Assembly: GCA_030426265.1 (NCBI GenBank)
Contig: JAUHYP010000011.1
Location: 1-64,000, forward strand
Origin: Gammaproteobacteria bacterium
Lineage (GTDB): Bacteria > Pseudomonadota > Gammaproteobacteria > Xanthomonadales > SZUA-36
Direction of reading: 5' to 3'
Length of the DNA stretch: 64,000 nt
Shown here: piece after piece, positions 1 through 64,000 of the stretch
Numbering within the stretch: position 1 is the stretch's first letter
How the letters are laid out: each line of letters starts with the position of its first letter
Made by a program: the position numbers and the translations under genes
Notes under the pieces: generated by a model
The model's database searches: none
Seen by the model: the letters and a program-made list of their open reading frames with translations, nothing else
Told to the model about the DNA's origin: nothing

Positions 1-1511
1 GCGAGAATCATGTTCCGGCACTCCGGGCTGAGGTGGCGCAGGCGCAGCGTCTTGCCCGCGTTGCGGTAGCGCTCGGTGATGGCGTTCAGGGCCTCGAGGC
101 TGGAGTAGTCCGCCACGCGCGCGTCCTTGAAGTCGATGACGACCTGGTCCGGGTCGGTCGCCGGCGACATCCGCTCGGCGAATTCGCGCACCGAGCCGAA
201 GTACAGCACGCCCTGCAACTGGTACACGCGGCTCCCGTCGGGCAGGTCGTGCGGGTTCAGGCGCACGTGCTGGGCGCTCTCCCAGGCGAAGGCCAGCGCG
301 GACACCACCACGCCGACAAAGACCGCGAGGGCGAGGTTGTGCATCAGCACGGTCACCAGGGTCACCACGATGATCACGATGAAGTCCACGCGCGGCACCT
401 TGCCGAAGGTCTGGAAGGTGGCCCACTCGAAGGTGCCGATCACGACCATGAACATCACGCCGGCCAGCGCGGCCATCGGGATCTCCCCGATCACCGGGCC
501 GCCGACCAGGATGAACACCGTCAGCGCCAGCGCGGCCACGACGCCCGAGGTGCGGCCCCGACCACCGGATTTGATGTTGATCAGGCTCTGGCCGATCATC
601 GCGCAGCCGCCCATGCCGCCGAACAGGCCGGACAGGAAATTGGCCCCGCCCTGGGCGAAACATTCCCGGTTGCCCTGGCCGCGGGTCTCGGTCATGTCGT
701 CGATCAACTGCAGGGTCATCAACGACTCGATCAGGCCCACCATGGCCACCGTCACCGCCACACCGCCGATCAGCAGAAGGGTCTCCCGGTTCCACACGAT
801 GTCGGTGGGCCAGGCCAGGAAGGGCAAGGCGGTGCTCAGCTCCGCGCTGCCGGTGCCTTCGAGCAACACGTCGGACACCGTCTTGGTGTCCACCGCGCCG
901 AACCAGCTCAAGCCGCCCACCACCAGGATCGCGACGAGAATCGACGGGATGGCCGTCGTGAGTTTGGGCAGAAAGTGGATGATGGCCATGGTGGCCAGGG
1001 CCAGGCCCGCCATTCCGGCCAGTGTCGGCCCGGGCAGCCAGGCGCCGTCCGGCGACTGAAACGCCTCGAACTGCGCCAGCAGGATCAGGATGGCCAGGCC
1101 GTTCACGAAGCCCATCATCACCGGGTGCGGAACCAGGCGGATGAACCGTCCCAGCCTCAGCACACCGACCAGGCCCTGGATCACCCCCGCCAGCATCACC
1201 GTCGCGAACAGATACTGCATGCCCAGATCGTCGATGCCGAGCTCGGCGCCGCGTTCATTGCCGATCTCCACGGCCTTGGCCACGACCACGGCAATGGCGC
1301 CCGTGGCCCCGGAAATCATTCCCGGTCGGCCGCCGAACGATGACGTGACCAGGCCCAGGAACACCGCCGACCACAGGCCTACAATGGGGTCGACGCCCGC
1401 GATGAAGGAAAACGCGATGGCCTCCGGCACCAGGGCCAGTGCGACGGTCAGGCCGGAAAGCGTGTCGTCTTTCCAGTTTCCGTTCTTCTTTTCGAAAAGC
1501 GTGAACAACAT
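1..1511 (-). CDS. SulP/SLC26-family anion transporter with STAS domain (3' end cut by window edge)
   Basis: Reading the minus strand from ATG at 1511 gives about 503 codons that run off the left edge. The N-terminus (MLFTLFEKK) leads into a long series of hydrophobic helices typical of SulP permeases, including the early segment ALVPEAIAFSFIAGVDP, and then GGMGGCAMIGQSLIN in the middle. After the last helix, at about residue 430, a soluble region with VVIDFKDARVADYSSLEAL matches a STAS domain. Family members carry sulfate, bicarbonate or other anions across the inner membrane by secondary transport. The substrate cannot be told from sequence. No clear Shine-Dalgarno precedes the ATG, so the start is moderately certain. 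The clpB terminator lies just upstream, so it is probably transcribed separately from clpB. Family assignment is strong. Confidence 0.9.
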   Translation of the reverse strand, partial: MLFTLFEKKNGNWKDDTLSGLTVALALVPEAIAFSFIAGVDPIVGLWSAVFLGLVTSSFGGRPGMISGATGAIAVVVAKAVEIGNERGAELGIDDLGMQYLFATVMLAGVIQGLVGVLRLGRFIRLVPHPVMMGFVNGLAILILLAQFEAFQSPDGAWLPGPTLAGMAGLALATMAIIHFLPKLTTAIPSILVAILVVGGLSWFGAVDTKTVSDVLLEGTGSAELSTALPFLAWPTDIVWNRETLLLIGGVAVTVAMVGLIESLMTLQLIDDMTETRGQGNRECFAQGGANFLSGLFGGMGGCAMIGQSLINIKSGGRGRTSGVVAALALTVFILVGGPVIGEIPMAALAGVMFMVVIGTFEWATFQTFGKVPRVDFIVIIVVTLVTVLMHNLALAVFVGVVVSALAFAWESAQHVRLNPHDLPDGSRVYQLQGVLYFGSVREFAERMSPATDPDQVVIDFKDARVADYSSLEALNAITERYRNAGKTLRLRHLSPECRNMIL

Positions 1512-1536
1512 GATCGGGGGTCCGGTTGGGTCGGGC

Positions 1537-1567
1537 AAAAAAAATGGGCCGGCACGGGCCGGCCCAT
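1537..1567 (-). terminator. Intrinsic terminator of clpB
   Basis: Positions 1544-1553 and 1558-1567 form a perfect 10-bp GC-rich stem with a four-base loop. On the minus strand it is followed by eight T residues (A run at 1537-1544). It lies 35 bases past the clpB stop and before the SulP start, so it should end clpB transcription. Confidence 0.85.
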
Positions 1568-1602
1568 GGTACGTGGTTCGTGCAGTTGCGGGGCGGAGGC
1601 GC

Positions 1603-4173
<2,571 letters not shown>

Positions 4174-4187
4174 GGTGAAAACCCTCG

Positions 4188-4228
4188 AATCTGCAGGGGA
4201 CCATGATGGCCCCGGAATGCTGCAGATT
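4188..4228. repeat. Inverted repeat upstream of clpB
   Basis: AATCTGCAG (4188-4196) is mirrored by CTGCAGATT (4220-4228) with a 23-base spacer that can itself pair imperfectly (GGGGCC with GGTCCC). It lies 15-55 bases upstream of the clpB ATG. It is not a CIRCE or HAIR element. It could be an operator or a leader stem. Function unknown. Confidence 0.5.
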
Positions 4229-4254
4229 TTGGGTCTTTCGGACGGTCAATCAAG
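4226..4254 (-). promoter_or_regulatory. Candidate heat-shock (sigma-32-like) promoter of clpB
   Basis: On the minus strand CTTGATT (4254-4248) is followed after 14 bases by CCCAAAAT (4233-4226). This resembles the sigma-32 pattern CTTGAAA-N(11-16)-CCCCATNT with several mismatches, at a suitable distance from clpB. clpB is a known heat-shock gene. The match is suggestive, not proof. Confidence 0.45.
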
Positions 4255-4341
4255 CGCTTAGGGCGACTCTTTTGAGGCCCTGGCGCCGAAGGGCGCCCCC
4301 CGGCCGGTCGCCGGAATCCGTCGGCCTGCCGAGGCCCATGG

Positions 4342-4371
4342 TTCACCACGGGTCCGGTTTCGGGACATACT
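4342..4371 (+). promoter_or_regulatory. Candidate sigma-70 promoter of the cytochrome c-rhodanese gene
   Basis: TTCACC (4342-4347) and CATACT (4366-4371) are separated by 18 bases. The -10-like box ends six bases before the ATG at 4378, so a transcript would start at or next to the start codon (leaderless). There is no Shine-Dalgarno sequence in that gap. Confidence 0.4.
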
Positions 4372-4377
4372 GGGCGC

Positions 4378-5514
4378 ATGCTTCGGTTCCCGCTGATCGC
4401 CCCGACCCGGATTCGCGCACTGCTGGCGCTCGCGGTGTGCATTGCCACGCCCGCCTTCGCCGAACGCGAGTACGAACGCGAAGGCCCGCCACGCGCCCTC
4501 ACCCCGGAACAGGCCGAGCGCGCCGCGGAGAACTACCAGAAGTACTGCGTGCTGTGCCACGGCGAGGACCGCCAGGGCTACCTGAACGACAACGCACCCT
4601 CCCTGCGCAGCCAGAGCCTGTTCGAGTCCGGCGTGCCCCACGCCATCCTGCGTCCCCTTTCCTATGGCCGCATCGGCACCGCGATGGGCGGCTACCTGGA
4701 CGAGGTGGGCGGCCCGCTGACCCTGGACGAGACCTGGGACCTGACCTACTGGCTGTTCTGGGAATCCGGCGCCGATCGCGTCAAACTCAGCGAGAACCCC
4801 GTGCCGGGCGACATCGGCAGGGGCGAGGCGGTCTACCAGGAACACTGCGCCAGCTGCCACGGCGCCGAAGGCGAAGGCGTCAACGCGCCGGCGCTGGGGA
4901 ACGCCTCGGCGCTGGCGCACAACAAGGACGAGTTCATCCGTTACGCCATCGAGAAGGGCCGTGACGGCACGCCGATGGTGTCGTTTTCAGGGGTGCTTTC
5001 CGAGGCGGACATCGACAATGTCACGGCCTTCATCCGGTCCATGGCGGAGGACGGGGTCCAGGAAACCATCACCCTGCGCGCGCTCCCGACGCCGGATGAA
5101 TATGTCATCAATCCGGACGGCCCCGATCCCGATTTCGAGCTGATGGAAGGCCGCTACGTCGACTCCGCGACGCTCCATGCCGCCATGGAAGCCAAACAGC
5201 GAATGGTGCTGCTCGACACGCGCGTGACCTCGGTGTGGCAGCGTGCCCACCTCGCCGGCTCCGTACCCTTCCCCTACTACAGCTCGCTGGACGAGAAAAC
5301 GCTGGGACTGCCGAAGGACGTGCAGATCGTGGCCTACTGTTCCTGCCCCAGGTCCGCTTCAGACTACGTGATCGACCAGCTGGCCGAGCTGGGCTTCGAA
5401 CGCACGGCCGTCCTCTACGAGGGCATCTTCGGCTGGATGAACCAGGGCTACCCGGTCATTCGCGCAGAGGGCGCCCTGGAAACGCCCCCGGCCGGCGCAA
5501 GCAACGATCACTGA
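4378..5514 (+). CDS. Secreted dihaem cytochrome c with C-terminal rhodanese domain
   Basis: A 378-residue protein with an N-terminal signal peptide (ALLALAVCIATPAFA). Two cytochrome c modules follow, each with a CXXCH haem site: CVLCH at residues 57-61 and CASCH at 157-161. Haem is attached in the periplasm, so the protein should act there or at the membrane surface. From about residue 255 comes a rhodanese-like domain (VLLDTR, then the loop YCSCPRSAS with Cys321 and Cys323, then LYEGIFGWMNQGYPV). The active-site loop is the YC(A/S)CP variant, not the standard CXXGXR. Family knowledge suggests electron transfer coupled to sulfane sulfur or thiol handling. The substrate is unknown. The gene stands alone and converges with the ArsC-family gene, with stops only a few bases apart. 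Domain calls are secure, function is not. Confidence 0.88.
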   Translation: MLRFPLIAPTRIRALLALAVCIATPAFAEREYEREGPPRALTPEQAERAAENYQKYCVLCHGEDRQGYLNDNAPSLRSQSLFESGVPHAILRPLSYGRIGTAMGGYLDEVGGPLTLDETWDLTYWLFWESGADRVKLSENPVPGDIGRGEAVYQEHCASCHGAEGEGVNAPALGNASALAHNKDEFIRYAIEKGRDGTPMVSFSGVLSEADIDNVTAFIRSMAEDGVQETITLRALPTPDEYVINPDGPDPDFELMEGRYVDSATLHAAMEAKQRMVLLDTRVTSVWQRAHLAGSVPFPYYSSLDEKTLGLPKDVQIVAYCSCPRSASDYVIDQLAELGFERTAVLYEGIFGWMNQGYPVIRAEGALETPPAGASNDH

Positions 5515-5520
5515 TTCGAT

Positions 5521-5841
5521 TCAGTCGAGTTTTCCGATGCCCAGCAGGGTATCGCCCTCCATGTAGACCGGGCGCTTGATCAGCGTGGGATGGGCCAGCA
5601 GCAGTGCCTGCAGGTCCTTTCCAGTCGAGGCCTTTTCCGCATCGCTCAGGCCCCGCCAGGTGGTGCTGCGGCGGTTGACCAGCACGTCGGCGTGAGGGCT
5701 CTCCAGCCACGATTTCACCAACGCCGGGGCCAGGCCATCGGCGCGCAGGTCGTGGAAGCGATGTTCCACCCCCTGCGACTCGAGGGTCTTGAGCGCCTTG
5801 CGACAGGTATCACACTGACGGATGCCGTAGACGGTCATCAT
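5521..5841 (-). CDS. ArsC/Spx-family thioredoxin-fold reductase (YffB-like)
   Basis: A 106-residue protein of the ArsC/Spx fold. The N-terminus [12 protein letters not shown] carries a CXXC pair (Cys10, Cys13), followed by NRRSTTWR and the C-terminal [17 protein letters not shown] that is typical of the family. Family members include arsenate reductases and poorly characterised YffB-type proteins. The CDTC motif and the dap context fit YffB better than a true arsenate reductase, and no ars genes lie nearby. The start codon overlaps the dapD stop (ATGA), so translation is probably coupled. ATG at 5838 is an alternative start. In other proteobacteria yffB-like genes lie beside dap genes, which supports membership in the map-glnD-dapD operon. 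Confidence 0.85.
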
Positions 5842-6680
5842 CGGTGGGCATGCTCCCGCAGCAGCTCGTTCACGCTGGTCTTGGCGCGCGTCTGCGCGTC
5901 CACCTGCTTGACGATGATGGCGGCGTACAGCGAATGGCTGCCGTCCTTGGCCGGCAGCGAGCCGGGCACGACCACCGAACCCGGCGGGATGTGGCCCCGC
6001 AGGATCTGGCCCGACTCGCGGTCGTAGATGCGCGTGCTCTGGCCCACGAACACCCCCATGGACAGCACGCTACCGCGGCCCACGATCACGCCTTCCACCA
6101 CCTCTGAACGCGCGCCGATGAAGCAGTCGTCCTCGATGATGGTCGGGTTGGCCTGCAGCGGTTCGAGCACGCCGCCGATACCGACGCCGCCCGAGAGGTG
6201 CACGTTGCGCCCGATCTGGGCGCAGGAGCCCACCGTGGCCCAGGTGTCCACCATGGTGCCCTCGTCGACGAAGGCGCCGATGTTGACGTAGCTGGGCATG
6301 AGCACCGTGTTGCGGCCGGCGTGCGCACCACGGCGCACCACGGCCGGCGGCACCACGCGGGGCCCGGCGGTTTCTATGCCGCTGTCACCCCCGGCCCAGC
6401 GCACGGGCACCTTGTCGTACCAGCGCAGGTGGCCGCCTTCCATCACCCGGTTGGGGTGGAGGCGGAAGTACAGCAGCACGGCCTTCTTCACCCACTGGTT
6501 GACGCGCCAGCCATGCTCTGCGGCCGGGTCGGGCTCGGCCACGCGCAAGGCGCCGGTTTCCAGGGCGTCGAGCACCCCTTCCACGGCTTCGCGCAGGCCG
6601 GCGGGCGGCTGGGACGGATCCAGGTCCGCCCGCGCCTCGAAGGCGGGCTCGACCAGGGCTTTGAGTGCGTCGTGATTCAT
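5838..6680 (-). CDS. dapD: 2,3,4,5-tetrahydropyridine-2,6-dicarboxylate N-succinyltransferase
   Basis: A 280-residue enzyme of the succinylase branch of lysine and diaminopimelate synthesis. It transfers succinyl from succinyl-CoA to tetrahydrodipicolinate. The N-terminal helical part ([17 protein letters not shown]) is followed by a left-handed beta-helix of hexapeptide repeats. Hallmarks include [20 protein letters not shown] and the basic or polar repeats such as [23 protein letters not shown]. Length fits the family (about 275). The open frame extends upstream to 6827, but conservation starts at the Met at 6680, which has GAGAG upstream and follows the glnD stop by 28 bases. dapE, often nearby, is absent from this window. 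Confidence 0.97.
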
Positions 6681-6708
6681 GGCGTCTCTCGCAGGATGGG
6701 ACGGTCGC

Positions 6709-9381
6709 TCACTCCAGGATCTCCCGGATGGCCGCCGCCAGGGATTCCTGGGCGGCCTCGTCCAGGGGCCGGTTGTCGCGCCCGGTGATGTAGAAGGTGT
6801 CCTCCACCCGGTCGCCCAGGGTGGCAATCATGGCGTCATGGATGTTGATTTCGCTCTGGCGCATGGCCGCGGCCAGCTTGGACAGCAGGCCCGGCTGGTC
6901 GGTACAGCCGATTTCCAGTTCCGTCACCCGTCCCTCGCGGCCCTGGCGGAAATGCAGTTCCGGCGGTGTGACGAACGGCCGCAGGCGACGCGGCATCGGC
7001 CGGCGCACGGGCTCGAGTACGCGCTGGTCGGCCAGGGCGGCGACCAGGCGGTTCTCCAGCCATTGGCTGTCGTTGTCGTCCAGCGGACCGCCGACCCGGC
7101 TCATGACCTGGAACAGGTCGAAGCTGCGCTGGTCCGATGTCGTGGCCACGCGCGCCGAAAGTACATTCAGGCCCATCTCGTCGAACACGGTGGTGATGGT
7201 GGCGAACAGGCCGGTGTAATCCTCCGCGACCACCAGCACCTCGGTGACTTCGCGTTCCCCGCAGGCCCGCAGGGCGACCAGGGCCGACTCGCCCGGCACC
7301 CCCAGCACCACCTGGGTGCCCCAGGCCAGCTGGGCGGCGCTCCAGCGCAGGAACACGCTGCGCGGCAGGGTCTTCCAGAAGGCTTCGACCTCGTCCCGAT
7401 CGACACCGGCATTGGCCAGCAGGTGCAGGGCGGCCACGCGTGACTGGGCGATGGCCTGCTCCCGGAACTGGGGCGTCTCCGGGTCCTGCGCCAGGATACG
7501 GGCCGTGGTCTGGCGCAGCTCCCACAACAGGCCGCTCTTCCAGCTGTTCCACAGCCGCGGGCTGGTCGCGGAAATGTCCGCCACGGTCAGCAGGTAGAGG
7601 TAGTCCAGGCGCAGCTGGGTCTTCACCTTGCTGGCGAATTCGCGCACCGTGGCCGGATCGCTGATGTCCTTCTTCTGCGCCGTCTGCGACATCAGCAGGT
7701 GTTCCTGCACCAGCCAGGCCACCAGCTCCGCCTCTTCCTGGGGAATCGGCAGGCGGCTGCAGAAGGCCAGCGCGTCGATAGCGCCCAGCTCCGAGTGGTC
7801 GCCGCCACGGCCCTTGGCGATGTCGTGGTAGAGGGCGGCCAGGTAGAGCAGCTCCGGCTTGCGCACGCCCTGGAACACGCGTGGCGCGTTGGGGTAGATC
7901 TCCCGGTACTTGCCATAGGCGAAGCGGCGCAGGTTGCGCACCACGAACAGGATGTGCTGGTCCACGGTGTAGACGTGGAACAGGTCGAACTGCATGCGCC
8001 CGACGATGGTCGCGAAATCCGGGATCAGGCGCGCCAGCACGCCGTAGCGGTTCATGCGCTGCAGCTGGGAATACACGCCCTGCGGCTGGCGCAGCAACTC
8101 GAGGAAGTGGCCCAGCACTTCCGGGTCGTTTCGGTAGTCCTCGTCGACCAGGTACAGGTGTTCGACCACCAGGCGGATGGTCGAGGCGCGCACGCCCTCG
8201 ATGAACTCGTGGCGGGCCATCAGCAGGAACAGTTCCATGATGGCCAGCGGCCGGCGGCGGAACAGGTCCGGATCCTTGACCTCGAGGTAGCCGTTCAACA
8301 GCTGGAAGTCCTCGCCCAGCGGCTCCGGCGGCAGCCAATCCTGGCCCAGCAGTTCTTCGCGAAACAGCTGCAGCAGGCGCTCGTTCAGCCGCTCCAGGCG
8401 CGTGACTTCGCGGTAGTAGCCCTGCATGAAGCGCTCGACGGCCTCGTTGCTGGCCGGGTCGCCTTCGTAGCCGAACAGCTCCGCGATCTGGCGCTGGAAG
8501 TCGAACAGCAGCCGGTCTTCGGCCCGGCCCGAGATCAGGTGGAGGGCGAAGCGCACCCGCCACAGGTAGCGCTGGCCCTCGACCAGTTCACGGTATTCGG
8601 ACTCCTGCAGGAATCCGTGACGCACCAGTCCGTGGAGGTCGGTGTCGCCGAACCGGCGCTTGGCCACCCAGCCGACCATCTGGATGTCGCGCAGGCCGCC
8701 CGGGCCCTCCTTGATGTTGGGCTCGAGGTTGTAGGCCGTCTCGCCGAACTGCGCATGGCGCGCCTGCTGCTCGCGGAACTTGGCGTGGAAGAACTCGCCG
8801 GCGGGCCAGACCCGGTCCGGGCCCATGTTCGTCACCAGGGCATCGAACAGCGGCTCCGGTCCGCACAGCAGGCGCACTTCCATCAGACTGGTGGCGGTGG
8901 ACACGTCCGCCTGGACCTCCTCCAGGCATTGCGCCAGGTTGCGCACGCTGTGGCCCAGGTAGAAGCCCGCGTCCCAGAGCACGGTCACGAACTGCTCGAT
9001 GGCTTCGCGGGCGCCTTCCTCGAGCTCGCCCTTCTCGAACAGCAGCAGAAGATCGATGTCGGAGTGGGGATGGAGCTGGCCACGGCCGAAGCCGCCGACG
9101 GCCAGGAGCGCCATGTCGTCGGCCTCTTCCATCAGCACGTCCCAGGCGAACAGCAGCAGCCGCTCCACGGCCCAGGCCCGGGCGCTGACCAGCTGCTGGA
9201 TGTCCGCGCCCTCGCGGAAACGCTGCTCCAGCGAGGCATCGAGCCGCTCCAGGGCGCCGCGCAGGGCGGCGACCACTTCGGCCGCATCGCTGGCGGCCAG
9301 GGCCTCGTCGTCCAGGATGTCTTCGGCGAAGACCGGTTCGGGCAGGGTGCCCCGGTGAAGGGGAAGCGCGCTCACCGCCAT
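6709..9381 (-). CDS. glnD: Bifunctional [protein-PII] uridylyltransferase / UMP-removing enzyme
   Basis: An 890-residue sensor of nitrogen status that uridylylates or deuridylylates PII proteins in response to glutamine. The nucleotidyltransferase domain has GGFGRGQ (residues 96-102) and the metal-binding DID (108-110). The HD domain, carrying the uridylyl-removing activity, has [12 protein letters not shown] with His519-Asp520. Two ACT domains for glutamine sensing occupy about residues 700-890 ([20 protein letters not shown] and [20 protein letters not shown]). Length and domain order match the family. It lies 22 bases after map and 28 before dapD, forming one transcription unit. PII genes themselves are not in the window. 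Confidence 0.97.
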
Positions 9382-9403
9382 GGCAGGGAGGACGCCGGCA
9401 GCG

Positions 9404-10189
9404 TCAGAGCGGATCGCCCGGCAGGCGGGTGAGCACGTCGAAGCCGTCTTCGGTCACGGCGATGGTGTGCTCCCACTGCGCGGACAGGCTGCGGTCGCGG
9501 GTCACGACGGTCCAGCCGTCGGGCATGAGCCGCGTTTCGCGCCGGCCGAGGTTGACCATGGGCTCGATGGTGAAGGTCATGCCGGGAACGAGAACTTCTC
9601 CGGTCCCCGGCCGGCCGTAGTGCAGCACCTGCGGGTCCTCGTGGAAGCCCAGGCCGATGCCGTGGCCGCAGTACTCGCGGACGATGGAGCAGCCCTGGCC
9701 CTCGGCGTAGCGCTGGATGGCGTGGCCGATGTCGCCCAGGCGCACACCCGGCGCGACCATCTCGATGCCGGTCACCAGGGCCTGGTGGGCGATGTCGCAG
9801 ACCCGTTTCGCGCGGATCGAGGGCGTGCCGACGACGAACATCTTGCTCGTGTCCCCGTGCCAGCCGTCCTTGATGACCGTGACGTCGATGTTGACGATGT
9901 CCCCGTCCTTGAGCTTCTTGTCGCCGGGAATGCCGTGGCAAACCACGTGGTTCACGGAGGTGCAGATGGACTTGGGAAAGCCCTTGTAGTTCAGGGGCGC
10001 GGGAATGGCGTCCAGCTCACCGGTGATGTAGCGGTGACAGATGGCGTCCAGCTCGCCGGTGGTGATGCCCGGCTGGACGTGCTCGCGGATCATCTGCAGC
10101 ACGGTACCGGCCATGTTGCCGGCCACGCGCATGGCGTCGATGTCTTCCTGTGATTTGATGATGATGCCGCCGGTGCGTGCCTGGAGCAT
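9404..10189 (-). CDS. map: Methionine aminopeptidase, type I
   Basis: A 261-residue pita-bread metallopeptidase that removes the initiator methionine from nascent proteins. The five metal ligands lie in recognisable segments: NIDVTVIKDGWHGDTSK (two Asp), EYCGHGIGLGFHEDP (His), MTFTIEPM (Glu) and AQWEHTIAVTEDG (Glu). The ICTSVNHVVCHGIPG segment with the substrate-binding His is also present. The first ATG is used, and Met at about residue 20 (within DIDAMRV) is too far in. In most gammaproteobacteria map sits divergent and next to rpsB. Here the neighbouring divergent genes are an RND pump, and rpsB lies 41 kb away. A promoter with a 17-base spacer precedes it. Confidence 0.98.
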   Translation of the reverse strand: MLQARTGGIIIKSQEDIDAMRVAGNMAGTVLQMIREHVQPGITTGELDAICHRYITGELDAIPAPLNYKGFPKSICTSVNHVVCHGIPGDKKLKDGDIVNIDVTVIKDGWHGDTSKMFVVGTPSIRAKRVCDIAHQALVTGIEMVAPGVRLGDIGHAIQRYAEGQGCSIVREYCGHGIGLGFHEDPQVLHYGRPGTGEVLVPGMTFTIEPMVNLGRRETRLMPDGWTVVTRDRSLSAQWEHTIAVTEDGFDVLTRLPGDPL

Positions 10190-10227
10190 GGCTGAACCCG
10201 TTGTCTGTATCGTTGCGTGAAACGCCT

Positions 10228-10256
10228 ATTGTACCGCCCCGCCGGCGGGCTGTCGC
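10228..10256 (-). promoter_or_regulatory. Candidate sigma-70 promoter of map-glnD-dapD-arsC-like operon
   Basis: On the minus strand GCGACA (10256-10251) and TACAAT (10233-10228) are separated by 17 bases. They place a transcript start near 10221, about 32 bases before the map ATG. Confidence 0.5.
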
Positions 10257-10352
10257 AGGGCAGCCGCCCCGGCCGGCCGGCCGGGAAATTCCGCGACGTC
10301 CGGACCACCGGCAACCCAACCAATGGCCTACCACGCGAAAGGCCGAAACTGG

Positions 10353-10358
10353 GATAAT
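10353..10358 (+). promoter_or_regulatory. Candidate -10 box for the RND pump operon
   Basis: GATAAT stands out in a GC-rich gap 44 bases before the membrane fusion protein start. No good -35 box was found at 16-18 bases, so an activator may be needed or the site may be fortuitous. Confidence 0.3.
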
Positions 10359-10402
10359 GCGCGCCCCGGCACGACCTTCAGGCCCGGTCACAAGACAACA
10401 CG

Positions 10403-11686
10403 ATGAGATTCCTGAAAAAATTCTTCCGCATCCTTCTTCCCGTAGGCCTGGTGGTGGCCGCCGTGATCGCCTTCGTGGTCATGCTCCAGGTGGGCCAGTC
10501 GAAGCGCCCCACGCGACAGGAGACCGGTGCGTCCGCTGTGCTGGTGGAGACCCTCACGGCCCAGGCGCGTTCCATGAACTTCATCGTCGAAACCCAGGGC
10601 GCCGTGCGTCCGCGAACGGAAACGGTGCTGGTGTCGGAAGTGTCCGGTCGCGTGGTCTCGGTGTCCGATCATTTCGTGGCGGGCGGTTTCTTCAGCGCCG
10701 GCGAGGTGCTGCTGGAAATCGATCCCAGCGACTACCGCACGGCGGTCAAGCGCGCGGAGGCGACGCTGGCCTCGCGCCAGGCGCAACTGGCGGACGAGCA
10801 GGCCCGTTCCGACCAGGCCGTGAAGGACTGGCGCAACCTCGGGCGCAGTGGCGAGCCGCCGGCCCTGGTGGCCCGCCAGCCGCAACTGGCCGACGCCCGG
10901 GCCAACGTGCTCGCGGCGGAGGCGGAACTCGAGAAGGCCCAGCGCGATCTTCAGCGCACCCGCATCACGGTCCCCTATGACGGCCTGGTCCGCGCCAAGC
11001 GCGTCGACCTCGGGCAATTCGTTTCCGCCGGAACCCAGCTGGGCACCAGCTTTTCGGTCGACACCGCGGAAATCCGCCTTCCCGTGGCCCAGTCGGACCT
11101 GGCCTACCTGGACCTCCCGCCGGCGACGGACGCAGCGCCGCGTGACTATCCCGTGGTCGGGCTGCGCGCCGAGGTGGCGGGCACGATGCGCCACTGGGAC
11201 GCCCGGCTGATTCGCACGGAGGGCGTGATCGACGAGACCAGCCGCGTGCTGTACGCCGTGGCCGAAGTTCGGGATCCCTACGGACTCCTGGGCGAAAGCG
11301 ACCAGGACGAACTGCGCATGGGCACCTTCGTGCGCGCCGCCATCGAGGGACGCTACATCGAGGACGTCGTGGTGCTGCCCCGCCATACCCTGCGCGCCAA
11401 CGACACCGTGCTGGTGGCCAACAGCGAAAGGGAACTGGAAGTGCGCCAGGTCGTCGTGGCCCGCGCCGAAGCGGATCGGGTGCTCATCACCGACGGCATC
11501 GCCGACGGTGAGCGCGTCATCATCACCAACCTCGACGCGCCCATTCCCGGCACGCGCCTGGCATTCGCCGGCGAAGACGACAATCCTGCCGAGCCCGGAG
11601 CGGGTTCGGAGACGGGCTCCAGCACCGTGAGCGCCACCGGTTCATCCGGCGATGAACGCCGGACCGCGAACGGAGACGGTTCGTGA
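10403..11686 (+). CDS. RND efflux periplasmic adaptor (membrane fusion protein)
   Basis: A 427-residue HlyD/AcrA-type adaptor. An N-terminal membrane anchor (about residues 8-30, ILLPVGLVVAAVIAFVVML) is followed by a biotinyl-lipoyl-like half-motif (VSEVSGRVVSVSDHFVAGGFFSAGEVLLEIDP). A helical hairpin (about 115-185) comes next, then the second lipoyl half (RTRITVPYDGLVRAKRVDLGQFV) and beta-barrel domains. The C-terminal tail (about 395-427) is low-complexity Ser/Gly/Thr/Glu. It should bridge the inner-membrane RND pump to an outer-membrane channel. No TolC-like gene is present here. The stop overlaps the pump start (GTGA), so the two are translated together. No regulator is adjacent, and the substrate is unknown. 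Confidence 0.93.
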   Translation: MRFLKKFFRILLPVGLVVAAVIAFVVMLQVGQSKRPTRQETGASAVLVETLTAQARSMNFIVETQGAVRPRTETVLVSEVSGRVVSVSDHFVAGGFFSAGEVLLEIDPSDYRTAVKRAEATLASRQAQLADEQARSDQAVKDWRNLGRSGEPPALVARQPQLADARANVLAAEAELEKAQRDLQRTRITVPYDGLVRAKRVDLGQFVSAGTQLGTSFSVDTAEIRLPVAQSDLAYLDLPPATDAAPRDYPVVGLRAEVAGTMRHWDARLIRTEGVIDETSRVLYAVAEVRDPYGLLGESDQDELRMGTFVRAAIEGRYIEDVVVLPRHTLRANDTVLVANSERELEVRQVVVARAEADRVLITDGIADGERVIITNLDAPIPGTRLAFAGEDDNPAEPGAGSETGSSTVSATGSSGDERRTANGDGS

Positions 11687-14600
11687 CGCAGAACCCCTAC
11701 ACCGCGCTGATCGGCTGGTTCGCGCGCAACCCGGTCGCGGCCAACCTGCTGATGTTCATCCTGGTCCTGGGCGGTTTGTACAACGCCTTCACGATCAAGA
11801 AGGAAGCCCAGCCGAAGATCGAAACCAACCTGGTGACCATCAGCATGCCCTTCCTCGGCGCCAGTCCGGCGGACGTGGAGGAAGGCATCCTGGTCAAGAT
11901 CGAGGAGGCCATCGAGGACGTCCAGGGCATCGAGGAGATCATTTCCACCGCGCGGCGCGGCAGCGGCACCGTGCAGGCGGAGGTCATGAGCGAGTACGAC
12001 GTCGCCGAGGTGATGGACGAAATCAAGTCGCGCGTCGACGCCATCCCGACCTTTCCGGACAATACGGAAAAGCCCGTCGTCTCGCGCACGCGCTTCGAAC
12101 AGCAGGTGTTGATGGTGTCGGTGTACGGCGACGTAGACGAGCGCACGCTGAAGGAATTCACCCGCCAGATGCGCAACGAGATCGTGACCCTGCCCGGCGT
12201 CAGCCAGGCGCAGGTGCTCGGATCGCGCGACTACGAGATCAGCATCGAAGTCAGCGAACACACGCTGCAGGCGTTCGACCTGACCCTGGCCGAAGTGGCC
12301 CAGGCCGTACGCAGCGGTTCGCTGGACCTGCCCGCCGGCGCCATCCGGGCCGAATCCGGCGACATCCAGCTGCGCACCAAGGGCCAGGCCTACGTCGGCG
12401 CGGACTTCGAGAACATCGTGGTCCGCACCAACGCGGACGGCACACGCATCCTGCTCGCGGACATCGCCGACATCCGTGACGGCTTCGTGCAGTACGACCG
12501 CTACTCGAAATTCGACGGCAAGGACGCGTTCACCATCCGCGTGGTCTCGGTCGGCAACCAGTCGGAGCTGGACATCGCGGCCACCGTGCGCGAGTGGGTC
12601 GAGACCAAGCAGTCCGGCTTGCCGGCGGGCGTGTCCGTGTCGACCTGGGCGGACGTGTCCTACTATCTCAAGGGCCGCCTGGACATGATGCTGGAGAACC
12701 TGGTCATCGGCGCCGTGCTGGTCTTCCTGTCCCTGGCCCTGTTCCTGCGCCTGAAACTCGCCTTCTGGGTGATGGTCGGCCTGCCGGTGGCTTTCCTCGG
12801 CACCTTCCTGGTCATGCCCTCGCTGGGCGTGACGGTGAACATGATCAGCCTGTTCGGCTTCATCGTGGTGCTGGGCATCGTGGTTGACGACGCCATCGTC
12901 GTGGGTGAATCGGCCTACACCAACATGCGCGCCAAGGGCCACTCGGTCGACAACATCGTCGAGGGCGTGATGAAGGTCGCCGTACCCGCGACCTTCGGCG
13001 TCCTCACCACCATCGCGGCCTTCCTGCCGGTGTTGATGGTCAGCGGCGTCAGCGGCGAGTTCTTCAAGGCCATGGGCTGGGTGGTGATCATGTGTCTGCT
13101 GTTCTCGATCATCGAGTCCAAGCTGATCCTGCCCGCGCACCTGGCGCACATGAAGGTACACGCCTACGGCAAGGAAACGCACAACCCCTTCGTCCGGTTC
13201 CAGCGGCGCTTCTCCGAGGGCCTGCACCATTTCGCAGACGACGTGTACGCGCCGTTCCTGGACAGGTGCCTGAAGCGTCGCTACCTGACCCTGTCGGTGT
13301 TCGTCGCGGCCCTGATCGTCTCCCTGGGCCTGGTGGCCGGTGGCATCCTGCGCTCGGTGTTCTTCCCCGACATCGATGCCGATTTCCTGCAAGTGGACCT
13401 GGAAATGAACGAAGGGACACCGCCCACAGCCACCCACGCCGCCCTGACCCGCGTCCAGGAAGGGCTGTGGGAAGTCGATCGCAAGTCCCGGCAGGCTCTG
13501 GGTGAATCGGAAGGCGCCGTCGTTCAGCACGTGTTGTCCTTTGCCCGCGGCGAAACCTCGGGACAGATCGTCGCCGAGTTGGTGAAGGGCGAGATCAGCC
13601 CCCTCGCCGGACCTGAAGTGTTGCGGCGCTGGCGCGAGGAAGTCGGCGAGATTCCCGGCGTGAAGCAACTCGGCTTCCGTGGCGCCAGTGGCCCCGGGGG
13701 CGGGCCGTCGATCTCCATCCAGCTCATCGGCGCCAACATCGACCAGGTGGCGCGTGCCTCGCAGGAACTGGAACGGCGCATCGGACGCTACGACGGGGTC
13801 TACGACATCCGCAACAGCTACGAGCGCGGCCGCCCCGAGATCCGCCTGGACATCAAGCCAGAGGCCGAAGCCCTGGGACTGACCCTGCAGGACCTGGCCC
13901 GCCAGGTGCGCGCCGGGTTCTACGGCGACGAAGTTCAGCGCGTACAGCGGGGCGAGGACGAGGTGCGCGTGATGGTGCGTTTCCCCGAGGACGAGCGCGA
14001 CTCGGTCGGCTACCTCGAGGACATGCGGATCCGCACACCCGACGGCGGCCGCGTTCCCTTTGGATCCGTGGCCCAGATCGAGACCACAGAGGCGCCATTG
14101 CTGATCCAGCGCTTCGACCGCGAACGCGCGGTCCGCCTGACGGCCGAAGTGGACAAGGAAAACGCCGAACCCGAACGCATCATCCGCGACATCATGTCCC
14201 GGGAACTGCCGGAAGTGCTGGCGCAGTTCCCCGGCGTACGCTCCCGGCTCAGCGGCTCCAGCCAGGACCAGCAGGAGATCATGGCCGAACTGGTGCGCGG
14301 CGCCCTGCTGGCGCTGTTCCTGATCTTCGCATTGATGGCCATCCCGCTGCGTTCCTACACTCAGCCGCTGATCATCATGTCGGTGATTCCCTTCGGCATC
14401 ATCGGGGCCCTGTTCGGCCACCTCATCCTGGGCATTCCCGTGTCGATGTTCAGCTACTTCGGGATCATCGCGCTGTCCGGCGTGGTGGTGAACGACAGCC
14501 TGATCCTGGTGGACCGCATCAACCGGGAGATCGCCGAGGGCAAACCGGTGTTCGAGGCGGCCATTCACGGCGCCCGCATGCGCTTCCGTGCCATCCTGCT

Positions 14601-14844
14601 GACCTCGCTCACGACCTTCCTCGGCCTGGCGCCCATCACCATCTTCGAGAAGAGCCTGCAGGCGCAACTGGTGATTCCTATGGCCGCCTCGCTGGCCTTC
14701 GGCATCCTGTTCGCCACCGGCATCACCCTGGTGCTGATCCCGGCCCTGTACGTGATCCTGGGCGAACTGGGCGCGGGGTGGCGGGGCGCCTGGGCGCGAC
14801 TTCTCCCACGGCAAACCAGCGAAAGCAGTCCCGGCGAACGGTGA
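11683..14844 (+). CDS. RND-family efflux transporter permease
   Basis: A 1053-residue proton-driven pump of the AcrB/MexB superfamily. It has twelve predicted membrane helices in two halves, with large periplasmic loops after TM1 and TM7. Visible hallmarks are helix 4 (FIVVLGIVVDDAIVVGE, with the paired Asp used in proton relay), SKLILPAHLAHMK in the middle, and the second-half SYFGIIALSGVVVNDSLILVDRIN. Divergence from AcrB, and the motif VNDSLILVD, fit the broader hydrophobe or envelope-lipid RND subgroups. Substrate is not predictable. The GTG start overlaps the adaptor stop and the stop overlaps the prmC start (GTGA both times), giving an unusually tight adaptor-pump-prmC unit. Confidence 0.95.
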   Translation: MTQNPYTALIGWFARNPVAANLLMFILVLGGLYNAFTIKKEAQPKIETNLVTISMPFLGASPADVEEGILVKIEEAIEDVQGIEEIISTARRGSGTVQAEVMSEYDVAEVMDEIKSRVDAIPTFPDNTEKPVVSRTRFEQQVLMVSVYGDVDERTLKEFTRQMRNEIVTLPGVSQAQVLGSRDYEISIEVSEHTLQAFDLTLAEVAQAVRSGSLDLPAGAIRAESGDIQLRTKGQAYVGADFENIVVRTNADGTRILLADIADIRDGFVQYDRYSKFDGKDAFTIRVVSVGNQSELDIAATVREWVETKQSGLPAGVSVSTWADVSYYLKGRLDMMLENLVIGAVLVFLSLALFLRLKLAFWVMVGLPVAFLGTFLVMPSLGVTVNMISLFGFIVVLGIVVDDAIVVGESAYTNMRAKGHSVDNIVEGVMKVAVPATFGVLTTIAAFLPVLMVSGVSGEFFKAMGWVVIMCLLFSIIESKLILPAHLAHMKVHAYGKETHNPFVRFQRRFSEGLHHFADDVYAPFLDRCLKRRYLTLSVFVAALIVSLGLVAGGILRSVFFPDIDADFLQVDLEMNEGTPPTATHAALTRVQEGLWEVDRKSRQALGESEGAVVQHVLSFARGETSGQIVAELVKGEISPLAGPEVLRRWREEVGEIPGVKQLGFRGASGPGGGPSISIQLIGANIDQVARASQELERRIGRYDGVYDIRNSYERGRPEIRLDIKPEAEALGLTLQDLARQVRAGFYGDEVQRVQRGEDEVRVMVRFPEDERDSVGYLEDMRIRTPDGGRVPFGSVAQIETTEAPLLIQRFDRERAVRLTAEVDKENAEPERIIRDIMSRELPEVLAQFPGVRSRLSGSSQDQQEIMAELVRGALLALFLIFALMAIPLRSYTQPLIIMSVIPFGIIGALFGHLILGIPVSMFSYFGIIALSGVVVNDSLILVDRINREIAEGKPVFEAAIHGARMRFRAILLTSLTTFLGLAPITIFEKSLQAQLVIPMAASLAFGILFATGITLVLIPALYVILGELGAGWRGAWARLLPRQTSESSPGER

Positions 14845-15686
14845 AACTGCGCGACCTCCTGCAGGGTGCCCGTGACCGCCTGGCCGCCGCCGGGGCGGAA
14901 GGAACGGACCCCCGCCTGGAGGCCGAACTGCTGCTGGCCCATGCCCTGGAAGTGAACCGCTCCTTCCTGTTCGCCCATCCGGAACAGGAAATTCCCGGCG
15001 AACGCGCCGACCGCTTCCGTGCCCTGGTGCAACGACGCGCGCGGGGCGAGCCGGTGGCCTACCTGCTAGGCCGGCGCGGCTTCTGGTCCCTGGACCTCGA
15101 GGTGAACCCGGATGTGCTGGTTCCACGCGCGGAAACGGAACTTCTGGTGGAAGCGGCTCTGGCGTACATTCCGGAAGGGGAAGACCACCGCGTGGCGGAC
15201 ATCGGCACCGGTTCCGGCGCCATCGCCCTGGCGATCGCCCGCGAACGGCCGCAGGCCGAAGTGCTGGGCACGGACATCAGCCCCGCGGCGGTGGAAGTGG
15301 CCCGGGAGAACGGCCGCCGGCTGGCCATCGGCAACGTCCGCTTCGCCCTGGGCGAGTGGTGCGCGCCCCTGGAGGGTGACTGGGACGTGGTCATCAGCAA
15401 CCCGCCGTACATCGCCGAGACCGATCCGCACCTGTCCCGGGGCGACCTGCGTTTCGAACCACGCGCGGCGCTCACACCCGGCGCCGACGCGCTGGCGGCC
15501 TATCGCGCCATCATCGACGGCTCACCGGACTGCCTGCGAGCGGGTGGCTGGCTGTTGTTCGAACATGGTTTCGAGCAGGGCGCCGCGGTGCGGGAATTGC
15601 TGGCCCGGGGCGGGTTCGAGGCCGTGGACACCCGCCGCGACTTCCAGGACCACGAACGGGTCACGCTGGGGCGGCGCCCGGCCTGA
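14841..15686 (+). CDS. prmC: Peptide chain release factor N5-glutamine methyltransferase
   Basis: A 281-residue SAM-dependent methyltransferase that methylates the GGQ glutamine of release factors RF1 and RF2. It has an N-terminal helical recognition domain (about 1-85), then a Rossmann methyltransferase with VADIGTGSGAIALAIA for SAM binding and the catalytic NPPY at residues 187-190. The open frame begins at 14778, but homology starts at the GTG at 14841, which overlaps the RND stop. prmC usually follows prfA (RF1). Here it is placed behind an efflux pump, so it may depend on the RND transcript for expression. Confidence 0.95.
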   Translation: MKLRDLLQGARDRLAAAGAEGTDPRLEAELLLAHALEVNRSFLFAHPEQEIPGERADRFRALVQRRARGEPVAYLLGRRGFWSLDLEVNPDVLVPRAETELLVEAALAYIPEGEDHRVADIGTGSGAIALAIARERPQAEVLGTDISPAAVEVARENGRRLAIGNVRFALGEWCAPLEGDWDVVISNPPYIAETDPHLSRGDLRFEPRAALTPGADALAAYRAIIDGSPDCLRAGGWLLFEHGFEQGAAVRELLARGGFEAVDTRRDFQDHERVTLGRRPA

Positions 15687-15693
15687 GTCCCAC

Positions 15694-15726
15694 GGCGGGC
15701 GGGCCGATCAGGACGCCCGGTCCGCC
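15694..15726. repeat. Inverted repeat between convergent prmC and rmuC
   Basis: GGCGG plus CGGGC on the left can pair with GCCCG and CCGCC on the right, with a small bulge. It lies in the 50-base gap between convergent genes and may act as a weak bidirectional terminator, but it has no T tract. Confidence 0.3.
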
Positions 15727-15736
15727 TGAATCCGGC

Positions 15737-17218
15737 TTATCGCTCGTCCGCGCGGGAACTGTCACCGCCGCTGGACCCGCCACCCGAATCCCCGTCGGCC
15801 TCATCGTCACCGGACTCCCCGGAATCCATGCCGTCCTTCGAGGCGGCGGCATCGATCGCGTCGGATTTCACCAACTCGAGCCCGCGTCGGTCCGAGCGCT
15901 CCAGCAGGCCCTCGTCGAGCTGCTTGCGGTGCTTGGCGCCCAGGTCCTTGAGCATCTCGGCCTGGCGCACGAGGTTGCCGGGGCCGGTGGACAGCTGTCC
16001 CAGGGCGCCCTGGTAGGCGTCGCCGGCCTGCCGCAGCCGGTCGCCGACCTGGCGGAGGTTCTCCGTGAAGCCCACGAACTTGTCGTACAGCGCGCCGGCG
16101 CGCGAGGCGATGTCGCGGGCATTGGTGTTCTGCTTGTGCACCATCCACACCGAGGCCACGGTGCGCACCGTGGCCAGGAAATTGGAGGGCGACAGCAGGG
16201 CGACGCGCTTGTCCAGGGCGTACTCGGGCAGGTTCGGGTCGCGCTGCAGCGCCGCGATCAGCGCCGACTCGACCGGCACGAACATCAGCACGAAGTCCAG
16301 GGCGTTGAGCTCTTCCGCACCGGGATAGTTCTTGGCGCTGAGGCCATCGATGTGGGCGCGCAGGGATTTGACGTGATCGGCCAGTTCACGCTCGCGCTCG
16401 TCATCCGTGGCAGCGGCCTGGCTGCGGGTCCAGGCCGTCAGCGATACCTTGGAATCCATGACGATGCTGCGACCTTCCGGCAGGCGCAGCACGAAGTCCG
16501 GCTGCAGGCGGTTGCCGTCGGCGCCCAGCACCGAGACCTGCGTGTGGTAGTGCTCGCCCTTCGTCAGCCCGCTGAGCTCCAGCAGCTTTTCCAGCTGCTG
16601 CTCGCCCCAGGCCCCCTGGGATTTCACCTGGGTCGTGAGCGCGCGCGTCAGGTTGCGCGCCTCGTCGTTGATGCGTTCGTTGAGGTTCTTGAGCTGGTCC
16701 AGGTGCACCTTCAGTTCGCGGTGCTGGGCGATCTCTTCCTTGTGCGTGGCTTCCACCCGGCCGCGGAAGGTTTCCAGGTCCTTCACCAGGGGCTTGAGCA
16801 GCGTCCCGAGCTGCTTTTCGCTGAGCTCGGAAAAGGTCTTGGTGCGCTCCTCGAACACGCGCCCGGCGAGCCGTTCGAACTGCTCCCCAAGACGTTTCTC
16901 GGCGGATTCGAGGTTCGCCCGCTCTCGATCGAAGTGGGCCTGCTGCTCTTCCATCCGTGCGCGCACCACGGCCAGCTCGCGTTTGGCCTCATCCAGGGAG
17001 GCGTCCAGCGCCCTTGCCTCGGCATGCGCGGCCTCCAGGCGCTCTCCCGCCTGCGCCAGTTCCTCGCGCACCGCCGCCATTTCGATATCGGCCGCTTCGC
17101 GGCCACGCCGCGCTCCCGTGCGCCAGGCCAGGAGTCCGGCGACGACGGCGATGAGCACACCGGCCAGGAGGCCGATCAGCAGGGCGTTCGGGTCGATGGT
17201 CTGGAGCCAGTCGTTCAT
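15737..17218 (-). CDS. rmuC: DNA recombination protein RmuC
   Basis: A 493-residue RmuC-family protein. It has an N-terminal membrane anchor (about residues 12-34), a long coiled coil (about 40-190), then the nuclease-like RmuC core with GAWGEQQLEKLLELSGL, LQPDFVLRLPEGRSIVMDSKVSL and VALLSPSNFLATVRTVASVW. In E. coli RmuC limits inversions at short inverted repeats, and the core resembles PD-(D/E)XK nucleases. The last 45 or so residues are an acidic Gly/Ser/Asp tail (for example SGGGSSGGDSSRADER) that is longer than usual and looks disordered. It begins six bases after mazG and is probably cotranscribed with it. Confidence 0.95.
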   Translation of the reverse strand: MNDWLQTIDPNALLIGLLAGVLIAVVAGLLAWRTGARRGREAADIEMAAVREELAQAGERLEAAHAEARALDASLDEAKRELAVVRARMEEQQAHFDRERANLESAEKRLGEQFERLAGRVFEERTKTFSELSEKQLGTLLKPLVKDLETFRGRVEATHKEEIAQHRELKVHLDQLKNLNERINDEARNLTRALTTQVKSQGAWGEQQLEKLLELSGLTKGEHYHTQVSVLGADGNRLQPDFVLRLPEGRSIVMDSKVSLTAWTRSQAAATDDERERELADHVKSLRAHIDGLSAKNYPGAEELNALDFVLMFVPVESALIAALQRDPNLPEYALDKRVALLSPSNFLATVRTVASVWMVHKQNTNARDIASRAGALYDKFVGFTENLRQVGDRLRQAGDAYQGALGQLSTGPGNLVRQAEMLKDLGAKHRKQLDEGLLERSDRRGLELVKSDAIDAAASKDGMDSGESGDDEADGDSGGGSSGGDSSRADER

Positions 17219-17224
17219 GGATTC

Positions 17225-17998
17225 CTAAGCTTCCTCGTGTTCGAGTTTGACCGCCACCCACAGGGCCTCCTGCGCATCGAGGTCCAGGGCAGCCAGCGCC
17301 TCGGTGCCGCCGGCCCGCGATTCCATGGCCCGGAAGCGCCGTTCGAACTTGGCGTTGGCGGCGCGCAGGGCGTCACCGGGGTCGACCTTCAACTGGCGGG
17401 CGAGATTCACCGCAGCGAAGAGCAGGTCGCCGACTTCCTCGGCGATGGCGTCACGATCGCCGTCGGCAATGGCGTCGGCGACCTCGCGGGATTCCTCCGC
17501 CAGCTTGTCCAGCACGGGCTCCGGACCCGGCCAGTCGAAGCCGGCTTGCGCGGCGCGCTTCTGCAGCTTCTTCGCGCGCATCCACTCCGGGATGCCGGGG
17601 GCGACGCCGTCCATGAGGCTGGTGGCGCCGGCGGCCTTGCGCTCCTCGGTCTTCTGGACTTCCCAGGCCACGGTCTGCGCCGCGGCGCTGTCGATGTCCG
17701 CGCTGCCGAAGACGTGCGGGTGACGTCGCTCCATCTTGTCGCTGATGGCGGTTTCGACGTCGGCGAAGCCGAACCAGCCGAGCTCGTCGGCCATCTGCGC
17801 GTGGAATACCACCTGCAGCAACAGGTCGCCGAGCTCGTCCTTGAGGTCGTCCGGGTGTTCGCGGCGGATCGCGTCGGCGACCTCGTAGGCTTCCTCGATG
17901 GTGTAGGGGGCGATGGTCGCGAAGGTCTGTTCCACATCCCAGGGGCAGCCGGACTCCGGATCGCGGAGTCGGCGCATGATGTCCAGCAGTCGTTCCAT
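17225..17998 (-). CDS. mazG: Nucleoside triphosphate pyrophosphohydrolase MazG
   Basis: A 257-residue tandem MazG protein that hydrolyses (d)NTPs to NMPs and PPi, a housecleaning and stress function. Two all-alpha NTP-PPase domains are visible. The first has the metal-binding EEAYEVADAI and DELGDLLLQVVFHAQM, and the second has EESREVADAI and EEVGDLLFAAVNLARQL. The open frame extends to 18472, but the family start is MERLLDIMRRLRDPESGCPWD at 17998, with GAAG upstream. Length agrees with E. coli MazG (263). It lies 97 bases after the sensor kinase stop and six before rmuC. Confidence 0.96.
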   Translation of the reverse strand: MERLLDIMRRLRDPESGCPWDVEQTFATIAPYTIEEAYEVADAIRREHPDDLKDELGDLLLQVVFHAQMADELGWFGFADVETAISDKMERRHPHVFGSADIDSAAAQTVAWEVQKTEERKAAGATSLMDGVAPGIPEWMRAKKLQKRAAQAGFDWPGPEPVLDKLAEESREVADAIADGDRDAIAEEVGDLLFAAVNLARQLKVDPGDALRAANAKFERRFRAMESRAGGTEALAALDLDAQEALWVAVKLEHEEA

Positions 17999-18095
17999 GA
18001 ATTCTTCGCGTGTGGTGGTGAAAGGGCGACCGGGCCAAAGGGGCAACCCGCGACCCAACCCGGGGCCGAACTCGGGGCCCGGCTCAGGACCCGGC

Positions 18096-19619
18096 TCAGG
18101 AAAGGGCGCGCCCGTCCTCCGGTGGTATGACCACGGACACCTCCGCGCCGCCCAGCCCGGACTGTCCGAACTCCAGTCGCCCACCATAGGCGCTCGCCAC
18201 TTCCGAAACAATGGTGAGTCCGAGGCCGTGGCCCTCGGCGCGCTGGTCGCCGCGCAGGCCGCGCCGGACCAGCCCTTCCAGGGCCGGCAAGGGGCCCTCA
18301 TCCTTCGGGTCGTTGCCGACGGTGAGCCGGAGACCGGGTCGTGCGCCGGACCGGCTCCCGAACCGCGGTTCGGCCGCCAGCGAACAGGCCTCGAGACGTA
18401 CCTGGCCGCCGCCATACTTGCAGGCGTTGTCGAGCAGGTTGCCGAGCAGCTCCATGAGGTCACGTTCTTCACCGAAAAAGCAGAGGCCAGGTTCGATGAT
18501 GCATTCGAGCGTTCGCAAATGGTGAGAATGCACCTTGCGCAGCGAGGCGGCGATGCGCTCCGCCACGGGCGCGACTTCCACCGGCGCGGCCAGGGTCCGG
18601 CGCGTTCCTGCGGCCGCGCGCTCCAGCCGCGTGGCGATCAGCAGTTCCATGTCCTCCAGCGCGCGGCGCCGGGCTTCATCGTCACCCGCGCTCCCCTGCC
18701 CCGCCTTGAGCACGGCCAGCGGGGTCTTGAGGCTGTGGGCCAGGGAATCGAGGGCGTTGCGGTAACGGGCCTGGTTGGCCTGTTCGGTGGCCAGTAGGCG
18801 GTCGACGTTGCGCGTGAGGGGCTCGAGTTCCGCCGGGTAGGGACCGGCCAGCCGACGGGTCTCGCCCGCCTCCACGCGCGCCACGTCCGCGGCCACCTTG
18901 CGCAAGGGGCGCAGGCTGATGGCGGCGAACAGCATCTGGGCCAGCGCCAGCAGCGCCGCGGCCGCGCCCAGCGAGCGCCACAGGCCCCGGCGGAAGGAAG
19001 CGATCACCGGGTCCAGCCGGTCTTCCGCCACCAGGACGGTGAGGGTGACCGGTTCGAGGTCGCCCGATTCCATCTGCCAGTCCAGGCCGAAGGCGCGGCG
19101 GTAGTAGGCCAGGGTCGACGTGGGCCGGCTGAACACGGTCTCCCCGGCGGACTGGGCCGGCAATTCAGGAAGAATCACGCCCAGCGTGGACGGGGACTCC
19201 CAGCGGTCCGAGGGGGTATCGATGACGGCGTACACCCCGGACCCGGGCTGCAACAGCAGGGGGTCGGCCGGGCGCACGCTCAGGCGCACCGACCGGTCCA
19301 GTCCCAGTTCCATGGCGGCCATGACCCCGTAGGCCCAGCCGTCCATCTGCTGGGCGAGCCCGGCCTCGGCGCTGCGCCCATGGGCCCGGTCCAGGGCGAG
19401 CCCGACCAGGCCCAGCGACACGACCGCCGTGGCGGTCGCGAGCAGGGTCAGGCGCAGGCGGAGAGAGGCGGGTCGGGAGGAAGCCGGAGCCGTTTCCGCG
19501 GTCGACGAAGCCGCGACCGATGTCGGGGCCTCGCCAGGGTTCGAAATCGGTGCTTCCGGCGCGGCGCCGTCGGGCGGGCCGCCTCTCGCCGGGGCGTCGT
19601 CCACCCGCGCCTCAGCCAC
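18096..19619 (-). CDS. PhoQ-like sensor histidine kinase
   Basis: A 507-residue inner-membrane kinase. After a Pro/Ala-rich N-terminus of about 50 residues come TM1 (LRLTLLATATAVVSLGLVGLAL), a periplasmic sensor, TM2 (SLGAAAALLALAQMLFAAIS), a HAMP-like linker, and the phosphoacceptor box LAHSLKTPLAVLK in the form typical of PhoQ. The ATPase has GNLLDNACKYG (N box) and GHGLGLTIVSEV (G2). The expected DxGxG G1 motif reads DPKDEGPLP, so one glycine is missing. The GTG start overlaps the regulator stop by eight bases. Cotranscribed with the regulator and PepSY genes, it probably senses an envelope signal. The true ligand (Mg2+, peptides or other) cannot be told. Confidence 0.9.
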   Translation of the reverse strand: MAEARVDDAPARGGPPDGAAPEAPISNPGEAPTSVAASSTAETAPASSRPASLRLRLTLLATATAVVSLGLVGLALDRAHGRSAEAGLAQQMDGWAYGVMAAMELGLDRSVRLSVRPADPLLLQPGSGVYAVIDTPSDRWESPSTLGVILPELPAQSAGETVFSRPTSTLAYYRRAFGLDWQMESGDLEPVTLTVLVAEDRLDPVIASFRRGLWRSLGAAAALLALAQMLFAAISLRPLRKVAADVARVEAGETRRLAGPYPAELEPLTRNVDRLLATEQANQARYRNALDSLAHSLKTPLAVLKAGQGSAGDDEARRRALEDMELLIATRLERAAAGTRRTLAAPVEVAPVAERIAASLRKVHSHHLRTLECIIEPGLCFFGEERDLMELLGNLLDNACKYGGGQVRLEACSLAAEPRFGSRSGARPGLRLTVGNDPKDEGPLPALEGLVRRGLRGDQRAEGHGLGLTIVSEVASAYGGRLEFGQSGLGGAEVSVVIPPEDGRALS

Positions 19620-20298
19620 CCTCGAGGCCGCGGACGTTCAAGCGGTAGCCCCGGCCCCGCAGGGTCTCGATGGGCTGGATGGTCCCGTCGGGATCCAGCT
19701 TCTTGCGCAGGCGGCCGACGAAGACCTCGATCACGTTGCTGTCGCGATCGGCGTCTTCCTCGTAAATGTGTTCGCTGAGGGTGGCCTTGGTGACCACCTC
19801 GTCCGGGTGCATGGCCAGGTACTCCATGACCTTGTATTCGAAGGTGGTCAGGTCGACTTCGCGGCCGTCCATGGCGACCCGCTGCGCGGCCAGGTCGATG
19901 CCCAGCCTCCCCAGGGACACCGTCGGCGCCGCGTGGCCCGCCGCCCGGCGCAGCAGGGCGCTGACCCGGGCCTTGAGCTCCTCGGGATGGAAGGGCTTGG
20001 TCAGGTAATCGTCCGCCCCCGCCTCCAGGCCCTCCACCTTGTCCTGCCAGTCGGAGCGTGCGGTGAGAATCAGGATGGGAAACGCCCGTTCGTTCCGGCG
20101 CAGTGCGCGGATCAGCTCCAGGCCGGACATGCCCGGCAGGCCGAGGTCGATCACGGCCAGGTCGATGGGATACTCCTCGCCGTACCAGAGCCCTTCCGTC
20201 CCTTCGGAGCTGACGTCCACCGCATAGCCCGCCTCGCGCAGCAGGCCCGCCACGGAGTCCTGCAGGGCGACGTCGTCCTCGACGATCAGGATGCGCAC
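19612..20298 (-). CDS. PhoP-like OmpR-family response regulator
   Basis: A 228-residue two-domain regulator. The receiver domain has the acidic pair (VEDD), the phosphoacceptor Asp in VIDLGLPG (about residue 51), Thr in LILTAR and Lys in LTKPFHPEEL. The winged-helix output domain ends with SNVIEVFVGRLRKKLDP and TLRGRGYRLN. It starts at GTG with a strong AGGAGG six bases upstream, ten bases after the PepSY gene, and overlaps the kinase. Its sequence and partner place it in the PhoP/OmpR class. Targets are unknown. Confidence 0.95.
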   Translation of the reverse strand: MRILIVEDDVALQDSVAGLLREAGYAVDVSSEGTEGLWYGEEYPIDLAVIDLGLPGMSGLELIRALRRNERAFPILILTARSDWQDKVEGLEAGADDYLTKPFHPEELKARVSALLRRAAGHAAPTVSLGRLGIDLAAQRVAMDGREVDLTTFEYKVMEYLAMHPDEVVTKATLSEHIYEEDADRDSNVIEVFVGRLRKKLDPDGTIQPIETLRGRGYRLNVRGLEGG

Positions 20299-20308
20299 GG
20301 TCCCTCCT

Positions 20309-20542
20309 TCACGAGCTGTCCTCCGGCACCCGTACCGTCTTGACCACGCCGCTCTTGGTGACGATCTTGATCTCGTGAATGCGGCGCCCGTTCCGGTTCA
20401 CCGTCTTGGCCGACAACACCCGCGCATCGTGCTCACGGGCCACCTTCCGCGCGGCCTCTTCCAGCGAAATCGCCCACGCCGGCATCGACGCCATCAGCGC
20501 CACGGCTGCCGCCAACACCCATCGTTTCCACACCATCAACAT
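20309..20542 (-). CDS. Small periplasmic PepSY-domain protein
   Basis: A 77-residue protein with a signal peptide (RWVLAAAVALMASMPAWA) followed by a single short PepSY-like domain: ISLEEAARKVAREHDARVLSAKTVNRNGRRIHEIKIVTKSGVVKTVRV, split here into its helix and two strands. Such small proteins are often encoded just before PhoP/PhoQ-type systems in proteobacteria and may interact with the sensor in the periplasm, which is an inference. ATG at 20536 is an alternative start. It is the first gene of the pepSY-phoP-phoQ unit. Confidence 0.88.
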   Translation of the reverse strand: MLMVWKRWVLAAAVALMASMPAWAISLEEAARKVAREHDARVLSAKTVNRNGRRIHEIKIVTKSGVVKTVRVPEDSS

Positions 20543-20549
20543 GGCCGCG

Positions 20550-20555
20550 ATTCTA
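20550..20555 (-). promoter_or_regulatory. Candidate -10 box of the PepSY-PhoPQ operon
   Basis: TAGAAT on the minus strand ends seven bases before the PepSY ATG, with no Shine-Dalgarno between them. This implies a leaderless or nearly leaderless transcript. No convincing -35 box was found. Confidence 0.4.
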
Positions 20556-20600
20556 TCCCATCATCCTGAATCGCTTCTGAACCGGATCAAGCGTGAAGCC

Positions 20601-21515
20601 TCAGAAGATCTCGGTGATCATGCAGCGGAGGCTGCCTCCGGCGAGTTCGAGTTCCGAGAGGTCGATGGCGTGGACCGTGAAGCCCCATTCGGCGAGGGCG
20701 GCGCGGGAGGCGGGGGTGAGGGCGGCTTCGGCGGCAGCGCTCATGAACAGATCGGTGTCCGTGAGCGCGATGCAGTTGGCGACGAAGGCGTGTTTTTCCT
20801 CGTTGGTGATGGCCAGGCAACGTCCTGGATAAGCGGCGGCCAGCACCTCGGGCACGGCCGGGTCCTTGAAGGCCGCGGGGTGGATGACGGCCGCGCGGCC
20901 GGCGAGGACGGAGAGCACGACGTTGGTGTGGTATTCGTTGTCCTGGAGATCGAAGCGGTAGGTGAGCGCCAGGTCCAGGGCCTCGTGCATGGCCTCGAGC
21001 CCGGCCTCGTCCACGCGCTGGCTCATGCCGCAGAAACCCACCCGGCGTGCCCGGTCGATGACCAGGGCGCCGGTGAGTTCGGCCACGCAGCGGCGCTGGT
21101 GAAGCTCCACCACCTCGAAGCCGAGTTCGTTGGCGAACCAGCCACGGATGTCATCGCGGTCCGCCTCTGGCTGGCGCACGGGGTGGAACATGCTGCCCAC
21201 GACCAGGCGGCCCGGCACGGTGGCGAAGACGTTGTTGCTGAACACGCCATCAGGCTGGTCCTCACGGCCCGCGAAGCGCTGCACCGGCACGCCGACCGCC
21301 TCCACCCGCTGCGCCAGCGCCTCCGCCTGCCGGAAAGCCAGGCGCGAATCCGCCTCGGCTTCGGTGTCCACGTAGCGGTTGTCCCGCGCCGTCTGGGGTT
21401 CGACGTAGAACTGCTCGGGCAGGACGATCATCACCGCCCGCGGCCGTGTGCGGGCAAAGTCGGGACTGAGCGTCTGGAAGCGCTCCAGGAAGCGATCGGG
21501 ATCGCCGGTGATCAT
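20601..21515 (-). CDS. CtlX-like amidinotransferase/arginine deiminase-family hydrolase
   Basis: A 304-residue member of the guanidine-modifying superfamily (arginine deiminase, amidinotransferase), closest in appearance to proteins labelled citrulline utilisation hydrolase CtlX. Seen in the sequence: VMIVLPEQFYVEPQTARDN near the start, DGVFSNNVFATV (acidic and Asn substrate contacts), QDNEYHTNVVLSVL (catalytic His) and the C-terminal AGGSLRCMITEIF with the nucleophilic Cys. The likely substrates are guanidino or ureido amino acids. The exact reaction is unknown. Translation starts at 21515 inside the dusA stop (ATGA overlap). The frame is open further upstream, but homology begins here. Confidence 0.85.
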   Translation of the reverse strand: MITGDPDRFLERFQTLSPDFARTRPRAVMIVLPEQFYVEPQTARDNRYVDTEAEADSRLAFRQAEALAQRVEAVGVPVQRFAGREDQPDGVFSNNVFATVPGRLVVGSMFHPVRQPEADRDDIRGWFANELGFEVVELHQRRCVAELTGALVIDRARRVGFCGMSQRVDEAGLEAMHEALDLALTYRFDLQDNEYHTNVVLSVLAGRAAVIHPAAFKDPAVPEVLAAAYPGRCLAITNEEKHAFVANCIALTDTDLFMSAAAEAALTPASRAALAEWGFTVHAIDLSELELAGGSLRCMITEIF

Positions 21516-22561
21516 CGGGCCGCGCGGGAAGGCCCCGCCGCCAGGGAGCGGCCCTCGTGCGGCCGGACCCTGGACATGGCCGACAGGGCCTGGTCGAGAA
21601 TCTCCGCATTGTGGTCGTCCACATGCGCGTGCTCGCTCAGGTAGCGACGCCAGACCTTCGCCCCGGGCCGGCCCTGGAACAGGCCGAGCACGTGTCGGGT
21701 GACGTGTTTGACCGGGATGCCCTCCGCCACGCGGGCGGCGATGTAGGCGCTCATGGGTTCGACCACGTCCTCGCGGCGGGCCGGCTGGCCGCCGTCCGCC
21801 AGGGCTTCCTGGCACTGCGCCAGGAACCAGGGGTCGTGGTAGGCCGCCCGGCCGATCATCACGCCGTCCACCTGCGCCAGGTGGGTGTGCACGACGTCCA
21901 GCGAATCCACGCCGCCGTTGATCACCACCGTGCAGTCCGGCAGTTCGCGCTTGAGTCGGTACACCCAGTCGAAATCCAGCGGCGGTACATCGCGGTTCTG
22001 CTTCGGACTCAGGCCGCTGAGCCAGGCGCGGCGCGCGTGGGCGATCACCGTGTCGATGCCCGATTCCAGCACGCTGCCGACGAAGTCCCGGAAGTATCCG
22101 TAGTCGTAGAGCTCGTCCACGCCCAGTCGGGTCTTGATGGTCACCGGCACGGCGACGACCTCGCGCATCGCGGCCAGGCAGTCGCGCACCAGCGCCGGCT
22201 CCTTCATCAGGCAGGCGCCGAAGCGCCCGCGCTGCACCCGGTCGGAGGGGCAGCCCACGTTGAGGTTCACCTCGTCATACCCGCGCTCCCCTGCGATGAG
22301 CGCGCAGGCCGCCAGGTCCTCGGGCTCGCTGCCCCCCAGCTGCAGGGCCACCGGGTGTTCTTCCGGGTTGTAGGCCAGCAGACGGTCGCGGTCGCCGTGC
22401 AGGATCGCGCCGGTGGTGACCATTTCGGTATACAGCAGCGCCGACGGCGCCAGCAGGCGGTGGAAATACCGACAGTGGCGGTCGGTCCAGTCCATCATCG
22501 GCGCGACACTGAAGCGATGTGCGTCGTGGGAGGTCCGGGCTGTGGGTGACAGGCTGGGCAT
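21512..22561 (-). CDS. dusA: tRNA dihydrouridine synthase DusA
   Basis: An FMN-dependent enzyme that reduces uridines in the tRNA D-loop. The core begins HRFSVAPMMDWTDRHCRYF and contains NLNVGCPSDRVQRGRFGACLM with the catalytic Cys, KTRLGVDELYDY, HARRAWLSGLSPKQNR and INGGVDS and VMIGRAAYHDPW for FMN phosphate. The RxWLxGLSPKxNR signature indicates subfamily A. The start at 22561 gives 349 residues, near the usual 330-345. ATG at 22612 would add 17 residues containing a duplicated VVNA motif and cannot be excluded. No strong ribosome binding site favours either. The downstream CtlX-like gene overlaps it by four bases. Confidence 0.93.
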   Translation of the reverse strand: MPSLSPTARTSHDAHRFSVAPMMDWTDRHCRYFHRLLAPSALLYTEMVTTGAILHGDRDRLLAYNPEEHPVALQLGGSEPEDLAACALIAGERGYDEVNLNVGCPSDRVQRGRFGACLMKEPALVRDCLAAMREVVAVPVTIKTRLGVDELYDYGYFRDFVGSVLESGIDTVIAHARRAWLSGLSPKQNRDVPPLDFDWVYRLKRELPDCTVVINGGVDSLDVVHTHLAQVDGVMIGRAAYHDPWFLAQCQEALADGGQPARREDVVEPMSAYIAARVAEGIPVKHVTRHVLGLFQGRPGAKVWRRYLSEHAHVDDHNAEILDQALSAMSRVRPHEGRSLAAGPSRAAR

Positions 22562-22564
22562 GGT

Positions 22565-22593
22565 GGCATTCACGACCGCGGCATTCACGACCG
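22565..22593. repeat. 14-bp direct repeat before dusA
   Basis: GGCATTCACGACCG occurs at 22565-22578 and again at 22580-22593. It lies directly upstream of the preferred dusA start. If the longer start is used it encodes VVNAAVVNA. Confidence 0.6.
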
Positions 22594-22657
22594 ATGGGGG
22601 CGTCGGCGCCATTGTCTCATGATCGGAACCGGCGGCCATCACCGGAGTTGCCGGCCC

Positions 22658-22689
22658 AAAAAGCGACGGGGCCCGCGCGGGCCCCGTCG
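22658..22689 (-). terminator. Intrinsic terminator of the M16 peptidase gene
   Basis: A perfect 11-bp stem (22664-22674 with 22679-22689) and a GCGC loop are followed on the minus strand by five T residues (22662-22658). It lies 24 bases past the peptidase stop. Confidence 0.85.
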
Positions 22690-22712
22690 TGACGTACTTC
22701 GAAGGTCGGCCG

Positions 22713-25469
22713 TCAGTTCGTGACCGGCTGACCGTCCGCGTCCAGCACTTGCACTTCGCCCAGGTCCAGGCCGCCGATCTGCGCTTCGATCTGCTCGCGA
22801 TCACCCACGATCAGCCAGGACAGCTTGTCCGGGTGGATCACTTCCTCCGCGGCGGCCTGCACCGATTCCAGGGCCACGGACTCGTACTGGTCCTTGAGCG
22901 TGGAGACGTAGTCGTCCTCGCGGCCGAAACGGTCGTTGCCCAGCAAGGCGCCCAGCACGGCGCCACCGGTCTCGAACTGCCCCGGCAGGGAGTTGACGTT
23001 GTTGCGCACGCTCTTGTTCATCTCGTCCACGGTGGCCGGGCGCGTGGACAGGTACTCGTCCAGTTCGCGCTTGAGCTCGACCAGGGAGTCGCCGGTACGG
23101 TCCGACTGCACCGGGGCGTAGGTTGCGAACATGCGTTGGCCCCGCGCATCGGGCATGAAGGTATAGGCGCCATAGGCCCAGCCCTTGTCCTCGCGCAGGT
23201 TCATGTTGACCCGCGCCGTGAACGAACCGCCGATGACGTCGTTCATGGTCTGGATCTCGATGTTGTTGTCCGCGCCGGTGGGCGGCGCCACGTGCGCGGC
23301 CAGGATCAGCGACTGCGGCGAGCCCGGCTTGTCGATGATGTAGACCTTGCCCGCCTCGGGCAGCTCGACCTGGGCCAGGTTCTTCTGCGGCACGGCGCGG
23401 CGGTCTTCCCGCCAGTCGCCGAAGGCGTCTTCCAGCAGGGGCAGGATCTCGTCCATGGTGACGTCGCCGACCACGAAGATCTGGCCGTTGGAGGGCCGCA
23501 CCCAGGTCCGGTGGAAGGCCTGCAGATCGTCCCGCGTCAGGGCCGAAATCGCGGCCTCGGTGCCCGAGCCGGTGAGCGGCAGGCCGTAGGCGTGGTCCTG
23601 GCCGTACACCAGCGCCGGCAGGGTGCGCAGCGCGATGTTCACCGGCTGGGTCTTCTCCTGGGCGATGTTCGACAGCCAGCGGGGGCGCAGGCGTTCAATC
23701 TCATCGTCCGCGAAGGCCGGATTGCGCACCACGTCGGCGTAGAGCTCGATGGAGGGCTCGAGGTTCGACTTCAGGGCGGACAGCGACACGGTCGAGGTGT
23801 CGAGGTTGGAGCCGGTGTTGATTTCCGCGCCCAAGGCCTCCGCCTCGGCGGAGATCTCCAGCGCGGTCCGGTCCTTCGTCCCCTCGTCCATCATGGCCAG
23901 GGTGAAGCTGGAGGTGCCGGGCGTGGCGAAACTGTCCGCCGCGTAGCCCGCGTCGAACTGCAGGGCGACCTGGACCACCGGCACGGCGTCACGCGTGGCG
24001 AGAACCACGGGCATGCCGTTGCGCAACTCGGCGCGTTGCACTTCCGGGAAGCTCACTTCGGGCATGTCGCCCACCTGTGGCAGGCCCTGGCTGCGGTCCA
24101 CGGTGCTGGCCACGGTGGAATGCTCGCCGAAGGGCTGCACTTCCAGGCGGTAGCGGCCACGTTCCAGCCAGGTGGCGGCCGTGGACTGCACCTCACCCGC
24201 GGAGGCTTCGTTCTGCCAGCCGAGGTGGGTCTTCCAGAAGCCGGCATCACCGGCGTACAGCTCGCTCTGGGCCAGAGTGACGGCCTTGCCGCCGAATCCA
24301 CCGATCTGCTCCAGGCCGCGCACGGTGTCGGCGTTGATCTTGGTCTTCGCACGCTCCAGCTCTTCCGGCGTCGGGCCATCGGCCAGGAAGGCGTCGAGTT
24401 CGCGTTCGATGATCGCGTTCACCCGCTCCATGCTCACGCCCGGCTGCAGGGTCACGTCGATGGTGAAACGGCTGGCCAGTTCGAAGGGCAGCACGTAGAC
24501 GTTCAGGTTCGAAGCCAGGGGCTCTTCGTGGATCAGGGCCTGGTAGAGGCGGCTGTTCTTGCCGTCGCCCAGCACGTCGGCCGCCAGCCCCAGCACCGCG
24601 CTTTCGCGGGTGGTGCGTCCCGGTACGGCCCAGTTGTGGTAGACCCGCGCCTGCGGCACGCGGTCATGCATCAGCTCGACCTTGTCTTCCTTCAGTTCGG
24701 GCACCCAGGCCTGCATGCGCTCGACCGGCGGACCGGCGTCGATGTCACCGAAATACTTTTCCGCCAGTGCGCGGCCCTCTTCGGGGGAGACGTCCCCGGC
24801 GAGCACCAGCACGGTGTTGGCGGCGCCGTAGTAGCGCTTGAACCAGTCATGCACCGATTCCAGCGATGCGGCGGAAAGATCCTCCATGCTGCCGATGGTG
24901 CTGTGGCGGTAGCCATGGCCGGGCGGGAACAGTCCCTCGGCCAGGCGGTAGCCCACCAGTCCGTAGGGCTGGTTGTCGCCCTGGCGCTTCTCGTTCTGCA
25001 CCACGCCGATCTGGTTGTCCAGTTTCTCCTGGGTGACGGCGCCGAGCAGGTGGCCCATGCGATCGGACTCCATCCACAACGCCAGTTCCAGCGCCGGCGT
25101 GGGCACGTTCTGGAAGTAGTTGGTGCGGTCCAGCCAGGTGGTGCCGTTGAAGCCGGTGGCGCCTACCTGCTCCAGCGGTTCGAAATACTCACCGTCGTAG
25201 TTTTCCGACCCGTTGAACATCAGGTGTTCGAACAGGTGGGCGAAGCCGGTCTTGCCTTCGGGTTCGTTCTTGGAGCCCACGTGGTACCAGATGCTCACCG
25301 CCACGATGGGCGCCTTGCGGTCTTCATGCACGACGACGCGCAGGCCGTTGTCCAGGGTGAACTTCTCGTAGGGAATGTCGACGTCGGGGACCTCGACGGC
25401 CCAGGCCGGAACGCTCAGCGCGAGCGCCAGGGTCCCGATCCAGCCCATGCGGGGGCGAAGTTGGCTCAT
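22713..25469 (-). CDS. Secreted two-domain M16 (pitrilysin-type) zinc metallopeptidase
   Basis: A 918-residue protein with a signal peptide (WIGTLALALSVPAWA) and two M16 units. The N-terminal unit has the zinc motif HLFEH (His78, Glu81, His82) and the distal Glu region GVVQNEKRQ. The C-terminal unit, from about residue 470, lacks HXXEH and ends with the R/Y region NMNLREDKGWAYGAYTF that helps bind substrate. This is the usual arrangement in fused M16 peptidases, where one half is catalytic. It is expected in the periplasm or anchored to the envelope, degrading peptides. The frame is open to 26357, but the signal peptide and GGAGA upstream fix the start at 25469. It is monocistronic with a clear terminator. 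Confidence 0.93.
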   Translation of the reverse strand: MSQLRPRMGWIGTLALALSVPAWAVEVPDVDIPYEKFTLDNGLRVVVHEDRKAPIVAVSIWYHVGSKNEPEGKTGFAHLFEHLMFNGSENYDGEYFEPLEQVGATGFNGTTWLDRTNYFQNVPTPALELALWMESDRMGHLLGAVTQEKLDNQIGVVQNEKRQGDNQPYGLVGYRLAEGLFPPGHGYRHSTIGSMEDLSAASLESVHDWFKRYYGAANTVLVLAGDVSPEEGRALAEKYFGDIDAGPPVERMQAWVPELKEDKVELMHDRVPQARVYHNWAVPGRTTRESAVLGLAADVLGDGKNSRLYQALIHEEPLASNLNVYVLPFELASRFTIDVTLQPGVSMERVNAIIERELDAFLADGPTPEELERAKTKINADTVRGLEQIGGFGGKAVTLAQSELYAGDAGFWKTHLGWQNEASAGEVQSTAATWLERGRYRLEVQPFGEHSTVASTVDRSQGLPQVGDMPEVSFPEVQRAELRNGMPVVLATRDAVPVVQVALQFDAGYAADSFATPGTSSFTLAMMDEGTKDRTALEISAEAEALGAEINTGSNLDTSTVSLSALKSNLEPSIELYADVVRNPAFADDEIERLRPRWLSNIAQEKTQPVNIALRTLPALVYGQDHAYGLPLTGSGTEAAISALTRDDLQAFHRTWVRPSNGQIFVVGDVTMDEILPLLEDAFGDWREDRRAVPQKNLAQVELPEAGKVYIIDKPGSPQSLILAAHVAPPTGADNNIEIQTMNDVIGGSFTARVNMNLREDKGWAYGAYTFMPDARGQRMFATYAPVQSDRTGDSLVELKRELDEYLSTRPATVDEMNKSVRNNVNSLPGQFETGGAVLGALLGNDRFGREDDYVSTLKDQYESVALESVQAAAEEVIHPDKLSWLIVGDREQIEAQIGGLDLGEVQVLDADGQPVTN

Positions 25470-25666
25470 GGGAGTCTTTCTCCGTTGCAGTGCGATGGTG
25501 AACAGGTGTCGCGCCACGGCCGCAGCCGGGCGCCGGTGTGGGCGCATCCTGCCGCCTCGGGCGCCGGCCCGCCACGGCCACAAGTCACGGACGAACGTGC
25601 GCGACGGGACCATCCGCAACCTGCGCTCTGCGAGCCCCTTGCCTCCTTTGGTCGACCCGGGCTTGT

Positions 25667-25690
25667 ATTTAATTAAACGTTTAATTAAAT
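25667..25690. promoter_or_regulatory. 24-bp perfect palindromic operator of the tetR-hlyD-ABC operon
   Basis: Half-site ATTTAATTAAAC is followed at once by its exact reverse complement (axis between 25678 and 25679). It is made of A/T except for the central CG, in a GC-rich genome, and ends seven bases before the tetR ATG. It overlaps the likely promoter (TTGTAT at 25663, TAAATT at 25686), so TetR binding would block transcription. It should be the autoregulatory site. Confidence 0.8.
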
Positions 25691-25697
25691 TAGAAGC

Positions 25698-26336
25698 ATG
25701 ACCAGCCCCTCCACCAACCGACGCCGCGGACGCCCCGTCGGCGATGACGACGCCAACCTCCGCGAACGCCTGCTCGAGTCCGCGGAGCGCCTGTTCGCCG
25801 AGCAGGGCTATGCCGCCACCCCGGTGCGGGCCGTCGCGGAAGCCGCGGACGTGAACCCGGCGCTGGTGAGCTACTACTTCGGCGGAAAGCAGGGCCTGCT
25901 GGAGGCCGTGTTCGAGCGCGTGCTGGAACCCATGGCGACGGCCATGCAGGGGCTGGTCGACGCCCCCGAGGCCTCGCCCTTCGATCTGCTGGACCTCCTT
26001 CACCGCCTGGGTTCGGAGCACCCCAACCTGCTGCCGCTGTTGATGCGCGAAGCGCTGTTGCCCGGAGGGCACCTGGAGCAGGCTTTCGCCGACCGTTTCG
26101 CCCCGCGTCTGGGCGGCCGGGTGCCCGAACTGGTCCGCCACGCGCAGGCCAACGGGCGGCTGGCGGCCGATGCCGACCCGGAGGCCCTGACGGTGCTGAT
26201 CCTGTCCATGGGCGTCTTCCCATTCGTGGCGGCCAACCTCGCCCGGCGGGTGCTGGGCCTGGACCTGGCCGGGGCCGACCGTGAGCGCCTCTCGCGGCAG
26301 ATCCGGCAACTGCTGAGCACGGGAGTGCTGACATGA
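25698..26336 (+). CDS. TetR-family repressor (CecR/YbiH-like)
   Basis: A 212-residue regulator. The N-terminal helix-turn-helix is complete: RERLLESAERLFAEQGYAATPVRAVAEAADV, split here by its turn, then NPALVSYYFGGKQGLLEAVFERV. The C-terminal ligand domain is of the type found in CecR/YbiH regulators. The downstream adaptor-ATPase-permease order matches the E. coli cecR-ybhGFSR operon, where the regulator controls an exporter linked to cefoperazone and chloramphenicol sensitivity. The palindrome upstream supports autorepression. The stop overlaps the next start (ATGA). Confidence 0.9.
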   Translation: MTSPSTNRRRGRPVGDDDANLRERLLESAERLFAEQGYAATPVRAVAEAADVNPALVSYYFGGKQGLLEAVFERVLEPMATAMQGLVDAPEASPFDLLDLLHRLGSEHPNLLPLLMREALLPGGHLEQAFADRFAPRLGGRVPELVRHAQANGRLAADADPEALTVLILSMGVFPFVAANLARRVLGLDLAGADRERLSRQIRQLLSTGVLT

Positions 26337-27298
26337 TCCGACACCATCGTCGCCCATCGACCCCCCTGCTGCTCGCGCTCGGGATCCTGCCGCTGCTTGC
26401 CGCCTGCGGCGAAGCGGAGCAGGCCCGCATGGTCGGCACCCTCGAGCGGGACCGCGTGGAGCTGGCGGTGGAAAGCAACGAACCCATCGCCGAGATCCTG
26501 GTCGTCGATGGCGCCACCGTTACCGCCGGCGAGGCAATCCTGCGCCAGGACGCGACCCGGAGCACCGGCCGCCTCGAACAGGCGCAGGCGCAGCGCGACC
26601 AGGCCGCCGCGCGGCTGGCTGAACTGCGTCGTGGCCCGCGTGCCGAGGACATCGCCCAGGCCCGCGCCGAACTGGCCGCCAGCGAGGCGCTGACCCGCAA
26701 CAGCCGCGCCAATTACGAGCGCGAGAAGGAACTGTTCGAGCGGGGCCTGGGCGAGGCGCAGGCCAGGGACAATCGCCGGGATGTGCTCGCCGACGCCGTC
26801 GCCCGGGAAGAATCCCAGCGCCAGGCCCTCGAGCGGCTGCTCAACGGGACGACCGTCGAGGAACTGGACCAGGCGGAAGCCGAACTGCGCTCGCTCCAGG
26901 CCGCCGTCGAACTGGCCGAGCTCGACCTGCAGCGGCTGGTGGTCACGGCGCCCATGAACGGCGTCCTCGACCGTGTCCGCTACGAGTCGGGCGAGCGTCC
27001 GCAAGCCGGGACCACCGTGGCCGTGCTGCTCGACAGCGCGTCGACCTACGCCCGGATCTACGTTCCCGAGCCCCTGCGCGCGACCCTCACGCCCGGCTCC
27101 AGACTGCAGGTCGCGGTGGACGGCATCGAAGCGCCATTGGAAGGCACGGTTCGCTGGGTGTCCTCCGACGCCAGCTTCACGCCCTACTTCGCCCTGACCG
27201 AATATGACCGTTCACGCCTGGCCTACCTCGCCGAGGTCGATCTACCCGGCGCCGCCGGGCTCCCGGCCGGCGTTCCCCTGGAGGCCTGGTTGCCCTGA
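26333..27298 (+). CDS. HlyD-family adaptor lipoprotein of ABC exporter (YbhG-like)
   Basis: A 321-residue membrane fusion protein. The N-terminus LLLALGILPLLAACGE carries a lipobox with Cys23 or so, so it is probably a lipoprotein, not TM-anchored. There follow a lipoyl half (ELAVESNEPIAEILVVDGATVTAG), a long coiled-coil hairpin (about 75-195, Gln/Ala/Glu/Arg rich) and the second lipoyl half (LQRLVVTAPMNGVLDRV). It links the ABC transporter encoded next to an outer-membrane channel. It is translationally coupled to tetR and 41 bases before the ATPase gene. Confidence 0.88.
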   Translation: MIRHHRRPSTPLLLALGILPLLAACGEAEQARMVGTLERDRVELAVESNEPIAEILVVDGATVTAGEAILRQDATRSTGRLEQAQAQRDQAAARLAELRRGPRAEDIAQARAELAASEALTRNSRANYEREKELFERGLGEAQARDNRRDVLADAVAREESQRQALERLLNGTTVEELDQAEAELRSLQAAVELAELDLQRLVVTAPMNGVLDRVRYESGERPQAGTTVAVLLDSASTYARIYVPEPLRATLTPGSRLQVAVDGIEAPLEGTVRWVSSDASFTPYFALTEYDRSRLAYLAEVDLPGAAGLPAGVPLEAWLP

Positions 27299-27339
27299 GG
27301 ACTCACCGGGTATGAATCCACCGGCAGAAACCCAGCGCC

Positions 27340-28296
27340 ATGAATGAGGGCCTCGCCATCCGCACCCGCGGACTGACCCGGGATTTCGGCGCCCTGCGCG
27401 CCGTCGACCATGTCGACCTGGACGTGCCGCGCTCGCGCATCTACGGCTTCCTGGGCCCGAACGGCTCAGGCAAGTCCACCACCATCCGCATGCTCTGCGG
27501 CCTGCTGACCCCGACCGAGGGCAGCGCCACCGTGCTGGGCCACGCCATTCCCGCCGAGGCCGAGGCCTTGCGCCGCAAGGTCGGTTACATGACCCAGAAA
27601 TTCTCCCTGTACGAGGACCTCACGGTGCGGGAAAACCTGGACTTCATGGCCGAGGTGTACGCCCTGCGCCGCGCTCGGAAGCGCGACCGGGTGGACACCA
27701 TCAGCGAGCGCTACGGCCTGACCCGCCTGCTGGGCCAGCGCGCCGGCACCCTCAGCGGCGGCCAGAAACAGCGCCTGGCCCTGGGGGCCGCCCTGCTCCA
27801 CGACCCCGAACTGCTGTTCCTGGACGAACCCACCAGCGCCGTGGACCCGGAGAATCGACGGGCCTTCTGGGAATCGCTGTTCGACCTCGTCGAGGCCGGC
27901 ACCACCATCCTCGTGTCGACCCACTACATGGACGAGGCGGAACGCTGTCACGAGTTGGCGATCCTGGACCAGGGCCGCCTGGCGGCTTCCGGCAGCCCGC
28001 AGGACCTGGCCCGGGACATCGATGCGCGGGTGGTCCTGCTGCGGACCGACCGGCCCCGCAGCGCCGGCAAGGCCCTGCACGCCGAGCCCTGGGTATTGAG
28101 CGTGGCTCAGGTCGGCAATGAGCTGCGGGTGCTCGCCGACAAGGCGCAGGAAGACGCGGTGGCGGCCGTGGCGGCCCGGGTTCGGGCTGCGGGCTACGAA
28201 GTGGCGCACTGTGAATCGGTTCCGGCCAGCCTCGAGGACGTGTTCGTCGCGGCGACCCTCCCGAACCGGACCGCGCGCCGGGAGCGCGCCGCGTGA
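27340..28296 (+). CDS. ABC exporter ATP-binding protein (YbhF-like, single NBD)
   Basis: A 318-residue ATPase with Walker A GPNGSGKST, Q-loop in VGYMTQKFSLYEDLTV, signature LSGGQKQRLALG, Walker B LLFLDEPTSAVD and H-loop STHYMDEAERC. A C-terminal extension of about 90 residues is typical of drug-type ABC-2 ATPases. E. coli YbhF is about twice this length with two fused NBDs. Here there is one NBD, so the active transporter would need a homodimer. It energises export with the permease encoded by the next gene, which it overlaps by four bases (GTGA). No strong ribosome binding site precedes the ATG. Confidence 0.93.
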   Translation: MNEGLAIRTRGLTRDFGALRAVDHVDLDVPRSRIYGFLGPNGSGKSTTIRMLCGLLTPTEGSATVLGHAIPAEAEALRRKVGYMTQKFSLYEDLTVRENLDFMAEVYALRRARKRDRVDTISERYGLTRLLGQRAGTLSGGQKQRLALGAALLHDPELLFLDEPTSAVDPENRRAFWESLFDLVEAGTTILVSTHYMDEAERCHELAILDQGRLAASGSPQDLARDIDARVVLLRTDRPRSAGKALHAEPWVLSVAQVGNELRVLADKAQEDAVAAVAARVRAAGYEVAHCESVPASLEDVFVAATLPNRTARRERAA

Positions 28297-29381
28297 AGTT
28301 CCTGCATCGCATCGGCGCCGTGGCGGCCAAGGAGGTGCGCCAGTTGCGCCGCGACCGGCTGAGCTTCGGGATGATCGTCGCCCTGCCGATCATGCAGCTG
28401 CTGCTGTTCGGCTACGCCATCAACATGGACCCGCGCCATCTCTCCGCCGCCGTCGCGGACCTGTCCGGCACGGCGGCATCACGCCAGTACGTCCACGACC
28501 TGGCGCAGTCGCAGGTGATCGATATCAAGCACCAGGTCGGCAGTGCCGAGGCGCTGGAAGCGTTGATGCGCGCGGGCCAGGTCAGCGTGGGCATCTACCT
28601 GCCGCCGGACTTCGAGCGGCGTTTGGCCCAGCCGGACCGCGCCGCTGGACAGTTGCTGATCGACGGCTCGGACACGGTGGTCCAGGCCGCGGCGGCCAGC
28701 CTGGTGTCGCCGGCCAGGACGGCGCCGGTGGCCGACGCGCCACCCACCCTGGAAATCCGCACCTACTACAACCCCGAGCGCCGCTCGCCCGTGAACACCG
28801 TGCCGGGCCTGATCGGCATCATCCTGACCATGACGATGACGCTGTTCACCGCCGTCGCCATCGTTCGGGAGCGCGAGCGCGGCAACCTCGAACTGCTCAT
28901 CACCACGCCGATCCGCTCGTGGGAGCTGATGGTCGCGAAGATCCTGCCTTACATCTTCATCGGCCTGGTGCAGGCCTCGCTGATCTTCTGGCTGGGCGAC
29001 AGCCTGTTCCGCGTGCCCATGCGCGGCGACTGGCTGGATGCCTACGCCGTGATCCTGCTGTTCATCGTGGCCAACCTCGCCCTGGGGCTGATGATCTCGA
29101 CCCTGGCGAGCAACCAGTTCCAGGCCATGCAGATGACCTTCTTCATCCTGCTGCCGTCCATTCTGCTTTCCGGATTCATGTTTCCCTTCGACGGCATGCC
29201 CAGGGCGGCCCAGTGGATCGCCGAGGTGTTGCCCATGACGCATTTCATGCGATTGATCCGCGGCATCGTGCTGCGCGGGGCGGAATTGGGAGAACTGCGT
29301 GGGGAACTGGCGGCGCTGGGCGCCTTCCTGGCGATCGCGCTGACCGTGGCGGTCAGGCGCTTCGACAAGACGCTGGATTGA
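28293..29381 (+). CDS. ABC-2 type permease (YbhS/YbhR-like)
   Basis: A 362-residue inner-membrane protein with one N-terminal TM helix (FGMIVALPIMQLLLFGYAI), a large periplasmic domain (about 50-170) and five C-terminal helices. It shows the ABC-2 signature region NTVPGLIGIILTMTMTLFTAVAIVRERERGN and the segment LELLITTPIRSWELMVAKILPY. It starts at GTG within the ATPase stop. E. coli has two such permeases (YbhS and YbhR). This operon has only one, presumably a homodimer. It ends a few bases before the convergent cNMP-binding gene. Confidence 0.92.
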   Translation: MKFLHRIGAVAAKEVRQLRRDRLSFGMIVALPIMQLLLFGYAINMDPRHLSAAVADLSGTAASRQYVHDLAQSQVIDIKHQVGSAEALEALMRAGQVSVGIYLPPDFERRLAQPDRAAGQLLIDGSDTVVQAAAASLVSPARTAPVADAPPTLEIRTYYNPERRSPVNTVPGLIGIILTMTMTLFTAVAIVRERERGNLELLITTPIRSWELMVAKILPYIFIGLVQASLIFWLGDSLFRVPMRGDWLDAYAVILLFIVANLALGLMISTLASNQFQAMQMTFFILLPSILLSGFMFPFDGMPRAAQWIAEVLPMTHFMRLIRGIVLRGAELGELRGELAALGAFLAIALTVAVRRFDKTLD

Positions 29382-29388
29382 TCCGTGT

Positions 29389-29751
29389 TTACCCGGCGAT
29401 GACCTGGTCGGCTACCCGCAGCCGGTTGGCCATGACCTGCATCAGGTGCAGGGCGAAATCCGGGTTGTCGACGATGATTTCCTTGAACTGCTCGCGGTTG
29501 ACGCGCGCGGCGCGGACCTTGGAAAGCGTTTTCGCCGCGGCGGAGCGGGTCGAATTGTTGATCATGGCCATCTCGCCGACGATGCCGCCTTCGAGTTCCG
29601 CGCCGAGGGGTTCGCCGCGCAGGGTCACTTCCACCTCACCGCTGAGGATCACGTACATGTAGTCGGCGGAGTCCATCTCGTTGAAGATCAGGTGCTTCTT
29701 CGGAAACTCCACCACGTCGTCCCAGTTCCGGAAGTATTCGAGCATGTTCAT
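29389..29751 (-). CDS. Small stand-alone cyclic-nucleotide-binding domain protein
   Basis: A 120-residue protein consisting of little more than one cNMP-binding beta-barrel: FPKKHLIFNEMDSADYMYVILSGEVEV, split at the loop, then GGIVGEMAMINNSTRSAAAKT, which is the phosphate-binding cassette (GEM ... RSA), and a C-terminal helix. There is no HTH, kinase or channel module, so it may bind cAMP, cGMP or another ligand and act on a partner protein. The open frame extends to 29811, but the domain begins at MNMLEYF with GGGAAA upstream. Met at 29745 is an alternative start. It is divergent from etf-QO. Confidence 0.85.
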   Translation of the reverse strand: MNMLEYFRNWDDVVEFPKKHLIFNEMDSADYMYVILSGEVEVTLRGEPLGAELEGGIVGEMAMINNSTRSAAAKTLSKVRAARVNREQFKEIIVDNPDFALHLMQVMANRLRVADQVIAG

Positions 29752-29786
29752 GAGCGGTTTCCCTGCCTCGGCTTGTCGGTGGATGC

Positions 29787-29826
29787 GCACCGGGCGGGCC
29801 CGGTGCCCCAAAGCGGTGCCAGTATA
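29787..29826 (-). promoter_or_regulatory. Candidate -10 box and leader hairpin of the cNMP-binding gene
   Basis: TATACT (29826-29821 on the minus strand) could be the -10 box. Downstream in the leader, GCACCGGG (29787-29794) and CCCGGTGC (29799-29806) form a perfect 8-bp stem with a four-base loop. No T tract follows, so it is not a terminator. Confidence 0.35.
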
Positions 29827-29872
29827 GCCAATTCACGACGAACACGGCATGGGACGTGGGCGTTCCTGCCGT

Positions 29873-29878
29873 TATAAT
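29873..29878 (+). promoter_or_regulatory. Consensus -10 box of etf-QO
   Basis: A perfect TATAAT lies 30 bases upstream of the ETF-QO ATG in GC-rich surroundings. The -35 region is poor. Confidence 0.5.
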
Positions 29879-29908
29879 GCCCCGCTTGTGCCGCAGTCCC
29901 GGAAGCCG

Positions 29909-31537
29909 ATGAGCCAGTCCGAAGCCCCCGAAACGGAACGCGACGTCATGGAGTACGACGTCGTGGTGGTCGGCGCAGGGCCGGCGGGCCTGGCCTGCGC
30001 ACTGCGGCTGAAACAGCTGGACGCGGATCTCATGGTGGCCGTCATCGAGAAGGCCTCGGAGATCGGCGCGCACATTCTCTCCGGCGCGGTGATCGAACCC
30101 CAACCCCTCGACGAACTGGTGCCCGGCTGGCGCGAAGCGCCGCCGCCCATCTGTGTCCCGGTCGAGGAGGATGAACTCTTCTATCTCGGCAAGGACTCCC
30201 GCCGCAAGCTGCCCACCCCGCCGCAGCAGAAGAACCACGGCAATTTCATCGTCTCCCTGGGCGCCACCTGCAAGTGGCTGGCGGATCACGCCGAAGCCGC
30301 GGGCGTCGACGTCTTTCCCGGTTTTGCCGCCTCCGAGGTTCGCCTGACGGAATCCGGCGCCGTGGGCGGCGTCATCATCGGCGATATGGGCGTGGACAAG
30401 TCCGGTGCTCCCAAGGACAGCTACGTCCAGGGTATTGAGATCCACGCGAAAGTGACCGTGCTGTCGGAGGGCTGCCGCGGCCACCTGAGCAAGCAGCTGA
30501 TCCGCCAGTTCGAGCTCGACCAGGACTGCGACCCGCAGACCTACGGCATCGGCATGAAGGAGTTGTGGAAGGTCGCCCCCGGCAAGGCCCGACCCGGCCT
30601 GGTCCAGCACACCCTGGGCTGGCCACTGGATTCGGCCATCTACGGCGGCAGTTTCATCTATCACCTCGACGGCGACCGCGTCGCCCTGGGCTTCGTCTGC
30701 GGCCTGGACTACGCCGATCCGGATTTCGTGCCTTTCGAGGCCTTCCAGCAGCTCAAGCATCACCCCATGCTGCGCGACCTGCTCGAAGGTGGCGAGATCA
30801 TCTCCAGCGGCGCCCGCGCCCTGGTCGAGGGTGGCTTCCAGTCCCTGCCCAAGGTCGAACTGCCCGGCGCGATGCTGATCGGCGATGCGGCCGGGCTGCT
30901 CAACGTGCCCAAGATCAAGGGCACGCACCAGGCCCTGCGCTCCGGCATGCTGGCGGCCGAGCACATTCACGAGAAGGCCGCGGCCGAAGGCTTCGACGCG
31001 CGCCTGCGCGCCAGCCCCGTGGTCGCTGAACTGAAGAAGGTGCGCAACATCCGGCCCGGCTTCAACAAGGGCCTGTGGCGCGGACTCATCACCGCCGCCA
31101 TCGAAACCGTGACCGGGGGCGCCCTGCCCCGCACCCTGTCCAATCACGCGGATCACGCCGAACTGGCGCGGCGCGCGGACTTCCAGGCCCCCGACCGGGG
31201 GTGGGTGGACCGCAGCCTGCCGCCCCGGGACCGGCTGGCCTCGGTGTACTTCGCCGCCACCGAGCATGACGAGGACCAGCCCGTGCACCTGCAGATTCTC
31301 GAACCCGAGATCTGCACGACGCGCTGCACCGAGGAATACGGCAATCCCTGCACGCGGTTCTGCCCCGCCCACGTCTACGAGATGGTCGAAGACGAGGCGA
31401 ACGAAGGCGCGCAGCGCCTGCAGATCAATTCGGCCAACTGCGTGCACTGCAAGACCTGCGACATCAAGGACCCCTACCAGGTGATCAACTGGGTCACGCC
31501 CGAGGGCGGCGCGGGACCCAACTACCAGAACCTCTGA
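29909..31537 (+). CDS. Electron transfer flavoprotein-ubiquinone oxidoreductase
   Basis: A 542-residue membrane-associated FAD and 4Fe-4S enzyme that passes electrons from reduced ETF to ubiquinone. FAD site: [18 protein letters not shown] near the N-terminus. The middle has [20 protein letters not shown] and [24 protein letters not shown], split here, typical of ETF-QO. The C-terminal ferredoxin-like part carries the cluster cysteines in CTRFCP and [13 protein letters not shown]. The open frame starts at 29849, but Met at 29909 has GGAAG eight bases upstream and fits the family length (about 550). It precedes etfB by 41 bases, completing an acyl-CoA and amino-acid oxidation electron chain. 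Confidence 0.97.
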
Positions 31538-31578
31538 TTCAATCGAACGACGACAGACTCAAGACCCGAGGACATTTC

Positions 31579-32325
31579 ATGAAGATACTGGTCGGCATCA
31601 AGCGCGCGGTGGATTACAACGTGCGCGTGCGCGTGAAGAGTGACGGCAGCGGCGTCGAGACCGACGGCGTGAAGATGAGCGTCAACCCCTTCGACGAGAT
31701 CGCGCTGGAAGAAGCGCTGCGCATCAAGGAGGCCGGCAAGGCCGATGAAGTGATCGTCGTTTCCATCGGCAACAACGACGTGCAGCAGCAGCTGCGCACG
31801 GGCCTGGCCATGGGCGCCGACCGCGCCATCCAGGTGGAGACCGGCGACACCCTGCAGCCGTTGACCGTGGCGCGGGTGTTCAAGGCCCTGGCCGAGCGCG
31901 AAGGCGCGGGCATCGTGCTGCTGGGCAAGCAGGCCATCGACGACGACTGCAACCAGGTGGGCCAGATGACCGCCGCCCTGTGGGGCCGGCCGCAGGCCAC
32001 CTTCGCCTCGAAGGTGGTGATCGACGGGACCACCGCCACCGTCACCCGCGAGGTGGACGGCGGCCTGGAAACGCTCGAGGTCGACCTGCCGGCTGTGATC
32101 ACCAGTGACCTGCGCCTGAACGAACCGCGTTTCGTGAAGCTGCCGGACATCATGAAGGCCAAGCGCAAACCCCTGGACGTGGTGCCCCTGGACGAACTGG
32201 GCGGCCACGCCGGCGCCGCGCCCGCGACCGGGCGCCATGCCGCGCCGGCGCCGCGCAGCCGGGGCGTGATGGTGGGCGACACGGCGGCCCTGGTGGCCGA
32301 ACTCAAGAACCGCGGCCTGGTGTGA
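31579..32325 (+). CDS. etfB: Electron transfer flavoprotein subunit beta
   Basis: A 248-residue small ETF subunit (binds AMP). The start [20 protein letters not shown] and the segment [18 protein letters not shown] are characteristic. [22 protein letters not shown] and the ETF-beta signature region [19 protein letters not shown], then [16 protein letters not shown], follow. GAGGA precedes the ATG. It forms a heterodimer with EtfA, collecting electrons from acyl-CoA and other flavin dehydrogenases. The etfA start is 11 bases downstream of its stop. Confidence 0.97.
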
Positions 32326-32336
32326 GGAGCGAAACG

Positions 32337-33290
32337 ATGACGAACAAGATCCTGATCCTGGCCGAGCACGACGGCGCCACCCTGAACCCCGGTACCGCCA
32401 AGGCCGTGAGCTGCGCGGCCGCCATCACCGAGCACGGCGGCGGAACCATCGACATCCTGGTCCTGGGCGAGGGCATCGACGGCGTGGCCGCGCAGGCCGC
32501 CGCTGTCGCGGGCGTGAATGCCGTGCTGGTCACCGACGCCGCGCACCTTGCGCCTCCATTGGCCGTGAATCACGGGCCGGAACTGGCCGCGGCGGCGGAA
32601 GGCTACAGCCACGTGCTGGCGCCCTCCTCCACCTATGGCAAGGACGTGCTGCCGCACGCGGCCGCCCTGCTGGGCGTGAACGCGCTGAGCGACATCATGG
32701 CCGTGGAGGGCGCGCGCGCCTTCAAACGCCCCATCTATGCCGGCAACGCCATCGTGGATGTCACCGTCCCTGATGACGTCATCGTCTGCGGCACCTCGCG
32801 CTCCGCCTCCTGGCCCACGGCGGCCGAAGGCGGCGCCGGCGCCGTGCAGGCCCGTGCGGCCACCAGCCAGAGAGCGGCGCATACGCGCTACCAGGGCCTG
32901 GCGGGCGCCGGTGGCGATCGTCCGGACCTGCAGACGGCCCGCATCGTGGTCTCCGGCGGTCGCGCCCTGGGCTCGGCCGAGAACTTCGAGATCCTCTACC
33001 GCCTGGCCGACGGCCTCGGCGCCGCCGTGGGCGCCTCGCGCGCCGCGGTCGATGCCGGCTACGTGCCCAATGACATGCAGGTGGGCCAGACCGGCAAGAT
33101 CATCTCCCCGGAGCTGTACCTGGCCTTCGGCATTTCCGGCGCCATCCAGCACATCACGGGCATCAAGGACGCGGGCACCATTGTGGCGGTGAACAAGGAC
33201 GCCGACGCGCCGATCTTCGAGATCGCCGACATCGGGCTGGTGGGCGACCTCTTCACGGTCGTTCCCGAGATCGAACAGCAGTTGTCCTGA
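32337..33290 (+). CDS. etfA: Electron transfer flavoprotein subunit alpha
   Basis: A 317-residue FAD-binding subunit. The C-terminal FAD domain shows [37 protein letters not shown] (split), [20 protein letters not shown] and [21 protein letters not shown], all diagnostic. An in-frame GTG exists at 32322, but the ATG at 32337 has a perfect GAGGAG and matches homologues ([12 protein letters not shown]). It is cotranscribed with etfB and etf-QO, and the acetoacetyl-CoA synthetase gene follows after 15 bases. Confidence 0.97.
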
Positions 33291-33305
33291 GCCGGGATCC
33301 CGATC

Positions 33306-35252
<1,947 letters not shown>

Positions 35253-35262
35253 CCGCAAGCCC

Positions 35263-36132
35263 GTGAGCCGGCCGGGCGTCGACCTCCGCATCTCCGCCCG
35301 GGACGGCTACGCCCTCGCCGCGACGAAGTACGAGCCCGCTGGCGAGGGCCTCGGGGTCGCGGTCGGCATCCACTCCGCCACCGCCGTACCGCGACGCTAC
35401 TACGACGCCTTCGCCCGCTTCCTGGCGGGCCGCGGGCTGCACGCCGTCACCTACGACTACCGGGGCATCGGCGACTCGGCCCCGAAGTCCCTGCGTGGGT
35501 TCGAAGCCACCGCGGCCGACTGGGCCCTTCAGGACATGGCCGGCGTGGTGGACTGGATCGAATCGGAGTGGTCGCCGCAGCGTATCGGCCACGTGGGCCA
35601 CAGTTTCGGCGGGCAGACCATGGGCCTGCTGCCGAACGCCGATCGTATCGACGCGATGGTCGCGGTCTCCTCCCAGAGCGGCTACTGGCGGCTGCAACCG
35701 GGGATGGACGCCTGGGCCGTGGGTTTCCACATGCACGTCACGATGCCGTTGCTGGCATCCCTGCTCGGCTACGTGCCCTGGAGCGCTTTCAGCCGTGCCG
35801 AGGACCTCCCCAGGGGCGTGGCGCGCCAGTGGTCGCGCTGGTGCCGTTCACCCGATTACCTCTTCGACGACCCGACGCTGCCCGCGGAACGCTATCGGGG
35901 TATTCACGCTCCCGTACTCGCCTACAGCATCGAGGACGACGCCTGGGGCAGCGCCCGTGCCGTGGACGCCTTGATGCGCCACTACCCGGACGTCACCCGC
36001 CGCCACCTCGTTCCGGCCCAGGCGGGGGTGCCTGCCCTGGGGCATTTCGGCTGGTTCCGGGAACGCAGCCAGTCACTGTGGCCGGAAGCCGCTGACTGGC
36101 TGATCTCGGCCAAAGCCACCACTTCGACATGA
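35263..36132 (+). CDS. Alpha/beta-fold hydrolase
   Basis: A 289-residue serine hydrolase-like protein. The nucleophile elbow GHSFGG has Ser114. YDYRGIGDSAPKSLRG lies just before it, and a C-terminal His is present in ALGHFGWFR. It starts at GTG ten bases after the acetoacetyl-CoA synthetase stop, so it is probably in the same transcript. No signal peptide is seen, so it should be cytoplasmic. The substrate is unknown, and it resembles uncharacterised COG4757-type hydrolases. A thioesterase or esterase role linked to acyl-CoA metabolism is possible but unproven. Confidence 0.85.
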   Translation: MSRPGVDLRISARDGYALAATKYEPAGEGLGVAVGIHSATAVPRRYYDAFARFLAGRGLHAVTYDYRGIGDSAPKSLRGFEATAADWALQDMAGVVDWIESEWSPQRIGHVGHSFGGQTMGLLPNADRIDAMVAVSSQSGYWRLQPGMDAWAVGFHMHVTMPLLASLLGYVPWSAFSRAEDLPRGVARQWSRWCRSPDYLFDDPTLPAERYRGIHAPVLAYSIEDDAWGSARAVDALMRHYPDVTRRHLVPAQAGVPALGHFGWFRERSQSLWPEAADWLISAKATTST

Positions 36133-36153
36133 TTTCCGACAGCCAGGACCGAC

Positions 36154-36159
36154 TAAGAT
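36154..36159 (+). promoter_or_regulatory. Candidate -10 box of the metallo-beta-lactamase gene
   Basis: TAAGAT ends six bases before the ATG at 36166. The intervening GAGGGC is too close to act as a normal Shine-Dalgarno, so a leaderless transcript is possible. No clear -35 box. Confidence 0.3.
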
Positions 36160-36165
36160 GAGGGC

Positions 36166-37116
36166 ATGAACCCAGCCTTTCTGTCCCTGCTCGCCCTGGC
36201 GGCTGCGTCCACCCTGTTCTGGACAGGGAACGCCACGCCGGCCACCCTGGAACCCGACCCGCCCTTCGAGTGCACCGCCTGCGAGGCCTGGAACCGGCCG
36301 CTGACCCCGTTCCGGGTGTTCGGCAATACCTGGTACGTGGGGACGAGCGGGCTCAGCGCCCTGCTGGTGGAGGCCGGAATGGAAGACGGGCGCCCCGCCC
36401 TGGTGCTGCTCGACGGTGCGCTGACCCAGTCCGCCGCCCTGATCGACACCAACATCCGGGTGCTGGGCTTCGACCCGGCGGACATCCGCGTGATTCTCAA
36501 CAGTCACGCCCACTTCGACCATGCCGGCGGCATCGCGGCCCTGCAGCGATTGAGTGGGGCGCGGGTGATCGTCAGCGAGGCCGCCTCGGAGACCTTTCGC
36601 ACCGGGCAGGTGCCCGGGCACGATCCTCAGGCCGGCTACGCTCCGGACAACGGCTTTCCACCGGTATCGAACGTCGAAACGCTGCCCGACGGCGGGCGCT
36701 TCACGGTGGGCAACACGACCTTCACCCTGCACTGGACGCCGGGGCACACCCCGGGCAGCACCAGCTGGAGCTGGGAGACCTGCGAACGCGAACGCTGCCT
36801 CGAGGTGCTCTATGCCGACAGCCTCGGGCCGGTAGCGTCACCGGGATTCCGCTTCAGTGATCCCCAGGAGGCCTTCGGCGGCGCCAGCACGGCGCAGATG
36901 ATGGGGGGCAGCATCGGTTTCCTGAGACGTTTCGATTGCGGCGTGCTGATCTTCCCGCACCCGCTGTACTTCGACCTCGACGCGAAGCTGGCGGCCCGGG
37001 CCACGGGCGGTGAGAACCCGTTCGTCGACCCCGCCGCCTGTGCGGCCGCCGCCGACCGCTTCGAAGCGGCGCTCGAAAAGCGAATCGTCGAGGAATTGGC
37101 GCCGGACGAACCCTGA
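36166..37116 (+). CDS. Secreted subclass B3-like metallo-beta-lactamase
   Basis: A 316-residue protein with a signal peptide (FLSLLALAAASTLFWTG) and an MBL fold. The zinc ligands are arranged as in subclass B3: His114, His116, Asp118 and His119 in NSHAHFDHAGG, His194 in TPGHTPGSTSWSW, and His265 in the PHPLYF segment. Other B3-type features are WYVGTSGLSALLVEAG near the N-terminus and YADSLGPV after the fourth ligand. B3 enzymes hydrolyse penicillins, cephalosporins and carbapenems in the periplasm. A related periplasmic MBL hydrolase with another substrate cannot be excluded. No regulator or mobile element is nearby, so it looks like a resident chromosomal gene. Confidence 0.85.
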   Translation: MNPAFLSLLALAAASTLFWTGNATPATLEPDPPFECTACEAWNRPLTPFRVFGNTWYVGTSGLSALLVEAGMEDGRPALVLLDGALTQSAALIDTNIRVLGFDPADIRVILNSHAHFDHAGGIAALQRLSGARVIVSEAASETFRTGQVPGHDPQAGYAPDNGFPPVSNVETLPDGGRFTVGNTTFTLHWTPGHTPGSTSWSWETCERERCLEVLYADSLGPVASPGFRFSDPQEAFGGASTAQMMGGSIGFLRRFDCGVLIFPHPLYFDLDAKLAARATGGENPFVDPAACAAAADRFEAALEKRIVEELAPDEP

Positions 37117-37175
37117 GCGCCCGGCCAGGAACCCCCACCGAGTCAACGACACCGATGGGACCGGTTCAGCCGATG

Positions 37176-38342
37176 TCAGCCTGACCCCAGCGCCTCATCC
37201 AGATCCCCCACCAGGTCGTCCAGGTCCTCCACGCCCACGGACAGGCGCACGAGGTCGTCGCTGATGCCGATGGCCGCTCGGCGTTCCGGCGGAACGGAGG
37301 CGTGGGTCATGATGGCGGGGTGGTTCACCAGGCTTTCCACGCCGCCGAGCGATTCGGCCAGCGAGAACAGTTTCGTATGCTCCAGCATGGATTTCGCCGC
37401 GGGGAAGCCGCCCTTCGGTACCAGGCTCACGATGCCCCCGCCCTGCCCGCCCATCTGTCGCATGGCCAGGGCGTGCTGCGGGTGCGCGACCAGCCCCGGG
37501 TAGATCACCCGATCCACCCGGTCATCCGCCTCCAGCCACTGCGCAATCGCCAGGGCGTTCTCGCAGTGCGCCTTCATGCGCAGGTGCAGGGTCTTGAGGC
37601 CGCGCAGCGCGAGAAAGGCGTCGAACGGCCCCTGGATGCCACCCGTGGAATTGAGCAGGAACCAGAGCCTGTCTCCGAGCTCCGCCTCGCGCGCCACCGC
37701 CACACCACCGACCATGTCCGAGTGCCCGTTGAGGAACTTGGTGGCCGAGTGCATGACGATGTCGGCGCCCAGCTCCAGCGGCCGCTGCAGCATGGGCGTG
37801 GCGAAGGTGTTGTCGACCACCAGCAACACGCCGGCGTCACGGGCGACTTCGGCGACGGCGGCGATGTCCACCAGCTTGAGCATGGGATTGGTGGGCGTCT
37901 CCACCCAAATGAGCTTCGTCTCCGGCCGCAGCGCGGCGCGCAGTGCGTCCAGGTCATCCAGGGGGGCGAAGGAAAACTGCAGGCCCGCGCTGCGTTCGCG
38001 AACGCGGTGGAACAGGCGGAAGCTGCCCCCGTACAGGTCGTCCATGGCCACCACGTGGTCGCCGCTGTCGAGCAGCTCCAGGATCGTCGAGGTCGCCGCC
38101 ATGCCCGAGGCGAAGGCCAGGCCGCGCGCACCGCCCTCGAGGTCCGCGATGCAGTCCTCGTAGGCCTGCCGCGTCGGGTTGTGGCTGCGCGAGTATTCCC
38201 AGCCCTGGTGGTCGCCGGGGCTCTTCTGCACATAGGTGCTGGTGGCGTAGATGGGCGTCATGATGGCGCCCGTGGACGGGTCCGGGGCCTGCCCCGCGTG
38301 GATGGCGCGGGTGCCCGGGCCGTGCTTGCGGTCCTGGCTCAT
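37176..38342 (-). CDS. Cystathionine gamma-lyase/gamma-synthase-family PLP enzyme
   Basis: A 388-residue Cys/Met metabolism enzyme. PLP lysine Lys202 lies in HSATKFLNGHSD. Other family marks are YSRSHNPTRQAYEDCIADLEGG (split), FASGMAAT, DLYGGSFRLF and VETPTNPMLKLVDI. Paired with the cystathionine beta-synthase just upstream (19-base gap), the most likely role is cystathionine gamma-lyase in reverse transsulfuration, making cysteine from cystathionine. The gamma-synthase alternative cannot be excluded by sequence alone. It has an AAGGAA ribosome binding site and converges with the metallo-beta-lactamase gene. Confidence 0.9.
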   Translation of the reverse strand: MSQDRKHGPGTRAIHAGQAPDPSTGAIMTPIYATSTYVQKSPGDHQGWEYSRSHNPTRQAYEDCIADLEGGARGLAFASGMAATSTILELLDSGDHVVAMDDLYGGSFRLFHRVRERSAGLQFSFAPLDDLDALRAALRPETKLIWVETPTNPMLKLVDIAAVAEVARDAGVLLVVDNTFATPMLQRPLELGADIVMHSATKFLNGHSDMVGGVAVAREAELGDRLWFLLNSTGGIQGPFDAFLALRGLKTLHLRMKAHCENALAIAQWLEADDRVDRVIYPGLVAHPQHALAMRQMGGQGGGIVSLVPKGGFPAAKSMLEHTKLFSLAESLGGVESLVNHPAIMTHASVPPERRAAIGISDDLVRLSVGVEDLDDLVGDLDEALGSG

Positions 38343-38361
38343 GGAGCGTTCCTTGTTCGGT

Positions 38362-39735
38362 TCAGGCGTCGGCGCGCCGGCGCAGGTGGTGGAGCAGGTC
38401 GACCCGGGTGATCAGTCCCAGGAAGTCCTCGCCGTCCTTCACGATGGCCACGAAATCGTTGTCGAAAATGGGCAGCAGCGACTCGAGCGGGTCGCCGGCC
38501 TGCACGGTGCGCAGGTCCGTGACCATGGCCGAACGCACCGGCTGGGTGAACGCCTCGTCGGAGTCCAGCACCGCGAGCAGCAGGTCGGACTCGTCCAGGA
38601 TGCCCACCAGGCGGCCCTCGTCGATCACCGGCAACTGGGACACGTCGTACAGCTTCATGCGCGTGTAGGCGTTGGCCAGCGGCTCGTCGGGCTTGACCGT
38701 CACGGTGTCGTGGCTGCTGAAGGGCCGGGCGATCAGGTCGCGCAGGTCGCCGTGCTTCTCGCGCTCCAGGAAGCCCTGGTCGGCCATCCAGAAGTCGCTG
38801 TACATCTTGGAGAGGTAGCGGTTGCCCGTGTCACAGCAGAAGGTGAGCACGTTCTTCGGTTCGGTCTGCTCGCGGCAGTAGCGCAGCGCGGCCGCCAGCA
38901 GCGTGCCGGTGGACGAGCCGCCCAGGATGCCCTCCCGGCGCAGCAGTTCGCGGCCGGTCTCCATGCTCTCGCGGTCGGAAATGGCGTAGGCCTTCTTCAC
39001 CCGCGTGAAGTCGCTGATGGTGGGCAGGAAGTCCTCGCCGATGCCCTCCACCAGCCAGGAGGCGCTCTTGTCGGAAAGCCGCCCGTCATTGATGTACTCG
39101 GCCAGGATGGAGCCCACCGGATCGGCCAGAACCAGTTCCACCTCCGGCGCCGTCTTCGCGAAGTAGGCCGACAGGCCGGTCACCGTGCCGCTGGAACCCA
39201 CGCCCAGCACGATGGCGTCGAGTTGGCCGTCCATCTGGCGCCAGATTTCCGGGCCGGTGACCTCCTCGTGGGCTTTCGGGTTGTTGGGGTTGCCGAACTG
39301 GTTGATGAAGCAGGCATTGTCGATCCGTTGCGACAGCGACTTGGCCAGGTCCTGGTAGTACTCGGGATGCCCCTTGGCCACGTCGGAACGGGTCAGCACC
39401 ACCTCGGCGCCCATGGCCTTGAGGTTGGAAATCTTTTCCCGGCTCATCTTGTCGGGAATCACCAGCACCAGGCGGTAGCCTTTCTGTGCCGCGACCAGGG
39501 CCAGGCCCAGGCCGGTGTTGCCGGCCGTGCCCTCGACGATGGTGCCGCCGGGCTTGAGCACGCCGCTCCTTTCGGCTTCCTCGATCATCTTCAGGCCGAT
39601 GCGGTCCTTGATCGATCCGCCGGGGTTCTGGCTTTCGAGCTTGAGAAAGAGGCTGCAGGGGCCCGTATCGAAGTGTCGGGCGCGGACGATCGGCGTCTCG
39701 CCGATCAGGTCGAGAATACTGTCGTGGACGTCCAT
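38362..39735 (-). CDS. Cystathionine beta-synthase with C-terminal CBS domain pair
   Basis: A 457-residue fold-type II PLP enzyme plus a Bateman module. PLP lysine Lys43 is in NPGGSIKDR, the Asn loop is EGTAGNTGLGLAL, and the phosphate-binding loop is GVGSSGTVTG. From about residue 335 two CBS motifs follow (ARPFSSHDTVTVKPDEPLA and VRSAMVTDLRTVQAGDPLE), probably regulatory. It condenses serine and homocysteine to cystathionine. The C-terminal CBS pair distinguishes it from cysteine synthase. It is first gene of the two-gene transsulfuration unit. Confidence 0.95.
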   Translation of the reverse strand: MDVHDSILDLIGETPIVRARHFDTGPCSLFLKLESQNPGGSIKDRIGLKMIEEAERSGVLKPGGTIVEGTAGNTGLGLALVAAQKGYRLVLVIPDKMSREKISNLKAMGAEVVLTRSDVAKGHPEYYQDLAKSLSQRIDNACFINQFGNPNNPKAHEEVTGPEIWRQMDGQLDAIVLGVGSSGTVTGLSAYFAKTAPEVELVLADPVGSILAEYINDGRLSDKSASWLVEGIGEDFLPTISDFTRVKKAYAISDRESMETGRELLRREGILGGSSTGTLLAAALRYCREQTEPKNVLTFCCDTGNRYLSKMYSDFWMADQGFLEREKHGDLRDLIARPFSSHDTVTVKPDEPLANAYTRMKLYDVSQLPVIDEGRLVGILDESDLLLAVLDSDEAFTQPVRSAMVTDLRTVQAGDPLESLLPIFDNDFVAIVKDGEDFLGLITRVDLLHHLRRRADA

Positions 39736-39762
39736 GGCAGGCCGGGCTGGTGAGGTGCGCGC

Positions 39763-39768
39763 ATTATA
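39763..39768 (-). promoter_or_regulatory. Consensus -10 box of the transsulfuration operon
   Basis: A perfect TATAAT on the minus strand lies 28 bases before the cystathionine beta-synthase ATG, directly after the upstream terminator. The -35 region is not recognisable. Confidence 0.45.
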
Positions 39769-39770
39769 GT

Positions 39771-39799
39771 AAAGAAAACGGCCGGGTTGCCCCGGCCGT
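39771..39799 (-). terminator. Intrinsic terminator of the DUF465 gene
   Basis: A 9-bp perfect stem (39778-39786 with 39791-39799) and a four-base loop are followed on the minus strand by TTTTCTTT. It lies 21 bases past the DUF465 stop. Confidence 0.75.
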
Positions 39800-39819
39800 T
39801 TCCGCCTCCCTCCCCGAAA

Positions 39820-40035
39820 TCAGGCGTTGCCGACGGACATGAGCCGGGCAAGCTGGTCCTTGGCCTGGAGTTTGCGCTTCTTGAGCTGGTTCAGTGTCAG
39901 GTCGTCCATCGGTTGACTGCCCTCTTCGGCAGCCGTGACGCGCTTGTCGAGTTCCTGGTGCCGGTTGTAGATGGCCCGGAACTCGGCATTGCTCTTGAGC
40001 AGATTGTGCATCTTGTCCTGACGGTGTTCGAACAT
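39820..40035 (-). CDS. Small YdcH-like DUF465 protein
   Basis: A 71-residue helical protein: MFEHRQDKMHNLLKSN, then AEFRAIYNRHQELDKRV, then LTLNQLKKRKLQAKDQLARL. This is the DUF465/YdcH pattern, a short antiparallel coiled coil of unknown function found across proteobacteria. The frame is open upstream to 40176, but the Met at 40035 has a perfect AAGGAG and matches the family. It stands alone with its own terminator. Confidence 0.9.
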   Translation of the reverse strand: MFEHRQDKMHNLLKSNAEFRAIYNRHQELDKRVTAAEEGSQPMDDLTLNQLKKRKLQAKDQLARLMSVGNA

Positions 40036-40248
40036 GGTCGTCTCCTTACGGACGCTGCGAGCGGGCACGGGCGGGCGCCAACGCGGTCCCGTCCGGGCCC
40101 GTGCTGTCCGTTTTATCTGGGTTTCGATCAGGTGGTTGAGATGAACGAAATCGCGTTCTGTGGTGAGTGGCAGCAATGAATGCCGCTCGACTCATTCGCG
40201 AATTCCGTTTTTGGAAGGAATCATTATCATGATGACGCTTCCACCTTA

Positions 40249-40264
40249 CTCCGATCGATCGGAG
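40249..40264. repeat. 16-bp perfect palindrome in the DUF465/OmpA-lipoprotein gap
   Basis: CTCCGATC followed by GATCGGAG forms an unspaced palindrome 28 bases past the OmpA-family stop. It could be a protein-binding site or part of a weak terminator for the lipoprotein pair, but no T tract follows. The rest of the 256-base gap (40036-40291) shows no gene. Confidence 0.4.
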
Positions 40265-40291
40265 GCTTCAAGCGCCCCCGAGGCGAAGCGT

Positions 40292-41284
40292 TCAACCCTC
40301 GTCGAGCAGGATGACGTCGACGCGCCGGTTGCGTGAGCGGCCGTCCTCGCTCTCGTTGCTGTCGATGGGAAAATCCTCGCCCATGCCCACGGCCCGCAGG
40401 CGGCCGGCATCCACGCCCAGGCTGACCAGGGCCTGCATGACCGATTCGGCGCGCGCCTGGGACAGGCGCAGGTTGCCCTCGGACGGGCCGGTGGCGTCGG
40501 TGTGCCCCTCGATGCGGATCTGCTTCTCCGGCTCGGTCTGCAGCAGGTCCACGACTTCCACCAGGCTGGTCATGGCCTCCTGGCGCAGTTCCGTTTCGCC
40601 GGTGTTGAACAGCACGTCGCCCAGGGTCACGACGACGCCCGACTCGGTCTCGCGCAGCTGCAGGTTTTCGAGCTGGCGTTTCAGGCTGTCGCGCTGCGCC
40701 AGGGCCAGTTCGGCCTCGCGCCGGGCCAGTTCGGCCTCGGAGGCGTGCGAATCCGCCAGGCGGCGCGCCTGGCTCGCTTCCTCGCGGGCCAGCTCGGCGT
40801 CTCGGGCCGCTTCCGCTTCCTGCTCGCGGGCGGACTCGGCTTCCCGGCGGCGGCGTTCCGCGTCCTCGGCGGAGGCGGCCATCTGCAGGCGTGCCTGGGC
40901 CGCTTCCTCACGGGCGCGGGCGGTTTCCAGCTCGCTGGCGCGGATGCGCATCTGGTTGCGCTCGCGTTCCAGGGTCGTGTAGGTGGCCTCGGACTGCTCC
41001 CGCTGGGCCAGGGCCCGGGCGATGAGAATCTGCTTGTCAGCCATGTAGACGAGGTGTTCCCGCTGCAGGGCGTCGGTCGCCTGCTCCGCCTGGCGCAGGG
41101 CGCGCTCGGCTTCGCCAAGGGCGAGGGGCGCATAACCGGCCAGTTCCTCGTCCGCCTTCAGCTGCTCAAGGGAAGTGCGGACGCGCTCCAGGGCCAGGTC
41201 CTTCTTGGGCGCCGACTGGCAGGCGGTCAGCACCAGCGCCACGGCGGCGATCAGCGGAATCCGCACCACGTTTCGGGCGCTCAC
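40292..41284 (-). CDS. Lipoprotein with DUF4398 and OmpA-like peptidoglycan-binding domain
   Basis: A 330-residue outer-membrane lipoprotein. The signal sequence ends in the lipobox VLTACQS (Cys22). A DUF4398-like helical region (about 30-110) is followed by a long charged coiled coil rich in Glu, Ala and Arg (about 110-210), then an OmpA C-terminal domain with GDVLFNTGETELRQEA, RIEGHTDATG, NLRLSQARAESV and SRNRRVDVILL, which should bind peptidoglycan. The coiled coil could span the periplasm. The start overlaps the stop of the upstream DUF4398 lipoprotein (ATGA), suggesting the two proteins work together at the envelope. Confidence 0.92.
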   Translation of the reverse strand: MSARNVVRIPLIAAVALVLTACQSAPKKDLALERVRTSLEQLKADEELAGYAPLALGEAERALRQAEQATDALQREHLVYMADKQILIARALAQREQSEATYTTLERERNQMRIRASELETARAREEAAQARLQMAASAEDAERRRREAESAREQEAEAARDAELAREEASQARRLADSHASEAELARREAELALAQRDSLKRQLENLQLRETESGVVVTLGDVLFNTGETELRQEAMTSLVEVVDLLQTEPEKQIRIEGHTDATGPSEGNLRLSQARAESVMQALVSLGVDAGRLRAVGMGEDFPIDSNESEDGRSRNRRVDVILLDEG

Positions 41285-41661
41285 TGTTCGAACTCCGAGC
41301 CGTAGGTCAGCACCAGTTCCTCGCGGAGGAGTTCGTTGGACCGGCGCAGCTCGTTCACCCGGCGTCGCTCCAGGGCGGCGTTGGATTTGGCGATGGCCAG
41401 TTCGGCGTTGATCTCGGACTGCTCGATGGCCAGCAGGGCCTCGGCGTTCTTCTTGTTCTCGACACCCTTGCGCGCCAGTTCGAGGCGTTCGCGGGCGAAG
41501 CGCAGCTCGGTGGGCGACAGCTCGGCCGCGCCGGCGTCTTCCGCGGCCGCGATGGCGCGTTCGGCCGAGGTAAACGCCGAAGGGTCCAGGGGCGCGCTGG
41601 CGCAGGCCGCGAGGGCGAGGCTGGCAAGGGTGACGGGGATCAGGCGCAGGGCTTGGGACAT
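41281..41661 (-). CDS. DUF4398 lipoprotein
   Basis: A 126-residue protein with a lipobox LALAACAS and a DUF4398 domain: AFTSAERAIAAAEDAGAAEL, then SPTELRFARERLELARKGVE, then a helical tail ending YGSEFEQ. Function is unknown. The domain is often paired with OmpA-like lipoproteins. The frame opens at 41703, but the signal peptide starts at Met 41661. It shares the domain and an ATGA junction with the next gene. It lies 84 bases after maiA. Confidence 0.88.
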   Translation of the reverse strand: MSQALRLIPVTLASLALAACASAPLDPSAFTSAERAIAAAEDAGAAELSPTELRFARERLELARKGVENKKNAEALLAIEQSEINAELAIAKSNAALERRRVNELRRSNELLREELVLTYGSEFEQ

Positions 41662-41745
41662 GCGTGCAAGGCGATGGCGAAACCAGTGCCGATTATGAAG
41701 CATGGCGGCGGCGGCGTGAACCGCGATGCGCGTCTCCGACGGGTT

Positions 41746-42417
41746 TCAAGGGGCGTCGGGCTGGGCCTCGGGCGCGGCCGCGACGAAAGGCGCCAGTTTC
41801 CGGCAATGAGCGACGATGCGCGCCACGCGCGGAAAGGGGTCCAGCGCGAATCCGAAGCGGTCGGCATTGTAGGCCTGGGCCACCAGGCACAGGTCGGCCA
41901 GACCGGGCGCCTCGCCGTGACAGACGTCCCCGGCCGGGCCACGGCCGGCCAGCCGCCCTTCCACGGCGCCGAAGCCGAGCTTCATCCAGTGGTGCATCCA
42001 GGCCGTGCGGGCCGCCTCGTCCTGGCCCATTTCGCGCCCCAGGTACTGCTGCACCCGCAGATTGTTCAGCGGGTGGACGTCGCAGGCGATGTCCAGCGCG
42101 ATGGCCCGGACGAAGGCGCGGTCGGCGGGACCGGACGGAAGCAGGGCCGGCTCGGGGAAAACGTCTTCCAGGTAGTCGCAGATCGCCAGGGACTGGCTGA
42201 CCACCGTGTCGCCGTGCACCAGCGCGGGCACCAGGCCGGCCGGGTTCAGTTCGCGGAAGGCCTCCGCATGCTGCTCGCCGCCGTCACGGACCAGGTCCAC
42301 GCCGGCGTGGCGCCAGGACAGGCCTTTCAGCCCCAGGGCGATGCGCACCCGGAACGCGGCCGTGCTGCGCCAGTAGCTGTAGAGGACCAGGCCGTTGTCG
42401 CCTCCGGTTTCAGCCAT
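41746..42417 (-). CDS. maiA: Maleylacetoacetate isomerase (zeta-class GST)
   Basis: A 223-residue glutathione-S-transferase fold protein. The N-terminal active site LYSYWRSTAAFRVRIAL corresponds to the zeta-class SSxxxWRVRIAL pattern. GLVPALVHGDTVVSQSLAI supplies the glutathione-binding segment, and DIACDVHPLNNLRVQQYL is typical of maleylacetoacetate isomerases. It converts maleylacetoacetate to fumarylacetoacetate with glutathione. It overlaps the fumarylacetoacetase gene by eight bases and is last in the hppD-hmgA-fah-maiA operon. Confidence 0.95.
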   Translation of the reverse strand: MAETGGDNGLVLYSYWRSTAAFRVRIALGLKGLSWRHAGVDLVRDGGEQHAEAFRELNPAGLVPALVHGDTVVSQSLAICDYLEDVFPEPALLPSGPADRAFVRAIALDIACDVHPLNNLRVQQYLGREMGQDEAARTAWMHHWMKLGFGAVEGRLAGRGPAGDVCHGEAPGLADLCLVAQAYNADRFGFALDPFPRVARIVAHCRKLAPFVAAAPEAQPDAP

Positions 42418-43390
42418 GGCGCCGGATTTCCTGCTCGATGCTGCCGAAGATGTTCCGGTCGTCCTCGTCCAGCATCTCGATCCGGATCGTGTCGCCGAAG
42501 CGCATGAACGGCGTGGAGGCCTTGCCGTCGGCGATGATCTCGAGCATGCGCTTCTCCGCCAGGCAGGAAGCGCCCACGGCGGTGTCCTGGTTGGCGATGG
42601 TGCCGGAACCCACGATGGTGCCGGCCGTCAGCGGACGGGTGCGCGCCGCGTGCGCGACCAGCTTCGCGAAGCTGAACTGCATGTCCGTGCCCGCATCGGG
42701 GCTGCCGAACCATTCCCCGTTCAGGTAGCTGTGCAGGGGCAGGTGCAGCACGTGGTCGCGCCAGGCTTCGCCCAGTTCGTCCGGGGTGACCAGCACCGGG
42801 GACAGGGCCGAACGCGGCTTGGACTGCAGGAAGCCGAAGCCCTTGGCCAGTTCGCCGGGAATGAGGTTGCGCAGGCTGACGTCGTTGACCAGGCCCACCA
42901 GCACGATGGCGGCGCCCGCCGCCTCGGGTGAGGCGTTCATCGGCACGTCGCGGGTGACGACGATCACTTCGGATTCGAAGTCGATCCCGTGGTCCTCGCT
43001 GACCGCGGGCACCGGGTCGCGCGGACCGAGGAAGCCGGCCGAGGTCGCCTGGTACATCAGCGGGTCCTCGTAGAAGCTGTCGGGCACTTGCGCGCCACGG
43101 GCGCGGCGCACCCGCTCCACGTGCGGCAGGTAGGCGCTGCCGTCGACGAATTCGTAAGCGCGCGGCAGCGGCGCGGCCAGGGCGTTGAGGTCCAGGTCGG
43201 CCGCGTCATCGCGGCGGTCCTTCTCCAGGTCTTTCGCCAGGGCGCGCAGCAACGGCTCGACCCGCTCCCAGTCGTCCAGGGCCGCCTGCAGGGTGGGCGC
43301 GATGTCGGTGGCGGGCACATAGCGGTCGAGGTCGCCGTTGACGACGATGAGGCGGCCGTCCCGGCCGGCTTTCAGGGATGCGAGTTTCAT
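42410..43390 (-). CDS. Fumarylacetoacetate hydrolase family protein (fumarylacetoacetase)
   Basis: A 326-residue FAH-fold enzyme. The N-terminal small domain (MKLASLKAGRDGRLIVVNGDL) precedes the catalytic part with FYEDPLMYQATSAGFLGPRD, the metal-binding DFESEVIVVT, DVSLRNLIP and QSKPRSALSPVLV, and VGSGTIANQDTAVGASCLAE. It should cleave fumarylacetoacetate to fumarate and acetoacetate, the last pathway step. It is shorter than eukaryotic FAH (about 420) and belongs to the bacterial short form. It sits between hmgA and maiA. Confidence 0.93.
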   Translation of the reverse strand: MKLASLKAGRDGRLIVVNGDLDRYVPATDIAPTLQAALDDWERVEPLLRALAKDLEKDRRDDAADLDLNALAAPLPRAYEFVDGSAYLPHVERVRRARGAQVPDSFYEDPLMYQATSAGFLGPRDPVPAVSEDHGIDFESEVIVVTRDVPMNASPEAAGAAIVLVGLVNDVSLRNLIPGELAKGFGFLQSKPRSALSPVLVTPDELGEAWRDHVLHLPLHSYLNGEWFGSPDAGTDMQFSFAKLVAHAARTRPLTAGTIVGSGTIANQDTAVGASCLAEKRMLEIIADGKASTPFMRFGDTIRIEMLDEDDRNIFGSIEQEIRRHG

Positions 43391-43442
43391 GGGTTATCGT
43401 CCGTTGTCTGGTCTTGGGGCGCGATGATGCCGCGCCGGTGTT

Positions 43443-44570
43443 TCAGGCGCCTTTCCAGGAGTCCACGTATCCGGGCCACTCGACGCCTTCGGCCGGGTCG
43501 TGCACGGTGAGCGCGTCGCGGGTGTCGATCATCACCGCCACCTCGTTGGTGCCCGGCGCGGGCTGCTCGAAGGCTTTCTCCAGCGCCTTGGGGTGCGGGC
43601 CGTGGGTGAAACCGCAGGGATGCAGGGTCATCATGCCCGGGTGGATGTTGTCCCGGCTGAAGAACTCCCCGGCGTGGTAGAACAGCACCTCGTCGTAGTC
43701 GTCGTTGTTGTGGAAGAAGGGCACTTTCAGCGCGCCCGGATCGGTCTCGAAGGGACGCGGCACGAAGGTGCAGACCACGAAGCGGCCGGCCACGAAGGTG
43801 GTGTGGGCCGAGGGCGGCAGGTGGTAGCGGTGGCTCATCAGGGGGCGAATGTCACGCCAGTTGATGCGCACCGGCATCAGGTCGCCGTGCCAGCCGGTGG
43901 CGTCCAGCGGGTTGAAGGGATAGGTGATGGTGGTCAGCGCGTTGTTGCGCTTGATCTCCACCCGCCATTCCTTCTCGTCCTGCTGGGCCAGGAAGGCCTC
44001 GTCGATGGCCGGCGAATCGAGCATGGCCGGATCGAAGATGGCGTGCGGGCCCACCAGGCCCTTCTCCGGCAGCATGTAGCTGGAGTTGGTGGCCTCGACG
44101 AGCAACACCCGCATGGGCGCGTCCGACTCCAGCCGCCACATCGTGCTGCGCGGGAGCATGACGTAGTCGCCGTCACGCACCTCGAGATGGCCGTAGTCAC
44201 AGTACAGGTGGCCGGCGCCCTCGTGGATGAACAGCAGCTCGTCACCGTCGGCGTTTCGCGCCAGCGATTCCATGGAGCTGCGCATCTCCCAGAATCGGAC
44301 CTGCACGCTGGCGTTGCCCAGCAGCGGCTGCGCGCCCCAGGGCGTGGCGCCGAATCCTTCCAGTTTCGTGGTGTCGAAGGCGCGCGGCTTCAGCGGGCCC
44401 TCGAAGGCGGTCCAGGCGGTCGGCGGGTGGGCGTGATGCATGTGCGAGGCCGGGCCGAAGAAGCCCTCCTTGCCCAGTTCCCGCTCGAAGGTGCCCTTCG
44501 GCAGGTCGGCATGGGCCTGGCGTGACGCCCGGCCCTCGACCTTCGGGGTGCTGATCCAGCGCTTGGCCAT
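43443..44570 (-). CDS. hmgA: Homogentisate 1,2-dioxygenase (short bacterial form)
   Basis: A 375-residue cupin-fold iron dioxygenase opening the ring of homogentisate to maleylacetoacetate. Iron-ligand region: FFHNNDDYDEVLFYHAGEF, then IHPGMMTLHPCGFTHGPHP. N-terminal marks are FGPASHMHHAHPPTAW and WEMRSSMESLARN. Classical enzymes are about 430-450 residues. This belongs to the shorter prokaryotic branch. It lies 19 bases after hppD and 52 before fah. Confidence 0.95.
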   Translation of the reverse strand: MAKRWISTPKVEGRASRQAHADLPKGTFERELGKEGFFGPASHMHHAHPPTAWTAFEGPLKPRAFDTTKLEGFGATPWGAQPLLGNASVQVRFWEMRSSMESLARNADGDELLFIHEGAGHLYCDYGHLEVRDGDYVMLPRSTMWRLESDAPMRVLLVEATNSSYMLPEKGLVGPHAIFDPAMLDSPAIDEAFLAQQDEKEWRVEIKRNNALTTITYPFNPLDATGWHGDLMPVRINWRDIRPLMSHRYHLPPSAHTTFVAGRFVVCTFVPRPFETDPGALKVPFFHNNDDYDEVLFYHAGEFFSRDNIHPGMMTLHPCGFTHGPHPKALEKAFEQPAPGTNEVAVMIDTRDALTVHDPAEGVEWPGYVDSWKGA

Positions 44571-44589
44571 GGTCCCGCCCCCGCCCGTC

Positions 44590-45639
44590 TCAGAGAACGC
44601 CGCGGCGCATCTGGTCCAGTTCGATGGACTCGAAGAGCGCGGTGAAGTTGCCTTCGCCGAAGCCCTTGTTGCCCTTGCGCTGGATGATCTCGAAGAAGAT
44701 CGGCCCGATGTTGGTCTGGGTGAAGATCTGCAGCAGCTGCTTCTTGCCCGTTTCCTGGTCGGCGTCGATCAGGATGCGGTTGCGGCGCATGCGCTCCAGG
44801 TCCTCGTCGTGCTCGGGCACGCGGCGGTCGATGATCTCGTAGTAGGTGTCCGGCGTGTTCAGGAACTCGATGCCGGATTCACGCAGGCCTTCCACGGTGG
44901 CGTAGATGTCGTCCGTGTACAGCGCGATGTGCTGCACGCCTTCCCCCTTGTACTCGTCGAGGTACTCGTTGATCTGGCTCTTCGGGTCCTCGGACTGGTT
45001 GATGGGGATGGAGATGGCGCCGTCCGGCGAGGTCATGGCCTTGGACTTCAGGCCGGTCTGCTGGCCCTTGATGTCGAAGTAGCGCACCTCGTAGAAGCCG
45101 AACAGGCGCTCGTAGAACGAGGCCCACTGGTCCATGTTGCCGAAGTACACGTTGTGCGTGAGGTGGTCGATGAAGCCCAGCCCGAAGCCCTTGTGCTCGG
45201 GGTCGGCGCCTTCGATCAGCTGGTATTCCTTCGCCAGCGCGCTGCCGTCCCGGCGGTCGACCAGGTACAACATGGACCCGCCGATGCCGGCGATCCGCGG
45301 GCCGTCGAGGGCCGCGCCCGGAATGTCGCTCATGGACTCGGCGCCCTTGGCCACGCAGGACTGGTAGGCCTTGTCGGCATCGTTCACGCGCAGGGCGAAG
45401 CCCGTGCAGCAGGGGCCGTGTTCGGCGGCAAAACGGACCGCGAAGCTGTCCGGCTCCTCGTTCACCAGGAAATTGATGCCGCCCTGGCGGTACAGCGTGA
45501 TGGCGCGCTTGCGGTGACGGGCGACGGCAGCGAAGCCGAGCCGCGCAAACAGCTCGTGCAGGACGCGGGCGTCCGGCGCCGCGTACTCGATGAAATCAAA
45601 CCCCTCCACGCCCAGTGGATTGTCGCGTACGTCGTTCAT
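44590..45639 (-). CDS. hppD: 4-hydroxyphenylpyruvate dioxygenase
   Basis: A 349-residue two-domain VOC-fold enzyme converting 4-hydroxyphenylpyruvate to homogentisate. The iron ligands lie in FIDHLTHNVYFGN (His), GVQHIALYTDDI (His) and PIFFEIIQRKGNKGFGEGNF (Glu). The C-terminus LFESIELDQMRRGVL is a strong family mark. Met at 45639 is chosen because GGAGGA lies just upstream. The open frame begins at 45681. It leads the tyrosine-degradation operon and is divergent from a marR gene whose likely operator lies in the promoter. Confidence 0.97.
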   Translation of the reverse strand: MNDVRDNPLGVEGFDFIEYAAPDARVLHELFARLGFAAVARHRKRAITLYRQGGINFLVNEEPDSFAVRFAAEHGPCCTGFALRVNDADKAYQSCVAKGAESMSDIPGAALDGPRIAGIGGSMLYLVDRRDGSALAKEYQLIEGADPEHKGFGLGFIDHLTHNVYFGNMDQWASFYERLFGFYEVRYFDIKGQQTGLKSKAMTSPDGAISIPINQSEDPKSQINEYLDEYKGEGVQHIALYTDDIYATVEGLRESGIEFLNTPDTYYEIIDRRVPEHDEDLERMRRNRILIDADQETGKKQLLQIFTQTNIGPIFFEIIQRKGNKGFGEGNFTALFESIELDQMRRGVL

Positions 45640-45734
45640 TGGATGTCCTCCGGTCGGCAACACGGGCGGTCGCCGGTACAATCTGGATGTGCTTGCGCAT
45701 GGCGCGGATTCGCGCGGCGCGCAGCGTTTGCGTC

Positions 45735-45763
45735 ATAATAGTTTCACTTGTAACTATTTGCAA
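45735..45763 (-). promoter_or_regulatory. hppD promoter
   Basis: On the minus strand TTGCAA (45763-45758) and TATTAT (45740-45735) are separated by exactly 17 bases. The predicted start is near 45728, giving a leader of about 89 bases before hppD. The operator described at 45737-45758 occupies the spacer. Confidence 0.65.
45737..45758. promoter_or_regulatory. Candidate MarR operator between hppD and marR
   Basis: Half-sites AATAGTT (45737-45743) and AACTATT (45752-45758) form an inverted repeat. The spacer also contains CA and TG that pair, so 9 of 11 positions are symmetric. It fills the hppD promoter spacer and lies 20 bases before the marR start, so one site could control both genes. Confidence 0.65.
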
Positions 45764-45777
45764 CACGAGGCCGTTCC

Positions 45778-46266
45778 TTGAGCAAAGAAGGCGCCACCCA
45801 GTCCCCGCACCCGGCCGATGACTTCATGCTGGAGAAGTTCCTGCCGTACCGGCTGTCCCTGTTGTCCAACACCATCAGCGGGGGGATTTCCAGCGCGTAC
45901 CGGAAACTGTACGAGCTGAGCGTGACGGAATGGCGTGTGGTCGCCATCCTGGGCCGATATCCCGGCCTGACCGCGACCGAGGTGACCGAGCGGGGCGCCA
46001 TGGACAAGGTGGCCGTCAGCCGCGCCGTCAAGCGGCTGGAGGAGCGCGGTCTGGTGGAACGCGGCGAACACGACGCCGACCGGCGCCGCCTGCCGCTGGT
46101 GCTGTCGCCCGGAGACGGCCAGCGGCTGTTTCGTGACGTGATGCCGCGCGCCCTGGCCTACGAGCGCCAGTTGCTGGCCTCGCTCAGCGCCGAGGAGCGC
46201 GAAATGTTCGGTCGGCTGGTCGGCAAGCTGCAGTCGGCGGCGCAGCGACTCAACGAAAAGGACTGA
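45778..46266 (+). CDS. MarR-family regulator of tyrosine degradation
   Basis: A 162-residue winged-helix regulator. YELSVTEWRVVAILGRYPGLTATEVTERGAMDKVAVSRAVK, split here into recognition parts, and the wing VERGEHDADRRRLPLVLSP show a complete DNA-binding domain. It starts at TTG with GAGG upstream. No ATG matches better. Divergence from hppD and the palindrome between them suggest it represses hppD-hmgA-fah-maiA and itself, with an aromatic intermediate as likely inducer. That role is inferred from position. It resembles known regulators of the hmg/hpd pathway. Confidence 0.85.
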   Translation: MSKEGATQSPHPADDFMLEKFLPYRLSLLSNTISGGISSAYRKLYELSVTEWRVVAILGRYPGLTATEVTERGAMDKVAVSRAVKRLEERGLVERGEHDADRRRLPLVLSPGDGQRLFRDVMPRALAYERQLLASLSAEEREMFGRLVGKLQSAAQRLNEKD

Positions 46267-46321
46267 GCGCCCCGGTTCGCATCACCCTGCGGCCATCCTC
46301 GACCGCCCGGGCAGCGGCGCG

Positions 46322-47176
46322 TCAGCCGATGACGGTGCGCACGTCCATGAGTTCGGGAAAGAAGGTCAGGTCCAGGGCCTTCTTGAGGAAGCCGACCCCT
46401 GACGACCCCCCGGTGCCTTTCTTGAAGCCGATGATGCGCTCCACCGTCTGCAGGTGGCGGAAGCGCCAGATCTGGAAGCTTTCCTCCACGTCGACCATCT
46501 TTTCGCAGAGCTCGTACTCCATCCAGAACTCGTCGGTGGCGTCGTAGATGCGTTTGAACACGGGCACGAGGTCGGGGTCGCGCACATGCGGCTGGCGCCA
46601 GTCGCGGTCCACGTGGTGGGCCGGAACGGCGTGGCCCTGGCGGGCCAGGAACATCAGGAACTCGTCATAGAGGCTCGGCGCCTCCAGAGCCTCGCGCAGG
46701 CTGGCCTGCCCCGCCGGGTCGTGGCGGAAGACGCGCAGCATGTCGGCGTTCTTGTTGCCCAGCAGGAATTCCATCAGGCGGTACTGCAGGGACTGGAACC
46801 CTGAGGCGGCGCGCAGCACGCCCCGAAACTGGGCGTACTCGGCGGGGGTCAGCGTGGACAGCACGGTCCATTGCTCCGAGAGCTGGCGCTGGACCTGTTT
46901 CACCCGGGCGAGGATCTTGCTCACGGTGTCCGGCTGGTCGGCGGCGATCCGCCGCATCGCGGCGCGCAGCTCGTGAATGATCAGCTTCATCCACAGTTCC
47001 GAGACCTGGTGCTGGATGATGAACAGCAGCTCGTCGTGGTGCTCGGGATCGCTGTGGGTTTCCTGGGCGGACAGCAGCCGGTCCAGGCCCAGGTAGCCGG
47101 CATAGGTCAGCTGCCCCTGGAGGTCGGTGGTGATGCCACCTTCCAGGGGGCGACGGTTTTCGTTGTCTTCGCTCAC
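46322..47176 (-). CDS. kynA: Tryptophan 2,3-dioxygenase
   Basis: A 284-residue haem dioxygenase that converts L-tryptophan to N-formylkynurenine. Family marks are [36 protein letters not shown] (with the distal His and Tyr/Phe region), [17 protein letters not shown], then [20 protein letters not shown], which carries the proximal haem His. The C-terminus [17 protein letters not shown] is typical. The start is probably GTG at 47176 ([14 protein letters not shown]), though its ribosome binding site is weak. No kynB or kynU lies nearby, so the rest of the pathway is elsewhere. It converges with marR. Confidence 0.95.
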
Positions 47177-47284
47177 GGGTCGCCGGAATGGGTCGCTGAA
47201 TGGTTTGCCTAATGGGGCGCTATGGGGGTCGGTTTCAGGCCGTTGTCGTCGTACCGGGGTAGACCCCGGCCGGAGAATGCGAAG

Positions 47285-47290
47285 TATAAT
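47285..47290 (+). promoter_or_regulatory. Consensus -10 box of the 2-oxoacid dehydrogenase operon
   Basis: A perfect TATAAT lies 76 bases before the E1-alpha ATG. TAGACC at 47260-47265 is a possible -35 box with a 19-base spacer. The leader contains a 7-bp hairpin (47307-47313 with 47318-47324), with no T tract after it. Confidence 0.45.
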
Positions 47291-47365
47291 AGCGGACTTT
47301 TTCGTGCCGGGGCCTCTGCCCCGGTCGGCTCGCACGGCCCCGTCCCGCGCTCAAGAGGACCCCCC

Positions 47366-48439
47366 ATGCCGGCAACCGTTGCCTCCTTCAAAATCGATTT
47401 CTACCAGTTCCTCAGCCCCGACGGACGACTCGTCGGCGATGCGGCGCCGCCGTTGGCCAAGGACTTCGACGAACTGCGCAGGCTCTATCGCCTGATGGTG
47501 CACACCCGGACCTTCGACAAGAAGGCCATCGCCCTGCAACGCACGGGTAAGCTCGGCACCTACGCCTCCTGCCTGGGGCACGAAGCCGTGCACCTGGCCA
47601 TCGGCAGCGCCATGCGCGAGGAAGATTGCTTTGCGCCCATGTACCGCGAGTACGGCGCCCAGTTCGTGCGCGGCGTGAAAATGTCCGACGTCCTCAATTA
47701 CTGGGGCGGGGACGAGCGCGGCAGCGACTTCTCCGGCCCGAAGCACGACTTCGCCTGGTGCGTTCCCATCGCCACCCAGTGCCTGCACGCGGCGGGCGCG
47801 GCCCTGGCCTACAAGCTGCGCGGCGAAGAACGCGTGGCCGTGACCGTGGTGGGTGACGGCGGCAGCTCCAAGGGCGATTTCCTGGAGGCCATCAACGCCG
47901 CCAGCGCCTTCCACCTGCCCCTGGTGCTCGTCATCGTGAACAACCAGTGGGCCATCTCCGTGCCCCGCAGCAAGCAGAACCACGCCAAGACCCTGGCCCA
48001 GAAGGGCGTGGGTGGCGGGCTGCCCTCGATCCAGGTCGACGGCAACGACGTGATCGCGGCGCGCTGGGCCATGGAAGAAGCCATCGAGCAGGCGCGCTCG
48101 GGGGGCGGCGCCACGGTGATCGAGATGATCACCTACCGCCTGTCCGACCACACGACCGCCGACGACGCCACGCGCTACCGCGACAGCGAAGAGGTGGACG
48201 CGGCCTGGAAACAGGAACCCATCATGCGCCTGCGCAATTACCTGCTGCAGGCCGGCGAGTGGGACGAAGCCCGGGAGACGGAACTCGAAGAAGAGGCCGT
48301 GGCCGCGGTGAACGCCGCCGTCGAGGAATACCTGGCGCTCGGCAAGCCGCCGCTGGAATCGATGTTCGACTACATGTACGCCGAATTGCCGCACGACCTC
48401 GCGGCGCAACGCGAACGCGCCCTGGAGGAACTCAAGTAA
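47366..48439 (+). CDS. 2-oxoacid (pyruvate-type) dehydrogenase E1 component, alpha subunit
   Basis: A 357-residue thiamine-diphosphate subunit. TPP-binding motif: GDGGSSKGDFLEAINAASAF ... NNQWAIS. Earlier marks are YRLMVHTRTFDKKAIALQRTGKLG (split) and GHEAVHLAIGSAM. The phosphorylation-loop-like region YRLSDHTTADDATRYR fits branched-chain and pyruvate E1 alpha alike. With the beta subunit it decarboxylates a 2-oxoacid. Pyruvate or branched-chain substrate cannot be separated by eye. The Met at 47366 has AAGAGG upstream. The open frame starts earlier at 47222. It overlaps the beta gene by one base. Confidence 0.9.
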   Translation: MPATVASFKIDFYQFLSPDGRLVGDAAPPLAKDFDELRRLYRLMVHTRTFDKKAIALQRTGKLGTYASCLGHEAVHLAIGSAMREEDCFAPMYREYGAQFVRGVKMSDVLNYWGGDERGSDFSGPKHDFAWCVPIATQCLHAAGAALAYKLRGEERVAVTVVGDGGSSKGDFLEAINAASAFHLPLVLVIVNNQWAISVPRSKQNHAKTLAQKGVGGGLPSIQVDGNDVIAARWAMEEAIEQARSGGGATVIEMITYRLSDHTTADDATRYRDSEEVDAAWKQEPIMRLRNYLLQAGEWDEARETELEEEAVAAVNAAVEEYLALGKPPLESMFDYMYAELPHDLAAQRERALEELK

Positions 48440-49419
48440 TGGCCAGTGTGACGATGGTCGAAGCGGTCACGATGGCTCTGGCCTGGGAAATGGAGCACGA
48501 CCCCTCCGTGGTCGTCCTCGGCGAGGACGTGGGGATCAACGGCGGGGTGTTCCGCGCCACCGCCGGCCTGGCCCAGCGCTTCGGCGACAATCGCGTGATC
48601 GACACGCCGCTGGCGGAAACCATGATCGCGGGCCTGACCGTGGGCATGGCCACGCAGGGCATGAAGCCCGTGGCCGAGGCCCAGTTCATGGGCTTCATCT
48701 ACGCCATGGTGGACCATATGATCTGCCACGCCGCGCGCATGCGACACCGCACCCGCGGCCGGCTGTCCTGCCCCATGGTGCTGCGCGCACCCTTCGGCGG
48801 CGGCATTCACGCCCCGGAGCACCATTCGGAAAGCACCGAGGCGATCTTCGCCCACATGCCGGGCCTGCGCGTGGTCATTCCCTCGTCACCGTCCCGCGCC
48901 TACGGCCTGCTGCTGGCCGCCATCCGTGACCCGGACCCGGTGCTGTTCCTCGAGCCCAAGCGCATCTACCGCCTGAACAAGGAGGAGATCGAGGACAACG
49001 GCGAGGAACTGCCGCTGGACGTGTGCTACGTCCTGCGCGACGGCACCGACCTGACCCTGGTGACCTGGGGCGCCATGGTGAAGGAAACGCTGGAAGCGGC
49101 CGACCAGCTCGCCGAGCAGGGCATCAGCGCCGAGGTCATCGACGTGGCGACCATCAGCCCGCTGGACATGGACACCATCATCGAATCGGTGGAAAAGACG
49201 GGCCGTTGCGTCATCGTCCACGAAGCCGCGCGCATGTGTGGCGTGGGCGCGGAAATCGCCGCCGGCCTGGCCGACGCCGGGCTGTACCACCTGCATGCGC
49301 CGGTCAAGCGCGTCACGGGCTACGACTCGGTGATGCCGCTGTACAAGATGGAAATGAAATACATGCCGAGCGTGAAGCGCATCCTGAACGCCGTGAACGA
49401 AGTGCTGGAGGTCTCATGA
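48439..49419 (+). CDS. 2-oxoacid (pyruvate-type) dehydrogenase E1 component, beta subunit
   Basis: A 326-residue transketolase-like subunit. It begins ASVTMVEAVTMALAWEMEHD and has VVLGEDVGINGGVFRATAGL, DTPLAETMIAGLTVGMA, RAPFGGGIHAPEHHSES and EVIDVATISPLDMDTI, the standard order. Translation starts in the TAATG junction with E1 alpha and ends in an ATGA overlap with E2, so the three subunits are tightly coupled. Confidence 0.93.
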   Translation: MASVTMVEAVTMALAWEMEHDPSVVVLGEDVGINGGVFRATAGLAQRFGDNRVIDTPLAETMIAGLTVGMATQGMKPVAEAQFMGFIYAMVDHMICHAARMRHRTRGRLSCPMVLRAPFGGGIHAPEHHSESTEAIFAHMPGLRVVIPSSPSRAYGLLLAAIRDPDPVLFLEPKRIYRLNKEEIEDNGEELPLDVCYVLRDGTDLTLVTWGAMVKETLEAADQLAEQGISAEVIDVATISPLDMDTIIESVEKTGRCVIVHEAARMCGVGAEIAAGLADAGLYHLHAPVKRVTGYDSVMPLYKMEMKYMPSVKRILNAVNEVLEVS

Positions 49420-50693
49420 AAATCTTCAAGCTGCCGGACCTGGGCGAAGGCCTGCCGGACGCGGAAATCGTCGAGTGGCTGGTCGCCGAGGGCGACGTGC
49501 TCAAGACCGACGACCCGATGGTCAGCATGGAAACCGCCAAGGCCGTGGTGGAGGTGCCCTCCCCCTTCGACGGCACGATCGTGAAGTTCTTCGGCCAGGC
49601 CGGTGACGTGATCGAGACGGGCGCGCCCCTGGCCGGTTTCGACACCGGCGACGGCAGCGACGACCCGCCCCCCGCACCGAAGGAAGAGGCGCCCGCGAAG
49701 GCCGAAACGCCCGCCGCGGACGACAAGCCCGCGGCCCGGGCCGACACCGGAACGGTGGTCGGCGCCATGGAAAGCTCCGACCGCGTGGTGGCCGAAAGCG
49801 TCTCCAACGTCGGCGGCATCAAGGTGACCCCGGCCGTGCGCGCCCTGGCGCGCAAGCTGAAGGTCGACCTGGCGCGCGTCACGCCCACGGGCAAGGACGG
49901 CGTGGTGACCCGCGCCGACGTGCAGGCGGCCGCCGACAATCCGCCTCCGGCCGCAGCGCCGGCCGCCCGGCCTTCGCCCGCGCCCGCCCCGGCAGCCGCT
50001 CCATCCCGTGCCCGCAGCGCTCCGGCCGCGCCGCCCCCCGCCCCGCCCCAGGCGACGGGCGAATGGGAGAACATCCGCGGAACCCGCCGCACCATGGCGC
50101 GCATCATGTCGAAGGCCCAGGCCGAGGTGGTGCACACCACGCTCATGGACGACGCCGACCTGCACGCCTGGACCTACGGGCAGGACGTGACCGTGCGCCT
50201 GCTGCGCGCCCTGTGGGCCGGCGCCCTGGTCGAGCCGGGACTGAATGCCTGGTACGACAGCGAGAAGGGCATGCGCATGATCCACAAGGGCATGGACGTG
50301 GGCATGGCCGTGGACACGCCCGATGGCCTGTTCGCCGCGGCGCTGCGCAATGTGCACAGCTCGACCCCGGACGAGGTCCGCGGGGCCCTGAACCGCCTGA
50401 AGGACAACGTGCGCAACCGCGCGATTCCGCAGGAAGACCTGAAGGACTACACCATCATGTTGTCCAACTTCGGGGTGTACGCCGGACGCTACGCCACGCC
50501 GATCATCACACCGCCCTGCGTGGCCATCATCGCGGCCGGCAAGTCCCGCCACGAGGTCGTTCCGGTGCTGGGTGGCATGGAAGTGCACCGAATCATGCCC
50601 CTGAGCCTTTCTTTCGACCACCGCTGCATCACCGGCGGCGAGGCGGCACGCTTCCTGAAGGCGATGCTCGAGGATCTGGGACGGCCGGAGTAA
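49416..50693 (+). CDS. 2-oxoacid dehydrogenase E2 (dihydrolipoyl acyltransferase)
   Basis: A 425-residue E2 core protein. One lipoyl domain at the N-terminus has Lys42 in SMETAKAVVEVPSP. An Ala/Pro/Glu linker follows, then a peripheral subunit-binding domain (KVTPAVRALARKLKVDLARV), a second Pro/Ala linker and the catalytic domain ending SLSFDHRCITGGEAARFL. The usual HxxxDG active site reads His402-R-C-I-Thr406-Gly, so the catalytic Asp is replaced by Thr. The same replacement is seen in some E2 lineages. Acyl group specificity is unknown. No E3 gene follows, so the complex must use a dihydrolipoyl dehydrogenase from elsewhere. Confidence 0.92.
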   Translation: MKIFKLPDLGEGLPDAEIVEWLVAEGDVLKTDDPMVSMETAKAVVEVPSPFDGTIVKFFGQAGDVIETGAPLAGFDTGDGSDDPPPAPKEEAPAKAETPAADDKPAARADTGTVVGAMESSDRVVAESVSNVGGIKVTPAVRALARKLKVDLARVTPTGKDGVVTRADVQAAADNPPPAAAPAARPSPAPAPAAAPSRARSAPAAPPPAPPQATGEWENIRGTRRTMARIMSKAQAEVVHTTLMDDADLHAWTYGQDVTVRLLRALWAGALVEPGLNAWYDSEKGMRMIHKGMDVGMAVDTPDGLFAAALRNVHSSTPDEVRGALNRLKDNVRNRAIPQEDLKDYTIMLSNFGVYAGRYATPIITPPCVAIIAAGKSRHEVVPVLGGMEVHRIMPLSLSFDHRCITGGEAARFLKAMLEDLGRPE

Positions 50694-50725
50694 ATCACGC
50701 TGCCGGGCGCGAACGGCGTCCGGCA

Positions 50726-50754
50726 TTGCTTAAACCCGTGATTTCTGGTCTAAT
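50726..50754 (+). promoter_or_regulatory. rpsB operon promoter
   Basis: TTGCTT (50726-50731) and TCTAAT (50749-50754) are spaced by 17 bases, 5 of 6 matches in the -10 box. This predicts a start near 50761 and a leader of about 228 bases. Confidence 0.65.
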
Positions 50755-50760
50755 GCCGCG

Positions 50761-50988
50761 TCCGTTTTCCGGCTCGCCCGGAACCACGGCAAAAACACCG
50801 GTTTGCCCCGCATCCCCGGATGCTGACAGGCGAATCAATACGCACACTTGACCGCAACGGTTCGGATGGGTGCCCGGCAAGAAAACGGGTCTCCGGACAG
50901 GGCAAGTGGAGGATGAACCCGGAATCTTGACGCGCTGATGCGGGCCGCGGCCCCTTGCGCGGGATTCCTATTGCAAGGAAACACACCA
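50761..50988 (+). ncRNA. rpsB 5' leader with a hairpin over the ribosome binding site (candidate S2 autoregulation)
   Basis: In gammaproteobacteria the rpsB leader is bound by S2 to repress rpsB-tsf translation. The leader here is long. TTCCT (50965-50969) can pair with AGGAA (50976-50980), which is the Shine-Dalgarno sequence, leaving a six-base loop. A larger fold with the GC-rich inverted elements further upstream is likely. I cannot fold it here, so this is a candidate only. The 295-base gap 50694-50988 holds nothing else recognisable. Confidence 0.45.
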
Positions 50989-52128
50989 ATGGCAAACGTC
51001 ACCATGCGCGAAATGCTCGAAGCAGGCGTGCATTTCGGTCACCAGACCCGCTACTGGAACCCCAAGATGGCACCGTACATCTTCGGCGCCCGGGGCAAGA
51101 TCCACATCATCAACCTGGAGAAGACCCTCCCGCTGATGGTGGATGCACTGAACTACGTCAGCGGCCTGGCCGCGCGTCGCGGTTCCATCATTTTCGTCGG
51201 CACCAAGCGCGCCGCCAGCAACGCCATCCGCGAGGAAGCCGAGCGTTGCGGCATGCCGTACGTGTCCCACCGCTGGCTGGGCGGCATGCTCACCAACTAC
51301 CGCACCATCCGCCAGTCCATCAAGCGCCTGAAGTCCCTGGAGCAGTCCTCCGAGGACAACGCGTTCGCGCACCTGCAGAAGAAGGAAATCCTCCAGCTGC
51401 AGCGTGAGCAGGAAAAGCTGGAACAGTCCCTGGGCGGCATCAAGGACATGAAGGGCCTGCCGGACGCCATGTTCGTGGTGGACGTGAGCCACGAGGACAT
51501 CGCGATCAAGGAAGCCCGCAAGCTGGGCATCCCGGTCGTCGCCGTGGTGGACACCAACTGCTCGCCGGACGGCATCGACTACGTGATCCCGGGCAACGAT
51601 GACGCGATCCGTTCCATCCGCCTGTACACCCAGCTGGTGGCCGACGCCATCCTGGAAGGCCGCGCCTCCATGCCGGCCCCGGAAGACGCCACCGACGAGT
51701 TCGTCGAGCTCGACGAGCACGGCAACCCGGTCAAGTCCACCCGCGGCAAGAAAGACGCTGATTCCAAGGCTGCGCCGAAGAAGGTCGCCAAGAAAGTGAC
51801 CAAGAAGGCCGCACCGAAGAAAGCGGCCGCGCCGAAGCCCGAAGCCGCCGAGGCCGAAGCCGAAGCCAAGTCTGACGAGAAGGCCGAAGCCGCCGCCGAG
51901 GCCCCGGCCGAGGAGAAGGCAGAAGCAAAGGCTGAGGAAAAGACCGAAGCCAAGGCCGAAGCCAAGGCCGAAGAGAAAGCCGACGCCAAGGACGAAGCAC
52001 CCGCCAAGCCGGCCAAGAAAGTCGCCAAGAAGAAGGCCGCGGCCAAGAAAGCCGCCGCCAAGAAGGACGACGCCAAGGCCGAGGAAGCCCCGGCCGAGGA
52101 CGGCGAGGAAGCGGACGGCGACAAGTAA
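50989..52128 (+). CDS. rpsB: 30S ribosomal protein S2 with long charged C-terminal extension
   Basis: A 379-residue S2, compared with 241 in E. coli. The core (about 1-240) is fully conserved: [22 protein letters not shown] (split), [54 protein letters not shown] and [19 protein letters not shown]. From about residue 257 to the end is a low-complexity tail: basic blocks such as [20 protein letters not shown], then acidic Ala/Glu/Lys repeats ([19 protein letters not shown]), a second basic block ([13 protein letters not shown]) and an acidic end. The tail resembles histone H1-like or nucleoid proteins in composition. ATG at 50989 has AAGGAA upstream. tsf follows after 84 bases. Confidence 0.98.
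51841..52068 (+). repeat. Degenerate repeats encoding the Ala/Glu/Lys tail of S2
   Basis: Units close to GCCGAAGCCAAG recur through the 3' part of rpsB in the same reading phase, encoding EAKA-like repeats and Lys/Ala blocks. Such repeats could vary in number between strains by slippage. Confidence 0.7.
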
Positions 52129-52154
52129 GCCGCCTGCGCGTCAAGCAATGGTCA

Positions 52155-52181
52155 TGCCGGGCCCCCATGATGGGCCCGGCA
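52155..52181 (+). terminator. Hairpin between rpsB and tsf (no U tract)
   Basis: A 10-bp perfect stem (52155-52164 with 52172-52181) and a seven-base loop. No T run follows, so it may attenuate or stabilise rpsB mRNA rather than terminate fully. Partial termination between rpsB and tsf is known in E. coli. Confidence 0.5.
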
Positions 52182-52212
52182 CAATGCAATAGAACATCGA
52201 GAGGTAATTCCC

Positions 52213-53082
52213 ATGGCAGTCACCGCTGCATTGGTCAAGGAACTGCGCGAGCGCACCGGCGCCGGCATGATGGAGTGCAAGAAGGCACTGGTTGAAACCA
52301 ACGGCGACCTGGACGCCGCGATCGAGAACCTGCGCAAGGGCGGCCTGGCGAAGGCCGACAAGAAGGCCGGCCGTGTGGCCGCCGAAGGCAAGATCGCCGA
52401 GGCCCAGGGTCCCGGCAAGGCCGTGCTGGTCGAGATCAACAGCGAAACCGACTTCGTCGCCAAGGACGAGAACTTCGGCGCCTTCGCCGACAAGGTCGCC
52501 ACCGCGGCCCTGGCCCAGGACGGTGACGACGTCGCTGCCCTGCTGGCCACCGACGTGGGTGGCAACACCCTGGAAGAGGCCCGCCAGACCCTGGTCGCCA
52601 AGATCGGCGAAAACATCCAGGTCCGCCGCATGGCGTCCGTGAGCACCGATGGCGTCATCGGCAGCTACGTCCACGGCGGCCGCATCGGCGTGCTGGTGGA
52701 ACTCGAAGGCGGCGACGAGGAACTGGCGAAAGACCTGGCCATGCACGTGGCGGCCCTGAACCCGGCCTACGCCCGCGTCGAGGAAATCCCGGCAGAAGTC
52801 GTGGCCAAGGAAAAGGAAATTCTCGTTGCCCAGGCCGCCGATTCCGGCAAACCGGCCGACATCATCGAAAAGATGGTCGAAGGCCGCCTGCGCAAGTTCC
52901 TGGCCGAGATCACCCTGGTCGGCCAGCCCTTCGTGAAGGATGGCGACGTGACCGTCGGCAAACTGCTTGAACAGAAGGGTGCGACTGTGAAAGGATTCAC
53001 TCGCCTCGCCGTCGGTGAGGGTATCGAGAAAAAGGAAGAGAACTTTGCCGAAGAGGTCATGCAGCAGGTGGCCGGCCGCTGA
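52213..53082 (+). CDS. tsf: Elongation factor Ts
   Basis: A 289-residue nucleotide exchange factor for EF-Tu. The N-terminal UBA-like motif [19 protein letters not shown] leads into the core with [18 protein letters not shown] (the TDFV motif contacting EF-Tu) and [24 protein letters not shown] precedes the ATG. Length is standard. It is part of the rpsB-tsf-pyrH-frr block. Confidence 0.98.
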
Positions 53083-53103
53083 CCTGCCCACCGGGGGGTC
53101 GGC

Positions 53104-53817
53104 GTGAGCAAGCCTGTCTACAAGCGAATCCTCCTGAAACTCAGCGGCGAAGCGCTGCTGGGGGATGAGGATTACGGCATCGACCCCCGGATCCTGCTCC
53201 GGATCGCCGAGGAAATCACCGAGGTGGTCCGCAGCGGGGTCGAAGTCGCCGTCGTCATCGGCGGCGGCAACATCTTTCGCGGCGCCGGGCTGGCCCAGTC
53301 CGGCATCGACCGGGTGACCGGTGACCACATGGGCATGCTGGCCACGGTGATGAACTCCCTGGCCCTGCAGGACGCCCTCGAAAAGCTCAATATGGAAGCG
53401 CGGGTCATGTCCGCGCTCGCCATTCACGACGTCTGCGAGGACTATATCCGCCGCCGCGCCGTGCGCCACCTGGAAAAGAGCCGCGTGGTCATCTGCGCCG
53501 CCGGCACCGGCAACCCCTTCTTCACCACCGATACCGCGGCCGCCCTGCGCGCCATCGAAGTCGACGCCGACATCCTGCTCAAGGCCACCAAGGTCGACGG
53601 CATCTACAACGCCGACCCCAAGATCGAGAGCGGCGCCTCGCGCTACGACTCCCTGTCCTACGACGAGGTGATCGAAGGCAAGCTGCGGGTGATGGACGCC
53701 AACGCCATTGTCCTGTGCCGCGAACAGGAAATGCCCATCCGGGTGTTCAACGTGTTCGAGCCGGGCAACCTGATGAAACTGGTCACCGGCCAGGACATCG
53801 GCTCCATCGTTCACTGA
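53104..53817 (+). CDS. pyrH: Uridylate kinase
   Basis: A 237-residue bacterial UMP kinase that makes UDP from UMP, a hexamer of the amino-acid-kinase fold. Seen: [43 protein letters not shown] and [13 protein letters not shown]. It starts at GTG with GGGGGG upstream, 21 bases after tsf. Confidence 0.98.
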
Positions 53818-53958
53818 CGGCCACCGCGCTGCCCGATTGCGGGCACCTCCGCGCCACGCGTGTCGTGGCGGATACTGCTAGAATCCCCCGCCTGCCCACC
53901 GCGCCACGCCAAGCGTGCGCGCCCGAAGCGACCCTTAAGCGACGTTGTGGAGTGAATC

Positions 53959-54516
53959 ATGCTGGAAGACATCAAGAAGGACGCCGGGACCCGAATGCGC
54001 AAATCTCTCGATGCCCTGCGCTCGGAACTGGCCAAGATCCGGACTGGCCGCGCGCATCCGAGCCTCCTGGAACACGTACACGTCGATTACTACGGCTCCG
54101 AGGTACCCATCAACCAGGCCGCGAACGTGGTGGTCGAGGACGCCCGCACACTGGCCGTGACGCCTTTCGACAAGAGCATGACCCAGACCATCGAGAAGGC
54201 GATCATGACCTCCGACCTGGGCCTGAACCCCACCACGGCCGGCACGGTCATCCGCATTCCCCTGCCGCCGCTGACGGAGGAGCGCCGCCGCGACCTGGGC
54301 AAGGTAGTGCACGGCGAGGGCGAGAACGCCAAGATCGCGATTCGCAATATCCGCCGCGACGCCAACCAGTCACTCAAGGAACTGCTCAAGGAGAAGGAAA
54401 TCTCCGAGGACGACGAGCGCCGCGCCGAGGGTGAGATCCAGCAGATCACCGACAAGCACGTCGGCCAGGTGGACGAGATCGTCGCCGAGAAAGAAAAGGA
54501 ACTGATGGAAATCTGA
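53959..54516 (+). CDS. frr: Ribosome recycling factor
   Basis: A 185-residue RRF that splits post-termination ribosomes with EF-G. The three-helix bundle and beta domain are clear: [57 protein letters not shown] and a C-terminal helix. GGAG lies upstream of the ATG. A possible -10 box TAGAAT at 53879 could add a transcript start in the 141-base gap after pyrH. The stop overlaps the uppS start by one base. Confidence 0.98.
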
Positions 54517-55253
54517 TGACCCGGCACGACGTACCAGGCCATGTCGCCATCGTCATGGACGGCAATGGCCGCTGGGCCGAGAAGCGGCGCCTGTCCCGCA
54601 CCCTGGGCCACCAGGCCGGGCTGCGTGCTCTGCGGCGCACCGCCGAACACGGCGCCCGGCTGGGCATCCACACCCTGACGGTGTTCGCCTTTTCCAGCGA
54701 GAACTGGAATCGCCCGGCCACCGAGGTCAAGCGGCTCATGGAGCTGTTCATGGGCGCGCTGGACAAGGAAGTTAAGGGTATGCACGAGCACGGCGTGCGC
54801 GTGCGATTCATCGGCGACCCCTCGGCTTTCCAGCCAGAGCTGCAGGAGCGCATGCGCGCGGCGGAAGACCTGACCGCGGGCAACACGCGCACCCAGCTCA
54901 ACGTCGCCGCCAATTACGGCGGGCGCTGGGACATCCTCCAGGCCGTCCGCCGCCTGGCCGGCGCCGCCCGTCGCGGTGAAATCGAACCGGACCGGATCGA
55001 CGAGGAAACCTTCGGCGGGCAGCTGGCCCTGTGCGGCACTCCGGACCCCGACCTGTTCATCCGCACCGGTGGGGAGTACCGCATCAGCAATTTCCTCTTG
55101 TGGCAGTGCGCCTACACGGAGTTCTATTTTTCCGAACGGCTCTGGCCTGACTTCAACGCGGAGGAGCTGGATCGCGCCATCGACTCCTATCGCAAGCGGG
55201 AACGCCGCTTCGGCCTGACGGGGGCCCAGGTGCGCGAACGCGCAAACGCCTGA
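54516..55253 (+). CDS. uppS: Undecaprenyl diphosphate synthase (isoprenyl transferase)
   Basis: A 245-residue cis-prenyltransferase that makes the C55 lipid carrier for cell-wall synthesis. HVAIVMDGNGRWAEKR carries the catalytic Asp15. TVFAFSSENWNRP, DLFIRTGGEYRISNFLLWQ (the RxGGxxRxSN pattern) and AYTEFYFSERLWPDF complete the family. Translation starts in the TGATG junction with frr. Confidence 0.98.
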   Translation: MTRHDVPGHVAIVMDGNGRWAEKRRLSRTLGHQAGLRALRRTAEHGARLGIHTLTVFAFSSENWNRPATEVKRLMELFMGALDKEVKGMHEHGVRVRFIGDPSAFQPELQERMRAAEDLTAGNTRTQLNVAANYGGRWDILQAVRRLAGAARRGEIEPDRIDEETFGGQLALCGTPDPDLFIRTGGEYRISNFLLWQCAYTEFYFSERLWPDFNAEELDRAIDSYRKRERRFGLTGAQVRERANA

Positions 55254-55258
55254 ACGGC

Positions 55259-56080
55259 ATGCTCAGGACCCGCGTCCTCACCGCACTGTTGCTCATACCG
55301 CTGGCCCTGGCGGCGATTTTCCTGCTGGAACCGAGGGCCTTCGCCCTGGGCGGCGCCCTCCTGCTGCTGGTCGGCAGCTGGGAATTCCACCGCCTCGCCG
55401 CCCTTAAACCCCTGCCCTGGGGCGGCGTGCTCGAGACCCTGCAGGGCGCCATCCTGGTCGTGCTGCTCGTTCACTGGGATGACTGGACCGCTTCCCCGGT
55501 CACGCCCTTCGCCCTGGCCTGCCTGGCCTGGGGATTGATGTTCCTGCAACTCGCCCGGTTCTCGCCGGGGGTTCCGCCGGGACGCGCCTACCAGGCGGCG
55601 GGCTTCCTGAACGCCCTGGTCGTGATCACCACCGGCTGGGCCGCGCTGGCCTGGCTGCGCATGGAGCCTTCGGGCCAGTGGTGGCTGTTCCTGGTGCTGC
55701 TCACCATCTGGGCCGCGGACGTGGGCGCCTACTTCACCGGCCGGGCGTTCGGCGGCGCGCGCCTCGCGCCCCGGATCAGCCCCGGCAAGACCTGGGCGGG
55801 ATTCTGGGGCGGCCTGGCCAGCGCGGCGGTCATCACCGTCGCCGCCGGGGTGTTCATGCCGGGCATCGAGGCGGCCCCCTGGCAGCTGGCGCTGCTCGGC
55901 GCCGTCACGGCCGTGGCCTCGGTGGGGGGCGACCTGTTCATCAGCATGCACAAACGCACCGTCGGGCTGAAGGACACGGGACGAATCTTCCCCGGGCACG
56001 GCGGCCTGCTCGACCGCGTCGACAGCCTCATGGCCGGCGCGCCCTTCTTCGCACTGGTCAAGTTGCTGATGGGGATCTGA
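55259..56080 (+). CDS. cdsA: Phosphatidate cytidylyltransferase
   Basis: A 273-residue inner-membrane enzyme making CDP-diacylglycerol. It has about seven hydrophobic helices and ends with the CDS signature: [20 protein letters not shown] followed by [20 protein letters not shown]. Earlier [19 protein letters not shown] and [13 protein letters not shown] are characteristic. Five bases follow uppS, and dxr starts two bases after its stop. Confidence 0.97.
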
Positions 56081-56081
56081 G

Positions 56082-57281
56082 ATGGACCGACGGGGCATCG
56101 CCATTCTCGGCGCCACGGGTTCCGTCGGCCGCAGCACCCTGGACGTGATCGAACGGCATCCGGAACGCTACCGGGTCGAAGCGCTCTCGGCGCATGGAAA
56201 CCCGGAGTTGCTGGCCGAGCAGTGCGCGCGCTTCGACGCCCGCCTGGCGGTGATCGCCGACCCCGCGAAGGAAACGGAACTGCGCGAGGCCCTGGCGCGC
56301 CACGGCGCCCGGGCGGCAATTCGTTCCGGACCCGAAGCGCTGCTGGAAGTGGTTTCCGGCGCGGGGGTCGACACCGTCATGGCGGCCATCGTGGGCGCCG
56401 CCGGCCTGGCGCCCACGCTGCATGCCGCCGAGCTGGGCAAGCGCATCCTGCTGGCCAACAAGGAATCCATGGTCATCGCCGGCCCCCTGTTCCACCGGGT
56501 GGTCGAGCGCAGCCATGCCGACATCATTCCCGTGGACTCGGAGCACAATGCCCTGTTCCAGTCCCTGCCGGCGGATTTCGCCGAACGCGGTCTGGCCGCC
56601 AGTGGCGTGCGCCGACTCATTCTCACGGCCTCGGGCGGGCCCTTCCTGCACGCCGGTATCGATGATCTGGCCGACGTGACGCCGGAACAGGCCTGCGCCC
56701 ATCCCAACTGGGACATGGGCCGCAAGATTTCCGTGGATTCGGCCACGCTGATGAACAAGGGCCTGGAGGTGATCGAGGCGCGCTGGCTGTTCAACGCCGA
56801 CCCGGACCAGATCGAGGTGGTGGTGCACCCGCAGAGCATCGTGCACTCCCTGGTGGCCTACGACGACGGCTCGGTGCTGGCGCAGCTGGGCCACCCGGAC
56901 ATGCGCACGCCCATCGCCCACGCCCTGGGCTGGCCCGACCGCATCGATTCCGGCGTCGCCCCACTGGACCTGGCGGCCATCGGCAGGCTTGATTTTCACG
57001 CCCCCGACCTCCACCGTTTTCCCTGTCTCGGCCTGGCTTTTCGCGCCATGCGCGCCGGGGGCAGCGCGGCGGCGACACTGAATGCCGCCAACGAGGTCGC
57101 GGTCCAGGCTTTCCTGGAGGGCGACATTCCCTTCATGGCCATTCCAGGGCTGGTGGAAACCGTGCTGGAAGCTGCGACCTGGAACGAGGCCGCTCGACTG
57201 GAAGACATCATGGCCGCTGACCGTGAAGCGCGCGTGCTGGCGCAGGCGGCGGTGCAACGACAGGAACGTATCGATGCTTGA
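56082..57281 (+). CDS. dxr: 1-deoxy-D-xylulose 5-phosphate reductoisomerase
   Basis: A 399-residue NADPH enzyme of the MEP isoprenoid pathway, feeding precursors to UppS. NADPH motif [14 protein letters not shown], metal and substrate motifs [10 protein letters not shown] and [13 protein letters not shown], then [25 protein letters not shown] and [14 protein letters not shown]. Length is usual. The last codons overlap the rseP start by eight bases. Confidence 0.98.
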
Positions 57282-58650
57282 AGTGCTTGGATCCATCTGG
57301 TGGCTGATCGTCGCCCTCGGCGTGCTGGTGACCTTTCACGAGTTCGGCCACTACTGGGTGGCGCGCCGCTGCGGGGTGAAGGTGCTGAAGTTCTCCGTGG
57401 GCTTCGGTCGCGCCCTGTGGTCGCGCAACGGCGCGGACGGCACGACCTGGGCCGTGAGCGCCATTCCCCTGGGCGGCTACGTGAAGATGCTCGACGAGCG
57501 CGAGGGCAATGTGCCCCCGGAAGAGGCCGAACAGGCCTTCAACCGCAAGAGCGTGGGACAGCGCATCGCCATCGTCGCCGCCGGGCCGGTGTTCAACCTC
57601 GTGTTCGCGGTGCTGGCCTTCTGGGTCATGTTCATGATCGGTGTGCCGGAGACCCGGCCCATCGTCGGGGAGGTGAACGGCATCGCCGCCGAGGCGGGTC
57701 TGTCGCCAGAGGACGAGATCGTCTCGGTGGACGGTGAGCGGACGCGCAGCTGGTCGCACGCGGTGCTCGCCCTGGTCACGCACGCCCTGGACCGGGACGA
57801 CGTGCGCCTCGAGGTCGAACAGCCCGACGGCCTGCGCCGTACGGTGAACCTGGAGCTCTCCACGCTCGGGCCCGAGTTCCGCGAGGAGGAAACCCTGGAA
57901 GCGATCGGCATTGCGCCCTGGCGCTTCCAGCGCGAGGCCGTGATCGGTGGGGTTTCCGCTGACGGCGGTGCAGCCGACGCGGGGTTGCGGGCGGGGGACC
58001 GCATCATCGCCATCGGCGGCGAGGAGGTCCCGGCCTGGACCTGGATTCCCTATCACATCGAACGACAGGCGCCGAACGGCGAGGCGCTAGAGGTCACCAT
58101 CGAGCGCGACGGCCGCCGCTTCAATGTCACCGTCACGCCCCGCTCGGTGCCCGATGGCGCCTTCGGGGAACGCTGGATGCTCGGCATCGAAGCCCCGGAA
58201 CTCACCGCCCAGCAGGAGGCCCAGCTGGACCGGGCCGTCCTGAATCTTCGCCACGGCCCGATCGAGGGGCTGGGGCAGGCCTTCGCCGAGACCTGGCGTC
58301 TGACCAGCGCGACGCTCGGCATCATCGGGCGGATGATCACCGGGACGGCCTCGGTGCGAAACGTCTCCGGGCCCATCGGCATCGCCCAGTTCGCCAATGA
58401 TTCCGCCAGCGCGGGCCTCACCAGCTTCCTGTTTTTCCTCGGATTGATCAGTCTCAGCCTGGGCATCCTGAACCTGCTGCCCATCCCGCTGCTCGACGGG
58501 GGCCACCTGCTCTATTACCTGATAGAATGCCTCACCGGACGCCCGGTCTCCGAACAGGTTCAGATCACCGGCCAGTACATCGGCCTGGTGGCGCTTTTCG
58601 GCCTGGTCAGCCTGGGCATCGTTAACGACATATTAAGGCTGGTTGGATAG
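57274..58650 (+). CDS. rseP: Site-2 protease RseP (regulated intramembrane metalloprotease)
   Basis: A 458-residue inner-membrane zinc protease that cleaves anti-sigma factor RseA to release sigma E, and clears signal peptides. The zinc motif HEFGH is at residues 22-26 in the first helix, and the third ligand is in [18 protein letters not shown] near the C-terminus. Two tandem PDZ domains lie in the periplasmic middle ([20 protein letters not shown] and [18 protein letters not shown]). Start at 57274 inside dxr is fixed by the membrane helix ([16 protein letters not shown]). Confidence 0.97.
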
Positions 58651-58653
58651 AAT
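58625..58653 (+). promoter_or_regulatory. Candidate internal promoter for bamA
   Basis: ACGACA (58625-58630) and TAGAAT (58648-58653) are spaced by 17 bases and overlap the rseP stop codon. The start would be near 58660, about 30 bases before bamA. It is a sigma-70-type site, not a sigma-E site. Confidence 0.4.
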
Positions 58654-58690
58654 CCCGCTTTCCCCGACCGGCCGAGCTGGACCCGTTTCA

Positions 58691-61222
58691 ATGAGAATAA
58701 GACTGGCGGCCATGCGCCGTTCGCTGCTGCGCATCCTGCTGTTCCCGACGCTGTGCCTCGTGCTCGCCGGCCCCGTGCGCGCCTTCGACCCCTTCGTCAT
58801 TTCCGACATCCGGGTCGACGGCCTTCAACGCATCTCCGAGGGAACGGTGTTCAACTACCTGCCCCTGAATCCCGGTGACACGCTGAACGGCTCCGACGCC
58901 CGGGCCGCCATCCGCGAACTCTATCGCACCGGCTTCTTCGCCAACATCGAGTTCGGTCGCGAAGGCGACATCCTGGTGATCACGCTGACCGAGCGGCCCG
59001 CCATCGCCAGCATCGCCCTGTCCGGCAACAAGGCGATCAAGGAAGAAGACCTGCGCCGCGTGCTGAGCGACATCGGCCTGGCCGAGGGCGAGGTCTTCGA
59101 CCCCCAGGCCCTGGACCAGATCCAGCAGGAACTGGTCGCGCAGTACTACAGCCAGGGGCGCTACGCCGTGGCCGTGGACACGCGCGTGACCAACCTCGAC
59201 CGCAACCGCGTGCGCATCGCCATCAACGTCGACGAGGGCAAGACCGCCAAGATCCGCCACATCAACGTGACCGGCAACACGCTCTACACGGACGAGGAAA
59301 TCCGGGAGGAGTTCGAGTCCGGCACGCCGCCTTTCTGGAAGTTCTGGTCCAAGGAAGACGACTACACCCGCGAGAAACTTTCCGGCGACCTCGAGAAGAT
59401 CCGCTCCTACTACCAGGACCGCGGCTACATCGACGCCAACGTCGAATCCACCCAGGTGGCGATCAGCCCCGACAAGCGGGACATCTTCATCACCGCGAAC
59501 GTCACCGAGGGCGAGCTGTTCAACATCAACGAGATCCAGGTGACCGGCGATCTCGTGGTGGACGAAGCAGCCCTGCGACGACTGATCATGACCGACGCCG
59601 GCGAGGTCTTCTCGCGCAAGGAGATGGAGCAGAGCGTGGACAACATCACCGCGCTGCTGTCCAACATCGGCTACGCCTTCGCCAACGTGAACCCCATCCC
59701 GCAGATCGACCGGGAAAACCTCACGGTGGACATCAACTACTACGTGGACCCGGGCAAGCGGGTCTACATCCGCCGCATCCTGTTCGTCGGCAACGCCGGC
59801 ACCAAGGACGAGGTGCTGCGGCGCGAGATGCGCCAGATGGAAGGCGCCTGGTTCTCCCAGGCGGCCATCGACCGCTCCAAGGTGCGCCTGCAGCGCCTGA
59901 CCTATTTCGAGACCGTCGAAATCGAAACGCCGCCCGTGGCCGGAACCGACGACCAGGTGGACGTGATCGTGTCGGTGGTCGAGCGTCCCGCCGGCAGCTT
60001 CTCGGTGGGCCTGGGCTACTCCGAGATCCAGGGCCTGATCTATTCCATGTCCATCCAGCAGGACAACTTCCTCGGCAGCGGCAAGCAGGTCGGCGCGGCG
60101 GTGTCGTCCAGCGACATCATCAGCAACTTCAGCTTCAGCTACGACAACCCCTACTGGACCGACGACGGCGTGAGCCGCGGCTTCTACGCCCGCTACTCCG
60201 AGTTCGACCGCGCGGCCGCCAACATCTCGACCTACACCAGCTCCGAGGCGGCCCTGGGCATGAGCTTCGGCGCCCCGCTGACGGAAATCGACTACGTGCG
60301 CGCGGGCCTGGGTTACCGCACCACGGACATCAACATCGGCAGTTTCATCCTGGATGTCGAGATTCCGGAAGACCCGGACGTCCCCGACGTGACGATCTGT
60401 TTCCCCGGCCTGACGGGCGACACCCCGCCCTGCGGACAGACCTACTTCGTGCCGATCGACGGCGACCCCCTGTCCTCCTCACTGGACTTCGACGGTGACG
60501 GCGTGCTGTCCAGCGACGAGCGCGAGTTCGATGTGGGAGACGTCACCCTGTCCTGGGCCCGTGACAGCCGCAACCACTTCCTGAACCCCACCATGGGCTC
60601 CTCCCAGCGCCTGACCCTGGAAGCCTCGATCCCGGGCAGCACCCGCGAGTACTACAAGCTGTTCTACCGCTACGCCAAGTACATTCCGGTGACCAATGGC
60701 CTCACGTTCTCCTTCCACGGCGACCTGGGCTACGGCGACTCCTACGACAGCTACGATTCCGACTCCCAGGCCACGCCCGTCGAGGACACGACGATCCGTC
60801 CGGGCGCGAGCTGCCTGCAGGAGGAGGTCATCGACCTCGACCGGGGCCTCCCGTTCTACGAGCACTTCTACGGCGGTGGCGTACGCGACATCCGTGGCTT
60901 CGACGACAACACCCTGGGGCCGAAGGACCCGTTCTGCCGCGCCGTCGGTGGTGACTTCAAGGTCTCCGGCGGGATGGAACTGGCCATTCCGACGCCGTTC
61001 ACGCAGGGCGCCGGCTCCCGCATCGCCCTGTTCGTGGACGTGGGCAACGTCTACGAGGACATCGACACCTTCGACGCCGACCTGCTGCGCGCTTCCGCGG
61101 GCCTGTCCGTGACCTGGCAGGCGCCGATCGGCCCCATCATCATGAACTTCGCCTTCCCCCTGATCGAAAAGGAAGGCGACCGCACGGAGACCATCCAGTT
61201 CTCCTTCGGCACCACGTTCTGA
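58691..61222 (+). CDS. bamA: Outer membrane protein assembly factor BamA
   Basis: An 843-residue Omp85 protein with a signal peptide (ILLFPTLCLVLAGPVRA), five POTRA domains (about 25-425) and a C-terminal 16-strand barrel. It inserts beta-barrel proteins into the outer membrane. POTRA1 begins FVISDIRVDGLQRISEGTVF, and the barrel motif VRDIRGF corresponds to VRGF in loop 6. The end SFGTTF gives the terminal aromatic. A barrel loop at about 560-615 holds Cys570 and Cys581 (TICFPGLTGDTPPC) and an EF-hand-like DFDGDGVLSSDE at 599-610, unusual for BamA. Met at 58712 is an alternative start. Confidence 0.98.
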   Translation: MRIRLAAMRRSLLRILLFPTLCLVLAGPVRAFDPFVISDIRVDGLQRISEGTVFNYLPLNPGDTLNGSDARAAIRELYRTGFFANIEFGREGDILVITLTERPAIASIALSGNKAIKEEDLRRVLSDIGLAEGEVFDPQALDQIQQELVAQYYSQGRYAVAVDTRVTNLDRNRVRIAINVDEGKTAKIRHINVTGNTLYTDEEIREEFESGTPPFWKFWSKEDDYTREKLSGDLEKIRSYYQDRGYIDANVESTQVAISPDKRDIFITANVTEGELFNINEIQVTGDLVVDEAALRRLIMTDAGEVFSRKEMEQSVDNITALLSNIGYAFANVNPIPQIDRENLTVDINYYVDPGKRVYIRRILFVGNAGTKDEVLRREMRQMEGAWFSQAAIDRSKVRLQRLTYFETVEIETPPVAGTDDQVDVIVSVVERPAGSFSVGLGYSEIQGLIYSMSIQQDNFLGSGKQVGAAVSSSDIISNFSFSYDNPYWTDDGVSRGFYARYSEFDRAAANISTYTSSEAALGMSFGAPLTEIDYVRAGLGYRTTDINIGSFILDVEIPEDPDVPDVTICFPGLTGDTPPCGQTYFVPIDGDPLSSSLDFDGDGVLSSDEREFDVGDVTLSWARDSRNHFLNPTMGSSQRLTLEASIPGSTREYYKLFYRYAKYIPVTNGLTFSFHGDLGYGDSYDSYDSDSQATPVEDTTIRPGASCLQEEVIDLDRGLPFYEHFYGGGVRDIRGFDDNTLGPKDPFCRAVGGDFKVSGGMELAIPTPFTQGAGSRIALFVDVGNVYEDIDTFDADLLRASAGLSVTWQAPIGPIIMNFAFPLIEKEGDRTETIQFSFGTTF

Positions 61223-61227
61223 AGACG

Positions 61228-61249
61228 CGCCCCCGGGCATCCGGGGGCG
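61228..61249 (+). terminator. Probable weak terminator after bamA
   Basis: A 9-bp stem (61228-61236 with 61241-61249) with a GCAT loop starts six bases past the bamA stop. Only a short ATTT follows, so termination may be partial. Confidence 0.45.
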
Positions 61250-61316
61250 TCCATTTCGCACGAAAATCAGGATGATAGCCCGGACGCCGGATGCTTCTCG
61301 CCGGCCCCGGTCCGTG

Positions 61317-61322
61317 TATAAT
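61317..61322 (+). promoter_or_regulatory. Consensus -10 box at the skp start
   Basis: TATAAT is perfect and ends seven bases before the skp GTG. The -35 region is weak (CTTCTC at 61294). It implies transcription starting at the initiation codon itself. Confidence 0.5.
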
Positions 61323-61329
61323 TACCCTT

Positions 61330-61863
61330 GTGAAGTTGCGTCCCGTCACATGGCTGGTCCTGGCACTCGGACTCCTGCTGTCCGCGCCTGCCCCTGCGCA
61401 GGATTTGCGCATCGGCTACGTGAACATGAAGGAAGTCCTGGACAACGCACCCCAGGTGGTTCGTGGACGCGAGAAGCTGGACCTCGAGTTCCGGCCGCGA
61501 AACCAGCTCATCGAGGCCGAGGAATCCCGGGCCGAGGTGCTGGAACAGCGCCTGCAGCAAGGGGACCTGGGCGTCGACGACCGCGCCCAGCTGGAACGCG
61601 ACATCCGCGAACTGCGCCGCAGCATCAAACGCCAGCGTGAAGACCTGCGGGACGAGCTGTCCTTTCGCCGCACCGAGGAAGTGCAGCGCCTCGAAGACCA
61701 GATCAACCTCGCGGTCCAGGAGATCGCCGAGGGCTTCGGCTACGACCTCGTGCTCTCCAGCCCGGTGGTCTATGCCAGCCCGGCCCTCGACATCACGGGC
61801 CTGATCCTGCAACGCCTGCAGGAAGAACACGAAGCCGACATGCTCGAGCAGGACCTGCCCTGA
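61330..61863 (+). CDS. skp: Periplasmic chaperone Skp/OmpH
   Basis: A 177-residue chaperone that escorts unfolded outer-membrane proteins to BamA. Signal peptide VTWLVLALGLLLSAPAPAQ, then IGYVNMKEVLDNAPQVV, then a long charged coiled coil (about 45-135) forming the trimer tentacles, and EIAEGFGYDLVLSSPVVYASPALDITGLIL (split) at the end. The start is GTG at 61330. The frame is open further upstream, but only this start gives the signal peptide at the N-terminus. It is placed between bamA and lpxD as in E. coli. Confidence 0.93.
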   Translation: MKLRPVTWLVLALGLLLSAPAPAQDLRIGYVNMKEVLDNAPQVVRGREKLDLEFRPRNQLIEAEESRAEVLEQRLQQGDLGVDDRAQLERDIRELRRSIKRQREDLRDELSFRRTEEVQRLEDQINLAVQEIAEGFGYDLVLSSPVVYASPALDITGLILQRLQEEHEADMLEQDLP

Positions 61864-61880
61864 CCTCCTCTCCCGGCGGC

Positions 61881-62930
61881 ATGTCCACGATTCCGAACCC
61901 CAATGCCGTGGCCTCCCACGCCCTGGCCGATTTGGCCGAGCGATTCGGCCTCGAACTGCGGGGCGACGGCGACCACCGCGTCGCCTCCGTCGCCACCCTG
62001 GGCGAAGCCGGCCCCGGCGCCGTGACCTTTCTCGCCAACCGCGCCTATCGCCCGCAGCTGGCCGAAACCCGGGCCGGCGCGGTGATCCTGCGCGAGGCCG
62101 ACGCTGCCGACTGTCCGGTAAACGTGCTGGTCGCCGGCGACCCCTACCTCGCCTACGCGCGGATCGCGACCCTGTTCGACCCGCGCCCTGTTCCCTCCCC
62201 CGGCATCGACCCGGCCGCCAGCGTGCACGAGGCGGCCGTGATCGGACAGGACGTGGCCGTTTGCGCCGGCGCGGTCGTCGGCAGCGGGGCCATCATCGGC
62301 GATGGGGCGATCATCGGCCCCGGCTGCGTGGTGGCGCCCGGCGTGACGCTCGGCGCCGGGTCGCACCTGGTCGCCAACGTCACGCTCTGTGACGGCGTGC
62401 GCCTGGGCCTGCGGGTGCTGGTGCACCCGGGCGCCGTGATCGGCGCCGACGGCTTCGGTATCGCCCGGGGGCCCGAGGGCTGGGAAAAGGTTCCCCAACT
62501 CGGCGGCGTGGTGGTGGGCGATGACTGCGAAATCGGCGCCAACAGCTGCATCGACCGGGGCGCCATCGGCGACACCGTTCTGGAGGCGGACGTCCGTATC
62601 GATAACCACGTGCAGATTGGGCACAATTGCCACGTGGGCGCCCACACGGCCATGGCGGCCTTTACGGGCATCTCCGGCAGCACGCGGATCGGCAGGAACT
62701 GCCTGTTCGCGGGCCGCTCCGGCGCCTACGGCCACATCGAGATCGCCGACGGCGTCACCGTGTCGGCCATGACCATGGTGTCCAAGGACATCACCGAACC
62801 GGGCTCGACCTGGAGCGGCGGCATCCCCGCCCGACCGCTGCGCGAGTGGCAGCGCTCCCTGGCCCAGCTGAGCCGTCTCGCCAAGAAGCGTCGTGGCCCC
62901 CATCAAACCAAAGGAAAGAACAATGAATGA
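61881..62930 (+). CDS. lpxD: UDP-3-O-(3-hydroxyacyl)glucosamine N-acyltransferase
   Basis: A 349-residue trimeric acyltransferase, third step of lipid A synthesis. An N-terminal uridine-binding domain (VASVATLGEAGPGAVTFLAN) is followed by a left-handed beta-helix of hexapeptide repeats with the catalytic His in DNHVQIGHNCHVGAHT and the acyl pocket GRSGAYGHIEIAD. The C-terminal helix carries a basic end (KKRRGPHQTKGK). It overlaps fabZ by eight bases. Confidence 0.98.
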   Translation: MSTIPNPNAVASHALADLAERFGLELRGDGDHRVASVATLGEAGPGAVTFLANRAYRPQLAETRAGAVILREADAADCPVNVLVAGDPYLAYARIATLFDPRPVPSPGIDPAASVHEAAVIGQDVAVCAGAVVGSGAIIGDGAIIGPGCVVAPGVTLGAGSHLVANVTLCDGVRLGLRVLVHPGAVIGADGFGIARGPEGWEKVPQLGGVVVGDDCEIGANSCIDRGAIGDTVLEADVRIDNHVQIGHNCHVGAHTAMAAFTGISGSTRIGRNCLFAGRSGAYGHIEIADGVTVSAMTMVSKDITEPGSTWSGGIPARPLREWQRSLAQLSRLAKKRRGPHQTKGKNNE

Positions 62931-63396
62931 ATCCCGGCTCCTGGACCTCCCGGAACACGGTCCCATGGACACCGAGCAGATCAAGCGCATGATCCCGCAT
63001 CGTTATCCCTTCCTGCTCGTGGACCGCATCCTGGACTGGTCCTTCGAACCGGACCGGGTGATCCGGGCGGTGAAGAACGTGACGGTGAACGAACCTTTCT
63101 TCCAGGGCCATTTCCCCGACAACCCGGTGATGCCGGGCGTGCTGATCATCGAGGCCATGGCGCAGGCGGCGGGCGTGCTGGGCTGCCTGCACAGCGACGG
63201 GGCGCCGGGCGGCGGCCTGTACTACCTCGCCAAGATCGAGGAAGCGCGGTTCACTCGCATCGTGGTGCCGGGCGACCAGCTGCTGATGACCGTGCGGGAA
63301 CTGAAACGCAAACGCGGCATGGGCTTTTTCGAGGGCGTCGCCGAGGTGGACGGCCAGCGCGCGGCATCCTGCAAGCTGGTCTGCGCGGGGCGCTGA
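62923..63396 (+). CDS. fabZ: (3R)-hydroxyacyl-ACP dehydratase
   Basis: A 157-residue hotdog-fold enzyme of fatty acid elongation, competing with LpxA for hydroxyacyl-ACP. Family marks are IKRMIPHRYPFLLVDRI, the active-site FFQGHFPDNPVMPGVLIIEAMAQ (split) with catalytic His and Glu, and KIEEARFTRIVVPGDQL. The Met at 62923 has AAGGAA upstream. The longer frame starting at 62893 lies inside lpxD. Confidence 0.98.
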   Translation: MNESRLLDLPEHGPMDTEQIKRMIPHRYPFLLVDRILDWSFEPDRVIRAVKNVTVNEPFFQGHFPDNPVMPGVLIIEAMAQAAGVLGCLHSDGAPGGGLYYLAKIEEARFTRIVVPGDQLLMTVRELKRKRGMGFFEGVAEVDGQRAASCKLVCAGR

Positions 63397-63398
63397 GC

Positions 63399-64000
63399 AT
63401 GGCGAACATCCATCCGACCGCCGTCGTCGATTCCGCCGCGGAGATCGCCGATGACGTGGAGATCGGCGCCTGGTCCGTCATCGGGCCGAAAGTCACCATC
63501 GGCGCCGGCAGCTGGATCGGCCCCCACGTGATCATCACCGGGCGCACCACACTGGGCCGGAACAATCGCGTCTTCCAGTTCAACTCCATCGGCGAGGCGC
63601 CCCAGGACAAGAAGTACGCCGGCGAAGACACGGAGCTGGTCATCGGCGACGGCAACCTCATCCGTGAGTTCTGCACGCTGAACCGGGGCACGGTCCAGGA
63701 CGACGGCGCGACGCGCATCGGCAACGACAACTGGATCATGGCCTACGTGCACGTGGCCCACGACTGCGTCATCGGCGACCACGTGATCATGGGCAACAAT
63801 GCCAGCCTCGCCGGGCACGTCACCATCGGTGACTGGGCCATCCTCAGCGGCTTTTCGCAGATCCATCAGTTCTGCGACATCGGCGCGCATTCCTTCATCT
63901 CCTTCAACAGCCTGGTGAACCGCAGCGTGCCGCCGTATGTCACGGTATCCCCCGACAAGTCCCGCCCCCGGGGCGTGAACACGGAGGGCCTGCGCCGCCG
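63399..64000 (+). CDS. lpxA: UDP-N-acetylglucosamine O-acyltransferase (cut by right window edge)
   Basis: About 200 codons are visible, starting MANIHPTAVVDSAAEIADDV with an ATG two bases after the fabZ stop. The beta-helix repeats include IGPKVTIGAGSWIGPHVIIT, NSIGEAPQDKKYAGEDTELV, the catalytic His region MAYVHVAHDCVIGDHVIMGN and FSQIHQFCDIGAHSFIS. It catalyses the first step of lipid A synthesis. The family length is about 255-265, so roughly 60 residues are missing. lpxB usually follows. Confidence 0.97.
   Translation, partial: MANIHPTAVVDSAAEIADDVEIGAWSVIGPKVTIGAGSWIGPHVIITGRTTLGRNNRVFQFNSIGEAPQDKKYAGEDTELVIGDGNLIREFCTLNRGTVQDDGATRIGNDNWIMAYVHVAHDCVIGDHVIMGNNASLAGHVTIGDWAILSGFSQIHQFCDIGAHSFISFNSLVNRSVPPYVTVSPDKSRPRGVNTEGLRR

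Follow-up and report, generated by a model that had tools for sequence, protein, structure and literature searches.

The window analysed here is a 64,000-nucleotide stretch of a gammaproteobacterial contig. On its forward strand lies bamA (58691..61222), which begins with an ATG at 58691 and encodes a protein of 843 amino acids with an N-terminal signal, five POTRA domains and a barrel. In a profile search the protein scored 800.7 bits against the TIGR03303 equivalog (cut-off 297.15, E 1.3e-240), which identifies it as BamA. The domains found were five POTRA stretches and a C-terminal Omp85 barrel at residues 459-843. Cysteines occur at residue 22, near the N-terminus, and at residues 570, 581, 708 and 749. 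The neighbouring genes, recognized by eye, resemble what we take to be the usual uppS-cdsA-dxr-rseP-bamA-skp-lpxD-fabZ-lpxA run. A search of E. coli genomes at the DNA level returned no match.

We modelled the window BamA with AlphaFold2 from 61 sequences and without an ion (mean pLDDT 83.7, pTM 0.57). The best fold matches of the model were solved BAM complexes, including those of E. coli and N. gonorrhoeae BamA, and a manual count gave sixteen strands in the barrel. Extracellular loop L4 comprises residues 549-611 (60335..60523, forward strand) and is bounded by β7 (534-548) and β8 (612-625). The initial annotation had expected this part of the barrel half to face outside. Structure prediction agreed, since the order of the strands puts the loop on the extracellular side and rules out a periplasmic placement. 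With 63 residues, L4 is longer here than in most other BamAs that we saw; when aligned to solved chain 9pxj_A, the window protein has 61 residues (556-616) where that chain has 16. In the alignment to solved chain 5d0o_A, presumably the E. coli BamA chain, query residue 544 falls on residue 533, shortly before L4 residue H555. H555 is described as an L4 residue of E. coli BamA (PMC6287456).

The end of L4 holds a predicted EF-hand-type calcium loop, DFDGDGVLSSDE, at residues 599-610 (60485..60520, forward strand), just as the initial annotation had proposed from the DxDxDGxxxxxE-type pattern. The loop has the features expected of an EF-hand loop: acidic or amide ligands at positions 1, 3 and 5, Gly at 6, a hydrophobic residue at 8, Ser, Asp, Thr or Asn at 9 and Glu at 12. 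Residues 599-610 also agree with the pattern Dx[DN]xDGx[ILV][DSTN]x followed by a later acidic ligand. In the model, the pLDDT block means here are 83 (591-600) and 84 (601-610). A short helix enters the loop at residues 593-597 (PLSSS; 60467..60481, forward strand; assigned by DSSP on the model), the loop follows, and a second helix at 608-611 is succeeded directly by β8. A second model, of a relative (L045; 33 sequences, mean pLDDT 80.8, pTM 0.55, again without an ion), has the same arrangement, with helices at 566-571 and 581-584, a strand from 585 and, by offset, the motif at 572-583. The helices predicted to flank the motif, of only 5 and 4 residues in the window protein, are far shorter than those of a true EF-hand. 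Both models contain a stretch with pLDDT below 50, at residues 565-580 in the window protein, which includes Cys570, and at 538-557 in the relative.

When the BamA protein was shuffled 20,000 times, the canonical pattern D.[DN].[DN]G.[ILV][DSTN]..E appeared in 0.04% of the shuffles and a looser version in 0.84%. Even the looser pattern had only its BamA match among all window frames of at least 120 aa. A chance match is ruled out by the shuffles together with the conservation described below, of which conservation is the stronger evidence. The Pfam EF-hand models (PF00036, PF13202 and PF13405) did not hit the window fragment, and the best of the six fragments searched reached 15.7 bits against the required 25.9. 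The thrombospondin type 3 repeat model (PF02412, cut-off 25) matched one of six fragments, from a relative, at 10.4 bits (E 0.57), and a PDB sequence search with the L4 fragment of a relative yielded no hit.

The source genome has four Omp85-domain matches (L001-L004), and among the frames that we inspected only BamA has the motif. The 642-, 404- and 745-aa frames at the other three Omp85 loci (L002-L004) are free of Dx[DNS]x[DNS]G, as are all frames of at least 400 aa at the LptD locus of the same genome (L253). These frames speak against the motif as a general habit of the outer-membrane proteins of this genome. A neighbouring 495-aa frame in L002 holds two loose matches.

We followed the loop through 76 BamAs, 36 from the window's family (f1) and 40 from a related family (f9) that is apparently the Wenzhouxiangellaceae; we refer to these as the clade. 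Position 599 is Asp in all 76, position 601 is Asp or Asn in 74, position 603 is Asp or Asn in 75, position 604 is Gly in 71, position 606 is Leu or Ile in all 76, and position 610 is Glu in 75 and Asp in 1. Positions 600, 605, 608 and 609 vary widely. Mean column entropy is 0.48 bits over positions 599, 601, 603, 604 and 610, as against 2.0 bits over the six x positions and 0.93 bits over residues 35-430. Fixed ligands amid variable x positions are the pattern expected under selection for metal ligands. The clade rows have a median pairwise identity of 58% and a minimum of 46%, and the codons are mixed (GAC 42 and GAT 34 for D599; GAG 46, GAA 29 and GAT 1 for E610). This mixture indicates that selection, and not recent descent, has held the ligand residues. 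The alignment thus bore out the earlier expectation that near relatives would have the Asp ligands, and the Asp and Glu ligands are kept in distant clade members as well. Judged from these alignments, the loop is a real, selected, clade-specific feature.

The full motif pattern is present in 70 of the 76 clade BamAs. The glycine at position 6 is altered in four of the exceptions (L019, L033, L146 and L198), the third position is Thr in L219, and positions 5, 6 and 12 differ in L221. Since these six depart from the pattern, the site is not strictly indispensable. They also lend something to the view that the loop is simply acidic and holds no Ca2+ in the cell, its resemblance to an EF-hand being incidental or a relic, as do the acid-rich stretches in BamA loops elsewhere in the order (L174 and L165). 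We nevertheless consider that view improbable: the ligands keep their exact spacing amid variable neighbours, and acidity alone would not keep positions 1, 3, 5, 6, 8 and 12 in register.

Conservation extends to residues that are not ligands. P593 and R611 are each found in 76 of 76 clade BamAs, and S597 and L598 are well conserved. Such residues could form a contact surface, in which case a Ca2+-organised L4 might serve mainly as an interface that docks a surface partner, for example a lipoprotein, another outer-membrane protein or LPS phosphates bridged by Ca2+. A precedent of a kind is the canopy of the F. johnsoniae BAM complex, where BamM has seven ions assigned as calcium and L5 of BamA is expanded to bind BamM (PMC12611786). 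We think this role unlikely, because R611 and P593 might just as well pack within the loop and because no candidate partner was found among the adjacent genes, which resemble the usual run.

Beyond the clade, the motif pattern was found in none of 119 BamAs. These comprise 52 hand-picked from nine further families of the order and 67 of 80 more distant loci; one of the 119 (L242) matched at just 32% identity and is possibly not orthologous, and another (L081) is a partial frame. The f1-like loci in the 80-locus set (L035-L046 and L051) come from metagenome-assembled genomes placed mostly in the Lysobacterales or Xanthomonadales or left as unplaced Gammaproteobacteria. Among the further families of the order that we read, many BamAs have a shorter L4 of the TPxxxIDYLxxLG type, and some have an unrelated longer one. 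One BamA of family f4 (L174) has an acidic stretch in L4, CDGPDTDTDGTGPDTDTDVNTPC, that is apparently independent. Another, of family f2 (L165), has VDSNGDGVIDTY at about residues 772-784 of its frame, in the barrel half and apparently in the L6 region; this is perhaps a separate calcium-type loop.

How the clade was sampled affects how these counts are read. In f1, 36 of the 39 genomes searched had a BamA match, and the identical 36 matched when L4 was the query. The 40 f9 genomes came from a search across the order (398 genomes) in which the L4 region served as query, a design that could hide f9 genomes lacking the motif. As a check on this bias, 18 f9 genomes retrieved with whole BamA as query (completeness at least 90) were all among the 40; 16 of the 18 have the motif with Gly6, and all 18 keep D1, D/N/S3, D/N5 and E12. 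In a class-wide search with the L4 alignment against 369 genomes (E up to 0.1), 71 genomes had some match. Many of the matches lay in frames other than BamA, such as the multi-motif frames in L247, L249 and L251. Most of those in frames of BamA length covered the strand after the loop, and those of one genus covered motif columns as well. The motif was absent from L245, L246 and L248, which are the three parsed of the five BamA-length loci inspected (the others being L244 and L250). This draw contained one f1 genome and, among the rows listed, no f9 genome, with 278 matchless genomes lying outside those rows.

On a quick tree built from the POTRA part (74 rows), one change of state suffices to account for the motif in f1 and f9, and f1 (17 rows, without f1g12) forms one starred group. 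A second quick tree omitted three fragments and so covered 73 of the 76 clade rows, together with 6 outgroup rows; it set the clade apart from the outgroup (99*). It placed the four f1g12 rows away from the remaining f1, and branching within the clade is unsettled. Apparently the motif was gained once and then kept across two families. A pattern of the form (L/I)[DE]xNG stands just before β8 in 5 of the 67 distant BamAs (L101, L087, L064, L068 and L105), as in WIDENGDKFLNL of L101 (WIDENGDKF), and also in L246 and L248; it is found at the end of L4 in none of the 52 rows from the order. Our hunch is that such a sequence could have been the starting point from which a short insertion made the loop.

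The initial annotation also drew attention to Cys570 and Cys581, which could close a small disulfide loop within L4 (60398..60433, forward strand). Both residues exist, but they lie 29 and 18 residues before D599 and not 30-40 as it had stated. Its suggestion of a possible disulfide fared only partly well: the cysteine pair is there, but it is not tied to the calcium motif. Of the 76 clade BamAs, 42 have two cysteines in the 45 residues that precede the motif block (35 of 36 in f1 and 7 of 40 in f9), while the motif stays. Cys570 falls in the stretch with pLDDT below 50, and Cys581 comes just after it. On the sequences compared, the named L4 pair is outside the conserved core. In 17 of the 76 (12 in f1 and 5 in f9) the L4 cysteines bracket a second Dx[DN]x[DN]G stretch, for example CNDLNQNGICPE and CFNDLDKDGICDE; carriers include L013, L147, L150, L151 and L146. 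Perhaps this bracketed stretch, placed before the EF-type loop, is a second calcium site in tandem; in the window protein, CFPGLTGDTPPC may represent a degenerate version of this stretch. On the tree, the second stretch needs seven changes and the L4 cysteine pair four, so that the history of both is unsettled.

A different pair of cysteines belongs to the constant part of the protein. Cys708 and Cys749 flank VRDIRGF in L6 (60812..60937, forward strand), and cysteines fill both alignment columns in 76 of 76 clade BamAs. A separate parse found one cysteine before and one after RGF in 75 of the 76, as against 0 of the 119 others (4 of these 119 unparsed). A disulfide between Cys708 and Cys749 in L6 is likely. 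Two cysteines after RGF, instead of one on either side, were seen in 20 of the 119.

The loop had earlier been attributed, with a perhaps, to adaptation to a calcium-rich or marine setting. Such a cause is not needed, and it is weakened by an apparently soda-lake genome of f9 (L205) that keeps the motif as DEDGDGFLSRSE. Life in a hypersaline soda lake is on record for Wenzhouxiangella strain AB-CW3 (PMC7691419). The retention of the loop in the soda-lake-like genome also counts against a switch, in which binding or loss of Ca2+ at L4 would alter the opening of the barrel and hence the activity of BAM. Some observations do connect this region with function: in E. coli, the antibody MAB1, which recognizes one of the extracellular loops of BamA, inhibits the folding of outer-membrane proteins; its binding is disrupted by H555Y in L4, and other resistance sites lie in the strand after L4 (T571 and G575) as well as elsewhere (V322 and P518) (PMC6287456). 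In our AlphaFold2 model the loop here runs directly into β8. However, we found no sign of regulation, and we consider a switch very improbable.

Our preferred reading, which we hold to be probable, is that L4 of the clade holds a structural, EF-hand-loop-type Ca2+ site. The site would fold the end of L4 at the surface and, together with the staple in L6, give a rigid outer cap. This interpretation draws on the sequence comparisons and the two models. L4 would arrive at the cell surface, an environment generally far richer in Ca2+ than the cell interior. There, one Ca2+ would be bound by D599, D601, D603, the backbone of residue 605 and E610. Around the bound ion, the last part of L4 would wind up as a compact helix-loop-helix running straight into β8, and L4 would thereby be fixed over the outer mouth of the barrel. 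Along with this site, the L6 staple (Cys708-Cys749) and, in many members, the small Cys-bounded loop in L4 would make the cap stiffer against unfolding, proteolysis or attack.

A structural role for Ca2+ is favoured by the fit of the motif to a published Ca2+-binding pattern of secreted and surface proteins. Proteins of many unrelated folds are reported to bind Ca2+ through Dx[DN]xDGx[ILV][DSTN]x, with Dx[DN]xDG loops strongly biased to cell-surface or secreted proteins, perhaps because calcium is high outside, and sometimes found in a longer loop than homologues without the motif have (PMC3123361). The clade may go further than a stiff cap. We can imagine that its BamA is a calcium-dependent outer membrane assembly factor, in which Ca2+ at L4 and the staple in L6 act as a late checkpoint, so that the machine is locked or gated once its own cap is at the surface and not before; the ancestral form perhaps had two Ca2+ loops in tandem (CxDxNxNGxC...DxNxDG). 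We offer this as speculation and rate its chances as slim.

BamA is an essential protein whose outer loops are accessible to antibodies such as MAB1. A predicted ion-binding-type cap shared by two families is a natural experiment on the role of L4, and it suggests that a core assembly machine can gain extracellular modules. The L4 of this clade is also a test case for whether metal binding helps surface loops to fold after translocation.

Among known systems, the closest in kind are the convergent Dx[DN]xDG loops (PMC3123361). The window loop shares with them a linear motif that includes a hydrophobic residue at 8 and Ser at 9, a position between secondary-structure elements in a surface part of the protein, and a longer host loop. 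It differs from them in that its host is the barrel protein BamA and in that the site is a prediction from sequence. The main text of that paper contains "outer membrane", "barrel", "Omp" and "TonB" 0 times. Among the matches listed in a search of the open-access literature by title and abstract, there was no earlier report of a calcium motif in BamA. We therefore describe a known kind of calcium loop as a predicted site in a new host protein.

With the canonical EF-hand (PF00036, PF13202 and PF13405), the BamA loop has in common a 12-residue loop with Asp1, Asp/Asn3, Asp/Asn5, Gly6, Ile/Leu8 and Glu12 and, in the model, short flanking helices. It departs from the canonical form in the brevity of those helices, the second of which merges into a barrel strand, and in its scores below the Pfam cut-offs. 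L4 of E. coli BamA is the same surface-exposed loop between the equivalents of β7 and β8, and "calcium" occurs 0 times in the main text of the source (PMC6287456); the window's L4, in contrast, runs to its full 63 residues and ends in the EF-hand-type loop. The BAM complex of F. johnsoniae resembles our case in having ions assigned as calcium on the extracellular side together with expanded BamA loops (PMC12611786). There, the ions sit in the lipoprotein BamM and the expanded BamA loops are L5 and L6, whereas the predicted calcium loop of the window lies in L4 of BamA itself.
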